In this document: piece by piece, positions 1-64,000 of the stretch
Layout: each line of letters begins with the position of its first letter
How positions within the stretch are numbered: the stretch's first letter is position 1
Assembly: GCF_014204915.1 (NCBI RefSeq)
Contig: NZ_JACHMH010000001.1
Span: 1,054,001-1,118,000 of the forward strand
Direction: 5' to 3'
Source: Crossiella cryophila
Lineage (GTDB): Bacteria > Actinomycetota > Actinomycetes > Mycobacteriales > Pseudonocardiaceae
DNA: 64,000 nucleotides
The notes under the pieces: generated by a model
What the model was told of the DNA's origin: nothing
Database searches by the model: none
Seen by the model: the letters and a program-made list of their open reading frames with translations, nothing else
Program-made: the position numbers and the translations under genes

Positions 1-1032
1 CGGGTGCCGCCGCCCGAGGATGGCCTGGGCGCGGGTGGTGCGCAGCAGGCGTGCCCCGACCTCGTGCCGCTCGTGGTGGTAGCTGTCGAGCAGGCCCGCC
101 GGCGCGCGGCCCAGTGCGCTGGCGGCCAGCTTCCAGCCGAGGTTGACCGCGTCCGCCAGCGCCACGTTCACGCCCACCGCCCCGGCAGGCGGGTGGATGT
201 GCGCGGCGTCCCCGGCCAGCACGACCCGGCCCGCGACGTAGTGGTCCGCCTGCCTGGCCGCGTCGGAGAACCGGGTGAGCCAGCGCGGGTCGCGGAGTTC
301 CACCGGGCGGCCCAGCACCTCGTTCAGCCGCTGCTGGAAATAGGCCAGTCGCACCGGTTCGTCCCGGTCGGCGGGCGGGGCAGGCTCGTCGAGCACGATC
401 CGCACATAGCCAGGCCGGGGGATCACGAACACCGTGCCGTGCGCGCCGTCGGTCATCCCGAACGGCAGGTCGGCGGGATCGGCCAGTTCCACATCGGCGA
501 GCAGGCCGTAGGTGCCGGCCGCGGTGCCGGGGAAGCCGATCCCGGCGAGTTTCCGCACGGCACTGCGGCTGCCGTCGCAGCCTGCCAGGTAGCCGACCCG
601 CCTGCGCCCGCGCTGACCGCCGGTCCGGACGGTCACCTCGACCCCGGCACCGTCCTGGTCAAGGTCGATCACCTCGTGCCCCCAGGACACCGCCACACCC
701 AGCTCGGCCAGCCACTGCTCCAGGAGTTCCTCGACCCGGGTCTGCGCGATACCGAGCACGTACGGGTGATCGGTGTCCATCGCGGTCAGATCCAGCGGAC
801 GGTGCGGATCGGCGAACATGCCGTAGGGCACCGTCGGGCCCTCGGCCAGGAAGCGGTCGGCGATGCCGCGCCGGTCCAGCAACTCCAGGCTGCGGGCGTT
901 GAGGGTGAACCCGCGGCAGAACGGCGACCGTCGCGGCAGCCGGTCCACCACTTCCACCCCGACCCCGGCCAGTGCGAGTTCGGCCGCCAGCATCAACCCG
1001 GCCGGGCCTGCCCCGGCCACCATGACCTTCAT
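1..1032 (-). CDS. FAD-dependent aromatic-type monooxygenase (3' end outside window)
   Basis: Read on the minus strand from ATG at 1032, about 344 codons are open to the window edge, so the C-terminus is missing. The N-terminus has the Rossmann GAGPAGL motif (about residues 7-13) and a later GDAAHIHPPAG stretch, the FAD-binding GD motif of PheA/TfdB-type (PHBH-fold) flavoprotein hydroxylases. Such enzymes use NAD(P)H and O2 to hydroxylate aromatic rings or polyketides; the substrate here is unknown. A GGAGG Shine-Dalgarno precedes the ATG. It lies 39 nt downstream of a PadR regulator on the same strand, so it is probably co-transcribed and is the likely regulatory target. Confidence 0.85.
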   Translation of the reverse strand, partial: MKVMVAGAGPAGLMLAAELALAGVGVEVVDRLPRRSPFCRGFTLNARSLELLDRRGIADRFLAEGPTVPYGMFADPHRPLDLTAMDTDHPYVLGIAQTRVEELLEQWLAELGVAVSWGHEVIDLDQDGAGVEVTVRTGGQRGRRRVGYLAGCDGSRSAVRKLAGIGFPGTAAGTYGLLADVELADPADLPFGMTDGAHGTVFVIPRPGYVRIVLDEPAPPADRDEPVRLAYFQQRLNEVLGRPVELRDPRWLTRFSDAARQADHYVAGRVVLAGDAAHIHPPAGAVGVNVALADAVNLGWKLAASALGRAPAGLLDSYHHERHEVGARLLRTTRAQAILGRRHP

Positions 1033-1071
1033 CGGACCTCCATCCGTCGGATTCCCGGTCTGCGCAAGGCG

Positions 1072-1683
1072 TTACGAGTTGGCGTCGACCCAGCCGGTCA
1101 CCGGCTCCGGCCAGGCCAGCCTGCCGGTCGTGATGTCGGTGGTGATTTCCTCGACCCAGTCCAGCTCGGCCGCCAGCATCCGCACCGCGTACTCGGCCTC
1201 CACCACGAACAGGCGCGGCACCTCGCCTGCCGCCAGCACCTCGTGGTGTCCCTGCCGGATCTCCGCCAGCGACGCGCGGATCCGGTCGGCCCGTGCCCGC
1301 AACGCCGCCACGGCGCCGGCCGGCCCGAGCGCGCCGAGATAGCTGACCGCCGAGAGGAACTTCGGGTACTCCTCGGCCGGGACCCGGATCAGCTCGTCCA
1401 CCCAGCGCACGAACTCCGCCCGCCCCAGCTCGGTGTGCTGGTAGATGGTCCGTTCCGGCCGGGCGCCGACCCTGACGGTCTCCCGCACCTCGATCCACCC
1501 GGCCCGTTCCAGCGTCCGGACCACGTCGTACAGGGAGCCGGTGGTCACCTTGAACGCCCGGTCCATGCCTCGTTCCCGCAGGGTGGCGGCCATGGCATGG
1601 GGATGCGTCGGTGACTCCATCAGCAACCCCAGCACCGCCAGTCCCAGCGGGTTGGACACCGCGCGGCGATCACTCGCAGTCAA
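1072..1683 (-). CDS. PadR family transcriptional regulator
   Basis: 203-aa cytosolic DNA-binding protein. The N-terminal winged helix has the PadR pattern: LGLAVLGLL, a GSLYDVVRTLERAGWI recognition region, then a C-terminal helical dimerisation part (PadR plus Vir_C-like). I chose TTG at 1683 because GGAGG lies 7 nt upstream. A longer reading from 1722 would put coding sequence inside a 38-bp palindrome that looks like the operator. It is the first gene of a probable two-gene operon with the monooxygenase. PadR proteins normally repress their own operon and detach on binding a phenolic or drug-like ligand (family knowledge; the ligand here is unknown). Confidence 0.88.
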   Translation of the reverse strand: MTASDRRAVSNPLGLAVLGLLMESPTHPHAMAATLRERGMDRAFKVTTGSLYDVVRTLERAGWIEVRETVRVGARPERTIYQHTELGRAEFVRWVDELIRVPAEEYPKFLSAVSYLGALGPAGAVAALRARADRIRASLAEIRQGHHEVLAAGEVPRLFVVEAEYAVRMLAAELDWVEEITTDITTGRLAWPEPVTGWVDANS

Positions 1684-1694
1684 TCGCTCGCCTC

Positions 1695-1739
1695 CTATCA
1701 GTCGGTGCCGAGTATTTGGCACCGACTGATAGCTGTCAA
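1695..1739 (-). promoter_or_regulatory. PadR gene promoter with 15-bp-arm palindromic operator
   Basis: Arms 1695-1709 and 1718-1732 are perfect inverted repeats (CTATCAGTCGGTGCC) around an 8-nt centre. On the minus strand a consensus -35 TTGACA (1739-1734) is followed after 17 bp by AATACT (1716-1711), so one operator arm fills the spacer and the other covers the start site. This layout predicts autorepression of the PadR-monooxygenase operon. Confidence 0.8.
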
Positions 1740-1767
1740 GGTCGGCCAGGCAGCCGGGCGGCTGTGG

Positions 1768-2457
1768 TCAGCGGGCCGCCGGGCGGATGACGATCTCGGT
1801 GAGGTGGGCGTCCTGGCTCGCGGTCGCGGCCATGAGCACGGCGCTCGCCACCGATTCCGGGGTCAGGTATGCCTCCGGCCGGAAGTCGCCGCCCTCGGCG
1901 GAGCGGATGCCGCGCTGCATGTCGGTGGCGGTGCGGCCGGGGTGCACCGAGGTCACCCGGACGCCGTGCGGCTCCTCCTCGGCGCGCAACGCGTCGCCGA
2001 GGGCCCGCAGGGCGAACTTGCTGGCGGCGTAGGCGCCCCAGCCGGGGTTGGCCCGCAGGCCGGCGCCGGAGTTGATCAGGACCACGGTGCCGCGGGCACG
2101 GCGCAGGGCGGGCAGCAGCACCCTGGTCAGCTCGGCCACCGCGACCACGTTGATCTCGTAGGTCTCCCGCCAGACCTTGGCCGGGGTGTCGGCCACGGCG
2201 CCCAGTTCGGCCACGCCCGCGCTGTGCACCAGCAGGTCCAGCCGGTCGATCTCGGCGGTGGCCGCGGTGAGCGCGTCGGGGTCGGCCAGGTCCAGCGGCC
2301 AGGGCAGGGCGTTGCCCAGTTCGGTGGCCAGCGCGGACAGCGCGGCCTGGTCCCGGCCACCCAGCAGCAGGTCGTGGGTGGGGGCCAGGGCCTGGGCGAT
2401 GGCCTTGCCGATGCCGCGGGATGCGCCGGTCACCAGGGCGCGGGGGCGGGAGGTCAT
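1768..2457 (-). CDS. Short-chain dehydrogenase/reductase (SDR)
   Basis: 229-aa classical SDR. It has the TGASRGIG cofactor motif near the N-terminus (residues 10-17), an NSG segment, and the catalytic YAASK, so it is an NAD(P)-dependent alcohol/ketone oxidoreductase of unknown substrate. The start is ATG at 2457; the much longer open frame upstream only runs antisense through the MFS gene. It is divergent from the MFS transporter, with 39 bp between the two start codons, so the promoters must overlap. The short variable C-terminus gives no hint of substrate. Confidence 0.87.
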   Translation of the reverse strand: MTSRPRALVTGASRGIGKAIAQALAPTHDLLLGGRDQAALSALATELGNALPWPLDLADPDALTAATAEIDRLDLLVHSAGVAELGAVADTPAKVWRETYEINVVAVAELTRVLLPALRRARGTVVLINSGAGLRANPGWGAYAASKFALRALGDALRAEEEPHGVRVTSVHPGRTATDMQRGIRSAEGGDFRPEAYLTPESVASAVLMAATASQDAHLTEIVIRPAAR

Positions 2458-2496
2458 GGGCTTGACCGTAGCCGGTCGGGGGGTTAGGAACCCGGG

Positions 2497-3798
2497 ATGG
2501 ACACCGTCGCGTTGCGGGACCGGGTCATGCGCAAGGTCACCTGGCGGTTGGTCCCGTTCCTGGGGTTGCTGTACTTCATCAACTACCTGGACCGGGTCAA
2601 CATCGGGTTTGCCGGACCCAACGGGCTGACCGCCGAGCTGGGCATGGACCAGAAGGCGTTCGGCTTCGCCTCCGGCATATTCTTCGTGGGATACCTGCTG
2701 CTGGAGGTGCCCAGCAACCTGGCCCTGCACCGGTTCGGGGCCCGGCGCTGGATCGCCCGGATCATGATCAGCTGGGGCATCATCGCGACCGCGATGGCCT
2801 TCGTGCCCAACGCGACCACGCTGTCCGTGCTGCGCTTCCTGCTCGGGGTGGCCGAGGCCGGTTTCTTCCCCGGCATCATCCTGTACCTGACCTACTGGTT
2901 CCCGGCCTACCAGCGGGCGAAGGTGGTCGCGCAGTTCATGGCCGCGGTGGCGGTCTCCAGCGCGATCGGGGCCACCGTGTCCAGCCTGCTGATCAGCTAC
3001 GGGGACGGCGTGTTCGGGCTGTCCGGCTGGCGGTTCATGTTCCTGGCCGAGGGCATCCCGGCGATCCTGCTGGCCGGGGTGACCTGGTTCTTCCTCACCG
3101 ACCGGCCTGCCGAGGCGAAGTGGCTCTCGGATGAGGAACGGGCCTGGCTGACCGCGGAACTGGCCGCGGAGGAGAAGGCGACCGAGGCCAAGCACGGCTG
3201 GACCCTGCGCAAGGCGCTCACCTCACCGCGGATCCTGGCCCTGGCGCTGGTCTACTTCGGCATCGTCTACGGGCTCTACGCGCTCGGTTTCTTCCTGCCC
3301 ACCATCATCAAGGGCTTCGAGGCGCAGTTCGGCACCGCCTACACCGTGGTGGAGCGCGGGCTGATCAACGCGGTGCCCTACGCCATCGGCGCGGCGGTGA
3401 TGATCTGGTGGGGCAGGCACGGCGACCGGACCGGGGAACGCACCTGGCACGTGGCGCTGCCCGCGCTGCTGGGCGGCCTGGCCATCCCGATCGCGCTCTA
3501 CCTTGGCAATCCGCTGGCCGCGATGATCGCGGTGACCGTGTGCGCCTGCGGGGTGCTGGCCGCGATGCCCACCTTCTGGGCGCTGCCCACCACGTTCCTC
3601 TCCGGGGCCGCGGCGGCGGGCGCGATCGGGTTGATCAACTCGCTGGGCAACCTGTCCGGGTTCGTCGCGCCCTACCTCACCGGCGCGCTGGCCGATGCCA
3701 CCGGCAGTCAGCGCACCGGGTTGTGGCTGGTCGGCGGGGCGATGCTGATGTCAGCGGTGCTCGTGCTCGCCATGCGGCGAGGCAACGAGCACCGCTGA
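2497..3798 (+). CDS. MFS transporter, anion:cation symporter (ACS) type
   Basis: 433-aa inner-membrane transporter with about 12 predicted helices. The N-terminal LLYFINYLDRVNIGFA motif in helix 1 and the FFVGYLLLEVPSN stretch in helix 2 are characteristic of the ACS family, which carries organic anions such as tartrate, glucarate or phthalate with protons. AGGA lies 7 nt before the ATG. It is divergent from the SDR gene, so the pair may take up and oxidise one organic acid (inference). It converges on the PhoX-type gene with only 13 bp between stop codons. Confidence 0.9.
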   Translation: MDTVALRDRVMRKVTWRLVPFLGLLYFINYLDRVNIGFAGPNGLTAELGMDQKAFGFASGIFFVGYLLLEVPSNLALHRFGARRWIARIMISWGIIATAMAFVPNATTLSVLRFLLGVAEAGFFPGIILYLTYWFPAYQRAKVVAQFMAAVAVSSAIGATVSSLLISYGDGVFGLSGWRFMFLAEGIPAILLAGVTWFFLTDRPAEAKWLSDEERAWLTAELAAEEKATEAKHGWTLRKALTSPRILALALVYFGIVYGLYALGFFLPTIIKGFEAQFGTAYTVVERGLINAVPYAIGAAVMIWWGRHGDRTGERTWHVALPALLGGLAIPIALYLGNPLAAMIAVTVCACGVLAAMPTFWALPTTFLSGAAAAGAIGLINSLGNLSGFVAPYLTGALADATGSQRTGLWLVGGAMLMSAVLVLAMRRGNEHR

Positions 3799-3811
3799 GC
3801 AGCGGGGTGGA

Positions 3812-5923
3812 TCAGGTGCCGATGCGGCCGCCGTTGGTCTTGTAGACCGCGACCACGGACGGCCGCGGCTGGCTGGTGCCGCCGTCCGGCCAGTGCGAGG
3901 CGGGCTTCTCCACGGAAGCGCCGTCCACCTCACCCGGGTGCTGCACCGAGACCAGCACGAACCGCTCGTCGATGATCGGTCCGCAGGTCTCCGCGCCGAT
4001 CGGCACGGTCAGGAACTGGCGGACGTGCCCGCGTTCCTTACCCTCCAGCGGGGTGGCGAACAGACCGTCGTTGGAGCCGAGCGCGTTGCCGTCGGTGGAG
4101 ATCCACAGGTGGCCGTAGCCGTCGAAGGCCACGTTGTCCGGGCAGGAGATCGGGCTGACCTTGGTCTTGTCGTACCCGCCGAAGTAGGTGTCGGCGGCCT
4201 TCGGGTCGCCGCACACCAGCAGCAGGTTCCACTTGAACCGGGTCGCGGTGTTGTCGGAGAACCGCTCCTCGATCTCGATCACCTGGCCGTTCTTGTTGCC
4301 CAGGCGCGGCGCGACCTCGGTGGCGCCTTCCTTGCCCGCCTTGCCGCGGTCGGTGTTGTTGGTCAGCGCGGCGTAGATCCGGCGGTTGTGCAGGTTCGGC
4401 TCGACGTCCTCCGGCCGGTCCATCTTGGTCGCGCCGACCTTGTCCGCGGCCAGCCGGGTGAAGACGTAGACCTCTTCTGCGGTGAAGCCGGGCACGAAGG
4501 ACTTGTTGTTGTGCGCCAGCGGGATCCACTCGCCGGTGCCGTCGAACTCGCCGTCGCTGGGCAGCTTGCCGGAGCCGTCGATCTCCGCGGCCGGGCTGTC
4601 GCCGGTGAAGCGGGCCACGTAGAGCGTGCCCGAGTCGAGCAGCCGCTTGTTGTGCTCGCGGGCGCGCTTGCTGTGCCCGTGCTTGATCTTGCCGTCGGTG
4701 ACGAACTTGTACATGTAGTCGAAGCGCTCGTCATCGCCCATGTAGGCGACCACGCGGCCGTCGCGGGCCACGATCACGTTGGCGCCCTCGTGCTTGAACC
4801 GGCCGAGCGCGGTGTGCTTGATCGGCGGCTGGTTCGGCTCGAACGGGTCGATCTCCACGATGTAGCCGAACCGGTTGGCCTCGTTGGGTTCCTGCGCCAG
4901 GTCGAAGCGCTTGTCGAAGCGCTCCCACTTGCGGGTGCTGGTGCCCTTCGGGAAGCCGTAGCGGGCCAGCCGCGCGGCCACCACCGGGTCGGTGACCTTG
5001 TCCGCGTTGGCGAAGTACTGGTTGACGTTCTCCTCGCCGGACAGGATCGTGCCCCACGGGGTGAGTCCGCCAGAGCAGTTGTTCTGGGTGCCCAGCACCA
5101 CGGTGCCGGTCGGGTCCACCGAGGTCTTGAGGTACTGCGAACCGGCGGCCGGGCCACGCACCTCGAACGGCGTGGTCAGCGTGATCCGGCGGTTGTACTG
5201 CTTGTCCACCTTGGCTTCCAGCCGCCCGGTGCGGCGGTTGCGCTCGACCAGCACCACGGACTGGCCGTGCGCGGCCCAGGCGATCTCGACCTGCTCGCGG
5301 GTGGGGTTGTCCTTGTTCCAGCCGCGGAACATGAACTCCTCGGCGGTGTACTCGTGGTTGTTCACCATGAGCCACTTGTCGTCGCAGCCGGGGATCGGCA
5401 CCAGGGCGCAGTAGTCGTTGTTGAAACCGAACTGCTTGGCCTGGGCGGCCGCGGTCTGGTTCTCGAAGTCCCACTTGGGCGCGCCGGGCACCACCGGGTC
5501 GCCCCAGCGGATCAGCACCTCGTCGGTGTAGCCCTTGGGGACGACGATCTTGTCCTCGCGGTTGGGCGCGACCGGCTCGAAGTTCACCCCCGCGGTGCGG
5601 CGGCCCCCGCCGAAGCCGAGATCGAGGTCGACATCGACGTCCACCGGACCAACGCCCAGGTCCAGCTTGACGTCGGCGGCCGCGGTGCCGGCAAGCGTGG
5701 TGGCGCCCGCTCCCGCGATGGCCAGCACGGCGCCCGCGCGCAGCATGCCCCGCCGGGACATCGCCTTGCGGGCCATGTCGCCGAAGTACTCATTCGCCGA
5801 GTTGTTCGGTTCTTCGTGCGCACACGCGTTGCCACATCGGTACTCGCAGGTCACCGACGAGCGCCCAACCGCATGGTTGGGCAGCAGCGGCAGCAGACGG
5901 CGACCCTGCTCTCCTTGAGACAC
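3812..5923 (-). CDS. PhoX/DUF839 family phosphatase, Tat-exported
   Basis: 703-aa member of the PhoX (DUF839) family, secreted calcium/iron-dependent alkaline phosphatases that release phosphate from organic esters. A twin-arginine signal follows an N-terminal extension: S-R-R-G-M-L-R at residues 56-62, then a hydrophobic segment. The extension carries three spaced cysteines (C26, C30, C34). GTG at 5923 is chosen because GGAGG is 5 nt upstream; the longer frame to 6019 has no SD. The rest is the long beta-propeller-like DUF839 body, with the family-typical GGLTPWGT and GEEN stretches. A PHO-box-like repeat lies upstream. Confidence 0.88.
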   Translation of the reverse strand: MSQGEQGRRLLPLLPNHAVGRSSVTCEYRCGNACAHEEPNNSANEYFGDMARKAMSRRGMLRAGAVLAIAGAGATTLAGTAAADVKLDLGVGPVDVDVDLDLGFGGGRRTAGVNFEPVAPNREDKIVVPKGYTDEVLIRWGDPVVPGAPKWDFENQTAAAQAKQFGFNNDYCALVPIPGCDDKWLMVNNHEYTAEEFMFRGWNKDNPTREQVEIAWAAHGQSVVLVERNRRTGRLEAKVDKQYNRRITLTTPFEVRGPAAGSQYLKTSVDPTGTVVLGTQNNCSGGLTPWGTILSGEENVNQYFANADKVTDPVVAARLARYGFPKGTSTRKWERFDKRFDLAQEPNEANRFGYIVEIDPFEPNQPPIKHTALGRFKHEGANVIVARDGRVVAYMGDDERFDYMYKFVTDGKIKHGHSKRAREHNKRLLDSGTLYVARFTGDSPAAEIDGSGKLPSDGEFDGTGEWIPLAHNNKSFVPGFTAEEVYVFTRLAADKVGATKMDRPEDVEPNLHNRRIYAALTNNTDRGKAGKEGATEVAPRLGNKNGQVIEIEERFSDNTATRFKWNLLLVCGDPKAADTYFGGYDKTKVSPISCPDNVAFDGYGHLWISTDGNALGSNDGLFATPLEGKERGHVRQFLTVPIGAETCGPIIDERFVLVSVQHPGEVDGASVEKPASHWPDGGTSQPRPSVVAVYKTNGGRIGT

Positions 5924-5980
5924 ACGTACCTCCACGACGTCAGTCTGGGAACGGCGTGACCGTAGGGCCGTCAAGCGAGC

Positions 5981-6002
5981 CAGGGAAGACCTGAAAGTGA
6001 AC
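5981..6002 (-). promoter_or_regulatory. Candidate PHO box (PhoP site) of the PhoX-type gene
   Basis: Read on the minus strand, 6002-5981 is GTTCACTTTCA followed directly by GGTCTTCCCTG: two 11-nt direct units resembling the actinomycete PhoP repeat (G-G/T-T-C-A-Y-Y-Y-R-G-pattern). The first unit fits well and the second weakly. It lies 58 nt upstream of the PhoX-type start. Phosphate-starvation control would suit the enzyme. Confidence 0.45.
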
Positions 6003-6155
6003 AGAAGACAAACAACCACGCTCTGTTGTCAGCTTGCAACCTGACTAGCGGGCAAAACGGTGAAATACGCCGGGCCAGCCATCACCGTGAGTGATTAACC
6101 AGCCATGGTCCGCACACAGTGATCACCCACTGGGGTGTCGAGCACGGTCCCAAGT

Positions 6156-6593
6156 TCAGCTGACCGCCAACAGGCGGCGCAGTGCGGGCAGGGCGGCGGC
6201 GATGGCGGCCTGATCAGCCGCGGCGAGCCCGGCCAGCCTGCGGCCGAGGAACTCCTCCCGCGCCCGCACCAGCTCGGCGATCAACCGGGTGCCGTCCTCG
6301 GTCGCCTCGGCCAGCACCGCCCTGCGGTCCGCCGGATCCGGCAGGCGACTGGCCAGACCCAGTCGCTCCAGCCGGGCGATCACATCGGTCATCGACGGCA
6401 TCCGGACGCCCTCGCGCTCGGCCAGCACGCTCATCCGCGCCGCCCCGCCGGCGGCCAGCGTGGCCAGCACCGATGCCTGGGTGAGGGTGAGCTGGTGCTG
6501 CGGAGTTTCCCGGCGCACCACGTAGTAGAGCCGGAACACCAGCGGGCAGAGTTCCCGCGCCAATGAATCGATCTTGATATACCGAGTAGGCAC
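6156..6593 (-). CDS. MarR family transcriptional regulator
   Basis: 145-aa winged-helix regulator. It has a central LTLTQASVLATLA helix-turn-helix entry, the wing D-P-A-D-R-R-A-V (the DxRxx element that contacts DNA in MarR proteins), and flanking helices for dimerisation. The start is GTG at 6593 with only a weak upstream GGGTGA. The gene is divergent from a small secreted SgcJ-like protein. Two 13-bp palindromes lie immediately in front of its start codon, so autorepression plus control of the divergent gene is likely. The ligand is unknown. Confidence 0.88.
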   Translation of the reverse strand: MPTRYIKIDSLARELCPLVFRLYYVVRRETPQHQLTLTQASVLATLAAGGAARMSVLAEREGVRMPSMTDVIARLERLGLASRLPDPADRRAVLAEATEDGTRLIAELVRAREEFLGRRLAGLAAADQAAIAAALPALRRLLAVS

Positions 6594-6628
6594 TTAGTCA
6601 CCCTAACAAATTTCCTTAGGCAACCTAA
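6594..6628. promoter_or_regulatory. Tandem MarR operators
   Basis: Two boxes, TTAGTCACCCTAA (6594-6606) and TTAGGCAACCTAA (6616-6628), match at 11 of 13 positions and are spaced 22 bp start to start, two helical turns. The second extends to CTTAGG-CAA-CCTAAG (6615-6629), a perfect dyad. The first abuts the MarR start codon, as expected for autorepression. Confidence 0.7.
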
Positions 6629-6733
6629 GTAATGTGCGTCACATCCGCATTGGAATTCTTGTGCAGGCCCTCGCGAAATAGCCGGAACAGGCGCAAAGTC
6701 TCCCCGCTCGGCCGTCAACGAGGAGGAACTCTC

Positions 6734-7249
6734 GTGCTAAATGCGCAAAACGGACGTATCCGGGTTCTCGCGGCATCCGCACTGGTCATCGGGCTTGTCC
6801 TCGGCGGTGGCGCCGCGGCTAGTGCGACCGGGGCAGATGGTGCGGCGACCTTATCGACCGCGAGCGTCCAGGATCTGCCCAGCAAGCAGGAGATTGCCGC
6901 GCAGTTCACCGCCTGGGACGCCGCAATCGCTACCGGGAATAGCCAGACCGTCGCCAACCGCTACGGCCACGGCGCTGTTCTGCTGCCCACCCTGTCCAAC
7001 CGGGTGCGCACCGACCGCGCCGGGATCGTGGACTACTTCAACCATTTCCTGGAGAACAAGCCACGCGGGCGCATCCTGCAGAGCTTCATCACCATCCAGG
7101 GCCCGCACTCGGCGGTGGACACCGGCACCTACCGGTTCACCTTCGCCAACGGCAGCACCACCGACGCCCGCTACACCTTCGTCTACGAGAAGCGGAACGG
7201 GCACTGGGTGATCATCAACCACCACTCCTCGAAGATGCCGGAAGGCTGA
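6734..7249 (+). CDS. Secreted SgcJ/EcaC-like (NTF2-fold) protein
   Basis: 171-aa protein with a cleavable-looking signal peptide (about residues 1-32) followed by one NTF2/SnoaL-type domain. The body (E-I-A-A-Q-F-T-A-W-D near residue 50, then R-T-D-R-A-G-I and a final G-H-W-V-I-I-N-H-H-S-S-K) matches the SgcJ/EcaC family, whose members bind small molecules and whose activity is unproven. GTG at 6734 is chosen because AGGAGGA lies 5-8 nt upstream; an upstream ATG at 6632 has no SD. The 3' end overlaps the convergent oxidoreductase by 35 bp. It is probably controlled by the divergent MarR regulator. Confidence 0.75.
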   Translation: MLNAQNGRIRVLAASALVIGLVLGGGAAASATGADGAATLSTASVQDLPSKQEIAAQFTAWDAAIATGNSQTVANRYGHGAVLLPTLSNRVRTDRAGIVDYFNHFLENKPRGRILQSFITIQGPHSAVDTGTYRFTFANGSTTDARYTFVYEKRNGHWVIINHHSSKMPEG

Positions 7250-10010
7250 GTGCCCGACGCAGCACGCTCGCAGTGTGCTCCGCGGTGACCTCAGTGCCCT
7301 GACCGGCCTGGGTTCGACAGGAGAACCCGTCGGCCAGCACCATCGTGCTGGCCGGCGCGGCCCTGATCCTGGGGTAGAGCTGGCGTTCCGCGCAGGCCTG
7401 CGCGACGTCCCAGTGCCCAGGCTCGAAACCGAAGTTCCCGGCCAGCCCGCAGCAGCCCGCGTCCACCTGGTCGACCTCGATCCCCAAGCGGGACAACACC
7501 TCCCGCTCGGCCTCATCGCCGAAGGTGGCCTGCTGGTGGCAGTGCGGCTGCCGGATCGCCTTGGCGTCCAAGTGCCCGAACGGCCAGTCGCCCTGGTGCG
7601 CGGCGACCACCTCGGCCAGTGTGCGCACCCGCGCGCCCAGTCCGGCCGCCTCTGGCACCAGTTCGGCGGCGTCCTCGCGCAGCAGCACGGTGCAGGACGG
7701 TTCCAGCCCGATGACCAGCCCCTGGCCGGCCAGCGCGCGGACCGAGCGGCGCAGCACCCGGCGGGCGATGTCCAGCTGACCGGTGGAATGCCAGGTCAGC
7801 CCGCAGCAGACCGGCCCGCGGGGCAGGTCCACCCGGTAGCCCAGCGCCTCCAGCACCTCGACCGCGGCGATGCCGATCTCCGGCTGCACGAAGTTGGTGA
7901 AGGTGTCCGGCCACAGCAGCACCGGGGTGCCGGTGCCGAGGGGGCCACCACGCCGCCGCCACCAGGTGCGGAAACTGTTGCGGGCGAAGGAAACCGGGTC
8001 ACGCCGGGGTTCGAGTCCGGCCAGTCGGCGGGCGGCCGGGCGGGCGATGACCGCGTTGGCCAGACCGGGCGCCGGCCGGGCCAGGCGGGCCAGCAGCGGC
8101 AGCCAGCCCAGCGTGTAGTGCGCCCGCGGCCGCAGCCGTCGCCGGTAGTGGTGGTGCAGGAACTCGGCCTTGTAGGTGGCCATGTCCACCTGCACCGGAC
8201 ACTCGTTCCGGCAAGCCTTGCAGGACAGGCACAGGTCCAGCGCCGCGTGCACCTCGGTGGCGTCCGGGTCGAGCAGTTCCCCGCGCAGCATTTCCCCGAG
8301 CACCCTGGCCCGGCCCCTGGTGGAGTGCAGTTCATCCCCGGTGACCTGGTACGACGGGCACATCGCGCCGCTGGCCTGGCGGCAGCTGCCCACCCCGACG
8401 CAACGGCGCACCGCGGCGGCGAAGGAGCCGTTGTCGGCGTGCAGGGCGTGCACCACCGGCAGTTCGATCCGGTCGTGGCCGGGCCGCAGATCCGCGTCCA
8501 GCGGGCGCGGGTCGACCAGGACGCCCGGGTTGAGCAGGCTGTCCGGGTCGAAGATCCGCTTGAACCCGGCGAAGGCGGCCAGCAGCGCGGGTGAGTAGGT
8601 GCGGGCCAGCAGCGCGGAGCGGGCCCGGCCGTCGCCGTGTTCGCCGGAGCTGGTGCCGCCGTGCGCGACCACCAGGTCGGCGGCGGCCTCGATGAACTCG
8701 CGGTAGCGGGAAACCCCGTGCGGCGTCAGCAGATCCCAGTCGCAGCGCAGGTGCAGGCAGCCCTCGCCGAAGTGGCCGTAGGCGATGCCGCGGTAGCCGT
8801 GCGCGCCGAGCAGCGCGTGCAGTTCGCGCAGGTAGCCGCCGAGGCGTTCCGGTGGCACCGCGGAGTCCTCCCAGCCCGGCCATGCCTCGCCGCCGTCGGC
8901 CATCCGGGTCGCGATCCCCGCGCCGTCCTTGCGGATCCGCCACAGCGCCGCGGTCCGCGCCGGGTCGGTGACCACCAGCGCACTGGCCTCGACCAGCCCG
9001 GCCAGCTCAGCGGCCCGCGCTCGCGCCTGTGCCTGATCCGCCCCGGCGACCTCGCAGTACAGCCAGGCCCGGCCGGGCGGGAGTTCTTTCGCCGCAACAC
9101 TTCCCGGCCCGTCGCCGAGTGCGGCGATGAGCAGCTCGTCCATCCCCTCCACGGTCAGCGCACCGGCCGCGGCCAGCAGCGGGGCCTGGTCCGCCGCGGT
9201 GTAGACATCGGCGAAACCCAGCACCAGCAACACCTTGGCCGCGGGCAGCGGGGTGAGCGCCACGGTCGCGCCGGTCAGCACCGCGCAGGTGCCCTCCGAC
9301 CCGACCAGCGCCCGCGCGAGGTGGAAACCCTTCTCCGGCAACAACTCCGCCAGGTTGTACCCGGAGACCTGCCTGCGGAACCGGCCCAGCTCCAACCGAA
9401 GCTCACGCAGATGCTTGTCCCGCAACGAGATCAGCCGCCGGTCCAGCTCCGCGTCATCGCTGCCGCCCGGCCCGGCGGTCAGTGCCCGGCCGTCGGCGCG
9501 CAGCAGGTCCAGCCGGTGCACCACCTCGGCGGTGGTGCCCCAGGCCACCGAATGCGGGCCGCAGGCGTTGTTGCCGATCATGCCGCCGAGCGTGCAGCGG
9601 GACTGGGTGGACGGGTCCGGCCCGAAGGTCAGCCCGTGCCCGGCGGCCTGGCGGCGCAGCTCGTCCAGCACCACCCCCGGCTGCACGGTCGCGGTGCGGG
9701 CCTCCGGGTCGATGGCCAGCACCCGGTTGAGGTGCCGGGAGAAGTCGATCACCAGCCCGGTGCCGATCGCGTTGCCCGCCACCGAGGTCCCGCCGCCGCG
9801 ACTGGTCACCGGCACGCCGTGCTCGCGCGCGATAGCCAGCCCGGCGCCCAGTTCGTCCAGGTCGCGGGGTTCGAGCACCGCGGTCGGCAGCACCCGGTAG
9901 ATGGAGGCGTCTGAGCCGTAGGCGGCCCGGGTCTGCGGGTCCAGCCTGGTCGCGGCGGGCAGCTCGGCCCGCAACCGCCGCCCGAACTCATCGACCTCTC
10001 GAATACCCAC
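7215..10010 (-). CDS. FAD-linked oxidase fused to Fe-S/CCG subunit (D-2-hydroxyacid dehydrogenase type)
   Basis: 931-aa fusion. The N-terminal half is a VAO-type FAD domain (SRGGGTSVAGNAIG, about residues 70-83) followed by the FAD-oxidase C-terminal domain. From about residue 540 there is a ferredoxin-like part with CLSCKACRNECP, then CCG-type cysteine motifs (V-C-C-G-L and G-C-C-G-L-A-G-N) typical of GlpC/heterodisulfide-reductase subunits. Such fusions oxidise D-lactate or D-2-hydroxyglutarate and pass electrons to the respiratory chain. The start GTG at 10010 has no SD. It is divergent from the alcohol dehydrogenase with 35 bp between starts, so the two may share a pathway. Confidence 0.88.
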   Translation of the reverse strand: MGIREVDEFGRRLRAELPAATRLDPQTRAAYGSDASIYRVLPTAVLEPRDLDELGAGLAIAREHGVPVTSRGGGTSVAGNAIGTGLVIDFSRHLNRVLAIDPEARTATVQPGVVLDELRRQAAGHGLTFGPDPSTQSRCTLGGMIGNNACGPHSVAWGTTAEVVHRLDLLRADGRALTAGPGGSDDAELDRRLISLRDKHLRELRLELGRFRRQVSGYNLAELLPEKGFHLARALVGSEGTCAVLTGATVALTPLPAAKVLLVLGFADVYTAADQAPLLAAAGALTVEGMDELLIAALGDGPGSVAAKELPPGRAWLYCEVAGADQAQARARAAELAGLVEASALVVTDPARTAALWRIRKDGAGIATRMADGGEAWPGWEDSAVPPERLGGYLRELHALLGAHGYRGIAYGHFGEGCLHLRCDWDLLTPHGVSRYREFIEAAADLVVAHGGTSSGEHGDGRARSALLARTYSPALLAAFAGFKRIFDPDSLLNPGVLVDPRPLDADLRPGHDRIELPVVHALHADNGSFAAAVRRCVGVGSCRQASGAMCPSYQVTGDELHSTRGRARVLGEMLRGELLDPDATEVHAALDLCLSCKACRNECPVQVDMATYKAEFLHHHYRRRLRPRAHYTLGWLPLLARLARPAPGLANAVIARPAARRLAGLEPRRDPVSFARNSFRTWWRRRGGPLGTGTPVLLWPDTFTNFVQPEIGIAAVEVLEALGYRVDLPRGPVCCGLTWHSTGQLDIARRVLRRSVRALAGQGLVIGLEPSCTVLLREDAAELVPEAAGLGARVRTLAEVVAAHQGDWPFGHLDAKAIRQPHCHQQATFGDEAEREVLSRLGIEVDQVDAGCCGLAGNFGFEPGHWDVAQACAERQLYPRIRAAPASTMVLADGFSCRTQAGQGTEVTAEHTASVLRRALSLPASSRSGG

Positions 10011-10045
10011 GATCGCATTGTGCAGAGCCGGGTTATGTTTCGCCC
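10011..10045. promoter_or_regulatory. Back-to-back leaderless promoters
   Basis: Only 35 bp separate two divergent GTG starts. TATGTT (10034-10039) ends 6 nt before the plus-strand GTG at 10046. On the minus strand CACAAT (10022-10017) ends 6 nt before the GTG at 10010. No SD is visible on either side, so both messages probably begin at their start codons. Confidence 0.5.
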
Positions 10046-11086
10046 GTGCGCGCAGTGGTCTACGAGTCCTTCGGCGGTCCGGTGACCGTCGAGCAGTTGC
10101 CCGACCCGGTGCCCGGCCCGGCCGATGCGGTGATCGCGGTGGAGTCCACCGGGTTGTGCCGCAGCGACTGGCACGGCTGGATGGGCCACGACGCGGACAT
10201 CAGCACCTTCCCGCACGTGCCAGGGCACGAGCTGGCCGGAGTGGTGCGCGAGGTCGGCGCGGACGTGCGCCGCTGGCGGCCCGGCGACCGGGTCACCGTG
10301 CCCTTCATCAGCGCCTGCGGCTCCTGCCTGTCCTGCCAGGCCGGTGACCAGCAGGTCTGCTCAGCGCAGACCCAGCCCGGCTTCACCCACTGGGGCTCCT
10401 ACGCCGAGGCCGTGCGGATCCAGCAGGCCGACGTGAACCTGGTCGCGCTGCCCGAGGCCATGGCCTATGACACCGCGGCCGCCCTCGGCTGCCGGTTCGC
10501 CACCTCCTTCCGCGCGGTCCGCGACATCGGCGGCGCCCGCGCCGGCGAGTGGGTGGCCGTGCACGGCTGCGGCGGCGTCGGCCTGTCCGCGGTGCTGATC
10601 GCCGCCGCCGCGGGCGCCCAGGTGATCGCCATCGACCTCAACGACGAGGCCCTGGCCCTGGCCACCGAACTCGGCGCCACCGCCGTGGTCAACGGCACCG
10701 GCGTGGACACCGCAGAGGCGGTACGCACCCTGACCGGCGGTGGCGCGCACCTGTCCCTGGACGCCCTCGGCCACCCGGCCACCGCGGCCAGCTCGATCAA
10801 CGGCCTGCGCCGCCGCGGCCGACACGTCCAGGTCGGCCTGCTGCCCGGCGCGGCGACCCCACTGCCGATGGGCCGGGTGATCGCGCACGAACTGGCCCTG
10901 CTGGGCAGCCACGGCATGGCCGCGCACGCCTACCCGGAGATGATGGCCCTGGTCAGCAGCGGGAAGTTGCGACCGGACCGGCTGATCACCCGGCAGATCG
11001 GGCTGGCCGGGGCGGCCGAGGCGTTGCCGCTGATGCACACCAGCGCGGCGGCGGGCATGACGATGATCAGCCCGGCCGCCGGCTGA
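10046..11086 (+). CDS. Zinc-dependent alcohol dehydrogenase (MDR family)
   Basis: 346-aa medium-chain dehydrogenase. Catalytic-zinc ligands lie in TGLCRSDWHGW and the GHE motif. Four structural-zinc cysteines lie in the C-G-S-C-L-S-C-Q-A-G-D-Q-Q-V-C lobe loop. The NAD(P) Rossmann motif is GCGGVGLSAV, with an acidic D at the end of the next strand favouring NAD+. The overall pattern matches 2-deoxy-scyllo-inosamine/threonine-type Zn alcohol dehydrogenases; the substrate is unknown. The gene seems leaderless from GTG 10046. It stops 6 bp before the convergent ino1 stop. Confidence 0.9.
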   Translation: MRAVVYESFGGPVTVEQLPDPVPGPADAVIAVESTGLCRSDWHGWMGHDADISTFPHVPGHELAGVVREVGADVRRWRPGDRVTVPFISACGSCLSCQAGDQQVCSAQTQPGFTHWGSYAEAVRIQQADVNLVALPEAMAYDTAAALGCRFATSFRAVRDIGGARAGEWVAVHGCGGVGLSAVLIAAAAGAQVIAIDLNDEALALATELGATAVVNGTGVDTAEAVRTLTGGGAHLSLDALGHPATAASSINGLRRRGRHVQVGLLPGAATPLPMGRVIAHELALLGSHGMAAHAYPEMMALVSSGKLRPDRLITRQIGLAGAAEALPLMHTSAAAGMTMISPAAG

Positions 11087-11092
11087 GCGGGC

Positions 11093-12178
11093 TCAGTCCT
11101 CGCCGCGGATGAACTGCTCGACCTTGTCCCGCGCCACCGAGTCGTCGTACTGCTCCGGCGGGGACTTCATGAAGTAGGAGGAGGCGGACAGCACCGGGCC
11201 GCCGATGCCGCGGTCCAGGGCGATCTTGGCGGCGCGGACCGCGTCGATGATCACGCCCGCGGAGTTGGGGGAGTCCCAGACCTCCAGCTTGTACTCCAGG
11301 TTCAGCGGCACGTCGCCGAAGGCGCGGCCTTCCAGCCGGACGTAGGCCCACTTGCGGTCGTCCAGCCAGGCCACGTAGTCCGACGGGCCGATGTGCACGT
11401 TGCGGGCGCCGAGGTCGTGGTCGACCTGGGAGGTGACGGCCTGGGTCTTGGAGACCTTCTTGGACTCCAGGCGGTCGCGCTCCAGCATGTTCATGAAGTC
11501 CATGTTGCCGCCCACGTTGAGCTGCATGGTGCGGTCCAGCACCACCCCGCGGTCCTCGAACAGCCTGGCCAGCACGCGGTGCGTGATGGTGGCGCCGACC
11601 TGGGACTTGATGTCGTCACCCACGATCGGCACGCCTGCCGCGCGGAACTTCTCCGCCCACACCGGGTCGCTGGCGATGAACACCGGCAGCGCGTTGACGA
11701 AGCCGACGCCGGCGTCGATGGCAGCCTGGGCGTAGAAGCGGTCGGCCGCCTCCGAACCCACCGGCAGGTAGGAGACCAGCACGTCCACCTCGGCCTCGCG
11801 TAAGGCCCGCGCCACGTCCACCGGCTGCTCGTCGGACTCCTGGATGGTCTCCCGGTAGTAGCGGCCGAGGCCGTCCAGGGTGTGCCCGCGCTGCACGCTG
11901 ACGCCGAGCGGCGGCACGTCGCAGATCTTGACGGTGTTGTTCTCGCTGGCCAGGATCGCCTCGGACAGGTCCATGCCGACCTTCTTGGCGTCCACGTCGA
12001 ACGCGGCCACGAACTCGATGTCGCGGACGTGGTAGTCGCCGAACTGCACGTGCATCAGGCCGGGCACCCGGCTGTCGGGGTCGGCGTCGCGGTAGTACTG
12101 CACGCCCTGCACCAGGGACGCGGCGCAGTTCCCGACGCCGACGATGGCCACCCGCACACTGCGGCGGTCTCCGGACAT
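11093..12178 (-). CDS. ino1: Inositol-3-phosphate synthase
   Basis: 361-aa cytosolic enzyme converting glucose-6-phosphate to 1L-myo-inositol-1-phosphate with transient NAD+ oxidation. It supplies phosphatidylinositol, mycothiol and other inositol compounds in actinobacteria. Visible family features are the N-terminal [19 protein letters not shown]-binding loop, [19 protein letters not shown], the [11 protein letters not shown] core and LNVGGNMDF. The start is ATG at 12178; the longer open frame upstream is read-through antisense to nothing conserved. It follows a PadR regulator by 26 nt on the same strand, the same pair as Rv0047c-Rv0046c. Confidence 0.96.
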
Positions 12179-12204
12179 GGCCGGGTCCTCCTTCAAGGTC
12201 GTCC

Positions 12205-12732
12205 TCATCGCTGGCGGTGTTCCGCCTCGATCAACTCGTCCAGCCACCGCACCTCGCGCTCGGCGCCGTCCAGGCCGAGTCGCTGCAACTGCCGGGTGTA
12301 GTGGTCGACGTGCTCGCAGGAGCGGTCCAGGGTGGACCTGATCCGTTCCTGCCGTTCCGCCACGCAGCGCCGCCTGCCGGCCAGGATCCGCAGCCGCGCC
12401 TCCGGCGGTGTGCGGGAGAAGAAGGCCAGCCGGACGCCGAAGCAGTCGTCCTCCCAGTGCTGCGGGGTGACCTCGGCGAGCAGGCCGGCGAAGTGCTCCC
12501 GGCCTGCCGCGCTCAGTCCGTACACCCGCCGCGCCCGGCCGGCCGACGCGCTGGGCTCGCCGCCGTCCTCGGCGATCAGTCCGGCTCGCTGCAACCGCCG
12601 CAGGGTGGGGTAGAGCGAGCCGAAGGAGAACGCCGGGCGATGCCCGCAGAGCAGGCAGCCCAGCTGTTTGCGCAGCTCGTAGCCGTGCATCGGGGCCCGG
12701 TGCAGGATGCCGAGGATCGCCAGCTCCAGCAT
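12205..12732 (-). CDS. PadR family regulator upstream of ino1
   Basis: 175-aa PadR protein. The winged helix begins at the initiator ([25 protein letters not shown]) and continues with [19 protein letters not shown] longer helical C-terminus follows. ATG at 12732 is used because AGGGG lies about 6 nt upstream, and the family normally starts at this methionine. An internal C-L-L-C pair in the first helix region is unusual and could be redox- or metal-sensitive (inference). The gene is paired with ino1 and is orthologous in position to Rv0047c. A palindrome lies over its -10. Confidence 0.88.
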
Positions 12733-12780
12733 CTGGCACCCCTTCCGGACGTGGCTGTGACACGGTTGACAGGCAGCCGG

Positions 12781-12797
12781 ACTATATCGGGCCGATA
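12781..12797 (-). promoter_or_regulatory. Palindrome over the -10 of the padR-ino1 operon
   Basis: TATCGG-G-CCGATA (12785-12797) is a perfect 6-bp-arm dyad. On the minus strand it runs directly into TATAGT (12786-12781), a good -10 hexamer. The expected start site is 40-45 nt upstream of the PadR ATG. Binding here would block RNA polymerase, consistent with PadR autorepression and inositol-linked control of ino1. Confidence 0.55.
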
Positions 12798-12898
12798 CAT
12801 CGACAGCACCGGCTTCCGGGCGTGAGATGGGCAACGACCCGGCAGCACTGCCCTGAACGGCTCACCGGGGCCTTGTGTCAGCCACGTAGTCTGATGGG

Positions 12899-13303
12899 GT
12901 GCGAACCCAGCGGCAGGTGGTGGACTACGCGTTGCAGCGCCGTGCGCTGCTCGCCGAGGTCTACTCCGGCCGGTCTGGGGTCATGGAGGTGTGCGACGCG
13001 AGTCCATACCTGCTCCGAGCGGCGAAGTTCCACGGTGAACCGAGCACGGTGACCTGCCCCGTGTGCCGCAAGGAACCCCTGACGCTGGTGTCCTGGGTCT
13101 ACGGCGACGAGCTGAAGCACGCTGCGGGTTCGGCCCGCACAGCTGAAGAACTCGCCAGGATGGCAACCCTCTTCGAGGAGTTCAGCGTCTACGTAGTCGA
13201 GGTGTGCCGCACCTGCAGCTGGAACCACCTGGTGCAGTCATACGTCCTGGGGACGGGTGGACTGCGCAGCGACAGCTCCCAAAGGAAGACTGCCGCGGAG
13301 TGA
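12899..13303 (+). CDS. DUF5318 family zinc-ribbon-like protein
   Basis: 134-aa protein orthologous in position and content to Rv0049. Two cysteine pairs, C-P-V-C near residue 60 and C-R-T-C-S-W-N-H near residue 103, could bind one zinc ion. It has no signal peptide or membrane segment, and its function is unknown. The gene appears leaderless: TAGTCT (12887-12892) ends 6 nt before GTG 12899. It lies between the divergent padR-ino1 operon and the cell-wall gene ponA, an arrangement conserved across Mycobacteriales and Pseudonocardiales, so a link to envelope growth is possible. Confidence 0.8.
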   Translation: MRTQRQVVDYALQRRALLAEVYSGRSGVMEVCDASPYLLRAAKFHGEPSTVTCPVCRKEPLTLVSWVYGDELKHAAGSARTAEELARMATLFEEFSVYVVEVCRTCSWNHLVQSYVLGTGGLRSDSSQRKTAAE

Positions 13304-13385
13304 TCCGGCTCATGTCGCTGGTACGTACTGACGAACGACCGCCAAACGACGTCGCACCGTGCGACGGCGGTGGAAGGGCCTTTTC

Positions 13386-16253
13386 GTGAACGAGCGCGAC
13401 GACCGACGGCGTGACGGCCGGCCGAGTGGACCTGAACAGACCGGTGAGCACACCGGGCAGTGGGTGCCCAACTGGGACGAGGACGACACTCCGCCGCCGG
13501 GCCCCCGCCAGGGCCCGCCCCCGGGTGGGCCGCAGGGCGGGCCTCCCGGCGGCCCGCGCCCCCCGATGCCCCCACAGGGCGGCCGTCCCCCGATGCCGGG
13601 TGGACCGGGCGGCCCCGGCGGCCCGAACACCCCGCCCCGCGGCGGCCCGATGCCCTACGGCGGCCCGAACACGCCCCCCGGCGGCGCCCCGATGGGTCAC
13701 GGCGGTCCGAACACCCCGCCCGGCGGCGCGCCGATGCCCGGTGGCCCCGGCGGTCGCCCGCCCGGCCCGCCCGGCCAGCGCCCCCCGTTCAACGGCGGCC
13801 CGAACGGACCCGGTGGACCTGGCGGCCCCGGTGGCATGCCGCCGCGCCAGCACCCCGGCGAGGCGCCCACCGACCTGTTCCCGCCGGTCGAGGACCCGTA
13901 CCCGCGTGAGCCCGAACTGCTCACCCACCGCGAACCCCTGCCCGGCGACCCGGACTACGACGACAGCCACGTGGTCGACGCCGACGCACCGGATCCGGAG
14001 GAGGAACGCAAACTGCGCAAGAAGAAGATCTGGCGCCGCGTCCGCCGCACCGGTTACGTGCTCACCGGCCTGGCCATCCTGGCGCCGGTGGTGGCCTTCA
14101 TCGTGGCCTATCAGTTCGTCACGGTGCTCACCCCGGAAGAGGTCTTCAAGGGCCACAACCAGGTGGTCACGATCAACTACGCCGACGGCAGCGAGCTGGC
14201 CAAGGTGGTGCCGAAGGGCGGCGAGCGGGTCCAGCTGAAGTTCGAGGAGATCCCGCAGGTCATCAAGGAAGCGGTGCTCTCGACCGAGGACAAGAACTTC
14301 TACGAGAACCCGGGCTTCGACCCGATCGGCATCGTGCGCGCGGTGTTCAACAACCTCACCGGCGGCACCGGCGGTGGCTCCGGTATCACCCAGCAGTACA
14401 TCAAGATCTCCACCGGCGATGACCGGCCCACGCTGACCCGTAAGTTCACCGAGCTGGTGAAGTCGGCGAAGATGGACGCCCAGTACTCCAAGAACGACAT
14501 CCTGACCAACTACCTCAATGTGATCACCTACGGCCGTGGTGCCGAGGGCATCGAGGCGGCGGCCAAGGCGTACTTCAACAAGAGTGCCAAGGAGATCAAC
14601 CGCCCGGAGGAAGCCGCTCTGCTGGCCGCGGTCATCCAGCGCCCGTACGAGTGGGACCCGGCGATCAACCGGGAGAAGTCGGTCAAGCGCTGGAACGACG
14701 TGCTGGACAAGATGGTCGAGAACGGCAAGATCCAGAAGGCCGCCCGCGACCAGATGCAGTTCCCGGAGGACGGCGACCAGCCCGGCCAGCTGCGCGACCG
14801 GGCGGAAGCGATCGCCGCGCGTGGCGGTATCAAGGGCACGAGGGCCCTGATCCAGCAGCAGGTCGAACTCGAGCTGGAACGCAAGCAGATCAAGATGGCC
14901 ACGGCGCAGAAGAACGGCTACACGATCACCACCACGATCGACAAGAAGGCGCAGGAGGCCGCCGAGGCCGCCGTGCAGAAGGTGGTCTTCGCCACCGGCC
15001 AGCCGGAGAACCTGAAGTCGGCACTGGTGGCCACCGACCCGAAGACCGGCGGTGTGCTGGCCTACTACGGCAGCCGGGACGGCAAGGGCTTCGACTACGC
15101 CAAGGCCGCACAGCCGCCGGGCTCCTCGTTCAAGGCATTCGTGGTGGCCGCGGCGCTGGAGAAGGACATCGGCCTCGGCTCGACCTTCGACGCCAGCTCG
15201 CCGCGCACCTTCGGCAAGGGCAACAGCGGTTACACCGTGTCCAACGCGGGCAAATACTCGTGCACCCAGTGCTCGATCCGGCAGATGACCCAGTTCTCGG
15301 TCAACACCGCCTTCGTCGACCTCGCCCTGCAGGTGGGTACCAAGACGGTGGCCAAGGCGGCCCAGGAGGCCGGGATCCCGGCCGAGATCAACAACAAGCC
15401 GAGCCTGGGGCTGGGCAACGGCGGTTCTCCGTCCGCGGGTATCGCGCTGGGCGGCTACGAGGTCCGGACCATGGACATGTCCGCGGCCTACGCCACCTTC
15501 GCCAACGACGGCATGAAGAACGAGCAGCACTTCGTGGCCAAGGTGGTCGACGCCACGGGCAAAACCCTGCTTGAGCACAACGAGCCCGCCAAGCCCGCCT
15601 TCGACCAGAACGACAGCAAGCACAACACCGACATCGCGCGCAACGTGACCGAGGCGCTCAAGCCGGTGGCCAAGTCCTCCGGGGTGGCACTGGACAAGGG
15701 CAGGCTGTCCGCCTCCAAGACCGGCACCCACCAGTACGAGAAGGAGAAGGGCAGCAGCCACAACTCGCGTGCCTGGATGGTGGGTTACACCCCGTCGGTC
15801 TCCACCGCGGTCTGGGTCGGCACCGACCAGAACGAGATTCTCCGGGGCAAGTGGAAGGAAGGCCGTATGCAGTCCTCCCTGAAGGACATGTACGGCAAGG
15901 ACGAGCCCGGGTGGGTCTGGAAGGAGTTCATGGACTCCTACCTCAACGGCACCAAGGTCGAGAACTTCCCCGAGGCCAACCCGATCGGCCAGTTCGAGGC
16001 GCCGGTGACCAGCACCAGCAACACCTCGGCGACCTCCACCTCGGAAAGCTCGGTCCCGCCGACCAGCAGCGAGGAACCGACCAGCAGCAGGCCGACCAAC
16101 ACCAGGCCGACCCCGACCTGCGGCGGCTGGCCCTTCCCGAGCTGCAAGCCGACCACCACCGGCACCGGCAAACCGACCAAGACCTCCGAAGAGGATCCGC
16201 CACCGGGTGGCCAGCCACGCGGCGGCCGCGGAGGTGGCGGCAACGGCGAATGA
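13386..16253 (+). CDS. ponA: Bifunctional class A penicillin-binding protein
   Basis: 955-aa peptidoglycan synthase. A cytoplasmic Pro/Gly-rich region (about residues 30-195) precedes one transmembrane helix (about 222-245). The glycosyltransferase domain has E-D-K-N-F-Y near residue 300 and GITQQYIK. The transpeptidase has S580-S-F-K583 (nucleophile motif), S638-V-N640 and K778-T-G-T. A Ser/Thr/Pro-rich tail follows (residues 880-955). GTG 13386 is chosen for its GGAAGGG SD; an upstream GTG at 13359 lacks one. It corresponds to PonA1 (Rv0050) but is much longer owing to the N-terminal extension. A strong terminator follows. Confidence 0.94.
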   Translation: MNERDDRRRDGRPSGPEQTGEHTGQWVPNWDEDDTPPPGPRQGPPPGGPQGGPPGGPRPPMPPQGGRPPMPGGPGGPGGPNTPPRGGPMPYGGPNTPPGGAPMGHGGPNTPPGGAPMPGGPGGRPPGPPGQRPPFNGGPNGPGGPGGPGGMPPRQHPGEAPTDLFPPVEDPYPREPELLTHREPLPGDPDYDDSHVVDADAPDPEEERKLRKKKIWRRVRRTGYVLTGLAILAPVVAFIVAYQFVTVLTPEEVFKGHNQVVTINYADGSELAKVVPKGGERVQLKFEEIPQVIKEAVLSTEDKNFYENPGFDPIGIVRAVFNNLTGGTGGGSGITQQYIKISTGDDRPTLTRKFTELVKSAKMDAQYSKNDILTNYLNVITYGRGAEGIEAAAKAYFNKSAKEINRPEEAALLAAVIQRPYEWDPAINREKSVKRWNDVLDKMVENGKIQKAARDQMQFPEDGDQPGQLRDRAEAIAARGGIKGTRALIQQQVELELERKQIKMATAQKNGYTITTTIDKKAQEAAEAAVQKVVFATGQPENLKSALVATDPKTGGVLAYYGSRDGKGFDYAKAAQPPGSSFKAFVVAAALEKDIGLGSTFDASSPRTFGKGNSGYTVSNAGKYSCTQCSIRQMTQFSVNTAFVDLALQVGTKTVAKAAQEAGIPAEINNKPSLGLGNGGSPSAGIALGGYEVRTMDMSAAYATFANDGMKNEQHFVAKVVDATGKTLLEHNEPAKPAFDQNDSKHNTDIARNVTEALKPVAKSSGVALDKGRLSASKTGTHQYEKEKGSSHNSRAWMVGYTPSVSTAVWVGTDQNEILRGKWKEGRMQSSLKDMYGKDEPGWVWKEFMDSYLNGTKVENFPEANPIGQFEAPVTSTSNTSATSTSESSVPPTSSEEPTSSRPTNTRPTPTCGGWPFPSCKPTTTGTGKPTKTSEEDPPPGGQPRGGRGGGGNGE

Positions 16254-16257
16254 TCAG

Positions 16258-16293
16258 GGCGGGGAGGTGGCAGTTTCACCTCCCCGCCTTTTT
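16258..16293 (+). terminator. Rho-independent terminator after ponA
   Basis: Perfect 12-bp stem GGCGGGGAGGTG (16258-16269) / CACCTCCCCGCC (16277-16288) with a 7-nt loop, followed by TTTTT. It begins 5 nt after the ponA stop. Confidence 0.95.
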
Positions 16294-16334
16294 CGTGTCG
16301 GGTAGACCTTGCGGAAGGCCGGTTACCAGGGCTC

Positions 16335-16772
16335 ATGACCGATCATCACGCCGAGCGGGCCGGGCGGAGGGCCTGGCCCGCCTGGGGTTTTTCCGGAGCT
16401 GTGGCCGTTCTGTTGCTGGTCGTGCTGGGTGTCGGCTTCGCGTTCTACCTGGCTGGGAACTCCCGGCAGGGCGAGGTGGACGGGCTGACGGTCCGGTTCG
16501 CCGGGGAGGCCGCGGAGAGCCTGCGGAAACAGGCGGCCGACCCGGGTGGGCTGGCCGAGCCCGCGGCCGTGGAAATCCTCAAGTACAGCCAGGGCGAGCT
16601 GAAGAAGTTCGATCGGCAGGAGGGCCGGATCACCGTGGTGGCCCTGGTTCGGGCCACCGGGTCGGGGGCGTTCGGCTCGGTGTCGGCGGAGGGGTGTTTC
16701 GAGATCGTGTTGCGGTCGCCGTTCGACCCGGGTTCCGGAACCTCGGTCACCGGCCTGCCGTCCTGCCCGTAG
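16335..16772 (+). CDS. Membrane-anchored hypothetical protein
   Basis: 145-aa protein I do not recognise. A short basic cytosolic head (residues 1-18) is followed by one transmembrane helix (about 19-42) and an extracytoplasmic domain of about 100 residues. The domain has one C-terminal cysteine pair (C-F-E-I-V and L-P-S-C-P) that could form a disulfide. It lies just after the ponA terminator and 10 nt before the GT87 gene, so it belongs with the latter rather than with ponA. Its small size and topology suggest an accessory protein at the outer membrane face. Confidence 0.65.
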   Translation: MTDHHAERAGRRAWPAWGFSGAVAVLLLVVLGVGFAFYLAGNSRQGEVDGLTVRFAGEAAESLRKQAADPGGLAEPAAVEILKYSQGELKKFDRQEGRITVVALVRATGSGAFGSVSAEGCFEIVLRSPFDPGSGTSVTGLPSCP

Positions 16773-16782
16773 CATCCGCCAG

Positions 16783-18411
16783 GTGTCCCATGCACCGGAG
16801 CGGCCCGAGCCGCAGGCCACCGATGGCGACTGGAGCCAGGCGCCGCCCGCGTCCAAACGGATCGCGGACACCGAGTCGCTGACACCGCGGGAGCGGGAGG
16901 TCTCGACCTGGTCCGAGCCCATCGCGCGGCAGGCCAGCAAGCCGATCGGTGGGTTGCTGGGGCGGCATGCGGTGGTGGGGCGGCACTGGTTCTGGACGCC
17001 GTTGCGGGTGGTGTTGTTGCTGGCCACCCTGACGCTGGCGCTGGGGTACACGGCCAAGGCGCCGTGTGTGCAGGAGTATGTGGACGACCAGGGTGTGGTG
17101 CAGCTGGACTGGCGGGATTCCCGGCAGTACGTGGCGATGTGCTACTCCGACACCGTTCCGCTCTACACCGCGGAGCGGCTGGACAAGGGGCTGTTCCCGT
17201 ACAAGACGTCCTGGAAGGACGACAACGGGACGCCGGACGGGCAGATCCGCTACATGGAGTACCCCGTGCTCAGCGGGTTGTTCCAGTGGTTCAACGCCCA
17301 GCTCGCGCATGGCTGGGTGGCCATCGCCAGCAGTGGCTGGCTGCCCAACGCGATGGCCGTGATCGTCTACTTCAACTTCAGCTCGCTGTGGCTGGCGCTG
17401 GCCTGGCTGGTGACCATCTGGGCCACCTTCAAACTCACCGGGCGGCGGCCGTGGGACGCGGCCATCGCGGCGGTCTCGCTGCTGGTCGTGGTGCACGCCT
17501 TCACCAACTTCGACACCCTGGCCACCGCGTTCGCCGCGGTGGCGCTGCTGGCCTGGGCGCGGAACCGGCCGGGGCTGGCCGGGGTGCTGCTGGGGCTGGG
17601 CGCGGCGGCGAAGCTCTATCCGTTGTTCTTCCTCGGGCCGTTGCTGGTGCTGTGCCTGAGATCCGGGCGGATGGGGCACTGGTGGCGGACCACCTGGACC
17701 GCGGCGCTGGCCTGGGCCGCGGTGAACGCGCCGATCTACTTCCTCTACCCGGACGGCTGGCGGGAGTTCTTCCGGCTCAACTCCGAACGCGGGGTCGACC
17801 CGGACAGCATCTACAACGTCATCCAGTACTTCACCGGCTGGAGCGGCTTCGATGGTCCGCTGCCTGCCGGGGCCTCGCCGACCGTGCTGAACACGGTCAC
17901 CGCGGTGCTGTTCCTGTTGTGCTGCGCGGGAATCGGCTGGGTGGCGCTGTCCGCGCCGCGCCGGCCGCGAGTGGCCCAGCTGGCCTTCCTGGTGGTGGCG
18001 GCCTTCCTGCTGACCAACAAGGTGTGGAGTCCGCAGTACTCGCTGTGGCTGGTGCCGCTGGCCGTGCTTGCGCTGCCGCGCTGGCGGCTGCTGCTGGCCT
18101 GGATGGTGGTGGACGCACTGGTCTGGGCGCCGCGGATGTACTTCTACCTCGGCCCGGACAACAAGGGTCTGCCACAGGACTGGTTCCTGGGCGCGGTGGT
18201 CATCCGGGATGTCTTCGTGGTGCTGCTGTGCGTGCTGATCCTGCGTGAGATCTACCGGCCGGAGCTGGACCGGGTGCGGGCCTTCGGGGTGGACGATCCG
18301 GCAGGCGGTCCGCTGGACGGCGCGCCGGATGCCTTCGTGCTCGGGCCTGCCCGCGCCGCGAAGAAGCAGCGCGAGCAGGCCGAGGCCGCGACTACAGCGC
18401 TGACAGGCTGA
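16783..18411 (+). CDS. GT87 (DUF2029) polyprenol-sugar mannosyltransferase-like membrane protein
   Basis: 542-aa integral membrane protein with about 10 helices, corresponding in position to Rv0051. GT87 enzymes are GT-C fold transferases that use polyprenyl-phosphate sugars to build lipomannan-type glycans on the outer membrane face. The family's acidic loop (M-E-Y-P-V-L-S-G) and the helix entry LGLGAAAKLYPLFFL are both present. A soluble N-terminal region of about 70 residues precedes the first helix. The gene is probably leaderless, TAGCAT (16770-16775) ending 7 nt before GTG 16783. Its 3' end overlaps a convergent hydrolase gene by 20 bp. A shorter paralogue lies at 20918-22273. Confidence 0.85.
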   Translation: MSHAPERPEPQATDGDWSQAPPASKRIADTESLTPREREVSTWSEPIARQASKPIGGLLGRHAVVGRHWFWTPLRVVLLLATLTLALGYTAKAPCVQEYVDDQGVVQLDWRDSRQYVAMCYSDTVPLYTAERLDKGLFPYKTSWKDDNGTPDGQIRYMEYPVLSGLFQWFNAQLAHGWVAIASSGWLPNAMAVIVYFNFSSLWLALAWLVTIWATFKLTGRRPWDAAIAAVSLLVVVHAFTNFDTLATAFAAVALLAWARNRPGLAGVLLGLGAAAKLYPLFFLGPLLVLCLRSGRMGHWWRTTWTAALAWAAVNAPIYFLYPDGWREFFRLNSERGVDPDSIYNVIQYFTGWSGFDGPLPAGASPTVLNTVTAVLFLLCCAGIGWVALSAPRRPRVAQLAFLVVAAFLLTNKVWSPQYSLWLVPLAVLALPRWRLLLAWMVVDALVWAPRMYFYLGPDNKGLPQDWFLGAVVIRDVFVVLLCVLILREIYRPELDRVRAFGVDDPAGGPLDGAPDAFVLGPARAAKKQREQAEAATTALTG

Positions 18412-19615
18412 CCGCGGCGGCCATCGCCTTGAACCCGGCGTCGCCGGGGTGCAGGTGGTCGCCCTGGTCGTACTCGGGCTTGATCCGCTGCGGGTCCTGC
18501 GGATCGCGGATGGTCGCGTCGAAGTCGATCAGGCCGTCGTAGTCGGTGTTGTTGCGGATGTAGCGGTTGACCGCCTGCCGGGTGGCTTCGAGCTGCTCGC
18601 TGTAGGAGTGCCAGCCCTTGAATGGGGTGATGGTGGCGCCGAGCACGCGCAGCCCTCGGTCCTTGCTGCGCTGCGCGATCTGCTTGAGCGCGGCGATGAT
18701 CCGGTTCGGATCGGTCTGGTGCGGGGTCTGCTGGATGTCGTTGATGCCCTCGTAGACGATCACCGTGCGGGCGCCGGTGGCCGCCAGCACGTCCCGGTCC
18801 AGCCTGGCCAGCGCGTTCACCCCGGCGCCGCCGCCGTCCAGCAGCAGCCGGTTGCCGCTGATGCCCGCGTTGAGCACGCCCAGCCGCAGGTGCGCCGGAC
18901 CGGCCTTCATCCGGTCGGCGAGCTGGTCCGGCCAGCGCAGGTTGGCGCCCCAGGTGGAGTTCGCGCCGTCGGTGATCGAGTCGCCCAGCGCCACCACGCT
19001 GCCGCGCACGCCCGGCGCGCGCACGTCCACGCCGGAGACGTAGTGCCACTGCCGGGTCTGCTCGGTGAAGGCCGCCCCCGACTCGGCCCCGGCGTGGTTG
19101 CCGTTACGGGTGAAGTAGGAGTTCTGCATGGTCAGCGAGTGGTAGGTGACCGGGCCCGATGGGTTCGGGGTGAACGTGGTGACCAGCAGGTTGGCATCGG
19201 CTGGCACGTTCAGCGCGACCGGATCGCTGAGCACGTCGGCGAAGGGCGGCGCGGTGATCTCCCGCTCGCCGCCGAAGGTCAGCGTGCGCATCGTGCCCGG
19301 CACCGCGGCCGGCGTGTCCGCCCCGGCCGCCAGCGCCACCGTGACCTGACCGAACAGCACCGGCGCGCGGCCGAAGGCGTTGGACAGCCGGACCCTGACC
19401 TGGGCGCCGCCGATGCTGGTGTGCACGATGTTGCGGATCGAGTAGTTCGGGTAGCCGGACTCGGTGTTGGACAGCGCGGCCGAGGGTGCGGCCGCCCAGG
19501 TGCCCACCCAGTTGCCCGGTGGCGCGGCCGAGGGCTCGCCGACGGCCTGACCACCCGAGGCCAGCAACGCCACCACACTGAACGCAACCAGCCAGCGCTT
19601 ACCGTTGGACGCCAT
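18392..19615 (-). CDS. Secreted SGNH/GDSL hydrolase, copy 1
   Basis: 407-aa secreted hydrolase. Signal peptide at about residues 1-26, then an N-terminal beta-rich domain (about 30-190), then the SGNH esterase domain with block I GDSITDG, block III G-I-N-D and catalytic D-H-L-H-P near the C-terminus. Such enzymes deacylate polysaccharides or lipids; the substrate is not predictable. ATG 19615 is chosen for its GGAGG at 7 nt. It is a close tandem copy of 19708-20904. The spacer between the copies carries a relic of the 3' end of the GT87 gene. It is probably the last gene of the nfo-GT87-SGNH-SGNH operon. Confidence 0.9.
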   Translation of the reverse strand: MASNGKRWLVAFSVVALLASGGQAVGEPSAAPPGNWVGTWAAAPSAALSNTESGYPNYSIRNIVHTSIGGAQVRVRLSNAFGRAPVLFGQVTVALAAGADTPAAVPGTMRTLTFGGEREITAPPFADVLSDPVALNVPADANLLVTTFTPNPSGPVTYHSLTMQNSYFTRNGNHAGAESGAAFTEQTRQWHYVSGVDVRAPGVRGSVVALGDSITDGANSTWGANLRWPDQLADRMKAGPAHLRLGVLNAGISGNRLLLDGGGAGVNALARLDRDVLAATGARTVIVYEGINDIQQTPHQTDPNRIIAALKQIAQRSKDRGLRVLGATITPFKGWHSYSEQLEATRQAVNRYIRNNTDYDGLIDFDATIRDPQDPQRIKPEYDQGDHLHPGDAGFKAMAAAVSLSAL

Positions 19616-19656
19616 TCGCGAGCCTCCTGCAGCCACGTCGACGGGGACGCGTTCGA

Positions 19657-19706
19657 CCTAATCAGCGCGCTGGGAGCGGGACCATCCGCCGATCCTCTGA
19701 TTCCGG
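19657..19706. repeat. Relic of GT87 3' end between the two hydrolase genes
   Basis: These 50 bases match 42 of 50 positions of 20913-20962, which codes the last residues of the GT87 protein. Here they are non-coding spacer between the two SGNH genes. They mark the left edge of the duplicated unit. Confidence 0.8.
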
Positions 19707-19707
19707 T

Positions 19708-20904
19708 TCACAGTGCTGAGAGCGGCACGGCGGCGGCCATCGCGCGGAAACCGGCGGCGTTGGGGTGCAGGTGGTCGCCGGAGTCGTAGGCCGGGGCCAT
19801 CCGCAGTGGGTCCGAGCCATCGCGCAGCGCCGCGTCGAAGTCGACCAGGCCGTCGAAGTACGGGTTGTTGCGCAGGAACCGGTTGACCTCCTGCCGCGGG
19901 GCGTCCAGCTCCTCGGTGAAGCCCCAGATGCCCTTGATCGGCGCGATGGTGCCGCCGAGCACCCGCAGGCCACGGGCCTTGGCCCGCTGCGCGATCTGCT
20001 TGAGCCCCTCGATGATCTTGCGGGCGTCGCGCTGCCGGGGTTCCTGCAGGATGTCGTTGATTCCCTGGAAGACGATCACCGTGCGCACCCCGGCCGCGGC
20101 GAGCACATCGCGGTCCAGCCTGGCCTGCGCGCTCACCCCGAGCGGGCCGCCGTCCAGCAGCACCCGGTTGCCGCTGATCCCGGCGTTGAGCACGCCGAAG
20201 CGGGAGTTCAGCCGGTCGGCGAGCTGATCGGGCCAGCGCAGGTTGGTGTTCATGCCCGCGTTCCAGCCGTCGGTGATCGAATCGCCCAGCGCCACCACGC
20301 TGCCGCGGGCGGCGGTGCCGCGCACGTCCACCGCGCTGACGTAGTGCCAGCTGCCGGTCTGCTCGGTGAAGGCGGCCCCGGACTCGGCCGCGGCGTGGTC
20401 GCCGTCGCGGCTGAAGTAGGAGTGCTGCATCGCCATCGAGTGGTGGGTGACCGGGCCGGAGGGCTCCGGGGTGAACGTGGTGACCAGCAGGTCGCCGTCG
20501 GCGGGCACGGTCAGCGCGACCGGGTCGCTGACCAGGTCGGCCCCGGCGGGCGCGGTCACCGAGGTGGCGCCGCCGAAGGTCAGCACGCGCATGCTGCCGG
20601 GCACCGCGGCCGGGGTGTCCGGGCCCGCGGCCAGCGCGAGGGTGACCCGGCCGAAGAGCACCGGTGCGGTGCCGAAGGCATTGGACAGCCGCACCCGCGC
20701 CTGGCTGCCGCCGATGCTGGTGTGCACGATGTTGCGCATCGAGTGGTTGGCATAGCCCTGCTCCGAGCCGGGCACCGCCGAGGTGGGCGCGGCCGCCCAG
20801 GTGCCGATCCAGCCGGGACCGGGCGCGGCCGTGGCCGGGCTGCCGGAGACCAGCAGGGCCAGCACGGCCGTGCTCGCGAGGAAGCGCTTTCCGCTGAACA
20901 CCAT
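19708..20904 (-). CDS. Secreted SGNH/GDSL hydrolase, copy 2
   Basis: 398-aa paralogue of the preceding gene with the same architecture: signal peptide (about residues 1-27), beta-rich domain, and SGNH domain with GDSITDG, G-I-N-D-I and D-H-L-H-P. It lacks the short insertion that copy 1 has before the R-L-G-V-L-N-A-G-I-S-G-N block. ATG 20904 gives a normal signal peptide; the SD is weak. It starts 14 nt downstream of the GT87 stop and is probably co-transcribed with it. Being next to the intact GT87 tail, this is the likely ancestral position. Confidence 0.9.
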   Translation of the reverse strand: MVFSGKRFLASTAVLALLVSGSPATAAPGPGWIGTWAAAPTSAVPGSEQGYANHSMRNIVHTSIGGSQARVRLSNAFGTAPVLFGRVTLALAAGPDTPAAVPGSMRVLTFGGATSVTAPAGADLVSDPVALTVPADGDLLVTTFTPEPSGPVTHHSMAMQHSYFSRDGDHAAAESGAAFTEQTGSWHYVSAVDVRGTAARGSVVALGDSITDGWNAGMNTNLRWPDQLADRLNSRFGVLNAGISGNRVLLDGGPLGVSAQARLDRDVLAAAGVRTVIVFQGINDILQEPRQRDARKIIEGLKQIAQRAKARGLRVLGGTIAPIKGIWGFTEELDAPRQEVNRFLRNNPYFDGLVDFDAALRDGSDPLRMAPAYDSGDHLHPNAAGFRAMAAAVPLSAL

Positions 20905-20912
20905 GGGGCAGA

Positions 20913-20962
20913 CCCAATCAGCGCGATGAGAGCGTGACCATTCGCCGTTCACCTGATTCCGG
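20913..20962. repeat. Source copy of the duplicated GT87 tail segment
   Basis: Matches 19657-19706 at 42 of 50 positions. In this copy the sequence is the end of the GT87 reading frame plus the hydrolase leader. Confidence 0.8.
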
Positions 20963-22273
20963 CGCGAAGGTGACCGGCGTGGACGGCAGGATCAGGAACA
21001 ACGCGAGCAGCAGCGCGACCTTGCCCCACACCCCGATCATCACCGCCTGCGCGGGCAGGCTGTCGTAGATCGACATGGGCAGGCCGAACTCGATCGCGTG
21101 GTACCAGAGGAACACCCCGACACCCAGCGCCAGATCGGCCACGGTGTAGGCCAGCACCCAGCCCCAGCGCACCGCGAGCAGCACGAAGAAGGGCAGCAGC
21201 CACAGCGTGTACTGCGGGGAGTGCACCTTGTGCAGCAACAGGAATCCGCACAGCATCGCGCCGGACACACCGACCCACGGGTACTCGCCGGTGCCGCTCC
21301 AGCGCAGCCAGCCGACCAGGCAGGCCAGCAGGAAGGCCAGGCCGATCAAGGTCGGGGACAGCCAGCCGACCAGCGCCTGGAAGTCCGCGTTGGCCGGATC
21401 GGACTCCGGGCGGAAGGCCCAGAACCAGATCGAGTTGGTGGTGATGTCGACCTTGCGCTCCTGCTGGAAGACGAAGGAGGCCCGCCAGCCCTCGTAACCC
21501 AGCACCGCGAACGGCAGGTTCACCAGCACCACGGTGACCACGGTGGACAGCAGCACCCGGACCGCGCCCGCGATGTCCCAGCGCTTCCCGCCCGGCAGCC
21601 AGCGGCCGTGCGCCCCGCCGGTGAGCACGTACAACGCCAGCGGCAGCGCGAAGAAGCCCGGGTACAGCTTCAGCGCGGCGCCAAGGCCGAGCAGCACGCC
21701 TGCCACCATCGCCCGCTCCACCAGCGGACGGCTCGCGCCCTCCCGGCCCCAGCCGCGGTGCACCGCGTACACCGCGCCGACCGCGCAGGCCACCGCGGGC
21801 AGGTCCCAGTTGTGGAAGGCGTGCAGCACCAGCCCTGGGGCCAGCGCCCAGATCAGCGCGCGCCAGCGGGCCAGCCCGCCCAGCAGCCAGGCCACCAGCA
21901 GGCCGAAGGGGGCCAGCAACAGGCTGGAGTACAGCAGGAAGTCCGCGTCGTTGTTGGCGAAGATCGCCCCGGCCCAGATCAGCAGGCCGCTGAGCACCGG
22001 GTACTCCACCGAACCGCCGATGAGCTGGCCGTCCTCGCCGAGGCCGCCACCGAGGTAGGGGAAGACGTGCCGGTCGACCTCCCGGCCCAGCCACAGGTGC
22101 TGGATGTCGGAGTAGCAGAGGTCGCCGTGCCGGTTGGCGTACTCCGGCGCGCTGCGGCCCCACTGGTCGAACTCGGGTCCGGCGCAGCGCGCCTTGTTCG
22201 CGTAGCCGCCGATCAGCAGCAGTCCGCACAGCAGGACCAGCGCGGCGAGCGCGGTCCTGCCGAAGCGGATCAC
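20918..22273 (-). CDS. GT87-like membrane glycosyltransferase, second copy
   Basis: 451-aa polytopic protein, paralogous to 16783-18411. It shares the extracytoplasmic V-E-Y-P-V-L-S-G motif, LGLGAALKLYPGFFALPL, and H-K-V-H-S-P-Q-Y-T-L-W-L-L-P in a late helix. It lacks the long soluble N-terminus of the first copy. GTG 22273 overlaps the endonuclease IV stop as GTGA, so translation is coupled. Likely role: transfer of a polyprenyl-linked sugar to a surface glycan. The secreted esterases downstream could then trim acyl groups from the same glycan (inference from context). Confidence 0.83.
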   Translation of the reverse strand: MIRFGRTALAALVLLCGLLLIGGYANKARCAGPEFDQWGRSAPEYANRHGDLCYSDIQHLWLGREVDRHVFPYLGGGLGEDGQLIGGSVEYPVLSGLLIWAGAIFANNDADFLLYSSLLLAPFGLLVAWLLGGLARWRALIWALAPGLVLHAFHNWDLPAVACAVGAVYAVHRGWGREGASRPLVERAMVAGVLLGLGAALKLYPGFFALPLALYVLTGGAHGRWLPGGKRWDIAGAVRVLLSTVVTVVLVNLPFAVLGYEGWRASFVFQQERKVDITTNSIWFWAFRPESDPANADFQALVGWLSPTLIGLAFLLACLVGWLRWSGTGEYPWVGVSGAMLCGFLLLHKVHSPQYTLWLLPFFVLLAVRWGWVLAYTVADLALGVGVFLWYHAIEFGLPMSIYDSLPAQAVMIGVWGKVALLLALFLILPSTPVTFAPESGERRMVTLSSR

Positions 22274-23040
22274 GCGGGTAGCTGGGAACGCAGGTAGGCG
22301 ATGTCGCCTGCCTGCCCGTCACCTGGGGTCTCCACCACCACCGGGGCCTGGGCGGCGTTGACCACCGCGGCCAGCACCCCCGGCTCGATGGTGCCGGTGT
22401 CGATGTTGGCGTGCCGGTCCCTTGACGAGCCGAACTCGTCCCTGGAGTTGTTCAGGTGCACCAGGTCGATCCGGCCGGTGATCGCCTTGACCCGCTCCAC
22501 GATGCCGACCAGGTCCTCACCCGCGGCGTGCGCGTGGCAGGTGTCCAGGCAGAACCCGGCGCCGAACTCGCCGACGGCGTCCCAGAGCCGGGACAGCATG
22601 TCGAAGCGGCGGGCCATCGCGTTGTCCCCGCCCGCGGTGTTCTCGATCAGCACCGGCACCGCGAACCCACCGGCCTCGGCCTGCCGCTCGAACAGCTTGC
22701 GCCAGTTCGCGATGCCGTCGGCCGGGTCGTCGCCCTTGGTGACGTGCCCGCCGTGCACCACCAGGCCCAGCGCGCCGCTGGCCTTGGCCGCCTCGGCCTG
22801 CTGCACCACCGACTTGCGCGAGGGGATGCGGATCCGGTTGTTCAGCGAGGCCACGTTGATCACGTATGGCGAGTGCACGAAGACCGAGATCCCGGCCTCC
22901 CGCAGGGCCTCGGCCTGCGGGTGCGGCTTGGGTGACTCCCAGCTCTGCGGGTTGGACAGGAAGAACTGGACGACCTCGGCGCCGCGGTCCTGCGCCGAGC
23001 CGAGCGGGTTGTCGTCGGCGACGTGTGCCCCGATGCGCAT
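22270..23040 (-). CDS. nfo: Deoxyribonuclease IV (AP endonuclease, TIM barrel)
   Basis: 256-aa endonuclease IV family protein, which cleaves DNA 5' to abasic sites using three metal ions. The metal-binding histidine and acid segments are recognisable: V-H-G-G-H, L-I-E-N-T-A-G-G, L-D-T-C-H-A-H-A-A-G and the H-L-N-N-S-R-D-E-F-G-S-S-R-D-R-H-A-N-I stretch. Length is near the family norm. It is the first gene of a four-gene minus-strand run with the GT87 and hydrolase genes, to which it has no obvious functional link. It is divergent from the secreted Pro-rich protein. Confidence 0.92.
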   Translation of the reverse strand: MRIGAHVADDNPLGSAQDRGAEVVQFFLSNPQSWESPKPHPQAEALREAGISVFVHSPYVINVASLNNRIRIPSRKSVVQQAEAAKASGALGLVVHGGHVTKGDDPADGIANWRKLFERQAEAGGFAVPVLIENTAGGDNAMARRFDMLSRLWDAVGEFGAGFCLDTCHAHAAGEDLVGIVERVKAITGRIDLVHLNNSRDEFGSSRDRHANIDTGTIEPGVLAAVVNAAQAPVVVETPGDGQAGDIAYLRSQLPA

Positions 23041-23194
23041 GCCGGAGAGCGTAGTCGGCGGGTCCGACGCCCACTCCCCGAGTAGAGGTTGTGCGTCATT
23101 CCGTCATGGTTTGGGGTGGCAACCGTCACCTTGGCGACCTACCGTCGTTGCACCTAAGGAACGTTACCGGTCGGTACGCACCGGAGGGATGGGC

Positions 23195-24193
23195 ATGCTC
23201 GCTCGACTCGCAGGACTTTCCGTGGCAACAGTGCTGCTCGCCATGGTCAGCATGGTGGGTCTAGCCGGTTCCGCCCAGGCTGCTGAACCGATCCTGATCG
23301 GCGACTGCGGGGCCACTGTCCAGGGCAAACCCGGTCAGCCCATCCAGCTCAGCGCCGGTGCGGTCGCCGCGCCGGTGGTCGAGGTGGTCCGGCGGGTGCC
23401 GTTGCTCGGCCCGCCGCTGGCCGGCGCCGTGGACAAGGCCGTGCGCGCGCTGCCGCCGATCCCGATCGGCGCGGTGCCCGACGGCAAGGGCGGGTTCATC
23501 ACCGGCGGGCAGATCGCCGGCCGGGTGATCGACGCGCTGCGCCGGATCCCACTGCTCGGGCCGATCCTCGGCGAGGTGCTCAAGGGCGTGCAGCAGGTGC
23601 TCAGCGCGGGCTGCGGGGTGACGGTCAAGACGCTGAACGCGGTGGCCGCGCCGATCCAGGAGGGCGCGAAGAACCTGCCAGGCGGATCGTCCTCGCCCAA
23701 GCCGCCGCCCGGCACCACCAATCCCGGCCAGCCCGGCCCCGGCCCCGGCAACCCGCCGCCTGGCACGCCGCCGCCCGGCTCGTCCAACCCCGGCACCCCG
23801 CCGCCCGGCTCGTCCAACCCCGGCACCCCGCCGCCCGGCACTCCTGGCGCCGGCACGCCGATCCCGGACTTCCAGCTGCCGCGCCTGGAGGGCGGTGGCC
23901 TCTACGACTACGGCCGGGTGCCGCTCTACGACTACTCCGGACTGCCCGCGGCCGTGCCCGGCGGACTGGGCGCGCTGGCCCCCGGCGACCGCTACGGCCA
24001 GGCCTCGCCCGGCTCGGCAGGCGCCTACGGGCTGCCCGAGGGCGGCGACGGAGTGGCCTCGGCCGGTCAGGCCCGCGCACTGCCCACCGACGGCGCGGGC
24101 CGGGTGGCGGCTCCGGTGCTGCTCGCGGTGCTCGCGCTGTCCATGGTGACCGCGGGCCTGGTCCGTACCTGGGTACTTCGGCGTACCGCCTGA
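23195..24193 (+). CDS. Secreted Pro-rich protein with C-terminal membrane anchor
   Basis: 332-aa protein with a signal peptide ending at about residue 30 (A-Q-A before A-E-P). Two related amphipathic segments with P-L-L-G-P follow (about residues 65-75 and 120-130). A Pro/Gly linker contains the repeat P-P-P-G-S-S-N-P-G-T (about 180-215), then a Tyr/Gly-rich part. The C-terminal transmembrane helix ends in R-R-T-A. ATG 23195 is chosen because GGAGGG is 7 nt upstream; an ATG 6 nt earlier sits too close. I do not recognise the family. It is probably a surface protein, lying just before the rpsF operon. Confidence 0.75.
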   Translation: MLARLAGLSVATVLLAMVSMVGLAGSAQAAEPILIGDCGATVQGKPGQPIQLSAGAVAAPVVEVVRRVPLLGPPLAGAVDKAVRALPPIPIGAVPDGKGGFITGGQIAGRVIDALRRIPLLGPILGEVLKGVQQVLSAGCGVTVKTLNAVAAPIQEGAKNLPGGSSSPKPPPGTTNPGQPGPGPGNPPPGTPPPGSSNPGTPPPGSSNPGTPPPGTPGAGTPIPDFQLPRLEGGGLYDYGRVPLYDYSGLPAAVPGGLGALAPGDRYGQASPGSAGAYGLPEGGDGVASAGQARALPTDGAGRVAAPVLLAVLALSMVTAGLVRTWVLRRTA

Positions 24194-24254
24194 TCACCGA
24201 TTGGGAGCAACCGGCACTGGGCTGTTAGCCTGCTCGGGTTGCTGACGCGACGAC

Positions 24255-24298
24255 CCTCCTGCCACGGAACGTCCGTGGCCGAATTAGTCCACAGGAGG
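24255..24298 (+). promoter_or_regulatory. rpsF leader hairpins that sequester the Shine-Dalgarno
   Basis: CCTCCTG (24255-24261) can pair fully with CAGGAGG (24292-24298), which contains the rpsF Shine-Dalgarno. Inside lies a second perfect stem, GCCACGGA/TCCGTGGC (24261-24268 / 24272-24279) with a 3-nt loop. Position and layout suit an autoregulatory leader bound by the S6:S18 complex, known in other bacteria. Confidence 0.55.
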
Positions 24299-24308
24299 TG
24301 AGGTCTAC

Positions 24309-24656
24309 GTGCGTCACTATGAACTGATGGTCATCCTGGACCCCAACGTGGATGAGCGCACCGTCGCTCCCACGCTGGACACTTTCCTCAACGTCATCCG
24401 CACTTCGGGCGGGAACGTGGAGAAGGTCGATGTCTGGGGCAAGCGCCGGTTGTCGTTCGAGATCAACAAGTCCCCTGAGGGGATTTACACGGTCATCGAC
24501 ATCAACAGCTCGCCGGACGCGGTCAAGGAGCTCGACCGCCAGCTGAACCTGCAGGACACCGTCCTGCGTACCAAGGTTCTGCGCCGCGACCCCGCCAAGT
24601 TCGCCAAGGCCGCCGCGAAGGCTGCTGCCAAGGCGTCCAAGGGCCCCAAGTCCTGA
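24309..24656 (+). CDS. rpsF: 30S ribosomal protein bS6
   Basis: 115-aa S6, a small-subunit protein that binds 16S rRNA as a heterodimer with S18. The N-terminal [11 protein letters not shown] strand and the central W-G-K-R-R-L motif are diagnostic. The C-terminal Lys/Ala-rich tail is typical of actinobacteria. GTG 24309 is preceded by AGGAGG. First gene of rpsF-ssb-rpsR-rplI. A TAGCCT hexamer (24226-24231) with TTGGGA 19 bp upstream is a possible promoter. The leader can hide the SD. Confidence 0.97.
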
Positions 24657-24674
24657 CGCGGGAGTACGCGAATC

Positions 24675-25184
24675 ATGGCTGGTGAGACGGTAATCACGGT
24701 GGTCGGAAACCTGACCGCCGATCCGGAACTGCGCTTCACCCAGTCCGGCGCGGCCGTGGCGAGCTTCACCATCGCCTCCACGCCCCGCACACTCGACCGC
24801 GCGAGCGGCGAGTGGAAGGACGGCGAAGCGCTGTTCCTGCGGTGCAGCATCTGGCGCCAGGCGGCGGAGAACGCCGCCGAGTCCCTGACCCGCGGTATGC
24901 GCGTGGTCGCCCAGGGACGCCTGCGCCAGCGCTCCTTCGACACGAAGGAAGGCGAGAAGCGCACCGTCATCGAGCTGGAGGTCGACGAGATCGGCCCCTC
25001 GCTGCGCTATGCCACGGCCAAGGTCAACCGCGCCAGTCGCGGTGGCGGCGGCCAGGGTGGCGGCGGCGGTGGGTACGGCGCGTCCGGCGGCGGCAGTGCT
25101 CCTGCCGACGACCCGTGGGGCTCCGCGCCCCCGGCGGCCAGCTCCGGCGGCGGTGGCGGCTTCAACGACGAGCCGCCGTTCTGA
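24675..25184 (+). CDS. ssb: Single-stranded DNA-binding protein
   Basis: 169-aa SSB. The OB fold covers about residues 1-115 ([11 protein letters not shown] near the start). A Gly-rich linker follows, ending in the acidic tip D-E-P-P-F that recruits replication and repair partners. It protects single-stranded DNA during replication next to the dnaB helicase gene of the same cluster. Eighteen nt after rpsF; length and tail are normal for the actinobacterial housekeeping copy. Confidence 0.97.
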
Positions 25185-25265
25185 TCCGGCTGCCTCGCCA
25201 GCGCTCCAGCACCGCACCCCAAGAGACTCCGAACACGACCACGTCCAGCTCCAGGAGGACGACAC

Positions 25266-25505
25266 ATGGCTAAGCCGCCTGTGCGCAAGCCGAAGAAGAA
25301 GGTCTGCGCGTTCTGCAAGGACAAGACCGCGCACCTGATCGACTACAAGGACACCGCGCTGCTCCGGAAGTTCATTTCCGACCGCGGCAAGATCCGCGCC
25401 CGCCGGGTGACCGGCAACTGCTCCCAGCACCAGCGGGACGTCGCCATCGCGGTGAAGAACTCGCGCGAGATGGCGCTGCTGCCCTACACCTCAACCGCTC
25501 GCTGA
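25266..25505 (+). CDS. rpsR: 30S ribosomal protein bS18, zinc-binding form
   Basis: 79-aa S18, partner of S6 on the 30S platform. It retains the zinc-type ligands C14-x2-C17 and C52-x2-H55. It is therefore the C+ form, rather than the zinc-free paralogue that actinobacteria express under zinc starvation. An AGGAGGACGAC SD region precedes ATG 25266. The 81-nt gap after ssb has no other gene. Confidence 0.97.
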
Positions 25506-25533
25506 CCCAGAGACCATTAGAGAGGAGTTGGCG

Positions 25534-25986
25534 ATGAAGCTCATTCTCACCGCTGACGTGACCGGCCTCGGTGGTCCTGGTGACATCGTCGAGGTGAAGG
25601 ACGGCTACGGCCGCAACTTCCTGCTGCCCCGCGGCCTGGCCATCCTGGCCACCAAGGGTGCGGAGAAGCAGGTGCAGACCATCCGCCGGGCCCAGGAGGG
25701 TCGCAAGATCCGCGACCTGGACCACGCCAAGGAGGTCAAGGCCAAGCTCGACGGCCTTGGCGCCGTGCAGCTGGCCGGCCGCGCCGCGGCCGGTGGCGGC
25801 AAGCTCTTCGGCTCGGTGACCACCGCGGACATCGTTGCCGCGATCAAGTCCGCCGGTGGCCCGGTGCTCGACAAGCGTTCCGTCGAGACCTCCGGCCACA
25901 TCAAGACCACGGGCAAGCACACCATCGCGGTGCGCCTGCACCCGGAGGTCACCGCCAGCGTCAACCTCGTGGTTGCCGCGGGCTGA
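25534..25986 (+). CDS. rplI: 50S ribosomal protein bL9
   Basis: 150-aa L9, which binds 23S rRNA through its N-terminal domain and extends a long helix to a C-terminal RNA-binding domain. The N-terminal M-K-L-I-L-T-A-D-V and [14 protein letters not shown] motif is diagnostic. ATG 25534 has GAGGAG 6 nt upstream; a TTG two codons earlier would overlap that SD. It is the last gene of the ribosomal cluster and is followed by a long terminator hairpin. Confidence 0.97.
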
Positions 25987-26003
25987 GCACGCTCTGCTTG
26001 ACC

Positions 26004-26064
26004 ACGAGCACAGGCACCGCCCGGACGGGGCTACTCCATACGGGCGGCGCCTGTGCTCGTTTGT
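26004..26064 (+). terminator. Terminator after rplI
   Basis: A 20-nt arm at 26004-26023 pairs with 26041-26060 with one A-C mismatch; the loop is 17 nt. TTTG follows. It closes the rpsF-rplI operon and separates it from dnaB. Confidence 0.85.
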
Positions 26065-26437
26065 CTCAGCGTCACAGCACAAATCTGGAGTTGTGACGCC
26101 CGGCCCGCGACACGCCGTCGGCGCGGTCACAGGCGACACGCCGAACCAGTTTCGGGTTAGTTTTTCCACATCGCGCACATAGGCTCTGACCAGCGCGCTT
26201 TGATTTTTCCTCGCAGGTTCTCCCCAAGTTGTCCACAGGGCACAGGGGCCCTGTGTCCAGTCGTGGACATCCATCCCCAGGCTGCCCACAAGTTGATCCA
26301 CAGGCTGGTTTGCCTGCTCCGGACGGGGGACCTAGCGTCGCCACTGCGCGCCCTCGGTGACGAGAGGTCAGACCTCTTCTGTCAGGGGTCGCGAGCAGAA
26401 TCCTGGTGGGTGTCGAGCTTGGTGGAGGTGCACGACC
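26065..26437 (+). promoter_or_regulatory. dnaB upstream region with DnaA-box-like 9-mers
   Basis: 373 bp with no credible gene. It contains TTTTCCACA (26162-26170), TTGTCCACA (26229-26237, the actinobacterial DnaA-box consensus) and TGATCCACA (26294-26302), plus weaker copies such as GTGGACAT (26263-26270). A dyad CACAGGG-G-CCCTGTG (26241-26255) lies between the second and third boxes. The dnaB promoter must lie here, so DnaA control of dnaB is plausible. Confidence 0.55.
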
Positions 26438-27811
26438 GTGGCCGTGGTGGACGACCGTGATTTCAGGGGCGGCGACTCCTCCGGTGGCTTCGATCGGCAA
26501 CCCCCGCAGGACCTCGCGGCCGAACAGTCCGTGCTCGGCGGCATGCTGCTGTCCAAGGACGCCATCGCCGACGTGGTCGAGGTGGTCCGGCCCGGCGACT
26601 TCTACCGCCCGGCGCACCAGTCGGTCTACGAGTGCATCCTCGACCTCTACACCCGCGGCGAACCGGCCGACGCGATCACCGTCTCGGCCGAGCTGGAGCG
26701 CCGCGGCGAACTGCTGCGGGTCGGCGGCGCGCCGTACATGCACACCCTCATCGCCACCGTGCCCACCGCGGCCAACGCCGGCTACTACGCCGAGATCGTG
26801 GCGGAGAAGGCGGTGCTGCGGCGGCTGATCGAGGCCGGCACCAAGATCGTCCAGCTGGGCCACAACGGCGCCGAGGGCGCGGACGTGTCCGAGGTGGTGG
26901 ACCGGGCACAGTCGGCCCTCTACGACGTCACCGAGCGGCGCACCACCGAGGACTACACGGCGCTGGAGGAACTGCTCCAGCCGACCATGGACGAGATCGA
27001 CGCGATCGCCAGTCGCGGCGGCAGCGCGCTCGGCGTGCCCACCGGCTTCGTGGACCTCGACCAGCTGACCAACGGCCTGCACCCGGGTCAGATGATCATC
27101 GTCGCGGCCCGTCCCGGCGTCGGCAAGTCCACCCTCGGCCTGGACTTCGCCCGCTCCTGCTCGATCAAGCACGGCATGTCCAGCGTCATCTTCTCGCTGG
27201 AAATGAGCAAGACCGAGATCGTCATGCGCATGCTCTCGGCCGAGGCCCGGATCCGGCTGGCCGACATGCGTGGTGGCCGGATGACCGATGACGACTGGAC
27301 CCGGCTGGCCAGGCGGATGAGCGAGATCAGCGAGGCTCCGCTGTTCATCGACGACTCGCCGAACATGACCATGATGGAGATCCGGGCCAAGGCCAGGCGG
27401 CTCAAGCAGCGGCACGACCTCAAGCTGATCGTGCTGGACTATATGCAGCTGATGACCTCGGGCAAGAAGGTCGAGTCCCGCCAGCAGGAGGTCTCGGAGT
27501 TCTCCCGGAACCTCAAGCTGCTGGCCAAGGAGCTGCAGGTGCCGCTGGTGGCGATGAGCCAGCTCAACCGTGGTCCGGAACAACGCACGGACAAGCGCCC
27601 GATGCTGTCCGACCTCCGTGAGTCCGGCTCGCTGGAGCAGGACGCGGACATGGTCATGCTGATCCACCGCCCGGACGCCTGGGAGCGCGACGACCCGCGG
27701 GCGGGCGAGGCCGACCTGATCATCGCCAAGCACCGGGCAGGCCCGACCGCCACCATCGTGGTCGCGCACCAGCTGCACTACAGCCGCTTCACCGACCTGG
27801 CCCAGGGCTGA
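26438..27811 (+). CDS. dnaB: Replicative DNA helicase
   Basis: 457-aa hexameric replication-fork helicase. The N-terminal DnaB domain covers about residues 15-120 (P-P-Q-D-L-A-A-E-Q-S-V-L-G). The RecA-like motor has Walker A R-P-G-V-G-K-S-T (about 224-231) and Walker B L-I-V-L-D-Y-M-Q-L. No intein interrupts it, unlike many mycobacterial dnaB genes. GTG 26438 is chosen because GGAGG lies 9 nt upstream and the protein then has normal length. It ends 22 nt before the LLM oxidoreductase. Confidence 0.95.
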   Translation: MAVVDDRDFRGGDSSGGFDRQPPQDLAAEQSVLGGMLLSKDAIADVVEVVRPGDFYRPAHQSVYECILDLYTRGEPADAITVSAELERRGELLRVGGAPYMHTLIATVPTAANAGYYAEIVAEKAVLRRLIEAGTKIVQLGHNGAEGADVSEVVDRAQSALYDVTERRTTEDYTALEELLQPTMDEIDAIASRGGSALGVPTGFVDLDQLTNGLHPGQMIIVAARPGVGKSTLGLDFARSCSIKHGMSSVIFSLEMSKTEIVMRMLSAEARIRLADMRGGRMTDDDWTRLARRMSEISEAPLFIDDSPNMTMMEIRAKARRLKQRHDLKLIVLDYMQLMTSGKKVESRQQEVSEFSRNLKLLAKELQVPLVAMSQLNRGPEQRTDKRPMLSDLRESGSLEQDADMVMLIHRPDAWERDDPRAGEADLIIAKHRAGPTATIVVAHQLHYSRFTDLAQG

Positions 27812-27833
27812 CCCCGGTCGGTACCGTGGGGTT

Positions 27834-28889
27834 GTGATGCGCGCAGGCGTCGTGGTCGCCGCCCAGCCAGGTGTGGAGGACCTCGCCGCGCAGGCCGAGG
27901 AGTTGGGCCTGCACAGCTTCTGGCTCAACGACACCCCGATGGTCCACGGCGACCCGTTCGTCGCACTGGCCCTGTGCGCGAAGGCCACCCGGCGCATCAA
28001 GCTCGGCATCGGCGTGACCTCCCCGGCACTGCGTTCGGCCCCGGCCGCGGCGAGCGGGTTCGCCAGTCTCAACGCCCTGGCGCCGGGCCGGATCATCTGC
28101 GGGGTCGGCACCGGGAACACCGCGCGGCGCACCCTGGGCCTGCCGCCGACCTCGGCGACCGCGCTGGAGAAGTTCACCGCCGCGTTGCAGGACCTGTGCG
28201 CGGGCGGCTCGACCGCACACCGCGAGGGCGACCGGGTTCGCGACATCCGGTTCCTGCACGCAGGGGCGCAGGTGAACACCACAGACCCGATCGAGTTCGT
28301 AGTGGCCGCGCTCGGACCGAAGGCCGCCGCCGTGGCCGGCCGCCGGGGCGCCGGGCTCATCTCCTTCGGCCTGCTGGACCCCGCCGCCTGGCAGGCACTG
28401 CACCAGGTCCGCCGCCAGGCCGCCCCCGGCACACCCCACGACCCCGACTCCTACCTGGTCACCGCGCTGCACGTGCTCGCGGAGGGCGAGGACCCGCACG
28501 GCGACGCGGCCAGGGACGCGACCGGCCACCTCGTCCTGTCGCTGCTGGCCTACGCCGCCGACACGGCCGCGGACACCCCCGCCTTCGCCGACCAACTCGG
28601 CGCCGCGGAACGCGATGCGGTGCGAGGACTGCTGGACCGGCGTGGCACCACCGCCACCGCACCGGACCGGCACACCAGGCTCTACCCGAACTACCTCGGC
28701 CGCATCGCACCCGGAGACCGGGATCTGGTCCTGCCCGCGCTGATGAACACCCTCGCCCTGGTCGGCACCCGCGCGGAACTCCGCACCCGCATCGCCGCCC
28801 TGGCCAAGGCCGGCATCGACGAACTCCTCATCCAGCCGGTGGTGGACCCACCCGCGGAGCTGGCCCAGCTCGCCGAACTCCTCGGCTGA
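27834..28889 (+). CDS. LLM-class (F420-dependent type) oxidoreductase
   Basis: 351-aa TIM-barrel flavin/F420 oxidoreductase of the luciferase-like monooxygenase superfamily. The ordered features are an N-terminal strand, L-G-I-G-V-T-S-P near residue 55, the A-P-G-R-I-I-C-G-V-G-T-G-N strand near 85, and a late G-I-D-E-L-L-I strand. In actinobacteria such proteins most often use F420H2; the substrate is unknown. It looks leaderless: TACCGT (27822-27827) ends 6 nt before GTG 27834. It follows dnaB closely but has its own promoter. Confidence 0.8.
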   Translation: MMRAGVVVAAQPGVEDLAAQAEELGLHSFWLNDTPMVHGDPFVALALCAKATRRIKLGIGVTSPALRSAPAAASGFASLNALAPGRIICGVGTGNTARRTLGLPPTSATALEKFTAALQDLCAGGSTAHREGDRVRDIRFLHAGAQVNTTDPIEFVVAALGPKAAAVAGRRGAGLISFGLLDPAAWQALHQVRRQAAPGTPHDPDSYLVTALHVLAEGEDPHGDAARDATGHLVLSLLAYAADTAADTPAFADQLGAAERDAVRGLLDRRGTTATAPDRHTRLYPNYLGRIAPGDRDLVLPALMNTLALVGTRAELRTRIAALAKAGIDELLIQPVVDPPAELAQLAELLG

Positions 28890-28961
28890 CCGCCTTATTC
28901 AAGCTCTGTTGAATATGGCGAGCGAGGTTCCGCCCCAGGTCACAGACCTACGCTCCGAGTC

Positions 28962-31445
28962 ATGGGTAGATCAAGACAGTGGGGAACCAGGGGCGCCATC
29001 GCGCTCGCGGTGACCACCTGCCTGCTGGCCGGACCGGCGCAACCGGCGCTGGCCGACCCGCGGCAGCCGGTGCCGGTGCACGAGGGACAGCTCACCGATG
29101 TGCTGTTCGGGGCGGCGGTGCGGGTCAAGGACCCGGGGGTCGAGTACGACAAGCGGGTGGTGCTGACCGCCGAGCTGATGGACTGGCGGGCCAGCCACCC
29201 GGACGCGGCCGCAGGCGAGGTGGCCGCGCATGTGGACGGGGTGGAGCAGGTGGTCACCGCCGGGTTCTCCGGGGTGGACGCGCGCCGCTCCACCGCCGAG
29301 GTGCTCGGCAGGCTGATCCAGCTGGTGCACGGCGCGCCGGGGGTGGACGCCGGCGGGCCGCAGCTCGGCCAGCTGCTCGCCGCGCTGGCGGTGCGGGACC
29401 TGGCGCCGGAGGTGCAGGCGCTGGAGGTGCAGGCGCTGGAGGTGACCCGGCGGTTGTCCGGGGCGCAGCAGCTGTTCGCGGTGGACGCTGGCCGACCTCA
29501 AGCAGGTGGCCAAGCTCAAGGACCTGGTCGACGTCGACAAGCTGGTGGCCGCGGCCAGGCTGGGCGCCAAGGAGCTGATGACCGAGGTCTCCACCCAGTT
29601 CATCGGGCTGCGGACCAAGCTGAACGAGGCCAACGGCAAGCCGACCGAACTGGGCGGCACGCTGGAGGAGCTGTTGCGCAAGGCCGGGGTGGCCGACCGG
29701 CCGAACTCCGGCGCGAGCGAGGCCGAGATCGCCAGTGCCTTCGAGCTGGACAAGAAGCGCCGGGACACCATTGAGGCGGTCAAGGGTGCGCTCGACGTGG
29801 TGGTCGGGCTGGTCGGCATGGCGGACAAGAAGGTCGCCCAGTACCTGGCCACCTTCGTCTCGGCCGCCTACCAGGTGGCCACCGCGATCAGCTCGCTGCT
29901 CACCGCCGCCGCCACCCTGGCCACCAGCACCGCCATCGGCAGCACGCTGGGCGCCTTCGGCACGATCGCGGGCGCGGCGGTGGGCCGTCGGTCGAGGAGA
30001 ACCTGGCCAAGATGGTGCTCCAGGAGATCCACGCCGGCTTCAAGCAGACCAACGACAACCTGAAGCTGATCAGCGACCGGATGAACGAGCGGTTCGACCG
30101 CATCGACAACGCGCTCAACACCAGCTACCGGGAGATGATGCGCGGCTTCGGCACCGTGGTGGACCTGCTGCGACAGCAGAGCGACAAGCTGGAGACCATC
30201 CACGACCAGCTGCTCGTGCTGGCCTCGAAGTCCCAGCAGTTCAACCAGCAGTTCAACCAGCGGCTGTCCGAGATCGCCGGCGAGCCGATCGCACCGACGG
30301 AGAAGCCGGTGGCGAACGCGGACCTGTGGGCCGAGGCGGCGCGGGCGTACACGCTGACCGCGCTGCAGAACCCCGGGTACGCCAAGAAAGAGATCGGCCC
30401 CGGTCAGCTCAGCGCCAACGCGCGGGCCATCGCCGAGCAGGGGCGCGGCATCCTGGCCACGGCCCAGGAGTTCAGCAGGCCGAGGCCGGGCGCCGGTCCG
30501 GCGACCAACAACCTGTTCGCGCCGAACTGGCAGGACGTCGACGTCGACCGGATGAGCTGGACCGCGGGCGACGGCACCCGGTACCTGCACAACGTGCCCG
30601 AGTAGACCACCCGGTGCCAGGGCGGCGGCCAGGGCACCTCGGCGCGGTTCATCGCCACCGGCCGGGACCTGCCCAAGACGCTGACCGCCGGCATGTACCT
30701 GGACTGGGAGAAGTTCAGGTACACGCACTCCTGCTGGACCCAGCCGGTGCTGGAACCCTTCACCAACAAGCACACCGGCACCTCCAAGCGCCGGGTGTGT
30801 GAGGTCGACCCGGAGACGCACGCCAGGGGCGAGGTCGTGCTGTGCGGCTGGGAGCGGGACGAGGTGGTCGACCTGCGGACCCCGGACAACTGCGCCCGGC
30901 CGCATCACGTGGAGAGCTACGTGCCCGCGACCACCTTCACCCCGGTGACGGTGTGGCGGACCGAGGGCGCCGGGGAGCGGCGGGCCAACTACCTCGAGGT
31001 GGTCGCGACCAAGCTCAACCGCACCGAGCTGCCCAAGGCGCTGGAACTGCAGGACAATCTGCGGCTGCTGCGTGCCTACACCGAGATCGGGTTCCCGCGC
31101 GCGGTGCGCTCGGACGACTCGCTGCGCTCGATGCTGTTCGGCCCGGCCGGGCTCCCGATGGATCCCGGTCACCTGGCCGCTGCCTGGCAGGCGGGTCAGG
31201 CGGTGCTGGACGGCGAGCACTGCGACGCCGCCGGCACCGGGCTGGCCACCCTGGACCCGCTGGCGATCTGCGTGGCGCAGACCGCGAAGCGGCGGGCAGG
31301 CCTGCTGGCCCAGCGGATCGAGGTCCAGTCCGCCGCGCTGCGGGCCAAACCGGGCACCGAGACGCTGCCGATGGTCGAGGAGGCACTGCGCAATCTCGAC
31401 CTGAACAGCACCTACGCCCGCAACTTCAGGCCGGGCGCAGGATGA
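28962..31445 (+). pseudogene. Decayed gene for a large secreted protein (two frameshifts, one stop)
   Basis: One reading of about 828 codons is recovered by joining three frames. It starts at ATG 28962 with a signal peptide (about residues 1-30). The frame changes near 29487 (a missing GC restores D-A-L-A-D-L-K-Q). It changes again near 29987 (a missing C in a C run restores V-G-P-S-V-E-E-N-L). TAG at 30603-30605 replaces a codon inside otherwise continuous sequence. Around residues 270-340 there is a long hydrophobic Ala/Thr-rich stretch, then coiled-coil-like helices (about 350-420), then a Cys-containing domain. I do not recognise the family. TACGCT 7 nt before the ATG suggests a leaderless promoter still in place. 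Confidence 0.75.
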
Positions 31446-32100
31446 TCTCGTCCACGTTGACGTGGGCGGGCTGCTCAACCGCGTAGAGCACGGCGTGGGC
31501 AACGTCGTGCGGGGTCAGTTTGGGTTCGGTGGCGCGTTCCGGCGGGATACCGCCGGTGTCGACCAGGCCGGGCTGGAGCAGGCTGACCCGCACGCCGCTG
31601 CCCACGCACTCGGCGCGGATGTTCTGCGCCAGGCCGGTGACCGCCCACTTGGTGGCCGAGTACAGGTTGCCCGGCCGGATGCCGCGACCGGCCGCGGAGC
31701 CGGTGAGCACCAGATGTCCGTTGGCGCGTTGCAGTTCCGGCAGGGCGGCCTTGGCGGTGAGCGCGGCGCCGTAGACATTGGTCAGCACCATGTCCCGCCA
31801 CTGCTCCGGCGGGGCGCCCGCCTCGGTGCGGAAGCTGGTGGACACGCTGTACCCGGCGTTGGCGAAGACCACGTCCAGCCGCCCGAACCGATCCACGGTC
31901 CGCGCCACCAGGTCCCGCACCTGCGGCCACTGTGCGACATCGCAGGGCACGGCGAGCCCGTCCAGTTCGGCGGCGAGTGCCTCCAGCGGCCCGGCCGAGC
32001 GCGCGGCGAGCACCACCCGGAAGCCCCGCTGTGCGGCGAGCCGGGCGGTGGCCGCGCCAATGCCGCCGGAGGCGCCGGTGACGATCATGACCTGCTGCAT
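31426..32100 (-). CDS. Short-chain dehydrogenase/reductase
   Basis: 224-aa classical SDR with T-G-A-S-G-G-I-G (residues 8-15), N-A-G in the NNAG position, catalytic S in L-T-G-S-A-A, and Y-S-A-T-K. It is NAD(P)-dependent with unknown substrate, and is unrelated in detail to the SDR at 1768-2457. It starts 29 nt after the cobalamin-binding-like gene on the same strand, so the two are probably co-transcribed. Its 3' end overlaps the convergent pseudogene by 20 bp. Confidence 0.88.
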   Translation of the reverse strand: MQQVMIVTGASGGIGAATARLAAQRGFRVVLAARSAGPLEALAAELDGLAVPCDVAQWPQVRDLVARTVDRFGRLDVVFANAGYSVSTSFRTEAGAPPEQWRDMVLTNVYGAALTAKAALPELQRANGHLVLTGSAAGRGIRPGNLYSATKWAVTGLAQNIRAECVGSGVRVSLLQPGLVDTGGIPPERATEPKLTPHDVAHAVLYAVEQPAHVNVDEIILRPA

Positions 32101-32129
32101 GCGCCGATCCTGTCAGCAGTGCGGGCGGC

Positions 32130-33029
32130 TCAGCTGATCCGCCGCGCCTCCGCCGCGGTCACCGGCTCGCCGACGGCGATCCCGTGCAGCACCTGGGCGA
32201 GCACCTCCGCGCCGCGCACCACCCGCGGTCCCGGCCGGTTGAAGTAGGCAGGGCCGTCCAGCACCCACACCTGGCCCGCACCCACGTGTGTCCACTGTGG
32301 ATTGTGGGTGAGCAGGGGCAGTTCGGCCATGGTGCGCTCGGGCGGGAATCCGCACGGCAGCAGGACAAGCACGTCCGGGCGGGCGGCGATCAGGCTGTCC
32401 CAGGTCATCGCGCCGGTGTGCTCGCCGACCATGGCCAGCAGCGGCAGGCCACCGGCGACGCTGATCTGCTCGGGCACCCAGTGCCCGGCAGGCCACAGCG
32501 GATCCAGCCATTCGATCGCGGCCACCCGGGGCCTGCGCCGCCCGGCCACCGCGGCGCGCACCGCGTCCAGCCGCCGGGTCAGCTCGGCCACCTTGGCCTC
32601 GGCCAGCGCACCGGCGCCGAGTTCCGCGCCGAGGAGGCGGATACAGCCGAGCACCTCGGCCAGGGTGCGGGGTTCCAGGCTGAGCACCCTGGTGTCGGTG
32701 TCCAGCACACGCAGTTCGGCGGCGACCCGGCGGTAGGACAGCGCGCACACGTCGCAGAGGTCCTGGGTGAGCACCAGATCTGGGGCCAGTTCGGCGAAGC
32801 GGGCGGTGTCCAGGCCGTAGAGCGAGGAGCCCTGGTGCTGCCCGCCGACCGCGGCGGAGATCTCCCGGCTGGTCATCCGGTCCTGATCGATCGTGCTGGT
32901 GGTGACCACCGGCACCGCGGCGATCTCGGCTGGCCAGTCGCATTCGTGGGTGCGGCCGACCAGCTCGGGGGCCTTGCCGAGCACGGCGAGGATGTCGGTG
33001 GCGGCGGGCAGCAGGGACACGATCCGCAT
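32130..33029 (-). CDS. BtuF-like cobalamin-binding protein without signal peptide
   Basis: 299-aa member of the periplasmic-binding-protein (class III, BtuF/FhuD) fold. It begins [13 protein letters not shown] and has R-T-H-E-C-D-W-P near residue 26 and a long helix joining two lobes (about 160-180). There is no signal peptide or lipobox from ATG 33029. No permease or ATPase genes are adjacent. Homologues of this signal-less type are usually named cobalamin-binding or helical-backbone metal receptors; the ligand is unproven. A terminator-like hairpin ends 8 nt before its start codon. Confidence 0.75.
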
Positions 33030-33034
33030 GACAC

Positions 33035-33074
33035 AAAGGTAGGCCCGGGACGCTGGCTGCGTCCCGGGCCTACC
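33035..33074 (-). terminator. Hairpin between the repeat-protein gene and the BtuF-like gene
   Basis: A perfect 15-bp stem, 33038-33052 with 33060-33074, and a 7-nt loop. On the minus strand it is followed by TTTGTG. It would end transcription of the upstream repeat-protein gene, and the BtuF-like ATG lies 8 nt beyond it. Confidence 0.75.
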
Positions 33075-33138
33075 CGAGTTGTGTTACCGGTCTACGGCCT
33101 CCCTGCACCCACTAATGGAAGAGGCCCTGGACCGTGGA

Positions 33139-36100
33139 TCAGATACCCGGGGTGGGCAGCTTCGGCATGGCCGGAACGCCGACCTTGGGCAGAGCCGGCA
33201 GGGTGGGCAGCAGGCCGCCCACGCCCGGCAGGTCAGCCTGGCGACCGGCGCCGGGGACCGCGGGCACACCCGGGAGGGTGGGCAGCGCGACCTTCGGCAG
33301 GGTCGGCATGGCGGGGATCAGACCGCCGTCGAGCAGGCTCGGCAGGCCGAACTTGCCACCGGAGACACCCAGCGGTCCGTTGACCGGAGCCGCGGTGCGG
33401 CCCTTGGCGCCGGAGAACCCGAAGGGCACGTCCGTCACCGAGGGCAGGTTCTTGCCCAGCTCCATGTCGGTCACCGGGATCTGCAGCTCGGCGGGGGCGC
33501 CACCGACCTCCATGTTGGTGGCCTCAGAAGCGTTGGTCATCGCGTCGCCGACGACCTCCACCGGCACGTCGTAGACCTGCGCGACGGCGCCGATCGGGGC
33601 GAAGGCGTTGAAGCCGGAGAGGCTGCCGCCCTCGGCACCCGAGGTGCTGCCCGGACCGCCGACGGTGCTGTCGACCTGGGAGTCGGCCAGCGAGTCGGTC
33701 ACGGCCAGCGCGGACACGGCGTCGCCGAACGGCTGAGCGGCCGCACCGACGGGCACGTTCACGATGGAACCGGCGATCGAGCCGCCGTCACCGGCGGTGG
33801 CCAGCTCGCCACCGGACTCGGTCTCCACCACGGAGGCGGACACGGCGTCGGCGGTGCCCGCACCCGAGGCGGCGAGGCCGTTGGCCTCGACGACCGGGCT
33901 CAGCGGCGCGGTGACGATGTCGCCACCGAGGAAGCTGCTGACACCGTCGGTCACGGTGGTGCCGCCGGCCTCGGAGGCGATGCTGTTGTCGGCCACACCG
34001 GAGGTGGTGCCGATCAGGTTCACCGAGTCGCCCGCGACCTGGATGGCGCTGGCCACCGGCACGTTCGCCACGGTCCCGGTCCCGGTGCCCTTGACCCCGC
34101 TGGTCTCGGTGTCGCCACCGGCCTCGGAGGTCACCGCGTTGGACGCGGAGCCGTCGGCCAGCAGCATCAGGCCAGCGGCGTCACCGGCCACGTTGGTGGG
34201 CACGGCCACCGGCGCGGTCGCGACCAGGCCGGCCAGGCCGCCCAGGTCACCGGCGGTGGTGTTGTCGCCACCGGCCACCACGTCGGTGGTGTTCTCCGCC
34301 GCACCGCTGGAGTTGACGATCCAGCCACCGGCGATGCCCTCGGCCTGCACCGGTCCGGCCACCGCGGGGGTGACCAGGTTGCCGGTCAGCACGCCGTGCG
34401 AGCCCTCGGAGGTCGAGTCGCCACCGGCCACGGAGGACACGGTGTTCTCCGACTCGGCCTCGGACACGACGATCCAGCCACCGGAGAGGCCCTGGCCCTG
34501 GACGGGCATTGCCACCGGGGTCTGCACGACGTTGCCGGAGAGGCCACCGTCGGTGCCGTTGCCGGTCACGTCCCCACCGGAGACGACGTCGGCGGTGTAC
34601 TCGCTCCACGACTCACCGCGGACGATCCAGCCGAGCGTGCTGCCGGTCACGGCCACCGGGCCGGAGACCGGGGTGGACACGGCGTTGCCGCTGCCCAGCG
34701 CGTCGTCGTCGGTCGCGGTGTTGTCGCCGCCGGCCTCGTTGTCCGTGTTGCTGGTGGACTGCGCGGTGCCGTTGACGATCCAGCCGCCGGTCACGCCCTC
34801 GACGTTGACCGGAGCGGCCACCGGCACCTGGACGCCGTCACCGGCGACCAGCGAGTCGTTGCCGCGGGTGCCGATCATGCCACCGGCGTCGGTGGTCGTG
34901 TCGGTGTTGGTGGCGGCGTCGGCGTTGGCGATCCAGCCACCGGCCACACCCGAGACCTCGGCGGGCAGGGTCAGCGGCGCGGAGCCGATGACGCCGGCGA
35001 CCATGCCGTTGTCGCCGTTGGTGAAGGCGTCCCCACCGGCAACGGACTCGGTCACCTGGGTGTGCTGCGAGTCCGTGTTGGACACCCAGCCACCGGAGTT
35101 GCCCAGCACCTGGACGGGCTCGGCGATCGCGGCGTCGACGATGTTGCCACCGCCGGTGCTCTCGTCACCGTTGGTCATCAGCAGGCCGCCGGTCTGCGCG
35201 GTGCTGGTGGACTCGGAGACCGAGTCGGCCAGGCCGCCCCAGGCGAGGGCGTTGCCGGCGACCGTGACCGGGCCGGAGACGTTCGGGGTGATCAGGTTGC
35301 CACCGATGCCGCTGTCGTAGCCGGAGGTGACGCTGTCCCCACCCGCGATGGCGTCCGCGGTGGTGGAGCCGGTCGCGTTGGAGTTGCCGACCGGGAAGAC
35401 CACGAGGGCGTTGTTGTTGCCCTCGACCGGCAGCGCGATCTGGCCGTGGCCGATGTTGCCGCCGAGGGTCGAGCCCTCGCCGTCGGAGTCCACGTTGCCA
35501 CCAGCGTCGGCGGCGATGGAGGACTCGTTGCTGGTGTCGGCGACACCCGCGGCACCGGAGATGGCGTTGCCGGTCAGCTGGACCGGGGTGGCCAGCGGCA
35601 CGACGACGGCGTTACCGGAGAGCGAGGAGTCCTTGCCCGAGGTCTCGACGTCGCCGCCGGACTGGGCCTCCACCAGGGAAACGCTGGTCGCCTCGGCGTG
35701 GCCCGCCGCGGCAACCGCGTTGCCCGAGATCAGGACCGGGGACACCGCGTCGACGTCGACCACGTTGCCCGCGATGCTGCCGCTGTCGCCGTTGGTGACG
35801 ACGACCTCGGGCTTGCTGTAGCTGTACTCGCTGACGTTCTCGACGTCCGCGTCGCCGGTGGCGGCGATCGCGTTGCCCTCGATGATGACCGGGACAACCG
35901 CGTCAGCGTGGATCTGGTTCGCCCGCAGCAGGTCGGCTTCGCCCAGCTTGGGAGCGTCGTCGGCCTTGCTGGTGGCCTTCCCCTTGCCGCCGAGCTGGGG
36001 CAGCTTCACCGACTTGCCGGCCTCGGTGGCAGCGCCACCGAAGGGCAGGTTCGGGATGATCTTGCGGGTGTCGACGGTCAGCGCTTCGTTGTGCAGCGGG

Positions 36101-36291
36101 GGGAGGTCGACCTCACCCAGCGCGGTGCCAACGGCGTTGTTGTCGATGTGCAGCGGGACCGTGACCGACGCGCCCAGGGGAGTGGACTGCGTGTCGGGGT
36201 TCTCGCCGGCGCTGGCGACGCCAGTACCGAGGGCGAGCAGCCCACCGGTGACGAGTACGGTCTTCAGACCGCGCTTCGCCCAGATGTGCAT
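33139..36291 (-). CDS. Giant cysteine-free chaplin-like repeat surface protein
   Basis: 1050-aa secreted protein. Signal peptide about residues 1-28. A Lys/Asp-containing spacer precedes about 16 tandem units of roughly 51 residues (about residues 118-935). Each unit has the core G-N-x4-P-V-x2-P-V-x-V-x-G-N/x followed by G-G-W-I or A-x-x-G, a Ser/Thr/Asp-rich stretch, and an A-G-G-D turn. The core resembles the chaplin domain of amyloid-forming aerial-hypha proteins but has no cysteines anywhere. The C-terminus (about 980-1050) is a Leu/Pro-rich tail (P-T-L-P-x-L-P-K-V). There is no LPXTG or membrane anchor. AAAGGAG lies 7 nt before ATG 36291. Confidence 0.85.
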   Translation of the reverse strand: MHIWAKRGLKTVLVTGGLLALGTGVASAGENPDTQSTPLGASVTVPLHIDNNAVGTALGEVDLPPLHNEALTVDTRKIIPNLPFGGAATEAGKSVKLPQLGGKGKATSKADDAPKLGEADLLRANQIHADAVVPVIIEGNAIAATGDADVENVSEYSYSKPEVVVTNGDSGSIAGNVVDVDAVSPVLISGNAVAAAGHAEATSVSLVEAQSGGDVETSGKDSSLSGNAVVVPLATPVQLTGNAISGAAGVADTSNESSIAADAGGNVDSDGEGSTLGGNIGHGQIALPVEGNNNALVVFPVGNSNATGSTTADAIAGGDSVTSGYDSGIGGNLITPNVSGPVTVAGNALAWGGLADSVSESTSTAQTGGLLMTNGDESTGGGNIVDAAIAEPVQVLGNSGGWVSNTDSQHTQVTESVAGGDAFTNGDNGMVAGVIGSAPLTLPAEVSGVAGGWIANADAATNTDTTTDAGGMIGTRGNDSLVAGDGVQVPVAAPVNVEGVTGGWIVNGTAQSTSNTDNEAGGDNTATDDDALGSGNAVSTPVSGPVAVTGSTLGWIVRGESWSEYTADVVSGGDVTGNGTDGGLSGNVVQTPVAMPVQGQGLSGGWIVVSEAESENTVSSVAGGDSTSEGSHGVLTGNLVTPAVAGPVQAEGIAGGWIVNSSGAAENTTDVVAGGDNTTAGDLGGLAGLVATAPVAVPTNVAGDAAGLMLLADGSASNAVTSEAGGDTETSGVKGTGTGTVANVPVASAIQVAGDSVNLIGTTSGVADNSIASEAGGTTVTDGVSSFLGGDIVTAPLSPVVEANGLAASGAGTADAVSASVVETESGGELATAGDGGSIAGSIVNVPVGAAAQPFGDAVSALAVTDSLADSQVDSTVGGPGSTSGAEGGSLSGFNAFAPIGAVAQVYDVPVEVVGDAMTNASEATNMEVGGAPAELQIPVTDMELGKNLPSVTDVPFGFSGAKGRTAAPVNGPLGVSGGKFGLPSLLDGGLIPAMPTLPKVALPTLPGVPAVPGAGRQADLPGVGGLLPTLPALPKVGVPAMPKLPTPGI
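33490..35940 (-). repeat. About 16 tandem coding repeats of ~153 bp
   Basis: Degenerate units of about 51 codons inside the chaplin-like gene. The middle units (about residues 370-680) are most alike and carry the G-G-W-I variant. The first four lack Trp, and the last five drift in the core. Divergence at DNA level argues for old duplications rather than recent slippage. Confidence 0.85.
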
Positions 36292-36481
36292 TGTGGATCT
36301 CCTTTTGTTGTTCCCCCTGGCGGGAGGGGGAATGGGGTCGGATGGCCGGACGTGAATTCACGTCGGGGCAATCGGCCACCCGGGTCTATGGGGATATTTC
36401 AGGCACGCCGAATAAAATCGACGTGCACCGGAATGGCGCGATTTCTGCGACCTGCGAGAACGGCGAGCGGAGCGCCGAGAG

Positions 36482-36535
36482 AAAAGCCCCGGCAGCACGC
36501 CGACCTCAGGACAGAGGTCGCTTACCGCGCCGGGG
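36482..36535 (-). terminator. Terminator after the 36.5-kb secreted-protein gene
   Basis: Nested hairpin on the minus strand: outer CCCCGGC/GCCGGGG (36535-36529 with 36493-36487), inner GACCTC/GAGGTC (36519-36514 with 36507-36502), then CTTTTC. It gives the chaplin-like gene its own transcript; the remaining 36292-36481 is its promoter region. Confidence 0.8.
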
Positions 36536-36538
36536 TGG

Positions 36539-37351
36539 TCAGTCGGGGGTGGTGCCGGGCGCCTTGGCCTGCCCGGCGAGCACGCAGTCGGCCGCGGCGG
36601 AGTCCGCCAGCAGGCCACGCGTGGTGTCCATCAGGGAGTGCATCGGCAGATAGCCGCCGAGCGCGACCAGGGCCGCGTCGGTTCCGTCGTGTCCGCACGA
36701 GCAGGAACCGGGGTTGCTGGTCGGCACCGGCATCGGCAACGGGACCAGCGGGAGGAGTGGAAGGCCAGGCTGGACGGGCTGCGGCTGTTGCCGGGGCGCG
36801 TCCTCGACCTGGCCTGGCTGCTGCACCGGCGCCGTGCTCGGCGCAGGCGGAACGGGATGGCGATCAGGCTGACTCGCCACTGGGGCCGTCGCCGCCTGCT
36901 CCACACGGGATTCGGCGTCGGCGACGGGGGCGCCCTCGTAGTAGGCGGCGTCCCTGGCGTACATCCGGGCGGAGGGCCCGGAGCCGGTGTTGGCGACCGC
37001 CTCGGTCACCTCGCTGAGCACCGGGGCCTGCTCGAACAGCTTGGCCACGTTGTGCACGGCGTCTTCGATGGGGCCATCGACCTTGACCTGCCGCGCGGGC
37101 TGGCTGATCACCGAGGTTGCCTCGCTGATCGCCCTGCGAACGCCCTCGTCAGCGGCAGTGCGGACCTCGCCGACCAGGCCGGCGGCCTGGTCAGTGGAGG
37201 CGGCGAGAGCCTGCGTGACGCTCTGCACCGGGTCGGCCATCGGCTCGACCGGGACCAGGTCCGCGGCGTTGGCCGAACCAGCCGCGATCAGCCAGCCGAT
37301 CAGCGTGCCGCCGGAGACCACGAGCGCCCGGGACAGCAGCCGACGCACTCG
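36539..37351 (-). CDS. Small secreted protein of unknown function
   Basis: 270-aa protein from GTG 37351 (GGGGGG at 7 nt), which gives a standard signal peptide ending A-N-A (residue 28). A GTG at 37387 with GGAGG at 7 nt would add 12 residues. A helical region (about residues 30-130) is followed by a Pro/Gln-rich linker. The C-terminal part has three cysteines, C-S-C-G and a later D-C-V-L-A, enough for one disulfide. I recognise no family. It sits between the chaplin-like gene and the beta-helix membrane protein, all on the minus strand. Confidence 0.7.
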   Translation of the reverse strand, partial: RVRRLLSRALVVSGGTLIGWLIAAGSANAADLVPVEPMADPVQSVTQALAASTDQAAGLVGEVRTAADEGVRRAISEATSVISQPARQVKVDGPIEDAVHNVAKLFEQAPVLSEVTEAVANTGSGPSARMYARDAAYYEGAPVADAESRVEQAATAPVASQPDRHPVPPAPSTAPVQQPGQVEDAPRQQPQPVQPGLPLLPLVPLPMPVPTSNPGSCSCGHDGTDAALVALGGYLPMHSLMDTTRGLLADSAAADCVLAGQAKAPGTTPD

Positions 37352-37506
37352 GCCACCCCCCGCGACATTCTGGTCCGTACCCGGCACGTGCACGCCTCCG
37401 TCTGGAGAATCTTGAGCTGGACAACGCAGAACATGTCAGATCAAGAACCCCGTCCGCAAACTCTGCGGCCGAATACCCACTATCGAGTTAATTGGCTAAA
37501 GCTGAT

Positions 37507-39756
37507 TTAGTTTCGCTTCAACACACGGGTCGCGCCGGCCGCCGCGGTGGAGGCGAGAATCCAGCCGACCGCGGTGAGCACCACGGCTATCCACTGCGAG
37601 GCGCCGGTGATCCGCCACATGTTGTCCTGGCCGAGGGTCACGATCGGCAGCAACATGTCCGCGGCCAGCAGCCAGGGGTTCCACACCGGGTTCTGGTCGG
37701 AGTCCAGGCGCTCGATCGGATATTGGTGCGGACCGGGGGTGGCGCTGTACATCTCGTTGAACCAGATGCCACCAGCCGCCCAGAACACCAGCAGCCACAG
37801 CAGCGCCAGCCAGGGCCGGTAGCCGTAGCCGACGGTGACCTCCTGCAGCAGGCCCCACAGCCGCCCGGCCACGCCCAGCTCGGTGTAGCGGTGCCGCTGC
37901 TTCTCCAGCAGCACGCGTTCCGCGCGTTCCTCGTGCCCGCCGTCCCGGTAGACGTTGGCCAGCTGCTCGTAGGGTCCCGGCGCGTAGTCCGGGGCCACCG
38001 TGCGCAGCCAGGTCAGCCGGGTGCGCACGTCGACGTCCGGGTCCGCGGCGATGCCCTGATAGGAGAAGTCCTCCAGGTCGAGCCCGCCGGTGGCCTGCCA
38101 CAGCAGCTCCCCGTCGGTGACCGTGACGACCTTGGCCCGGCTCAGGATCACCCGGCCCAGCGGCCTGCGGCCGAAGCGCACCACGAGCTGCTGCGCGGTC
38201 AGGCCGTAGGCGTTGAGCGCGATGCCGTCATCGCCGCCGCCCAGTTCGGAGCCGGTGAAGGTGACCATCTTGCCCACCTCGACCAGCCGGATCCGCACCC
38301 CGCCCTCGGCCACCATGCCCCAGCTGCAGAGCAGGTCCTTGCCGATGGTGGCGACCCTGGCGTCCAGCGAGGGCTTGATGGTGCCGTCGTTGCGGCGGCG
38401 CGGGTCGACCAGCTTGGCGCCGGAGCAGTCCAGGGTGGAGCCGATGGCGGCGTTCTGCAGCCGGACCGAGCCGCGGGCGGCCAGATCACGCAGGAACAGG
38501 GTGCCGCCGACGCGCAGCCGGTCGGCGAAGAGCACGTCGATGCCGGGTCCGTGCAGGGTCACCCCGGACAGGCTGGCGCTGCCGTGCACGTGCGCGTCGA
38601 CCAGCCGGACCTGCCCGAAGGCGCGCATGCCGCCCTGCCGCTCGAACCGGCCGTCGGGCAGCCGGACCGCCTTGCCCCTGGCCTCCAGGTCGCCGCGCAC
38701 CTCGATGCCGTCGGCGAACAGGGCCACCGGGAACCGCTGCACCGGCTGCTTCTCGTGCTCCTCCTCCAGTTCGGCCAGCGCGGCCTCCGGACCGAGGGTG
38801 GCGCCGACCATGCGCAGGTAGCCGCCGATGCTGGCGTTGGGCAGCCGCACCGAACCGGCCGAGGTGAAGCCGTCGTCGAGCTGCACGTTGCCGTCCACCG
38901 TGATCCGGTCGGCGACCAGCGAGGCGGCGTCGTGCGCCTGGCCGTGCGGCACGATCGGCATCGGCGAGTCGGCGGAGTCCTCGGCCTGCAGCCGGGCGCC
39001 GGAGAACACCGCGTCGCCGCCGATCCGGGCGCCGGAGAGCACCACCCGGCCGCTGGCGGTGAACCGGCCGCCGTCGCCGTCGCAGAACAGATTGCCGGAG
39101 ACGACCAGTCCCGAGCCCTCCAGCGCGTCCGCGCCGGGGTTGCTCAGGTGCGCGCCGCCCAGGTGCACGTTGCCGCTGACCGTGGCCCCGCGCAGGCGCA
39201 CCTCGCCGGTGGCCCGCAGCGAGGTGGCCTGCAGTGAACCGCTGATCCGCAGCCGGGCGCCGAGCAGCGCGTGGTCCTGCGGGCTGCGCAGCACCGCGCC
39301 AGCCAGCCGCAGGGTGCCGCGCACGGTGGCGTCGGTGAGGTCGACGCAGCCGGTGGCGGTGAACCCGGCCTCCAGCACCAGGTCGCTGTCGATCTGCAGG
39401 TTGCGGCCCTTGAGGCCGGGCAGCCGGCAGCCGGGCAGGCGCAGCCCGATCAGCCGGGCCATCCGCAGATCGGGCGCGGTGTCAAAGGTGCACCTGGTCA
39501 GTTCGATCAGGGTGCGCAGGTCCAGCGCCTCCAGGTCGAGGCGGCCGGTGATGCTCGCCCCGGTCAGCCGCAGCGCGGGCACCCCGGCGGGCCGCAGCCG
39601 GTAGAGGCCGGTGAGCAGCCCGGCCAGCAGGCTGGCCCGCACCCGGGTGTCCACACCGTCTGCCAGCGGCAGGACCAGCTGACGACCGACCGCGAAGGCG
39701 CGGCAGACCGCGCGCTCGACCTCGGTGAAATCCGAGGGCTTGGGATACGGGTCCAT
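37507..39756 (-). CDS. Beta-helix (bactofilin/pentapeptide-like) protein with C-terminal membrane helices
   Basis: 749-aa protein. Residues of about 60-560 are a long run of short strands with repeated G-x-L-x-L-x-G-A-x-I/L-x-G periodicity, a right-handed beta-helix of the pentapeptide/bactofilin kind. A charged helical part follows (L-E-K-Q-R-H-R-Y). The C-terminal membrane module has Y-G-Y-R-P-W and two or three helices with L-L-P-I-V-T-L-G-Q between them, a layout recalling two-helix channel pores. Homologues are sometimes labelled membrane-associated oxidoreductase, but I see no cofactor motif. ATG 39756 is the sensible start; the SD is weak. Confidence 0.72.
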   Translation of the reverse strand: MDPYPKPSDFTEVERAVCRAFAVGRQLVLPLADGVDTRVRASLLAGLLTGLYRLRPAGVPALRLTGASITGRLDLEALDLRTLIELTRCTFDTAPDLRMARLIGLRLPGCRLPGLKGRNLQIDSDLVLEAGFTATGCVDLTDATVRGTLRLAGAVLRSPQDHALLGARLRISGSLQATSLRATGEVRLRGATVSGNVHLGGAHLSNPGADALEGSGLVVSGNLFCDGDGGRFTASGRVVLSGARIGGDAVFSGARLQAEDSADSPMPIVPHGQAHDAASLVADRITVDGNVQLDDGFTSAGSVRLPNASIGGYLRMVGATLGPEAALAELEEEHEKQPVQRFPVALFADGIEVRGDLEARGKAVRLPDGRFERQGGMRAFGQVRLVDAHVHGSASLSGVTLHGPGIDVLFADRLRVGGTLFLRDLAARGSVRLQNAAIGSTLDCSGAKLVDPRRRNDGTIKPSLDARVATIGKDLLCSWGMVAEGGVRIRLVEVGKMVTFTGSELGGGDDGIALNAYGLTAQQLVVRFGRRPLGRVILSRAKVVTVTDGELLWQATGGLDLEDFSYQGIAADPDVDVRTRLTWLRTVAPDYAPGPYEQLANVYRDGGHEERAERVLLEKQRHRYTELGVAGRLWGLLQEVTVGYGYRPWLALLWLLVFWAAGGIWFNEMYSATPGPHQYPIERLDSDQNPVWNPWLLAADMLLPIVTLGQDNMWRITGASQWIAVVLTAVGWILASTAAAGATRVLKRN

Positions 39757-39856
39757 TGCTGTCGATCTCACCCGCACGGGGCCGGATGGGCAATAGACCG
39801 GAGGACGGCCCGCGCGTTTGCCCCATGACGACTCGGTCACGGCTACCGTGATCGGG

Positions 39857-41029
39857 GTGAGCAGCCGCAGGCAGGAGCAGCCGAGCAAGGTCCGGCGCGA
39901 GGTTGTCGAGCAGGTCCCCTACGGACTCCGGGTGGGAGCGGCGCTGTCCTGGCGCTTCCTCACCCTCTGCGGCGCGTTGGCCGTACTGGTGTTCCTGGTC
40001 GGCTACTTCGCCAGCCTGGTGATCCCGGTGGGCATCGCGCTGCTGCTGGCCGCGCTGATGGCGCCCGCGGTGAAGCACCTGGTGGCCTGGAAGGTGCCGG
40101 GCTGGGCGGCCACCACGATCGTCCTGGTCGGCGGGCTGCTGCTGGTGGTCGGCGTGCTGGTCTCGGTGGTCGCGGCCTTCGTCAACGGCGTGCCAGAGCT
40201 GCAGGCCAAGGTCGTGGTCGGTATCGACCAGATCAAGGACTGGCTGGTGCACGGGCCGCTGCAGCTGACCCCGCAGGACCTGGACCAGTACGTTGGCCGG
40301 TTCGTGGAGATGCTCAAGAGCAACATCTCCACCATCGCCACCAACGCGGTGAACACCACGGTGACCACCGCGGTCGGCGTCGGCGAACTGCTCACCGGCT
40401 TCCTGCTGCTGTTGTTCACCCTGATCTTCTTCCTGCACGACGGCAGCAACATCTGGAGCTTCCTCACCAGGGGCGTGCCGATCCGGGCCCGCAAGCGGGT
40501 GGACGTGGCGGGCCGCCGCGGCTTCGCCTCGCTGGTCAGCTACGTGCGGGCGACCGTGGTGGTGGCCATCGTGGACGCGGTGGGCATCGGCATCGGCCTG
40601 GCCATCGTGGGCGTGCCACTGGCGGTGCCACTGGCCGCGCTGGTCTTCCTGGCCGCGTTCGTGCCGATCATCGGTTCGCTGATCGCCGGTTCGGTCGCGG
40701 TGCTGGTGGCCCTGGTGGCCAACGGCCCGATCGAGGCGCTGATCGTGCTGATCATCGTGATCGCGGTGATGCAGCTGGAAAGCCACGTCCTGCAGCCCCT
40801 GCTGCTGGGCAAGGCGGTCTCCCTGCACCCGCTCGCGGTGATCCTGGTGATCATGGGTGGCCTGTCCCTCGCCGGGATCCCCGGCGCGCTGCTGGGTGTG
40901 CCGGTGCTGGCGGTGCTGAACTCGGCGATCCGCTCACTGGTCAACGAGGACGATCCGGATCCGGAGCTGGTGGACCCGACCAACCGGGCCGACGCGGTGG
41001 TCGGCGGCAAGGGCGAGGAGCCCGCCTAG
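39857..41029 (+). CDS. AI-2E family transporter
   Basis: 390-aa polytopic membrane protein of the AI-2E (PerM/TqsA) family. Two N-terminal helices, a long periplasmic-type helical segment (about residues 100-190), then five or six helices including the conserved P-I-I-G-S-L-I-A-G and late G-I-P-G-A-L-L-G-V-P motifs. Members export autoinducer-like molecules or ions; the substrate is uncertain. GTG 39857 is chosen because TACCGT (39844-39849) ends 7 nt upstream, suggesting a leaderless message. It is divergent from the beta-helix protein. Its stop overlaps the convergent diguanylate cyclase stop by 3 bp. Confidence 0.87.
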   Translation: MSSRRQEQPSKVRREVVEQVPYGLRVGAALSWRFLTLCGALAVLVFLVGYFASLVIPVGIALLLAALMAPAVKHLVAWKVPGWAATTIVLVGGLLLVVGVLVSVVAAFVNGVPELQAKVVVGIDQIKDWLVHGPLQLTPQDLDQYVGRFVEMLKSNISTIATNAVNTTVTTAVGVGELLTGFLLLLFTLIFFLHDGSNIWSFLTRGVPIRARKRVDVAGRRGFASLVSYVRATVVVAIVDAVGIGIGLAIVGVPLAVPLAALVFLAAFVPIIGSLIAGSVAVLVALVANGPIEALIVLIIVIAVMQLESHVLQPLLLGKAVSLHPLAVILVIMGGLSLAGIPGALLGVPVLAVLNSAIRSLVNEDDPDPELVDPTNRADAVVGGKGEEPA

Positions 41030-42237
41030 GCCACCGTGACCAGGTTGCGGCCGGAACTCTTCGCGGCCAGCAGCGCGGAGTCGGCGGCCACCATCAGGTC
41101 CGGCAGCACGTAGCCGTAGCGCGGCGAGGTGGCCACGCCGATGCTCACGGTCAGCCCGGACAGCTCGTGGTCGCGGCCGTCGGTGGCGGTGGTGGGCACC
41201 CGCAGCTGGGCCACGCCTGCCCGTACCCGTTGCGCGGTCTGTTCCGCCTCGCCGGGGGTGGTGTCGGGCAGCAGCACCACGAACTCCTCGCCGCCGAAGC
41301 GACCGACCAGTTCGCCGTGCCGGACGCTGCCCAGCAGCAGCCTGCCCACCGCGGCCAGCGCCGCGTCACCGGCCAGGTGACCGACTCGGTCGTTGACCCG
41401 TTTGAAGTGGTCCAGGTCGAGCAGCAGCAGGGCGGCGGCGGACTTGCGGTTGCGGGCCCGGTCCAGGGCGTCGCGGGCCAGCCGGTCCCAGTGCATCGAG
41501 TTGGCCAGGCCGGTCTTGGCGTCCCGCTGGGCCGAGCGTTGCCACTGTGGCAACTGGGCCGCGCTCTCCAGCAGCAGCAACGGCGGCGCGGCCAGCAGCA
41601 CCCGGAGTGGGTCGTCGGTCATCGCCATCGCCATCAGGCCGCCGAGGCAGACCGCGACCACGCCGACGGTGACGTCGAGCATCTGCCCGACCACCTGTTC
41701 CGGCCGGGCCGCCGGATTGCGCAGCCGCAGGCCGATGGCCACGATCAGCGCCCGCACCACCAGCAGGGTTGCGCCCGCGGCGACCATCGCGAACAGGTCG
41801 GTGCGTGGTTCGGACCAGCCGATGACGGTGCGCGCGGCCATGGTGGCCAGCACGGTGGCCGAGGTGGTGAAGAACCAGTGGTGCGGCCGGTGCCGGGGAC
41901 TGAGCGCGCCGTGCAGCGCGGGCCCCAGCATCAGCACCACCAGCAGGTTGCCCGGCAGCGCGAACACCCCGGCGAGCAGGTAGGACACGTGCACGGCCCA
42001 GGGGCTGCGCTGCGGTTCCACCCGCAACGCGCCGACCACGCTGGTGCCGATTACCACCAACGCGGCGGTCAGCACCAGCACGATGAACCTGGGTAGATCC
42101 TCCGTGCGCGGGGCATGCCCCAGCACGGTGAGCAGAACCGCGGCGGACACTGCGAAACCGTCGATCACCAGCCAGTACACCAGCGCCGGTCCACGCAGTG
42201 TCCACAGTGGCCAGTCACGCAAGACGGCCTCCCCCAT
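41026..42237 (-). CDS. Membrane-bound diguanylate cyclase (GGDEF)
   Basis: 403-aa protein with seven or eight N-terminal helices (about residues 15-220, a MASE-like sensory block), followed by a GGDEF domain. The signature is R-F-G-G-E-E-F, the active GGEEF variant, preceded by D-L-D-H-F-K-R-V-N-D. It should make cyclic di-GMP from GTP. No RxxD inhibitory site is obvious before the signature, and no EAL domain is present. ATG 42237 is used; the frame extends further but without an SD or conserved residues. Divergent from the histidine kinase gene. Confidence 0.88.
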   Translation of the reverse strand: MGEAVLRDWPLWTLRGPALVYWLVIDGFAVSAAVLLTVLGHAPRTEDLPRFIVLVLTAALVVIGTSVVGALRVEPQRSPWAVHVSYLLAGVFALPGNLLVVLMLGPALHGALSPRHRPHHWFFTTSATVLATMAARTVIGWSEPRTDLFAMVAAGATLLVVRALIVAIGLRLRNPAARPEQVVGQMLDVTVGVVAVCLGGLMAMAMTDDPLRVLLAAPPLLLLESAAQLPQWQRSAQRDAKTGLANSMHWDRLARDALDRARNRKSAAALLLLDLDHFKRVNDRVGHLAGDAALAAVGRLLLGSVRHGELVGRFGGEEFVVLLPDTTPGEAEQTAQRVRAGVAQLRVPTTATDGRDHELSGLTVSIGVATSPRYGYVLPDLMVAADSALLAAKSSGRNLVTVA

Positions 42238-42320
42238 GGTGCGGACACCAGAAACCCGTGGCGATGCGTAGCCGGCCCCCTGCCGACCGTCACCCCCGCT
42301 CAAGGGTGGCACAGATACCG

Positions 42321-42340
42321 GCTTGGGACTGCGTCCAAGC
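42321..42340. promoter_or_regulatory. Imperfect palindrome in the cyclase/kinase divergent region
   Basis: GCTTGG-GAC...GTC-CAAGC at 42321-42340, with one bulged base, lies 31 bp before the kinase start. It could be an operator for the adjacent response regulator or for a cyclase regulator. Support is positional only. Confidence 0.3.
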
Positions 42341-42371
42341 GGGGGGATTGGTATGCGCTTGGTGAGGCAGG

Positions 42372-43511
42372 ATGTCATCCGTGGGAGAGACGGTCATGCC
42401 GCTGTGGCGCGCACTCGTGTGGTTGCGCGTGGTCACGCTGCTGTTCGCGCTGGGCGGGGTGTTGGTACACCGCGCGCAGTACGAGCGGGAGTGGCTCGGC
42501 TGGGTGGTCTTCGGCGTGATGACGGTCTGGACCGCCTTCACCGTCTACTGCTACTCCAGGGAGAGCGGCCGCCGGACCTCGGTGGTGGTGGCCGATGTGC
42601 TGCTCACCGCCGGGCTGCTGCTGGCCTGCTGGTTCGTGCACGACCGGACCTACATGCTCTCCTCGGCGCCGACCGTGGTCACGGTGTGGGCGCCGGGCTG
42701 CGTGGTGGCCGCGGCGGTGCTGCACGGACGCGGTCCCGGCATGCTGGCCGGGGCGATCGTGGCCGGGATGAGCTGGCTGATCCGGGGCCGCTTCGACACC
42801 GACATCGCCAGGGACACCGTGCTGCTGGTCGGGGTCGGCTTCGTGCTCGGCCTGGCCTCCTCGGTGGCCAGGCGTTCGGCCGAGCGGCTGCACCGGGCCC
42901 TGCAGGCGGAGGCGGCGACCAGGGAGCGGGAGCGGCTGGCCCGCTCCATCCACGACGGGGTGCTGCAGGTGCTGGCCAGGGTGCGGCGACGCGGCCGGGA
43001 GCTGGGCGGGGAGACCGCGGAACTGGCCGAACTGGCCGGTGAGCAGGAAATAGCGTTGCGCGCACTGGTGTCCAGCCAGCCACCTGAGTCCACTGTGGAC
43101 GGTGAGGTGGACCTGCGCCCGCAGCTGCAGCTACTGGCCACGCCGCGGTTCCAGGTCTCCGCACCCGCCACCCAGGTGCTGCTGCCGGCGCACACCGCGG
43201 CCGAGCTGTGCGCGCTGACCAGGGAAGCACTGTCCAATGTGGACGAACATGCCGGCGGTGCGGCACGGGCCTGGGTGCTGGTGGAGGACCTGGGCGAGGA
43301 GGTCGTGGTGAGCATCAGGGACGACGGGCCGGGCATTCCGGACGGCCGGATCACCGCGGCCGAGGCGGAGGGACGAATGGGCATCGCGCAATCGATCCGG
43401 GGGCGGGTGCAGGACCTGCATGGCACGCTCGCCCTGCACACCGGGGCCGGGGAGGGCACCGAGTGGGAGGTCCGCGTGCCGAGGCAGACAACGAAGGGGG
43501 GACGGCGATGA
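42372..43511 (+). CDS. Sensor histidine kinase (HisKA_3, MacS-like)
   Basis: 379-aa kinase. An N-terminal membrane block of five or six helices (about residues 10-165) is followed by the HisKA_3 motif R-L-A-R-S-I-H194-D-G-V-L-Q, then a HATPase domain with E-A-L-S-N-V-D-E-H-A and D-D-G-P-G-I-P. It phosphorylates the co-transcribed LuxR-type regulator. The pattern (DUF5931-like sensor) resembles Streptomyces MacS. Its stop overlaps the regulator ATG (ATGA). ATG 42372 has GAGG 4 nt upstream. Confidence 0.9.
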   Translation: MSSVGETVMPLWRALVWLRVVTLLFALGGVLVHRAQYEREWLGWVVFGVMTVWTAFTVYCYSRESGRRTSVVVADVLLTAGLLLACWFVHDRTYMLSSAPTVVTVWAPGCVVAAAVLHGRGPGMLAGAIVAGMSWLIRGRFDTDIARDTVLLVGVGFVLGLASSVARRSAERLHRALQAEAATRERERLARSIHDGVLQVLARVRRRGRELGGETAELAELAGEQEIALRALVSSQPPESTVDGEVDLRPQLQLLATPRFQVSAPATQVLLPAHTAAELCALTREALSNVDEHAGGAARAWVLVEDLGEEVVVSIRDDGPGIPDGRITAAEAEGRMGIAQSIRGRVQDLHGTLALHTGAGEGTEWEVRVPRQTTKGGRR

Positions 43512-44167
43512 ATGCGCCGAAGGTGACGGTGATGGTCGTCGACGACCATCCGATCTGGCGCGACGGGGTAGCCCGTGACCTGGCCGAACGCGGGTTCGAG
43601 GTGCTGGCCACCGCCGGCGACGGGGACGCCGCGGTGCGCATCGCGCGGGCGGTGCGCCCGGACGTGGTGCTGATGGACCTGAACATGGGTGAGACCTCCG
43701 GCGTGCAGGCGGCCGGGCTGATCACCGCGGAACTGCGCGAGACCAAGGTGCTGGTGCTCTCGGCCAGCGGCGAGCACGACGACGTGCTGGAGGCGGTCAA
43801 GGCAGGCGCCTCCGGCTACCTGGTGAAGTCGGCCTCGGTGGAGGAGCTGATCGACGCGGTGCGCCGGACCGCCGCGGGCGACGCGGTGTTCACCCCCGGC
43901 CTGGCCGGGCTGGTGCTCGGCGAGTACCGGCGGATGGCCACCACCCCGGACGGCGGACCGGCCGCGCCGCAGCTCACCGAACGGGAGACCGAGGTGCTGC
44001 GGCTGGTGGCCAAGGGCATGACCGCCCGGCAGATAGCCACCAGGCTGGTCATCTCGCACCGCACGGTGGAGAACCACGTGCAGTCCACGCTGCGCAAACT
44101 CCAGCTGCACAACCGGGTCGAGCTGGCCCGCTACGCCATCGAGCACGGCCTGGACGTCGAGGAGTGA
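43508..44167 (+). CDS. LuxR/NarL-family response regulator
   Basis: 219-aa regulator. The receiver has D12/D13 and phosphoacceptor D57 (V-V-L-M-D-L-N-M-G), T/S in L-S-A-S-G, and K in Y-L-V-K-S-A. The C-terminal LuxR HTH has L-T-E-R-E-T-E-V-L-R-L-V and I-S-H-R-T-V-E-N-H-V. It is partner of the overlapping kinase (ATGA) and is followed by the DUF1707 gene through a GTGA overlap, so one three-gene transcript is likely. Confidence 0.92.
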   Translation: MNAPKVTVMVVDDHPIWRDGVARDLAERGFEVLATAGDGDAAVRIARAVRPDVVLMDLNMGETSGVQAAGLITAELRETKVLVLSASGEHDDVLEAVKAGASGYLVKSASVEELIDAVRRTAAGDAVFTPGLAGLVLGEYRRMATTPDGGPAAPQLTERETEVLRLVAKGMTARQIATRLVISHRTVENHVQSTLRKLQLHNRVELARYAIEHGLDVEE

Positions 44168-44169
44168 GG

Positions 44170-44751
44170 GTGGCCGGAGAGCTGGAGCACCGTCACCTGC
44201 TGGTCTCCGACGCCGAGCGGATGCACGTGGTGCAACTCCTGGAACGGGCCACCGGCCTGGGCCGGATCAGCCTGGCCGAGTTCACCGTCCGCTCCGACCG
44301 GGCGCTGACCGCGCGCACCCGCGGTGAGCTGAACGCGGTGCTCATCGACGTGCCGGGGATGGTGCTCAACGAGTCGGTGGCCCGCGGCGAGCTGGTGCTG
44401 GGCCACAACGCGATGTCCTCGCTGGAGCGCCGCGGCCGGTGGGTCGTGCCCGGCAGGCTGGTGCTGCGCGGCAAGGCCGGTCACACCCTGCTCGACTTCA
44501 CCGAGGCGGTGATCGCCGAGCCGGTGGTGACCATCGAGCTGCACAACGCGCTGGGCAGCACCACGCTGATCGTGCCGGAGGGGGCCACGGTGAACGTGGA
44601 CTCGCTGGCCATGACCGCGGGCACCGTCACCGACAAGGTCGGCGGCGGCGAGCACCCCGGTGACCCGCACTTCATCCTCACCGGGGTGATCCGCTTCGGT
44701 TCGGTGGAGATCAAGCGCCCGGCCCGGAAATCCCGGTTCTTCCGCCGCTGA
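44170..44751 (+). CDS. DUF1707 / LiaF-like C-terminal domain protein
   Basis: 193-aa cytosolic-looking protein. An N-terminal DUF1707 domain (V-S-D-A-E-R-M-H-V-V-Q-L-L, residues 13-25, then R-T-R-G-E-L) is joined to a C-terminal domain like that of LiaF/YvqF (cell-wall-antibiotic response), with parallel beta strands about residues 90-180. GTG 44170 has GAGGAG 5 nt upstream; GTG 44164 overlaps the regulator stop. Third gene of the kinase-regulator operon, so it may modulate the kinase as LiaF does for LiaS (inference). Confidence 0.75.
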   Translation: MAGELEHRHLLVSDAERMHVVQLLERATGLGRISLAEFTVRSDRALTARTRGELNAVLIDVPGMVLNESVARGELVLGHNAMSSLERRGRWVVPGRLVLRGKAGHTLLDFTEAVIAEPVVTIELHNALGSTTLIVPEGATVNVDSLAMTAGTVTDKVGGGEHPGDPHFILTGVIRFGSVEIKRPARKSRFFRR

Positions 44752-44763
44752 CCCCCAGCCCGC

Positions 44764-46404
44764 TCAGTGCAGGGCGGCGTGCGCGGCGGTCCTGGCGTGC
44801 GCCGGGTCCTTGGCGGCCAGCGCGGCTCGGGCGGCCAGCTGGCAGGCGTCCAGCCGGACCCCGGCGAGCCTGGCGCCGACCTGGGTCAGCGCGGCGTTGT
44901 TCATGGACAGGCTGGTCAGGCCGAGTCCGGTCAGCACGCAGGCCAGATCCGGATCCGCGGCGGCCTCGCCGCAGACCCCGGCTGGCTTGCCGGTGGCGGT
45001 GGCGGCCTCGCCGACCAGGGCGATCAGCCGGAGCAGCGCGGGCTGCCAGGGATCGTTGAGGGTGGCCAGCGCGCCGAGCATGCGGTCGGCGGCGAAGACG
45101 TACTGGGCCAGGTCGTTGGTGCCGAGGCTGACGAAGTCGACCGCGTCCAGCACCTCCCGCGCGGCCAGTGCCGCGGCCGGGATCTCGATCATCACCCCGG
45201 CCCTGGTCACCCCGGCGGCCCTGGCCCGCTCGGCGAACCAGGCGGCCTCCTCGGCGGTGGCCACCATCGGCGCCATCACCGAGACCTCGGCCCCGGTGTC
45301 CGCGGCGGCCGCGACGATCGCTTCCAGCTGCCGGTCCAGCACGCCTGCGGACTCCCTGGCGATGCGCAGACCGCGCACGCCCAGTGCCGGGTTGGGCTCC
45401 TCGACGGTGTTGAGGAAGGGCAGCGGCTTGTCCGCGCCCGCGTCCAGGGTGCGCACGATGACCGGCTTGCCCTGGAACGGGGCGAGCACCGCGGCGTATG
45501 CCTCGCGCTGGGCGGCCACCGTGGGTTCCTCGGTGGCGGAGAGGAAGCAGAACTCGGTGCGGAACAGGCCGACGCCCTCCGCGCCGGTGGCCACCGCGGC
45601 CTTGGCGTCCTCGGCCGAGCCGACGTTGGCCAGCACCTTCACCCGGTGCCCGTCGGCGAGCTTGCCGACCCCGTTCCACTCGACCTTGGGCCCTCGGGCC
45701 ACCGCCTGGGCGGCCACCGTCCCACCCGGCGCGGTGACCAGGCCGGTGCCGCCGTCCACGACCAGCCCGGCCGGGTCCAGCGCGAGCACACCGCGGCAGG
45801 CCACCACCGCGGGGATGCCCAGCGAGCGGGCCAGGATCGCGGTGTGGCTGGTGGGGCCGCCCTCCTCGGTGACCAGGGCCAGCACCAGCGCCGGGTCAAG
45901 GCCCGCGGTGTCGGCCGGGGCCAGGTCGCGGGCCACCAGCACGCTCGGGGCGGTCAGCGTGGGCACGCCGGGCATGGGCACGTCCAGCAGGGTGGCCACG
46001 ATCCGGTCCCGCACGTCGTGCACGTCCCTGGCCCGTTCGGCCAGGTAGCCGCCTGCCGCGGCGAGCATGGTGGCGAAGCCGTTGGCCGCCTCGAACACCG
46101 CGCGCGGCGCGGGCAGGCCGCGGTCCCTGACCAGCTTCTCCGCCTCGGCCAGCAGCGCGGGGTCGGCGGCCATCGCGGCGGTGGTCTCCAGCACCACCCT
46201 GGACTCGCCCTCGACGGCGGCGGCCCGCCGGTTCAGCTCGGCCACCACCGCGTCCGCGGCCGGTTTGATCAGGGCAGCCTCGGCCGCGGCGTCCGCGGGC
46301 GCCGGGCCGGCCGACGGTTCCGGCAGCGGCTCGGCCACCCTGACCACGGGCCCAGCGGCCTGACCTGGGCTTACTCCGACACCGACCAGCTGGGTTCCCG
46401 ACAT
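44764..46404 (-). CDS. ptsI: PTS enzyme I (phosphoenolpyruvate-protein phosphotransferase)
   Basis: 546-aa cytosolic enzyme I, which takes phosphate from PEP and passes it to HPr for PTS sugar uptake. The phosphorylated histidine is H187 in G-G-P-T-S-H-T-A-I-L-A-R-S. The C-terminal PEP-binding barrel has G-V-G-L-F-R-T-E-F, E-I-P-A-A and S-L-G-T-N-D-L-A-Q-Y. No HPr or crr gene is in the window. ATG 46404 directly follows a perfect DasR-type operator, and the message appears leaderless. It converges on the DUF1707 gene with 12 bp between stops. Confidence 0.95.
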   Translation of the reverse strand: MSGTQLVGVGVSPGQAAGPVVRVAEPLPEPSAGPAPADAAAEAALIKPAADAVVAELNRRAAAVEGESRVVLETTAAMAADPALLAEAEKLVRDRGLPAPRAVFEAANGFATMLAAAGGYLAERARDVHDVRDRIVATLLDVPMPGVPTLTAPSVLVARDLAPADTAGLDPALVLALVTEEGGPTSHTAILARSLGIPAVVACRGVLALDPAGLVVDGGTGLVTAPGGTVAAQAVARGPKVEWNGVGKLADGHRVKVLANVGSAEDAKAAVATGAEGVGLFRTEFCFLSATEEPTVAAQREAYAAVLAPFQGKPVIVRTLDAGADKPLPFLNTVEEPNPALGVRGLRIARESAGVLDRQLEAIVAAAADTGAEVSVMAPMVATAEEAAWFAERARAAGVTRAGVMIEIPAAALAAREVLDAVDFVSLGTNDLAQYVFAADRMLGALATLNDPWQPALLRLIALVGEAATATGKPAGVCGEAAADPDLACVLTGLGLTSLSMNNAALTQVGARLAGVRLDACQLAARAALAAKDPAHARTAAHAALH

Positions 46405-46417
46405 GGTCTAGACCATA
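46403..46417 (-). promoter_or_regulatory. dre-type (DasR) operator over the ptsI -10
   Basis: ATGGTCTAGACCAT (46403-46416) is a perfect 14-bp palindrome containing TGGTCTAGACCA, the core of the Streptomyces DasR responsive element. On the minus strand TATGGT (46417-46412) ends 7 nt before the ptsI ATG, so it fits a -10 of a leaderless message lying inside the operator. DasR represses ptsI in Streptomyces until glucosamine-6-phosphate is present. Confidence 0.8.
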
Positions 46418-46804
46418 CCGAAGAAGTAGGGGTTCCCGACTCCGTGACGCGGATCACGCAAGGTGACCAGCCGGGCACCGGTGATCAACACCATCGCCTG
46501 ACCCCTTTCCCCGTTCGAGTCGACGGCCATCGCTTTCCGCGTTGGCCGCACTCCGCTTGCTGAACCCGGATTTCGCTGCCAGATCGTGTCCGGAACCCAA
46601 CGATAGCCGGTTTCTTCTACTGGCTGTAGTCGACAAAACCCTAGAACGGCGGGAATTCGGGGGACGGGACCGCGCTCAGTGCTTCCCCGCGATCAAAGTT
46701 CACCTTGGCTGGTGACCCTCCATCACTCCTCCCGCGGAATACCGTGCGCGCGAGCCGATCTTCGACTCAGCTAATTCCTGTGACCGTATTCCCGGGAGCG
46801 TGAC
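46418..46804. other. Intergenic region between ptsI and the SdrD-type gene
   Basis: 387 bp with no coding signal on either strand. It must hold the upstream part of the ptsI promoter and the promoter of the large surface-protein gene at 46805. No strong hairpin or direct repeat is seen. The segment is less GC-rich than its flanks. Confidence 0.5.
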
Positions 46805-49800
46805 GTGAGAAGACCGATAGGGCTGGTTGCAGCAGCCACCCTTGCGGCGACCAGCGCGGCTGTCCTCGTCCACCCAGCACCCGCAGCCGCGGGCGAGGGT
46901 GACGGAACACTGCGTGTGAGCGTTGTCCGTGATGTCAACGGCAATGGCACTTATGAGCCCGCGCTGGAAGTGGGCGTCAGTGGAATTCCGTTGACCGTGA
47001 CCGATCCGAGTGGCGGCTCGGCATCGGCGACCACGGCCGCTGACGGCACCGTGACGGTCCCACTCGGAAACGTCTCGGGCGGCAAGTACCGCGTCGAGGC
47101 GAGCATTCCCGAGTCGATGTCCTACCTGAAGCCCGCGCCGGCAGGCGGCAGTCTCTCCTCACTCACCGAATTCGTCGACGTTTCCGGCCGCAAGAACGTC
47201 ACCGTGACGATGGGCGTGTGGAACCCGGCGGACTACTGCCAGGCCAACCCGGCGCTGGCCACGGCCTGCCAGCGGGATGTGTACCTGGTCAAGGAGAACG
47301 CGGGCGCCCGTTCGCTGGTGAGCTTCCCGTTCACCGCCCGCGGCACCTCGCCCGCGCCGACCCAGCTGGCCGGTCAGGGCCAGACCGGCACGATCTTCGG
47401 CATGGCCTACCGCAAGGCGGACAAGCGGCTGTTCTCCGGCGCCTTCGCCAAACGGCTCGCGCTCTACGGCCCCGGCGGCGCCGGCGCGATCTACGTGACC
47501 GCGGCTGGCGGGGCGACCACCCGGTTCGCCACCGTGCCGAACGCGGGCTCGACCGCACACGCGGTCGGCACCAACTTCGACGGCGGGTTCTACAGCGTCC
47601 CCGGCAAGGAGAGCCTCGGCGACCTCGAGATCTCCGACGACGGCAAGGACCTCTACGTCGTCAACATGGCGGACAAGAAGCTCTACGTCTACGACGCCAC
47701 CGCGGCCACCGCGACCGCGCCGAAGGGTTCCTACGCCATCCCGGCGACGGCCTGTGCCGCCGCGGCCGACTGGCGGCCGGGCGCGCTGGGCGTCAAGGAC
47801 GGCGTGGTCTACGTCGGCGGCGTCTGCTCTGGCGCGTCCAGCCAGAAGCTGTCCGATGTGAAGGGCGTGGTGTTTCCGTTCACCGGCAGCGCCTTCGGGG
47901 CCGCGGTGGTCAACAAGACGCTGGACTTCCAGCGTGGCGAGGCGTTCCGGGACACCGGCACGACCTGGCGCCCATGGCTGGACACCTGGGACCTGAACAA
48001 GATCCCGCACAGCCGGGCCGGGTTCGACCCTGGCTCCGAGAACACGGCCTACCCGCAGCCGCTGATGACCGACATCGGCGTGGAGAACGACGGCGACCTG
48101 GTGCTCGGCTTCCGGGACCGCTTCGGCGACCAGGTCGGCCAGCAGACCCCGTCCCCGGACGGCAGCGCCCGCGGCACCACCTACAACGCGGTGGTCGGCG
48201 GTGACTACAACCGGGTCTGCAAGCAGTCCGGTGGTGGCTTCGTCTGGGAGGGCGGCGCGGGCTGCCCGAACAACAACACCGGCTCGGACAACGGCGGCGA
48301 GCCGGACTCGGTGGTCGAGTACTACCCTGGCGAGTTCTTCAACCGGCACCAGGAGACCGGGATGGGCGCGGTGGCGATCGTGCCCGGCGCCTCCCGGATG
48401 CCCGCGACCGTGATGGACCCGGTGGACTACCGCGCCAGCGGCGTCGGCTGGTTCGACCGGGTCAACGGCACCATGCAGAACGACGAGCGCTCCAACGCCT
48501 ACGAGGTCCTGGACGAGACCAGCGAGGGCTGGGGCAAGGCCAACGGCCTCGGCGACCTGGAGGCGCTCTGCGACCAGGCCCCGGTGCAGATCGGCAACCG
48601 GGTCTGGTTCGACGCCGACTCCGACGGCGTGCAGGACGGCGGCGAGCCCGCGCTGCCCGGGGTCAAGGTGACCCTGCTGGCCTGCGGCAGCACCACGGTG
48701 CTGGGCACCAAGACCACCGACGCCAAGGGCCAGTACTACTTCGGCGCGGCCGAGGGGGTGAAGCCGGAGAGCTGCTACACGGTGAAGTTCGACTACTCCG
48801 CCGCGGACACCTCAGGTCTGCCGGGGGCGCCACCACCGGCCACCCTGAACTGGACCGGCAAGGAGGCCGGGGCCAGCCGGACCGTGGACTCCAACGTCGA
48901 CCCGGCCACCGGCGCCGCCACGGTCAACGTCGGCCCGGCAGGCGCGGACGATCACAGCGTCGACGCCGGTGTGACGGTCGCCCCGCCGAACAAGCTGGGC
49001 GACCTGGTCTGGGTGGACACCAACCGCAACGGCGTGCAGGACGCCGGGGAACCGCCGGTGCCCGGGGTCAAGGTGACCGCGAAGAAGCCGGACGGCAGCG
49101 CGGCGGGCACCGCGACCACCGACGCCACCGGCAAGTACCTGATCACCCCGTTGCCGGACGGCGCCTACACGGTCTGCTTCGACCTCTCCGGCCTCGCGCC
49201 CGAGTACCAGGGCTACCTGCCCACCAGGCCGAACGCCGGCGGTGACGACGCCAAGGACTCCGACCCGGATCCGGCCACCGGCTGCACCGCCAGCACCACG
49301 CTCGGCCCGGACAAGCGGGAAGACCTGACCCTGGACGCGGGTATCCGGCCGGGCAACCGGCTCGGCGACTACGTCTGGATCGACGCGAACAAGGACGGCG
49401 TCCAGGACGCGCCGGAGAGCCCGGTGCCGGGCGTGCCGGTGATCCTCAAGGACGGTTCGGGCGCGGTGGTCGGCAACACCACGACCAACGCGAGCGGGCA
49501 GTACCTGTTCGACAAGCTGAAGGACGGCACCTATCAGGTCTGCTTCGACCTGACCAAGCTGCCGGCCAGCGTCGGTGACTACGTGCCGACCAAGGCCAAC
49601 GCGGGAACCGATGACGCGAAGGACTCCGACGCCGATCCGGCCACCGGCTGCACCGCGACGACCACGCTGAACATCGACAAGCCGGAGGACCTGACGCTGG
49701 ACGCGGGTCTGATGCCGCCGGTGAACCAGCTGGGCGACTACGTGTGGATCGACACCAACAAGAACGGCCTCCAGGACGCGCCGGAGACGGGCGTCGAGGG

Positions 49801-52099
49801 GGTCAAGGTCACGCTGCTCAAGGGCGATGGCGCCGAGGTCGGCAGCACCAGCACGGACGCGAACGGCAAGTACCTGTTCACCGATCTGCCGGACGGCTCC
49901 TACCAGGTGTGCTTCAGCCTGAAGAGCCTGCCGCAGGCGGTGGCGGACTACCTGCCGACCACGCCCAACGCCGGTGCGGACACCGCCGACTCCGACGCCG
50001 ACCCGGCCACCGGCTGCACCGAGGTGGTCGAACTGGGTGCGGGCAAGCGGCAGAACCTCACCCTGGACGCCGGTCTGGTCAGCCCGCCGAACAAGCTGGG
50101 TGACTACGTCTGGGTGGATGCCAACAAGAACGGTCTCCAGGACGCGGGCGAGAAGCCGGTGGCCGGGGTGACCGTGGTGGTCAAGAACGGCGGCGGCACG
50201 GAGGTGGGTCGCACCACCACCGATCCGCAGGGCAAGTACCTCTTCGACAAGCTGCCCGACGGCAAGTTCTCGGTCTGCTTCGACCTCAAGAGCCTGCCTG
50301 CCGACCTCGCCGACTACCAGCTCACCAAGCGCTACGCCGGTGACGACGGCACGGACTCCGACGCCGATCCGGCCACCGGCTGCACCGAGCCGGTGGACCT
50401 CGGACCGGGCAAGCGGGAGAACCTGACCCTGGACGCCGGGCTCACCAGCCCGGTGAACCGGCTCGGCGACTACGTCTGGATCGACGCCAACAAGAACGGC
50501 CTCCAGGACGCGGGCGAGATCCCCGTGGCCGGGGTGACCGCGGTGCTGCGTCCGGTCAACGGGCCGGAGCAGACCACCAAGACCGACGCGCAGGGCAAGT
50601 ACCTGTTCACCGATCTGCCCGATGGTGGTTACCAGGTCTGCTTCGACGTCAAGAAGCTCCCGGCCAACGTCGGCGACTACACGCTGACCACGGCGAACAC
50701 CGGTGACGATGCCAAGGACTCCGACGCGGACCCGGTCACCGGGTGCACGCCGGTGGTCCAGCTGGGCACCGGCAAGCGGGAGAACCTGACGCTGGACGCG
50801 GGCCTGGTGGCCCCGGTGAACCGCCTCGGCGACTACGTCTGGGTGGACACCAACCGCAACGGCGTCCAGGACCAGGGCGAACCCCCGGTGCCGGGCATCA
50901 CCGTGAAGGTCAGCAACAAGGCTGGCGAAACGCTCACCACGAAGACCAACGAGCAGGGCAAGTACCTCTTCGAGGGGCTGCCCAACGGCCTCTACCAGGT
51001 GTGCTTCGACCTGAAGACGCTGCCTGCGGCCAACGCCGGCTACCTGCCAACCAGGCAGGACGCGGGCTCGGATGACGCGAAGGACTCCGACGCCAACGCC
51101 GACGGCTGCACCAACCCGGTGGAGCTGACCGTGGGCAAGCGCGAGGTGCTCACCGTCGACGCGGGTCTGCGCGAGCCGAACCGGCTCGGCGACTACGTGT
51201 GGGTGGATGCCAACAAGAACGGTCTCCAGGACGCGGGCGAGAAGCCGGTGGCCGGGGTGACCGCGGTGCTCAAGGACGCCACGGGCAAGCAGCTGGCGAC
51301 CATGAAGACCGACGACAAGGGCAAGTACCTCTTCGGCAAGCTGCCGGATGGCACCTACCAGGTGTGCTTCGACGGCAAGTCGCTTCCCGCGCCCTACGGT
51401 GACTTCCAGGTCACCAAGCCGAACGCGGGCGCGGCGGATGTCGACTCCGATGTCGACCCGGCGACGTGGTGCACCAAGACCACGACGCTCGGCGTGGACA
51501 AGCCGGAGGACCTGACCCTGGACGCGGGCATCGCGGAGCCGGTCAACCGGCTCGGCGACTACGTGTGGGTGGACAAGAACGGCAACGGCCTGCAGGACCC
51601 GGATGAGCCAGGGGTGCCCGGCGTGCCGGTGAAGGTGGTCGACAAGGACGGCAAGACCGTCAAGGAGACCACCACCGGCAAGGACGGCAAGTACCTGGTG
51701 GAGGGCCTGCCGGAGGGCAGCTACACGGTCTGCTTCGGGCTGAAGAGCCTGCCGTCCGCGCTGGCCGGCTACACGCCGACCAAGGCGGCGGCCGGGGATC
51801 CGGCGAAGGACTCCGACGCCGATCCGGCCACCGGGTGCGCCAAGCCGGTCGCACTCGGACCGGGCAAGCGGGAGAACCTGACCATCGACGCGGGCCTGCT
51901 CGCGCCGAAGGTCGGACCCGGTCCCGGACCTGGGCCTGGCCCCGGTCCGCGGCCCGCTCCAGTGGTTGACCAGGGCAAGCTGGCCGACACCGGCGCCGAT
52001 GTCGGGTGGCTGCTCGCACTGGGCCTGCTGGCCCTTGGCGGCGGCGCCGGGCTGATGCTGCTGGCCAGTCGGCGACGCCGACGCTCCGACAGCGTCTGA
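46805..52099 (+). CDS. Sortase-anchored surface protein with nine SdrD B-like repeats
   Basis: 1764-aa wall protein. The signal peptide (residues 1-29) is followed by one Ig-like unit (about 35-130). A beta-propeller-like region then covers about 150-580 (repeated strands such as D-L-E-I-S-D-D-G-K-D-L-Y-V-V). Nine SdrD B-like domains (about 595-1700) follow, each starting L-G-D-Y-V-W-x-D-x-N-x-N-G-x-Q-D, a calcium-loop pattern, and carrying two cysteines (V-C-F and T-G-C). After a (G-P)n spacer comes the sorting signal L1726-A-D-T-G1730, a helix and five arginines. LAXTG is the class E sortase motif. GTG 46805 has GGGAG 6 nt upstream. Confidence 0.93.
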   Translation: MRRPIGLVAAATLAATSAAVLVHPAPAAAGEGDGTLRVSVVRDVNGNGTYEPALEVGVSGIPLTVTDPSGGSASATTAADGTVTVPLGNVSGGKYRVEASIPESMSYLKPAPAGGSLSSLTEFVDVSGRKNVTVTMGVWNPADYCQANPALATACQRDVYLVKENAGARSLVSFPFTARGTSPAPTQLAGQGQTGTIFGMAYRKADKRLFSGAFAKRLALYGPGGAGAIYVTAAGGATTRFATVPNAGSTAHAVGTNFDGGFYSVPGKESLGDLEISDDGKDLYVVNMADKKLYVYDATAATATAPKGSYAIPATACAAAADWRPGALGVKDGVVYVGGVCSGASSQKLSDVKGVVFPFTGSAFGAAVVNKTLDFQRGEAFRDTGTTWRPWLDTWDLNKIPHSRAGFDPGSENTAYPQPLMTDIGVENDGDLVLGFRDRFGDQVGQQTPSPDGSARGTTYNAVVGGDYNRVCKQSGGGFVWEGGAGCPNNNTGSDNGGEPDSVVEYYPGEFFNRHQETGMGAVAIVPGASRMPATVMDPVDYRASGVGWFDRVNGTMQNDERSNAYEVLDETSEGWGKANGLGDLEALCDQAPVQIGNRVWFDADSDGVQDGGEPALPGVKVTLLACGSTTVLGTKTTDAKGQYYFGAAEGVKPESCYTVKFDYSAADTSGLPGAPPPATLNWTGKEAGASRTVDSNVDPATGAATVNVGPAGADDHSVDAGVTVAPPNKLGDLVWVDTNRNGVQDAGEPPVPGVKVTAKKPDGSAAGTATTDATGKYLITPLPDGAYTVCFDLSGLAPEYQGYLPTRPNAGGDDAKDSDPDPATGCTASTTLGPDKREDLTLDAGIRPGNRLGDYVWIDANKDGVQDAPESPVPGVPVILKDGSGAVVGNTTTNASGQYLFDKLKDGTYQVCFDLTKLPASVGDYVPTKANAGTDDAKDSDADPATGCTATTTLNIDKPEDLTLDAGLMPPVNQLGDYVWIDTNKNGLQDAPETGVEGVKVTLLKGDGAEVGSTSTDANGKYLFTDLPDGSYQVCFSLKSLPQAVADYLPTTPNAGADTADSDADPATGCTEVVELGAGKRQNLTLDAGLVSPPNKLGDYVWVDANKNGLQDAGEKPVAGVTVVVKNGGGTEVGRTTTDPQGKYLFDKLPDGKFSVCFDLKSLPADLADYQLTKRYAGDDGTDSDADPATGCTEPVDLGPGKRENLTLDAGLTSPVNRLGDYVWIDANKNGLQDAGEIPVAGVTAVLRPVNGPEQTTKTDAQGKYLFTDLPDGGYQVCFDVKKLPANVGDYTLTTANTGDDAKDSDADPVTGCTPVVQLGTGKRENLTLDAGLVAPVNRLGDYVWVDTNRNGVQDQGEPPVPGITVKVSNKAGETLTTKTNEQGKYLFEGLPNGLYQVCFDLKTLPAANAGYLPTRQDAGSDDAKDSDANADGCTNPVELTVGKREVLTVDAGLREPNRLGDYVWVDANKNGLQDAGEKPVAGVTAVLKDATGKQLATMKTDDKGKYLFGKLPDGTYQVCFDGKSLPAPYGDFQVTKPNAGAADVDSDVDPATWCTKTTTLGVDKPEDLTLDAGIAEPVNRLGDYVWVDKNGNGLQDPDEPGVPGVPVKVVDKDGKTVKETTTGKDGKYLVEGLPEGSYTVCFGLKSLPSALAGYTPTKAAAGDPAKDSDADPATGCAKPVALGPGKRENLTIDAGLLAPKVGPGPGPGPGPGPRPAPVVDQGKLADTGADVGWLLALGLLALGGGAGLMLLASRRRRRSDSV
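48588..51900 (+). repeat. Nine coding repeats of about 354 bp (SdrD B-like)
   Basis: Units begin near 48588, 48985, 49357, 49723, 50089, 50455, 50815, 51175 and 51541. Units 5 and 8 share near-identical first stretches (V-D-A-N-K-N-G-L-Q-D-A-G-E-K-P-V-A-G-V-T), pointing to recent recombination. Copy number could vary between strains. Confidence 0.9.
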
Positions 52100-52126
52100 C
52101 CTGGGCTAGCCAGCCAGTAGAAGCCG

Positions 52127-52158
52127 AAGGGCCGCCATCTCCCCAGATGGCGGCCCTT
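52127..52158 (+). terminator. Terminator after the SdrD-type gene
   Basis: Perfect 14-bp stem, 52127-52140 with 52145-52158, with a CCCC loop, 27 nt after the stop codon. The T-tract is weak (CTGTTG). Confidence 0.8.
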
Positions 52159-52566
52159 CTGTTGTCAGTCGTCCCCCTGGCAGGCCCCCTCGACCCGCCC
52201 CTGACACTGACTTCTTCTCTCCCGTCCACCCCCTCGTGCTGCCCGCGACGGCGGAGCAGGCACCCTGTGCACGGAAAAGACCTGGATGCGCCTCCGCCAG
52301 CCACACCGCGGGAGTGGCGGGGGAGGCGCACTTCCGGCTCCCACGACACACACTCTGCCCGGTACGGACCCGCCGAGACATCCGTGCGAATACCTACATC
52401 TCGCACGGGTTAACCCTTCGTGATCTGTTGGCTACTGAAGCGATACAGAACTTTCGGCGGCTTGTGTAATCGAATAACCTTGACCTGTAATCGAATACAC
52501 AACGGAACGTAGTAAGTCAGATACACGACGGGGGACTTCCCCACCCACGTCTGGAGGATCGGGTCG
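52159..52566 (+). promoter_or_regulatory. rbs operon control region
   Basis: 408 bp without a gene. The left part is C-rich with no clear signal. The right part holds two copies of TGTAATCGAATA (52465-52476 and 52486-52497), 21 bp apart, with TTGACC (52480-52485) between them, a possible -35. Each 12-mer is a near-dyad around a central CG, as in LacI-family operators, so RbsR autoregulation is likely. GGAGG (52553-52557) precedes the TTG start. Confidence 0.6.
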
Positions 52567-53571
52567 TTGGCGACCATGAAGGACGTCGCACTACGTGCTG
52601 GCGTCTCCACCGCCACGGTGTCCCGGGTACTGAACGGCCATGCCGCGCCCACTGACGCCACTCGCGAACGCGTGCTCACCGCGGTCGCGGAGCTGGGGTA
52701 CCGGCCCAACGTGCTGGCCCGGTCCCTGCGCATGCACAGCACCCAGACCCTGGGGCTGGTGATCAGCGATCTGCTGAACCCCTTCTTCGGTGAGATCGCC
52801 AGGGCGGTCGAGGACGAAGCGCGCAAGCACGGCTACTGCGTGGTCTTCGGCAACGCCGACGAGAGCGACGAGCAGCAGCGCCGCTATGTGCGCACGCTGC
52901 TGGACCGCCGGGTCGACGGCCTGCTGGTGTGCCCGGCCAGCGATGATCCGGAGTGGCTGGCCGAGGTCAACGACAGCGGGGTGCCGCTGGTGCTGCTCGA
53001 CCGCGCGGTGCCGGCCAGCGACGCCCCGGTCATCCGGGCCGACGGCGTTGCCGCGCTGCGTGAGCTGGCCAAGCACCTGCTGAGCCTTGGGCACCGGCGG
53101 ATCGGCGTGATCGCCGGACCGGAGAACACCAGCACCGGCCGGGAGCGGCTGGCCGCGTTCACCTCGGCACTGGCCGAGCTGGGCCTGGCCGCGCAGGCCA
53201 CCCAGATCGCGCACGGCGACTTCCGCCGGGCCAGCGGCGCCAGGGCCACCGGCGAGCTGCTGGACCGCCCGGACGCGCCCAGCGTGCTGGTGGCGATGGA
53301 CAACCTGATGGGCCTCGGCGCGCTCGAAGAGCTGCGCAGGCGGCGGCTGCGGCTGCCCCAAGACGTCGGCCTGGCCGTCTACGACGACCTGGCCTGGTTC
53401 CCGCTGTTCGATCCGCCGATCACGGTGATCGCCCAGCCCACCGAGGAGATGGGCAGCGCGGCAGTGCGCGAACTGCTCGGGCTCATCTCGGGCGAGCGCG
53501 CGAAGAACGTGAGTCTGTCGGCCAAGTTGATCGCCCGCGGCTCGTGTGGCGAACACGGAGGAATTGCATGA
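52567..53571 (+). CDS. rbsR: LacI-family repressor of the ribose operon
   Basis: 334-aa regulator. The HTH has M-K-D-V-A-L-R-A-G-V-S-T-A-T-V-S-R-V-L-N and the hinge helix L-A-R-S-L-R. The rest is a ribose-binding-protein-like effector domain (about 60-330). TTG 52567 is chosen for GGAGG 9 nt upstream; ATG 52576 would leave the SD too far. The stop overlaps rbsA as ATGA, so the repressor is the first gene of the operon it should control. The expected inducer is ribose or a ribose phosphate. Confidence 0.9.
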   Translation: MATMKDVALRAGVSTATVSRVLNGHAAPTDATRERVLTAVAELGYRPNVLARSLRMHSTQTLGLVISDLLNPFFGEIARAVEDEARKHGYCVVFGNADESDEQQRRYVRTLLDRRVDGLLVCPASDDPEWLAEVNDSGVPLVLLDRAVPASDAPVIRADGVAALRELAKHLLSLGHRRIGVIAGPENTSTGRERLAAFTSALAELGLAAQATQIAHGDFRRASGARATGELLDRPDAPSVLVAMDNLMGLGALEELRRRRLRLPQDVGLAVYDDLAWFPLFDPPITVIAQPTEEMGSAAVRELLGLISGERAKNVSLSAKLIARGSCGEHGGIA

Positions 53572-55187
53572 GCGTCCTGCTCCGCGTCGAAGGTGTCACC
53601 AAGCGGTTCACCGGCGCGCTCGCGCTGGCCGATGTGGATCTCGAGGTGCGCGCGGGTGAGGTGCACGTCCTGCTCGGTGAGAACGGGGCAGGCAAGAGCA
53701 CGCTGGTCAAGGTGCTGGCCGGGGTGCACAAGCCGGATGCGGGGAAGGTGTTCCTGGCCGGCGAGCAGGTGAAGATCACCTCGCCGCTGCACGCCCGCGC
53801 GCTCGGCCTGGCCGTGATCTACCAGGAGCTGACCCTGGTCGGGCAGCTCTCGGTGGCGGAGAACCTGTTCCTCGGCCGCCAGCCGCGCCGCTTCGGCGTC
53901 ATCGACCACCGGCGGATGCGCCGGGACGCGGTGCCGCTGCTGGACCGGGTCGGGCTCAAGGTCGACCCGGCCACCCCGCTGAGCAAGCTGGGCATCGCCC
54001 AGCAGCAGATGGTGGAGATCGCCCGCGCGCTGGACCAGGACGCCCGGATCCTGGTGCTGGACGAGCCGACCGCGGTGCTCACCGAGAGCGAGACCGACCG
54101 GCTGCTGGAGATCATGGACCAGCTCCGGCGGCAGGGCGTCGGCCTGGTGTTCATCACCCACCACCTGGAGGAGATCCGCCGGATCGCGGACCGGATCACC
54201 GTGCTGCGTGACGGGCGCAGCGTGGGCGTGCTGCCTGCCGGGTCCACCGAGGACGAGATGGTCCAGCTGATGGTCGGGCGGACCATCGAGGAGCAGTACC
54301 CCCGGCGGGCCGAGGAGGGCGGCGCGGTCGCGCTCAAGGTGCACAAGCTGTGCCGCAAGGGCGCGTTCGCCGATGTCTCCTTCGAGGTCAAGGCCGGTGA
54401 GGTGCTCGGCATCGCCGGGCTGGTCGGCTCCGGCCGAACCGAGGTGGCCCGCGCGGTCTTCGGCGTGGACGGCTACGACTCGGGCCAGGTCGAGGTGGCC
54501 GGGCGGAAACTGCCCGCGGGCAACGTGCAGGCCACCATGCGGGCCGGGTTGGGCCTGGTGCCGGAGGACCGCAAGGGCCAGGGCCTGGTGCTGACCTCCA
54601 GCGTGGGGGAGAACCTGGGCCTGGTGACCCTGCGCGGGACCAGCCACCTCGGCCTGATCGACCGGCGCGGGCAGGCCCGCAAGGCCGAGGAGATCTCCGG
54701 CAAGCTGCGGGTGCGCTGCGCCGGGCTGGGCCAGACCGTCAAGGAACTCTCCGGCGGCAACCAGCAGAAGATCGCCATCGGCAAGTGGCTGCTGGCCGAC
54801 CCGCAGGTGCTCGTGCTCGACGAGCCGACCCGCGGCGTGGACGTGGGCGCCAAGGTCGAGATCTACGAGCTGATCAACCAGATGACCGCCAACGGGCGCG
54901 CGGTGGTGCTGATCTCCAGCGACCTGCCCGAGGTGATCGGGATGAGCGACCGGGTGCTGGTGATGGCCGGCGGCCGGGTGGCGGGCGAACTCAGCGCGGC
55001 CGAGGCCACCCAGGACGCGGTGATGGCACTGGCCGTCTCCGACCCGGCTGCCCGGCGCCGGGTGCCCAGCTTCAGCGCGGCCTGGAACGAGGCCGAGCAG
55101 GCTGAGCAGCTCGACGCGCAGAACCGGCAGGACCAGGACGAACCCGGCGGGATCACCGTCGACAGCACTCGGGAGCAGCGGGCATGA
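53568..55187 (+). CDS. rbsA: Ribose ABC transporter ATP-binding protein
   Basis: 539-aa tandem ATPase of the CUT2 sugar family. The first half has Walker A G-E-N-G-A-G-K-S-T (about 37-45), a degenerate signature L-G-I-A-Q-Q-Q, and L-V-L-D-E-P-T. The second half has L-S-G-G-N-Q-Q-K and another D-E-P-T, and lacks a canonical Walker A (G-L-V-G-S-G-R-T-E), as is usual for RbsA. ATG 53568 follows GGAGGAATTGC. It overlaps rbsR upstream and rbsC downstream (ATGA both). The C-terminal acidic Gln-rich tail of about 35 residues is longer than usual. Confidence 0.94.
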   Translation: MSVLLRVEGVTKRFTGALALADVDLEVRAGEVHVLLGENGAGKSTLVKVLAGVHKPDAGKVFLAGEQVKITSPLHARALGLAVIYQELTLVGQLSVAENLFLGRQPRRFGVIDHRRMRRDAVPLLDRVGLKVDPATPLSKLGIAQQQMVEIARALDQDARILVLDEPTAVLTESETDRLLEIMDQLRRQGVGLVFITHHLEEIRRIADRITVLRDGRSVGVLPAGSTEDEMVQLMVGRTIEEQYPRRAEEGGAVALKVHKLCRKGAFADVSFEVKAGEVLGIAGLVGSGRTEVARAVFGVDGYDSGQVEVAGRKLPAGNVQATMRAGLGLVPEDRKGQGLVLTSSVGENLGLVTLRGTSHLGLIDRRGQARKAEEISGKLRVRCAGLGQTVKELSGGNQQKIAIGKWLLADPQVLVLDEPTRGVDVGAKVEIYELINQMTANGRAVVLISSDLPEVIGMSDRVLVMAGGRVAGELSAAEATQDAVMALAVSDPAARRRVPSFSAAWNEAEQAEQLDAQNRQDQDEPGGITVDSTREQRA

Positions 55188-56155
55188 CCACCACCACCGG
55201 AACCACACGGCGGCGGAAAGGGCCCGACATCGGGCGGCTGCTCTCCGACAACGGCGCGCTCGGCGGCCTGCTGCTGCTCGTGGTCACCCTGAGCCTGCTC
55301 ACCCCGACCTTCCTGACCGCGCAGAACCTGCTCAACGTGGGTGTGCAGGCCGCGGTGGTCGCGGTGCTCGCCTTCGGCCAGACCTTCGTGATCGTCTCCG
55401 CCGGTGTCGACCTCTCGGTCGGCAGCGTGGCGGCGCTCTCGGGCATCGTGGCCGCCTACACCGCGGCCGAGACCGGTCTGCCCGGCTGGCTGGCGCTGAT
55501 CGCCGGGCTCGGCGTCGGCGCGCTGGCCGGCCTGATCAACGGCGTGCTGGTCAGCTACGGCAGGCTGCCCGCCTTCATCGCCACCCTGGCCATGCTCAGC
55601 GTGGCCCGCGGCCTGACCCTGGTGGTCTCCCAGGGCGCGCCCAAGGTCACCCCGGACGAGGTGACCTTCCTCGGCTCCACCATCGGGGACTTCCTGCCCG
55701 TGCCGCTGCTGGTAATGCTCGGTGTGCTGGCTCTCACAAGTTTCATCCTCAACCGGACCTACCCGGGCCGCACGATGTACGCGATCGGCGGAAACGAGGA
55801 GGCGGCGATGCTCTCCGGCATCGACGTCCGCAAGAACAAGCTGATCATCTACGCGCTGTCCGGGCTGTTCGCGGGCATCGCGGGCATCCTGCTGGCCGGT
55901 CGGCTCGGCTCGGCCGGGCCGCAGGCCGCGGTCGGGTACGAGCTGGACGCGATCGCCGCCGTGGTCATCGGCGGCGCCTCCCTTTCGGGCGGAGTCGGCA
56001 GAGCCAGCGGCGCTTTCGTCGGAGCTCTGGTCCTCGCGGTATTGCGCAACGGGCTCAACCTGGTCCAGGTTTCTCCTTTCTGGCAACAGGTCGTGATCGG
56101 CGTGGTGATCGCCGTGGCCGTCCTGGTTGACACTCTTCGCCGCCGCAGTCGCTGA
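55184..56155 (+). CDS. rbsC: Ribose ABC transporter permease
   Basis: 323-aa CUT2 permease with about eight to ten helices. The conserved V-S-A-G-V-D-L-S-V-G-S-V loop (residues about 67-78) and the cytoplasmic G-N-E-E-A-A-M-L-S-G-I coupling motif are both present. It forms the membrane channel with RbsA. ATG 55184 overlaps the rbsA stop by 4 nt. The last helix is followed by R-R-R-S-R. Confidence 0.94.
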   Translation: MTTTTGTTRRRKGPDIGRLLSDNGALGGLLLLVVTLSLLTPTFLTAQNLLNVGVQAAVVAVLAFGQTFVIVSAGVDLSVGSVAALSGIVAAYTAAETGLPGWLALIAGLGVGALAGLINGVLVSYGRLPAFIATLAMLSVARGLTLVVSQGAPKVTPDEVTFLGSTIGDFLPVPLLVMLGVLALTSFILNRTYPGRTMYAIGGNEEAAMLSGIDVRKNKLIIYALSGLFAGIAGILLAGRLGSAGPQAAVGYELDAIAAVVIGGASLSGGVGRASGAFVGALVLAVLRNGLNLVQVSPFWQQVVIGVVIAVAVLVDTLRRRSR

Positions 56156-56188
56156 CCGATGAGGACCAGCAGAAAGGGAAACTCCGCA

Positions 56189-57136
56189 ATGAGGCACTCC
56201 AGGCGGGCCATCCTCGCCGCCGCGACCGCCGCCGCACTCGTGTTCGTCGCCGCCTGCGACCCGAGCAGTGACGCGAACACCCCGGCCCCCGGTGGGGAGA
56301 TCGTGATCGGTTTCGCGTCCTCCACCCTGACCAACCCCTTCTTCCTCCAGCTCAAGGAGGGCGTCCAGCAGGGCGAGAAGGAGCAGGGCGTCAAGGTCAT
56401 CTACATGGACGCCAACAACGACGCGACCACGCAGCTCACCCAGGTGCAGAGCCTGGTGAGCCAGCGGGTCAAGGCGATCCTGCTCAACCCGGTGGACACC
56501 GAGCAATCCAAGCCCGCGGCCATCGCGGCGGAGAACGCGCGCATCCCGCTGGTCGCGGTGGACCGCGCGGTCACCGGTGGCCGGGTGATCTCGGAGGTCT
56601 CCTCGGACAACGTGCAGGGCGGGGTCGAGGCGGCGGCCGCGCTGGCCAAGGCCACCGGTCCCGGCGAGGTGCTGCACCTGCAGGGCCTGCTGGGCACCTC
56701 GGCCAGCCGGGACCGCGGGGAGGGCTTCCAGCAGGGTCTGGCGCTGCGCTCCAGTGTCCGCATCGCGCTGTCCAAGACCGCCGAGTTCGACCGGGCCAAG
56801 GGCATGTCGGTGACCACCGACATGATCACCGCCAAGTCCGGGGTGAAGGGCCTCTTCGCCGAGAACGACGACATGGCGCTGGGCGCGGTCCAGGCACTTG
56901 GCGAGCGCGCGGGCAAGGACTTCCAGATCGTCGGCTTCGACGGCACGCCGGAGGCGCTGGCCGCGGTGGACAGCGGCAAGATGGCCGCCACTGTGGCCCA
57001 GCAGCCGAAGGAACTGGGCCGTCAGGCGGTTGAGCAGGCGGTTCGCTACCTCAAGGGTCAGACCGTCCGGAACCTCATCGAGATCCCGGTCCGGGTCGTC
57101 ACCAAGGCGAACGTCCGAGAGTTCCTGAACAACTGA
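56189..57136 (+). CDS. rbsB: Ribose-binding lipoprotein, copy 1
   Basis: 315-aa substrate-binding lipoprotein. The lipobox ends at C23 (V-A-A-C). The mature part is a two-lobed periplasmic-binding-protein fold of the RbsB type, with N-P-F-F near the start, L-N-P-V-D-T and D-N-V-Q-G-G. ATG 56189 has AAGGGA upstream; ATG 56159 lacks an SD and would put 10 residues before the basic n-region. It feeds RbsAC. A second, distinct copy follows after 64 nt. Confidence 0.9.
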   Translation: MRHSRRAILAAATAAALVFVAACDPSSDANTPAPGGEIVIGFASSTLTNPFFLQLKEGVQQGEKEQGVKVIYMDANNDATTQLTQVQSLVSQRVKAILLNPVDTEQSKPAAIAAENARIPLVAVDRAVTGGRVISEVSSDNVQGGVEAAAALAKATGPGEVLHLQGLLGTSASRDRGEGFQQGLALRSSVRIALSKTAEFDRAKGMSVTTDMITAKSGVKGLFAENDDMALGAVQALGERAGKDFQIVGFDGTPEALAAVDSGKMAATVAQQPKELGRQAVEQAVRYLKGQTVRNLIEIPVRVVTKANVREFLNN

Positions 57137-57200
57137 GCACCAGTCACACCCTTTGAGTTCCACCGGCCCCCACCCGGTAGGTAAGGAAAGGTAACCCCGA

Positions 57201-58142
57201 ATGAAGATGCTCAACCGCGCCGTGTTCGCCACCCTGGCGGCGTCGACCCTGGCGTTCACCGCGGCATGCGGCGGCGGCGCCGGCACCGGCAACTCCGGTT
57301 CCGGTGAGACCGTGATCGGCGTGACCCTGTCGACGCTGTCCAACACCTTCTTCACCACCCTGCGGGACGCGGCGCAGAAGGCCGCGGACGGCGCCAAGGT
57401 GAAGCTGGTCGTCCAGGACGCGCAGAACGACGCTGCCACCCAGCTCTCCCAGGTGCAGAACTTCGTCAGCCAGGGCGTCAAGGCGATCATCATCAACCCG
57501 GTCGACTCCGACCAGGCGACCCCGGCCGCCAAGCTCGCGGAGAACGCCAAGATCCCGGTCATCGCGGTGGACCGGACGATCAACAACGCCACCGTGGCCG
57601 CCTCGATCGCCTCGGACAACGTCCAGGGCGGCCAGCTCGCCGCGGACACCCTGGCCAAGCTGGTCGGCTCCGGCGACGTGCTGCACCTGCAGGGCGTGCT
57701 GGGCACCTCGGCCAGCCGCGACCGTGGCCAGGGCTTCACCACCAACATCAAGAACGCCGCCGGGATCAAGGTCGCCGCGACCCAGACCGCGGAGTTCGAG
57801 AAGGCCAAGGGCATGTCGGTGACCACCGACCTGCTGCAGGCGCAGGCAGGCACCAAGGGCGTCTTCGCCGAGAACGACGACATGGCCCTTGGCGCGGTGC
57901 AGGCACTGGGTGACCGCGCGGGCAAGGACGTGAAGGTCGTCGGCTTCGACGGCACCGCGGACGCGATCACGGCCATCGAGTCGGGCAAGCTCTCCGCCAG
58001 CGTGGCGCAGCAGCCCGCCGAGCTGGGCAAGCTCGCCATCGAGCAGGCGGTGAAGGCGGCCAAGGGCGAGAAGACCGAGGCCAAGATCTCCGTCCCGGTC
58101 AAGGTCATCACCAAGGACAACCTGGCCGAGTTCAAGAAGTGA
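57201..58142 (+). CDS. rbsB: Ribose-binding lipoprotein, copy 2
   Basis: 313-aa paralogue of the preceding gene. Lipobox T-A-A-C23, then a Gly/Ser linker and the RbsB fold. It shares L-L/V-G-T-S-A-S-R-D-R-G and F-A-E-N-D-D-M-A-L-G-A-V-Q-A-L with copy 1 but differs in ligand-side segments (N-T-F-F for N-P-F-F, D-R-T-I-N-N for D-R-A-V-T-G). GGAAAGG lies upstream. It overlaps rbsK (GTGA). Copies with altered pocket residues suggest two related sugars sharing one transporter (inference). Confidence 0.9.
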   Translation: MKMLNRAVFATLAASTLAFTAACGGGAGTGNSGSGETVIGVTLSTLSNTFFTTLRDAAQKAADGAKVKLVVQDAQNDAATQLSQVQNFVSQGVKAIIINPVDSDQATPAAKLAENAKIPVIAVDRTINNATVAASIASDNVQGGQLAADTLAKLVGSGDVLHLQGVLGTSASRDRGQGFTTNIKNAAGIKVAATQTAEFEKAKGMSVTTDLLQAQAGTKGVFAENDDMALGAVQALGDRAGKDVKVVGFDGTADAITAIESGKLSASVAQQPAELGKLAIEQAVKAAKGEKTEAKISVPVKVITKDNLAEFKK

Positions 58143-59056
58143 TCACATCGCTGACCGCGCTCACGGACATCGTGGTGGTCGGGTCCGCCAACGCGGACCT
58201 GGTGACCACGGTGGCTCGCCGTCCTGCCGCCGGTGAAACCGTGCTGGGTTCTGACCTGCGGGTCTCGCCCGGTGGCAAGGGCGCGAACCAGGCGGTCGCG
58301 GCCGCCAGGCTCGGCGCCGGGGTGGCCTTCCTCGGCGCGGTCGGCGATGACGAGCACGGCCAGCTGCTGCTGGAGTCGATGCGGTCGGCGGGGGTGCGCA
58401 CCGAACACGTGCGCACGCCCGACCGGCCCACCGGCATCGCACACATCACGGTCACCCCGGACGGGGAGAACTCGATCGTGGTCTCACCCGGCGCCAACGG
58501 CACGCTCACCACCGCGGACATCGACCGGGCCGCCTCGGTGATCGCCATCTCCACCGTGGTGCTGGTGTCCCTGGAGGTGCCCATGCCCGCCGCGTTGCGC
58601 GCCATCGAACTGGCCCGCGCCGCCGGCGTGCGCACGGTGCTCAACCTGTCCCCGCCCGGCCCGCTCACCGCGGACGCGCTGGCCGCGCTGGACCCCTTGA
58701 TCGTCAACGAGCACGAGGCAGGCTGGCTGCTCGGCGCGGAGACCACCAGCGCGGACGGTCCGGCGCTGGCCGAGGCGCTGCTCGCGCTCGGACCGCGTTC
58801 GGTGGTGGTGACCCTCGGCGGCCGCGGCGCGGTGGTGGCCACCCCGGACTGCGTGTCCACGGTGGCCGCGCCCAGGGTCAGCCCGGTGGACACCACCGGG
58901 GCAGGCGATGCCTTCACCGGCGCGCTGGCCGCCCGGCTCTCCGCCGGGGACGAGCTGCTGGCCGCGGCGAGGTTCGCGGTGCACGCGGCGGCGATCTCGG
59001 TGACCCGCCCCGGCGCGCAGCCCTCCTACCCGACCCGCGGCGAGGTGCGCGCGTGA
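58139..59056 (+). CDS. rbsK: Ribokinase
   Basis: 305-aa PfkB-family kinase that phosphorylates D-ribose to ribose-5-phosphate with ATP. The N-terminal G-S-A-N-A-D-L and G-G-K-G-A-N-Q-A motifs and the C-terminal D-T-T-G-A-G-D-A-F-T-G anion hole with catalytic Asp are present. GTG 58139 overlaps the rbsB stop and its own stop overlaps rbsD (GTGA each). It completes uptake by trapping ribose. Confidence 0.95.
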   Translation: MITSLTALTDIVVVGSANADLVTTVARRPAAGETVLGSDLRVSPGGKGANQAVAAARLGAGVAFLGAVGDDEHGQLLLESMRSAGVRTEHVRTPDRPTGIAHITVTPDGENSIVVSPGANGTLTTADIDRAASVIAISTVVLVSLEVPMPAALRAIELARAAGVRTVLNLSPPGPLTADALAALDPLIVNEHEAGWLLGAETTSADGPALAEALLALGPRSVVVTLGGRGAVVATPDCVSTVAAPRVSPVDTTGAGDAFTGALAARLSAGDELLAAARFAVHAAAISVTRPGAQPSYPTRGEVRA

Positions 59057-59442
59057 AACGCGGCGGCATCCTGCACGCCGAACTGAGTGCCGCACTGGCC
59101 CGGCTCGGTCACACCGACGAACTGGTGATCGCCGACTGCGGTCTGCCCATCCCGGACGGCCCCAAGCTGATCGACCTGGCCTTCTCCTTCGGCGTGCCGA
59201 CCTTCCTGGACGTGCTGGACGGGTTGCTGCGCGAGCTGGTCGTGGAGAGCGCGCTGGTGGCCAGTGAGATGAGCGCGGCCAACCCGCGCTGCGCGGTGGC
59301 CATGGCCGAGCGGCTGCCCGAGCTGGAACGGGTGGACCACGAGGAGTTCAAGCGCCGGGTCTCCGGTGCGAAGCTGGTCGTACGGACCGGCGAGGCCAGC
59401 CCGTACGCCAACATCCTGCTCCGCTGCGGCGTGCCGTTCTAA
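59053..59442 (+). CDS. rbsD: D-ribose pyranase (mutarotase)
   Basis: 129-aa RbsD, which interconverts pyranose and furanose ribose for ribokinase. The early L-G-H-T-D motif with catalytic His (residue 20), D-C-G-L-P-I-P and the terminal Y-A-N-I-L-L family motif are present. GTG 59053 overlaps the rbsK stop. Last gene of the operon; its stop overlaps the convergent DUF2339 gene by 4 bp, and no terminator separates them. Confidence 0.95.
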   Translation: MKRGGILHAELSAALARLGHTDELVIADCGLPIPDGPKLIDLAFSFGVPTFLDVLDGLLRELVVESALVASEMSAANPRCAVAMAERLPELERVDHEEFKRRVSGAKLVVRTGEASPYANILLRCGVPF

Positions 59443-61283
59443 CTCGCGCCGACCGGCGCCTCACCCTCCTCCTTCACCGCGGCCACCAGTCGCGCGTACC
59501 GGGTGCCGACCACCAGCAGCACCAGTCCGGCGCCGAGCACCGCGGCCACCCTGGCCAGCCCGTCCAGCGCGGCCAGGTCGAAGAGGAACAACTTGGCCAG
59601 CGCGATGCCGAGCAGCACCATCCCGGTGACCCGCAGGTGCGCCGAGCGGATCCCGCGCAGCAGCAGCACCAGCGCGGCCGCGGTCCAGCTCAGCGTGACC
59701 AGCACGTGCCCGGTGAGGAAGCCGTCCCGGTCGGGCAGCGCGAGCAGCGCCGTGCCGAGCACCGCGGTGGCCGTGCCGTAGAGCGCGATCACCGCCGCGA
59801 TCAGCCACAGCGGCCGTTGGTCGGCGCTTTCCGCCGGACCACGCAGCAGCCCGGTCCGGTAGGCGGCCACCGGCACCGCCACCGCGACCGCGGCCAGCAG
59901 CAACCCGGCCACCGGCGTGCTCACCTCGACCGGCGCGACCGGCTCCTGGATGAGCAGCTTGACCGGGATGGTGCCGATCAGCGCGGCGAACAGCCCGGTC
60001 CAGGCGTAACCGAGGGCGCCGAAGAGCGGCAGCCTGCTGCGTTGCCACCAGGCCAGTCCGGCCAGCACCAGCGCGCAGCCGAGCAGGGTGAGCGAGCGGG
60101 AGTTGCCCTCGGCGTAGGTCATGATCGCCTGGAATATGCCGATCAACCCGATCGCGGCGGCGGTGATGGCGAACCGCCTGGTCAGCCACTTGCCCGCGGC
60201 GGCGAAGGCGAAGGCCACCAGGGCGAAGCCGAGCGCGGCCCTGGTCGCGCCGACCTGGTTGAGGATGCCCGCGGACAGCAGCGGCGGCACCGCGGCCGAG
60301 GCCAGCACCACCAGCGGGACCGGGTCGGTTGGGCGCTGCCGGGCGGCGGCCGCGGCCAGCAGCATGGCCAGCACCGCGGCGCCGAAGCCGACCGCGATGG
60401 TGGCGTACTGCTCGGCCGCGGTGAGGATGGCGCGCAGGCTGGCGGCCACCGAGCCGAGCAACGCGGGCAGTGTGGCCGCGGCGATCAGTCCGGACCACTG
60501 CCGGATCAGCTGCACCGGGGCGGCGGCCAGGGCGAGCACCATCAGGAAGCCGACCAGCAGCGGGGTGAAGGCCATGGTCAGCATCGGCGCGCTGAGCGCG
60601 GCGCCCAGCACCACGCCGACGGCCAGCGGCTGGGCGTCCCAGCGCACCGCCAGCCACAGCCCGGCCGCGGTGACCACGAGTCCGGCCACCAGTCCGCCCT
60701 GCGCGGGCAGGAAGTCGTGCAGTGAGGTGGCCGCGACGATGTCCAGGTAGAGCGCGGCGAATCCGGTGGCCGCCAGCGCGTACCCGGTGGTCCGCCCGCC
60801 GGGCCGGGTGTAGGCCCGCAGCGCGAGCCCGACCAGGGCCAGTCCGAGCACCGCACCGCCGACCACCCTGGGCACCGGGCCGAAGTAACCCCGCTGCGCG
60901 GCCAGGACCAGGAACAACACCAGGCCGAGCAGGGTGACGCCGCCGCCGACCCAGGTGACGATCCGGCTGTTGCGGCGTTGCCGCGCGGCCGGGTCCATCG
61001 GCGGGGGTGGCGGTGGGGGCTGCCAGGGCGGGATCGCGCCCGGCGGCATGCCCATGGGCACCGGCGGCGGCCCCACCGGCATCGGCATCGGGGCGTGCGT
61101 CGGCATCCCGGCCGGAACCGGGAACTGCCTGGTCGGAGCCGGTGGCGGCGGTGCGACCGGCACGGGCGGCGCCACTCCCGTGCTTGCCTGCACCGCGGAG
61201 CGCAGCTCCGTCTCCAGCGCCTGCAGCCGCAGGCCCATCTCGCGGAGTTCCTGCGCCACACGCAACACCGGTTGAGCGGTCAT
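59439..61283 (-). CDS. DUF2339 polytopic membrane protein
   Basis: 614-aa protein. A short N-terminal coiled coil (residues 3-35, E-L-R-E-M-G-L-R-L-Q-A-L-E) is followed by a Pro/Met-rich linker (45-105) and about 18 transmembrane helices. DUF2339 is a family of unknown function with many helices, possibly envelope-related. ATG 61283 is the conserved-looking start; the frame extends 9 codons upstream. It converges on rbsD. A DnaA-box-like cluster lies just upstream. Confidence 0.82.
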   Translation of the reverse strand: MTAQPVLRVAQELREMGLRLQALETELRSAVQASTGVAPPVPVAPPPPAPTRQFPVPAGMPTHAPMPMPVGPPPVPMGMPPGAIPPWQPPPPPPPMDPAARQRRNSRIVTWVGGGVTLLGLVLFLVLAAQRGYFGPVPRVVGGAVLGLALVGLALRAYTRPGGRTTGYALAATGFAALYLDIVAATSLHDFLPAQGGLVAGLVVTAAGLWLAVRWDAQPLAVGVVLGAALSAPMLTMAFTPLLVGFLMVLALAAAPVQLIRQWSGLIAAATLPALLGSVAASLRAILTAAEQYATIAVGFGAAVLAMLLAAAAARQRPTDPVPLVVLASAAVPPLLSAGILNQVGATRAALGFALVAFAFAAAGKWLTRRFAITAAAIGLIGIFQAIMTYAEGNSRSLTLLGCALVLAGLAWWQRSRLPLFGALGYAWTGLFAALIGTIPVKLLIQEPVAPVEVSTPVAGLLLAAVAVAVPVAAYRTGLLRGPAESADQRPLWLIAAVIALYGTATAVLGTALLALPDRDGFLTGHVLVTLSWTAAALVLLLRGIRSAHLRVTGMVLLGIALAKLFLFDLAALDGLARVAAVLGAGLVLLVVGTRYARLVAAVKEEGEAPVGAS

Positions 61284-61365
61284 GTGCGACAGGGTGCGGC
61301 CTGTGCACACGTTGGTAAATCCGCAGGACTACTCAGTCCGCGTTACAAACTGGCCGCGACCAAGC

Positions 61366-61463
61366 TGTGGATAACTAGAACTTGCAGCTCAGAGCGGCAA
61401 TTTTCACCCACGAGGAGCAACCTGCCAGCAGGTTTCTCCACAACTGATCCCCAGTTGTCCACA
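61366..61463. promoter_or_regulatory. Small cluster of DnaA-box-like 9-mers
   Basis: TGTGGATAA (61366-61374, complement of the perfect E. coli box TTATCCACA), TTCTCCACA (61434-61442) and TTGTCCACA (61455-61463) lie within 98 bp between the DUF2339 start and the MerR stop. The segment is more AT-rich than its surroundings. It could titrate DnaA or control the DUF2339 promoter; the absence of dnaA/dnaN argues against oriC. Confidence 0.5.
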
Positions 61464-61489
61464 GCTTGTCCGGGGACCGGTGCACAACT

Positions 61490-62239
61490 TCAGCCCCTGG
61501 CCGCGCGCACCGCGGCGAGGAACGCGTTCACCTCGGCGGACGGGCCGCACTGCTGCTCACGCAGCTGCTCGCCCTGCTCGGCCCACATCTTCTCCACCGC
61601 GGCCTTGATGCCCTCGTCCCCGCCGTGGAAGGCGAAGATCAGCTCGTCCATCCGCTCGACCACGCGCACCGCGCGCTCGTCGGTCGGCGCCGCACCCTCC
61701 GCCATCAGGTCGTCGACCTCGGCGAACAGCCGGGGCCACTCGTTCTCGACCTCCTTGATGGCCTCCTCGCCGAACTCCTCCCGGCGGCGGGACAGCTGGT
61801 CGAGCTGCTCCTTGGTGTAGTAGTTCTCGATCATCGTCATCGACTCCAGCAGTTGTAGGAACTCCGCGGCGTCCGGGGAAGCCGATCCGTCCAGCTGTTC
61901 CAGCAGCGAGCGCACCTGGTCACGCAGCCGCTGGGCGGCGCGGACCTGGCTGTCGAGCTGGCCGAGCTGGGTGTGCAGCACCTCGCGCAGCACCTCGGGA
62001 TCGGCGGCGGCCCCCTGCAGTGCGATGCCGACGTCCTCCAGCGAGAGGCCGAAGGAACGCAGCGCCCGCACCCGGTACAACCGCTGGAGATCAGCGGCGA
62101 TGTACCGGCGGTGGCCTGCCGAGGTCCGTTCGCTCGGTTGCACCAGCCCGATCTGGTCGTAGTGGTGCAGCGTGCGGACGGTCAGTCCGGTGGCCCGCGC
62201 CAGTTCCCCGACGCTCCACCGTTTGGTTTCCCCGTTCAC
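61490..62239 (-). CDS. MerR-family regulator with TipAS domain
   Basis: 249-aa TipA-type regulator. The MerR winged helix has W-S-V-G-E-L-A-R-A-T-G-L-T-V-R-T-L-H-H-Y-D and H-R-R-Y. A dimerisation helix follows, then a TipAS antibiotic-binding domain (about 110-249, with F-H-G-G-D-E-G-I-K-A). TipA proteins bind thiopeptides or other amphipathic drugs and activate export or detoxification genes. GTG 62239 is used: TACCGT ends 7 nt upstream, so the message is leaderless. Its promoter has a 19-bp spacer with an internal dyad. Confidence 0.9.
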   Translation of the reverse strand: MNGETKRWSVGELARATGLTVRTLHHYDQIGLVQPSERTSAGHRRYIAADLQRLYRVRALRSFGLSLEDVGIALQGAAADPEVLREVLHTQLGQLDSQVRAAQRLRDQVRSLLEQLDGSASPDAAEFLQLLESMTMIENYYTKEQLDQLSRRREEFGEEAIKEVENEWPRLFAEVDDLMAEGAAPTDERAVRVVERMDELIFAFHGGDEGIKAAVEKMWAEQGEQLREQQCGPSAEVNAFLAAVRAARG

Positions 62240-62246
62240 GTCGATG

Positions 62247-62277
62247 ACGGTAGGAGCTGACGTCGCGTCAGGTTCAA
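62247..62277 (-). promoter_or_regulatory. MerR-type promoter with 19-bp spacer and dyad
   Basis: On the minus strand TTGAAC (62277-62272) and TACCGT (62252-62247) are separated by 19 bp, too long for normal RNA polymerase contact. The spacer contains CTGACG-CGA-CGTCAG (62271-62257), a perfect 6-bp-arm dyad. This is the promoter type that MerR proteins activate by twisting DNA. It lies within the 3' end of the upstream gene. Confidence 0.75.
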
Positions 62278-63002
62278 GCCCGAATCGCCGGAATCGGTGT
62301 GATCGGCGCCGCATTCGGCCGGAAGTCGATCAGCGCGGACTGCTCGCTGGTGCCGATCCGGGCCTCCAGCCGGTGCAGCCGCCCGTCCCCGGCCACCCAG
62401 TAGCGCAGCCGCCCGGTGGCCTCCTTGCCCGGCTGCTGCGGCCCCTCGAACACGTCCACCACGGTGTCGCCGACCTTGTCCGCACGCAGCCAGCGGGCAC
62501 TGCTCTGTTGCAGCAGCTGGGCGTTGTCCGGCCGGTCCGCGGCCAGGTTGACCAGCAGGTTCAGCGCGGTGTCCAGGTCGTTGCCCGCGCGCTGGATGGG
62601 CCGGACCTGCCAGCCGTTGCCCGGCACCGGATCGGCCGCGACCTGGCCGGTGCCCGCGCGGAAGGCCAGCACCTCCGGGTTCCACTGGAGCAGTCCGGCC
62701 GAGGAGGCGTCGGCGCGGCCCTCGGTGCGCATCGCGGCGTACCCGATGTGCTCGACGAAGTCGACCCGCCCGTCCAGCACCAGCACGCCCGCCGCGCTGG
62801 GCACCGCCGCGCGCACGGTGGCGGTCCGCGACTCGTAGTTGATGAAGCGCACCAGGGCCAGCCGTTCGGCCTCGGCACTGCTGAGCGAGCGCGGCATGGC
62901 GTCGCCGGGGCGGGCGCAGCTCATCAGCACACCCAGCAGCGGGACCAGGAGCAGCGCGAAGACGATGATGGCGGCGATGAGCCGGACCCGGCGGGGTTTC
63001 AC
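62274..63002 (-). CDS. Membrane-anchored hypothetical protein
   Basis: 242-aa protein with one N-terminal transmembrane or signal-anchor helix (about residues 8-26), containing a cysteine near its end (L-M-S-C-A-R) that could be a lipidation site although the box is imperfect. The body (about 35-240) has alternating strands and resembles lipoproteins of the LppX/LprG kind only in general; no family is assigned. GTG 63002 has GGAG 7 nt upstream and overlaps the beta-helix protein stop (GTGA), so the pair is translationally coupled. Confidence 0.7.
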   Translation of the reverse strand: MKPRRVRLIAAIIVFALLLVPLLGVLMSCARPGDAMPRSLSSAEAERLALVRFINYESRTATVRAAVPSAAGVLVLDGRVDFVEHIGYAAMRTEGRADASSAGLLQWNPEVLAFRAGTGQVAADPVPGNGWQVRPIQRAGNDLDTALNLLVNLAADRPDNAQLLQQSSARWLRADKVGDTVVDVFEGPQQPGKEATGRLRYWVAGDGRLHRLEARIGTSEQSALIDFRPNAAPITPIPAIRA

Positions 63003-64000
63003 AGTCGAACTCCAGAGCAGTCGGCGAGGAAGGCGGTCTCGGGCACCGAGATCCGATCGAGGTCGACCGGCGGCAGTTCGGCACCGGCAGGCACACCCGG
63101 TGCGGTGGCGGCCGAGGGCAGGTCGGGCAGGTGCGGTGGCTGGGCCACCGCGCGGAAGGAGATGCCCCGCGGCGCGGGCAGCCGGGGCACGGGCACCCCT
63201 GGCCGGGCGGTCTCCGGTTGCGGGCAGGCCATCAGGGTGTCCAGCCTGGCGGGCAGGGTGAGGCCGATCCGGTTGTCCCGCAGGCAGTTGCCCGCCCCGG
63301 GCGCCCGCGCGGAGGCCGCGTAGACCAGGTCGATCCCGTTGGCGGACAACACGTTGCCCTCGATCCGGTTGCCGTTGGGCGGCAGGTCCTCGCTGGAGGC
63401 CAGCACCACCCCGGCGGCCGGGTGGCCGACGATCCGGTTGCGGGACACCAGGTTCCGGCTGCCCCCGGCGATGCCGACCCCCAGCCCGAAGCCGCCGTCG
63501 GCCTGCGCGGGGGAGGCGGGTTCGGCGTTGTTGCCGATCAGGTTGCCCATGATCACCGCGTCCTCCTGCGGGACAAGGGCTTCCTGGTAGTCGGAGTTGC
63601 TGGTCAGCCCGACCCGGTTGGCCACGAACCGGTTGCGCAGCACGTACATCCCGGTGGAGGCGTTGGCGCCCTCGTAGCCCACCGCGTTGCGCTCGGCCAC
63701 GTTGTCCCGCACCACGATGTGGCAGGGCTTGCACTGGCCGACGTAGATGCCGGAGTCCGCGCTGCCCGAGGCGTAGTTGTTCTCGATGATCCCGTGCTGG
63801 GCGTCGAAGGCGTAGATGCCGTAGAGCGCGTTGTTGCTGGCGGTGAGGTAGGAGACCCGGAAACCCTTGAGCGGTGGGAAGACCGAGGTGTCCAGCCGCC
63901 GGTACCCGGTGCTGCCCCTTGCCACCCCGCCCGCGGTGTCGGACATGCCGGTGATCAGCACCCCGTTGAGGGTGTGGTTGCGCACGGTCAGGTTCTCCAC
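62999..64000 (-). CDS. Right-handed parallel beta-helix (NosD-like) protein, 5' end outside window
   Basis: 333 visible codons, open to the window edge, so the N-terminus and start are missing. Repeats of the form N-x-x-x-x-N-x-x-G-I/V-x-x-x-x (for example N-N-A-L-Y-G-I-Y and N-N-Y-A-S-G-S-A-D-S-G-I) are the NosD/pectate-lyase type of coil. A P-C-H segment and a C-L-R-D-N sequence place cysteines that may pair. A Pro-rich tail ends D-C-S-G-V-R-L. It is probably a secreted or surface protein acting on or binding carbohydrate; the substrate is unknown. Coupled to 62274-63002. Confidence 0.75.
   Translation of the reverse strand: MENLTVRNHTLNGVLITGMSDTAGGVARGSTGYRRLDTSVFPPLKGFRVSYLTASNNALYGIYAFDAQHGIIENNYASGSADSGIYVGQCKPCHIVVRDNVAERNAVGYEGANASTGMYVLRNRFVANRVGLTSNSDYQEALVPQEDAVIMGNLIGNNAEPASPAQADGGFGLGVGIAGGSRNLVSRNRIVGHPAAGVVLASSEDLPPNGNRIEGNVLSANGIDLVYAASARAPGAGNCLRDNRIGLTLPARLDTLMACPQPETARPGVPVPRLPAPRGISFRAVAQPPHLPDLPSAATAPGVPAGAELPPVDLDRISVPETAFLADCSGVRL

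Follow-up and report, generated by a model that had tools for sequence, protein, structure and literature searches.

The closest described systems are the chaplins ChpA-H of Streptomyces coelicolor (PF03777, DUF320). According to PMC5618241, known chaplins consist of one or two domains and the long ones carry a sortase signal. In S. coelicolor, all but ChpE contain two conserved cysteines. In PMC3079736, S. coelicolor chaplin fibrils are described as cross-beta and the cysteines as dispensable for fibrils in vitro, ChpE itself having none. When one canonical chaplin was compared with solved structures by phmmer, none was found at E ≤ 1. Chaplin-like genes are named in several genera in PMC4255298. 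No description of multi-unit chaplin arrays was found in the open-licence literature, preprints excluded. None of the genera named for chaplin-like genes is known to belong to the Pseudonocardiaceae.

Array Protein and Its Repeat Units

In the window, i.e., the 64,000-nucleotide stretch of Crossiella cryophila DNA analyzed here, an ORF with an ATG start occupies exactly the limits given for the array protein in Table 1. The protein contains nine tryptophans and is rich in glycine (16%), alanine (14%) and valine (12%), with serine and threonine also abundant. In a BLOSUM62 self-comparison of aa 131-960, scanned over offsets 20-119, the score exceeds 0.35 only at offsets 51 (mean 1.2) and 102 (0.87), against a mean of -0.52 (sd 0.08, maximum -0.32) in 200 shuffles at offset 50. 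With a unit HMM that started from twelve units of the window protein and went through two rebuilds on the family, 15 near-complete units (aa 164-927) and one partial unit (aa 124-152) are recovered. ORF and unit HMM thereby agree with the first-pass annotation of a cysteine-free, multivalent single chain of sixteen units, whose secretion is read from the signal peptide by eye. Across 80 proteins (window plus 79 named loci) the number of units ranges from 14 to 19, with 14 in 62 of them. Tandem Repeats Finder reports no tandem repeat in the DNA of the array gene, so the unit copies must have diverged far. A core of the GNVVQTPV type followed by GGWI had been ascribed to each unit; variants of the core indeed run throughout, but its exact form is confined to one unit (aa 572-622) and, by eye, GGW[IV] follows the core in 5 of the 16 units, with LGWI in one more.

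Table 1. Features of the array locus and its surroundings, in window coordinates.
Feature	Position	Strand	Basis
Chaplin-array protein, 1050 aa, no Cys	33139..36291	-	ORF call, PF03777, unit HMM
Signal peptide, ~aa 1-28, family-wide W-A-K-R-G start	36208..36291	-	by eye
N-terminal region ahead of array, aa 29-123	35923..36207	-	family alignment
Sixteen ~51-aa chaplin-like units, aa 124-927	33511..35922	-	unit HMM, AF2 models
C-terminal tail, aa 928-1050, Pro/Leu-rich near end	33142..33510	-	by eye
Conserved two-helix hairpin, partner-array intergenic stretch	36340..36381	-	pair counts, folding z, covariance model R1
Partner gene; product 284 aa, apparently secreted, C-terminal PGTTPD	36539..37393	-	ORF list, family loci
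Pentapeptide-repeat protein, syntenic neighbor	37507..39888	-	Pfam
AI-2E-family transporter, syntenic neighbor	39818..41029	+	family loci

By eye, the N-terminus looks like a typical signal peptide, and it is conserved in the family, with invariant columns W4, R7, T15, G16 and G17 in 31 aligned sequences. The first part of the following N-terminal region is conserved as NPDxPAxPLD...NNAVGTPLG. At the other end, no sorting signal was seen by eye in the tail of the window protein. Within the family, an L[PA]xTG string occurs in the last 60 residues of three of the 80 proteins, and a simple pattern for a hydrophobic segment with a basic pair behind it matches none of the 80. With no convincing sortase signal in the tail of the window protein or in this family check, the earlier suggestion of a protein devoid of a covalent anchor stands.

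Relation to Chaplins

The window protein matches Pfam PF03777 (ChpA-C) over seven stretches with 44.9 bits (cut-off 21), the best single place reaching 21.1 bits; no other Pfam family appears at E ≤ 1, and NCBIfam gave no match. In the opposite direction, the unit HMM matches 16 of 16 canonical chaplin ORFs with 27-49 bits, against a maximum of 1.6 bits for reversed chaplins and 6.8 bits for 960 shuffled ones. The 16 ORFs were selected from 30 fetched loci by their position, by a location on the plus strand and by the presence of both a P[VIL]..P[VIL] core and one or more cysteines. With a small chaplin HMM made from 11 of their domains, the 80 family proteins reach between -11 and 91.8 bits (median 39.4), whereas no score exceeds 12.6 among 80 reversed sequences or 8.2 among 400 shuffled ones. 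An HMM-HMM alignment of the array unit with the chaplin domain spans 36 columns with a probability of 96.9% and an E-value of 1.8e-10. The proposed chaplin similarity is thus borne out by profile searches in both directions, although Pfam at E 0.001 detects 23 and misses 8 of 31 aligned array members.

The array shares with the S. coelicolor chaplins this two-way profile match, the LSGNVVQxPVxxPVxxxG core and apparent secretion. Classical chaplins have one domain, or two with a sortase signal, and two conserved cysteines, whereas the window protein has sixteen units, no sorting signal that we could see and no cysteine. The array differs further in having an additional long G/A/T strand, in its Pro/Leu-rich tail and in the partner encoded upstream. 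Membership of the chaplin-domain superfamily is well supported by profile, albeit not as a classical chaplin; judged from its sequence, this covalently concatenated chaplin with sixteen divergent PF03777 units is a variant unlike the known chaplin architectures.

Concerning vestiges and INTERMEDIATES, the window protein lacks cysteine, yet 62 of the 80 family proteins have some. A cysteine pair 9-19 residues apart is present in 61 of the 80, whereas 200 random placements gave 3.8 on average and never more than 8; 24 cysteines in these proteins are unpaired. In canonical chaplins (18 cases) the first cysteine lies four residues past the core proline, and the second comes 18 residues after the first. 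Among the 77 family pairs the first cysteine follows a proline by four residues in 27 and by five in 32, 18 pairs have no proline within six residues, and the spacing is mostly 14-16. Since the first cysteine mostly lies four or five residues past the proline, the pairs sit at or adjoining the chaplin site and enclose a shorter loop.

Other families of the same order encode shorter, cysteine-containing multi-chaplin arrays, with PF03777 scores up to 223 bits. Eight of them (L194, L195, L196, L203, L199, L204, L198 and L197) have five to ten unit matches each, and PF03777 is found in all eight, seven exceeding the cut-off and L197 falling just under it. The ten array sequences searched with Pfam also included two from the window family, of which L192 passes the cut-off and L205 has no match. 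At their N-termini the eight resemble the window array in the signal-peptide start (W-x-[KR]-[RK] in seven of eight, by eye); unlike it, they are 322-680 aa long and retain chaplin-like cysteines, and L194-L197 end, by eye, in an LPxTG/LAxTG-like tail. In view of the cysteine vestiges and of these cysteine-bearing, partly anchored arrays, the window protein reads as a cysteine-free, anchor-free relative of chaplin arrays.

Predicted Fold

AlphaFold2 predicts a confident all-beta repeat for the array (pLDDT 85.6, pTM 0.78) and for five units alone (pLDDT 94.0, pTM 0.85), in which the strand pattern recurs once per unit. We read the model as a beta-solenoid. An alternating pattern and a corner pattern were found in 1028 units, and the putative outer positions of the long strand, which measures 15-26 residues in the models, are rich in T/S/D/E. 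No solved relative emerged from sequence searches with the window protein (best E 0.56) or with a five-unit profile (best E 0.074). Fold searches likewise gave nothing at E ≤ 0.001, the best E-values being 3.9 (full array) and 0.044 (five units) in the PDB and 0.0068 in BFVD, which is no proof of a new fold. The weak, non-significant structural neighbors include the functional amyloids CsgA and FapC, tailspikes, the S-layer protein RsaA, antifreeze proteins and a putative adhesin. CsgA of curli and FapC come from other bacteria, differ in repeat length and have no sequence relation to the array that we could find. A solenoid-like fold, which the first-pass annotation had named as a sign against chaplins, did appear in the prediction; coming together with clear chaplin homology, it would seem to model the chaplin unit and not to refute the relationship.

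Distribution

From at least 164 relatives found, 79 named ones were retained, whose names belong to the Pseudonocardiaceae; they include Crossiella (85 and 90% identity), Allokutzneria, Amycolatopsis, Prauserella, Saccharothrix, Lentzea, Kutzneria and others. The array protein is present in five of five genomes of the genus and, at E ≤ 1e-5, in 140 of 200 family genomes. By our reading, strong arrays (E ≤ 1e-30) account for 106 of these matches, so that the search for the same array in other Pseudonocardiaceae showed it to be widespread, and 34 matches are weaker, several of them confined to the N-terminus. Outside the family, chaplin domains are frequent in the class, with PF03777 in 106 of 393 genomes. 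Within it, PF03777 matches lie mostly in ORFs of ~1000 aa. Clear single-domain chaplins number two among the matches listed for the 200 family genomes (L184 and L185), the other short-frame matches listed being weaker (~21-26 bits). Outside the array ORF, no place in the window genome exceeds the PF03777 cut-off.

The two clear short chaplins (80 and 76 bits), perhaps acquired by horizontal transfer, come from two Pseudonocardiaceae genomes of one genus that also carry the array. Two sub-cut-off chaplin matches elsewhere in the window genome (L061, L062) were dropped, as the unit HMM did not match them at a sequence E ≤ 0.01. In three genomes of one genus (G037, G070, G097) a second, diverged array copy was observed (L063, L064; 40-41% identity to the window protein), L063 and L064 sharing their genomes with L046 and L047. 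Some genera encode proteins of ~480-490 aa (L201 642-2111, minus strand; L202 1219-2664, plus strand) that keep the W-A-[KR]-R signal region of the family and are not matched by the unit HMM.

Partner and Gene Neighborhood

In 74 of the 79 named loci, the array gene is preceded at 84-248 bases, on the same strand, by an ORF that ends in TPD. Its commonest tail is PGxQPG[VTI]TPD, and the partner of L112 ends in APD; the tail is possibly a recognition or sorting tail. The partner has by eye a signal-peptide-like N-terminus with a positively charged start, and finds no meaningful match in Pfam (best E 0.86) or NCBIfam (best E 0.082). In the 200 family genomes, the partner profile (E ≤ 1e-5) is found in 103 of the 106 with a strong array, 17 of the 34 whose match is weaker and 2 of the 60 that have no array match. 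Beside the second array copy, a second partner-like match was seen in G037 and G097, among the matches listed. In genus g38 (e.g., G041, G133), to which the L202 protein belongs, a partner-like match lies ~1 kb upstream of a match to the array N-terminus only.

The synteny extends further, with a divergent AI-2E-family transporter gene nearby in 67 of the 79 named loci and in the window, and a pentapeptide-repeat gene within the fetched flank in 22 of the 79 and in the window. The window neighbors also comprise a GGDEF protein, a histidine kinase and a LuxR-type regulator. A second large surface-type protein, of 1764 aa with about ten SdrD_B-like domains is encoded ~10 kb from the array (46805-52099, plus strand).

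Proposed Organization and Alternatives

We propose, with moderate confidence, that the array is a covalently concatenated chaplin-type surface fiber that lacks a sortase anchor, places one unit in each solenoid rung and acts together with the partner. Each 51-aa unit would form one rung, with Gly-Asn corners stacked as ladders. The V/P-rich chaplin core would make up one sheet of the rod and the long strand the opposite one, turning Gly/Ala inside and Thr/Ser/Asp outside. The product would be a pre-assembled, two-faced cross-beta rod about sixteen rungs long, with a hydrophilic long-strand face and a face bearing V/P/F/W. A single polypeptide might thus do what chaplin amyloid does by polymerizing many: as the polymer would be encoded as one chain, assembly would equal folding. 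After export via the conserved signal peptide, the rod would be kept on the hyphal wall non-covalently, as the protein has no sorting signal, perhaps via its Pro/Leu-rich tail or through contact with the partner. Rod and co-conserved TPD-tailed partner, encoded just upstream, would then probably be part of a surface sheath. In favor of this reading we count the profile matches with their controls, the cysteine pairs of the relatives, the cysteine-containing arrays of other families, the predicted once-per-unit strand pattern, the alternation and corner pattern, the weak neighbors CsgA and FapC and the co-occurrence with the partner. The repeat, the homology, the co-occurrence and the synteny are observed and the all-beta repeat is predicted, whereas solenoid topology, strand sidedness, ladders, wall association, partner contact and coat role are inferred.

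If so, a monomeric, genetically fixed chaplin stack could be crystallized or imaged where fibrils are hard to study, and the array would provide a rung model testable on chaplin fibrils. It also offers a candidate answer to what clothes the hyphae of actinomycetes in which canonical chaplins are rare, as in the family genomes listed above, and points to a second, co-conserved component in the TPD-tailed partner. More tentatively, and on balance with some doubt, we suggest that the array is a natural covalent chaplin fiber that reveals the build of chaplin amyloid, with one chaplin in each solenoid rung and Asn ladders at the two Gly-Asn corners of its core, and that the hyphal coat of Pseudonocardiaceae, where canonical chaplins are rare, consists of the rod and its dedicated TPD partner.

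The main alternative is that the chaplin unit was reused in a stable, non-amyloid beta-solenoid, either an adhesin or a scaffold akin to an S-layer: a monomeric rod whose Thr/Ser/Asp-rich flat face would bind carbohydrate, mineral or cells, with no role in rodlets. The high-confidence monomeric AF2 fold, the T/S/D/E-rich outer positions of the long strand, the apparent lack of a sortase anchor and the tailspikes, RsaA, antifreeze proteins and putative adhesin among the weak neighbors are all consistent with it. These structural matches are, however, equally non-significant as those to amyloids, the chaplin core is kept with its V/P/F/W positions, and we know of no binding site in the array; we consider this explanation rather unlikely, though it deserves to be taken seriously. 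It is improbable that partner and array form a cell-envelope system for wall maintenance or envelope response instead of an outer coat. The nearby GGDEF protein, histidine kinase, LuxR-type regulator and AI-2E-family transporter would fit such a system, as would the g38 partner-like matches ~1 kb upstream of N-terminus-only matches and the L202 protein with no unit-HMM match, but the proximity of these neighbors need not mean a functional link, and array and partner both appear to be secreted.

Convergence of G/N/V/P-rich sequence in an unrelated secreted repeat protein might account for the chaplin resemblance given the biased composition and the eight relatives missed by Pfam. It is largely refuted by the reversed and shuffled controls, the best of which stays at 6.8 bits against 27-49 for real chaplins, while the cysteine pairs of the relatives at or adjoining the chaplin site and the cysteine-containing arrays with up to 223 bits argue against it as well; we regard it as very improbable. 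The concatenated chaplin-type fiber remains our preferred reading.

Intergenic Hairpin

The stretch between the partner and array genes contains a two-helix hairpin (Table 1). On 26 leaders, hand-picked from 80 and mainly outside Amycolatopsis and Prauserella, 86.9% of its cells pair, compared to at most 48.5% for slid versions, a control that leans towards the hairpin since it was read from the window sequence first and tested afterwards. Cells changed on both sides number 24, versus 7.8 in shuffles. Paired cells, changed cells and covariation score all exceed those of the slid versions; both-side change affects 8 of the 14 pairs, a count for which slid versions reach 9 (at -1) and 8 (at -3). 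Single-sequence folding gives a z of -3.93, and RNAalifold alone on the leader yields only four pairs. In the genome, with the best 150 of 16206 candidates scored, the covariance model finds the hairpin site and one chance-level place (E 0.945). Of 25 loci outside model building, the model matches 23 at E ≤ 1, and 22 of the 23 matches fall in the same leader; many of the matches are weak, and the ribosome-binding stretch may account for them. An Rfam search over 8.5 kb leaves the hairpin unmatched and gives one chance-level match (E 0.8). Two words recur in the 75 partner-array stretches: CCCGCAAG, part of a possible small GNRA-loop hairpin, in 37 and AAGGAGAA in 59.
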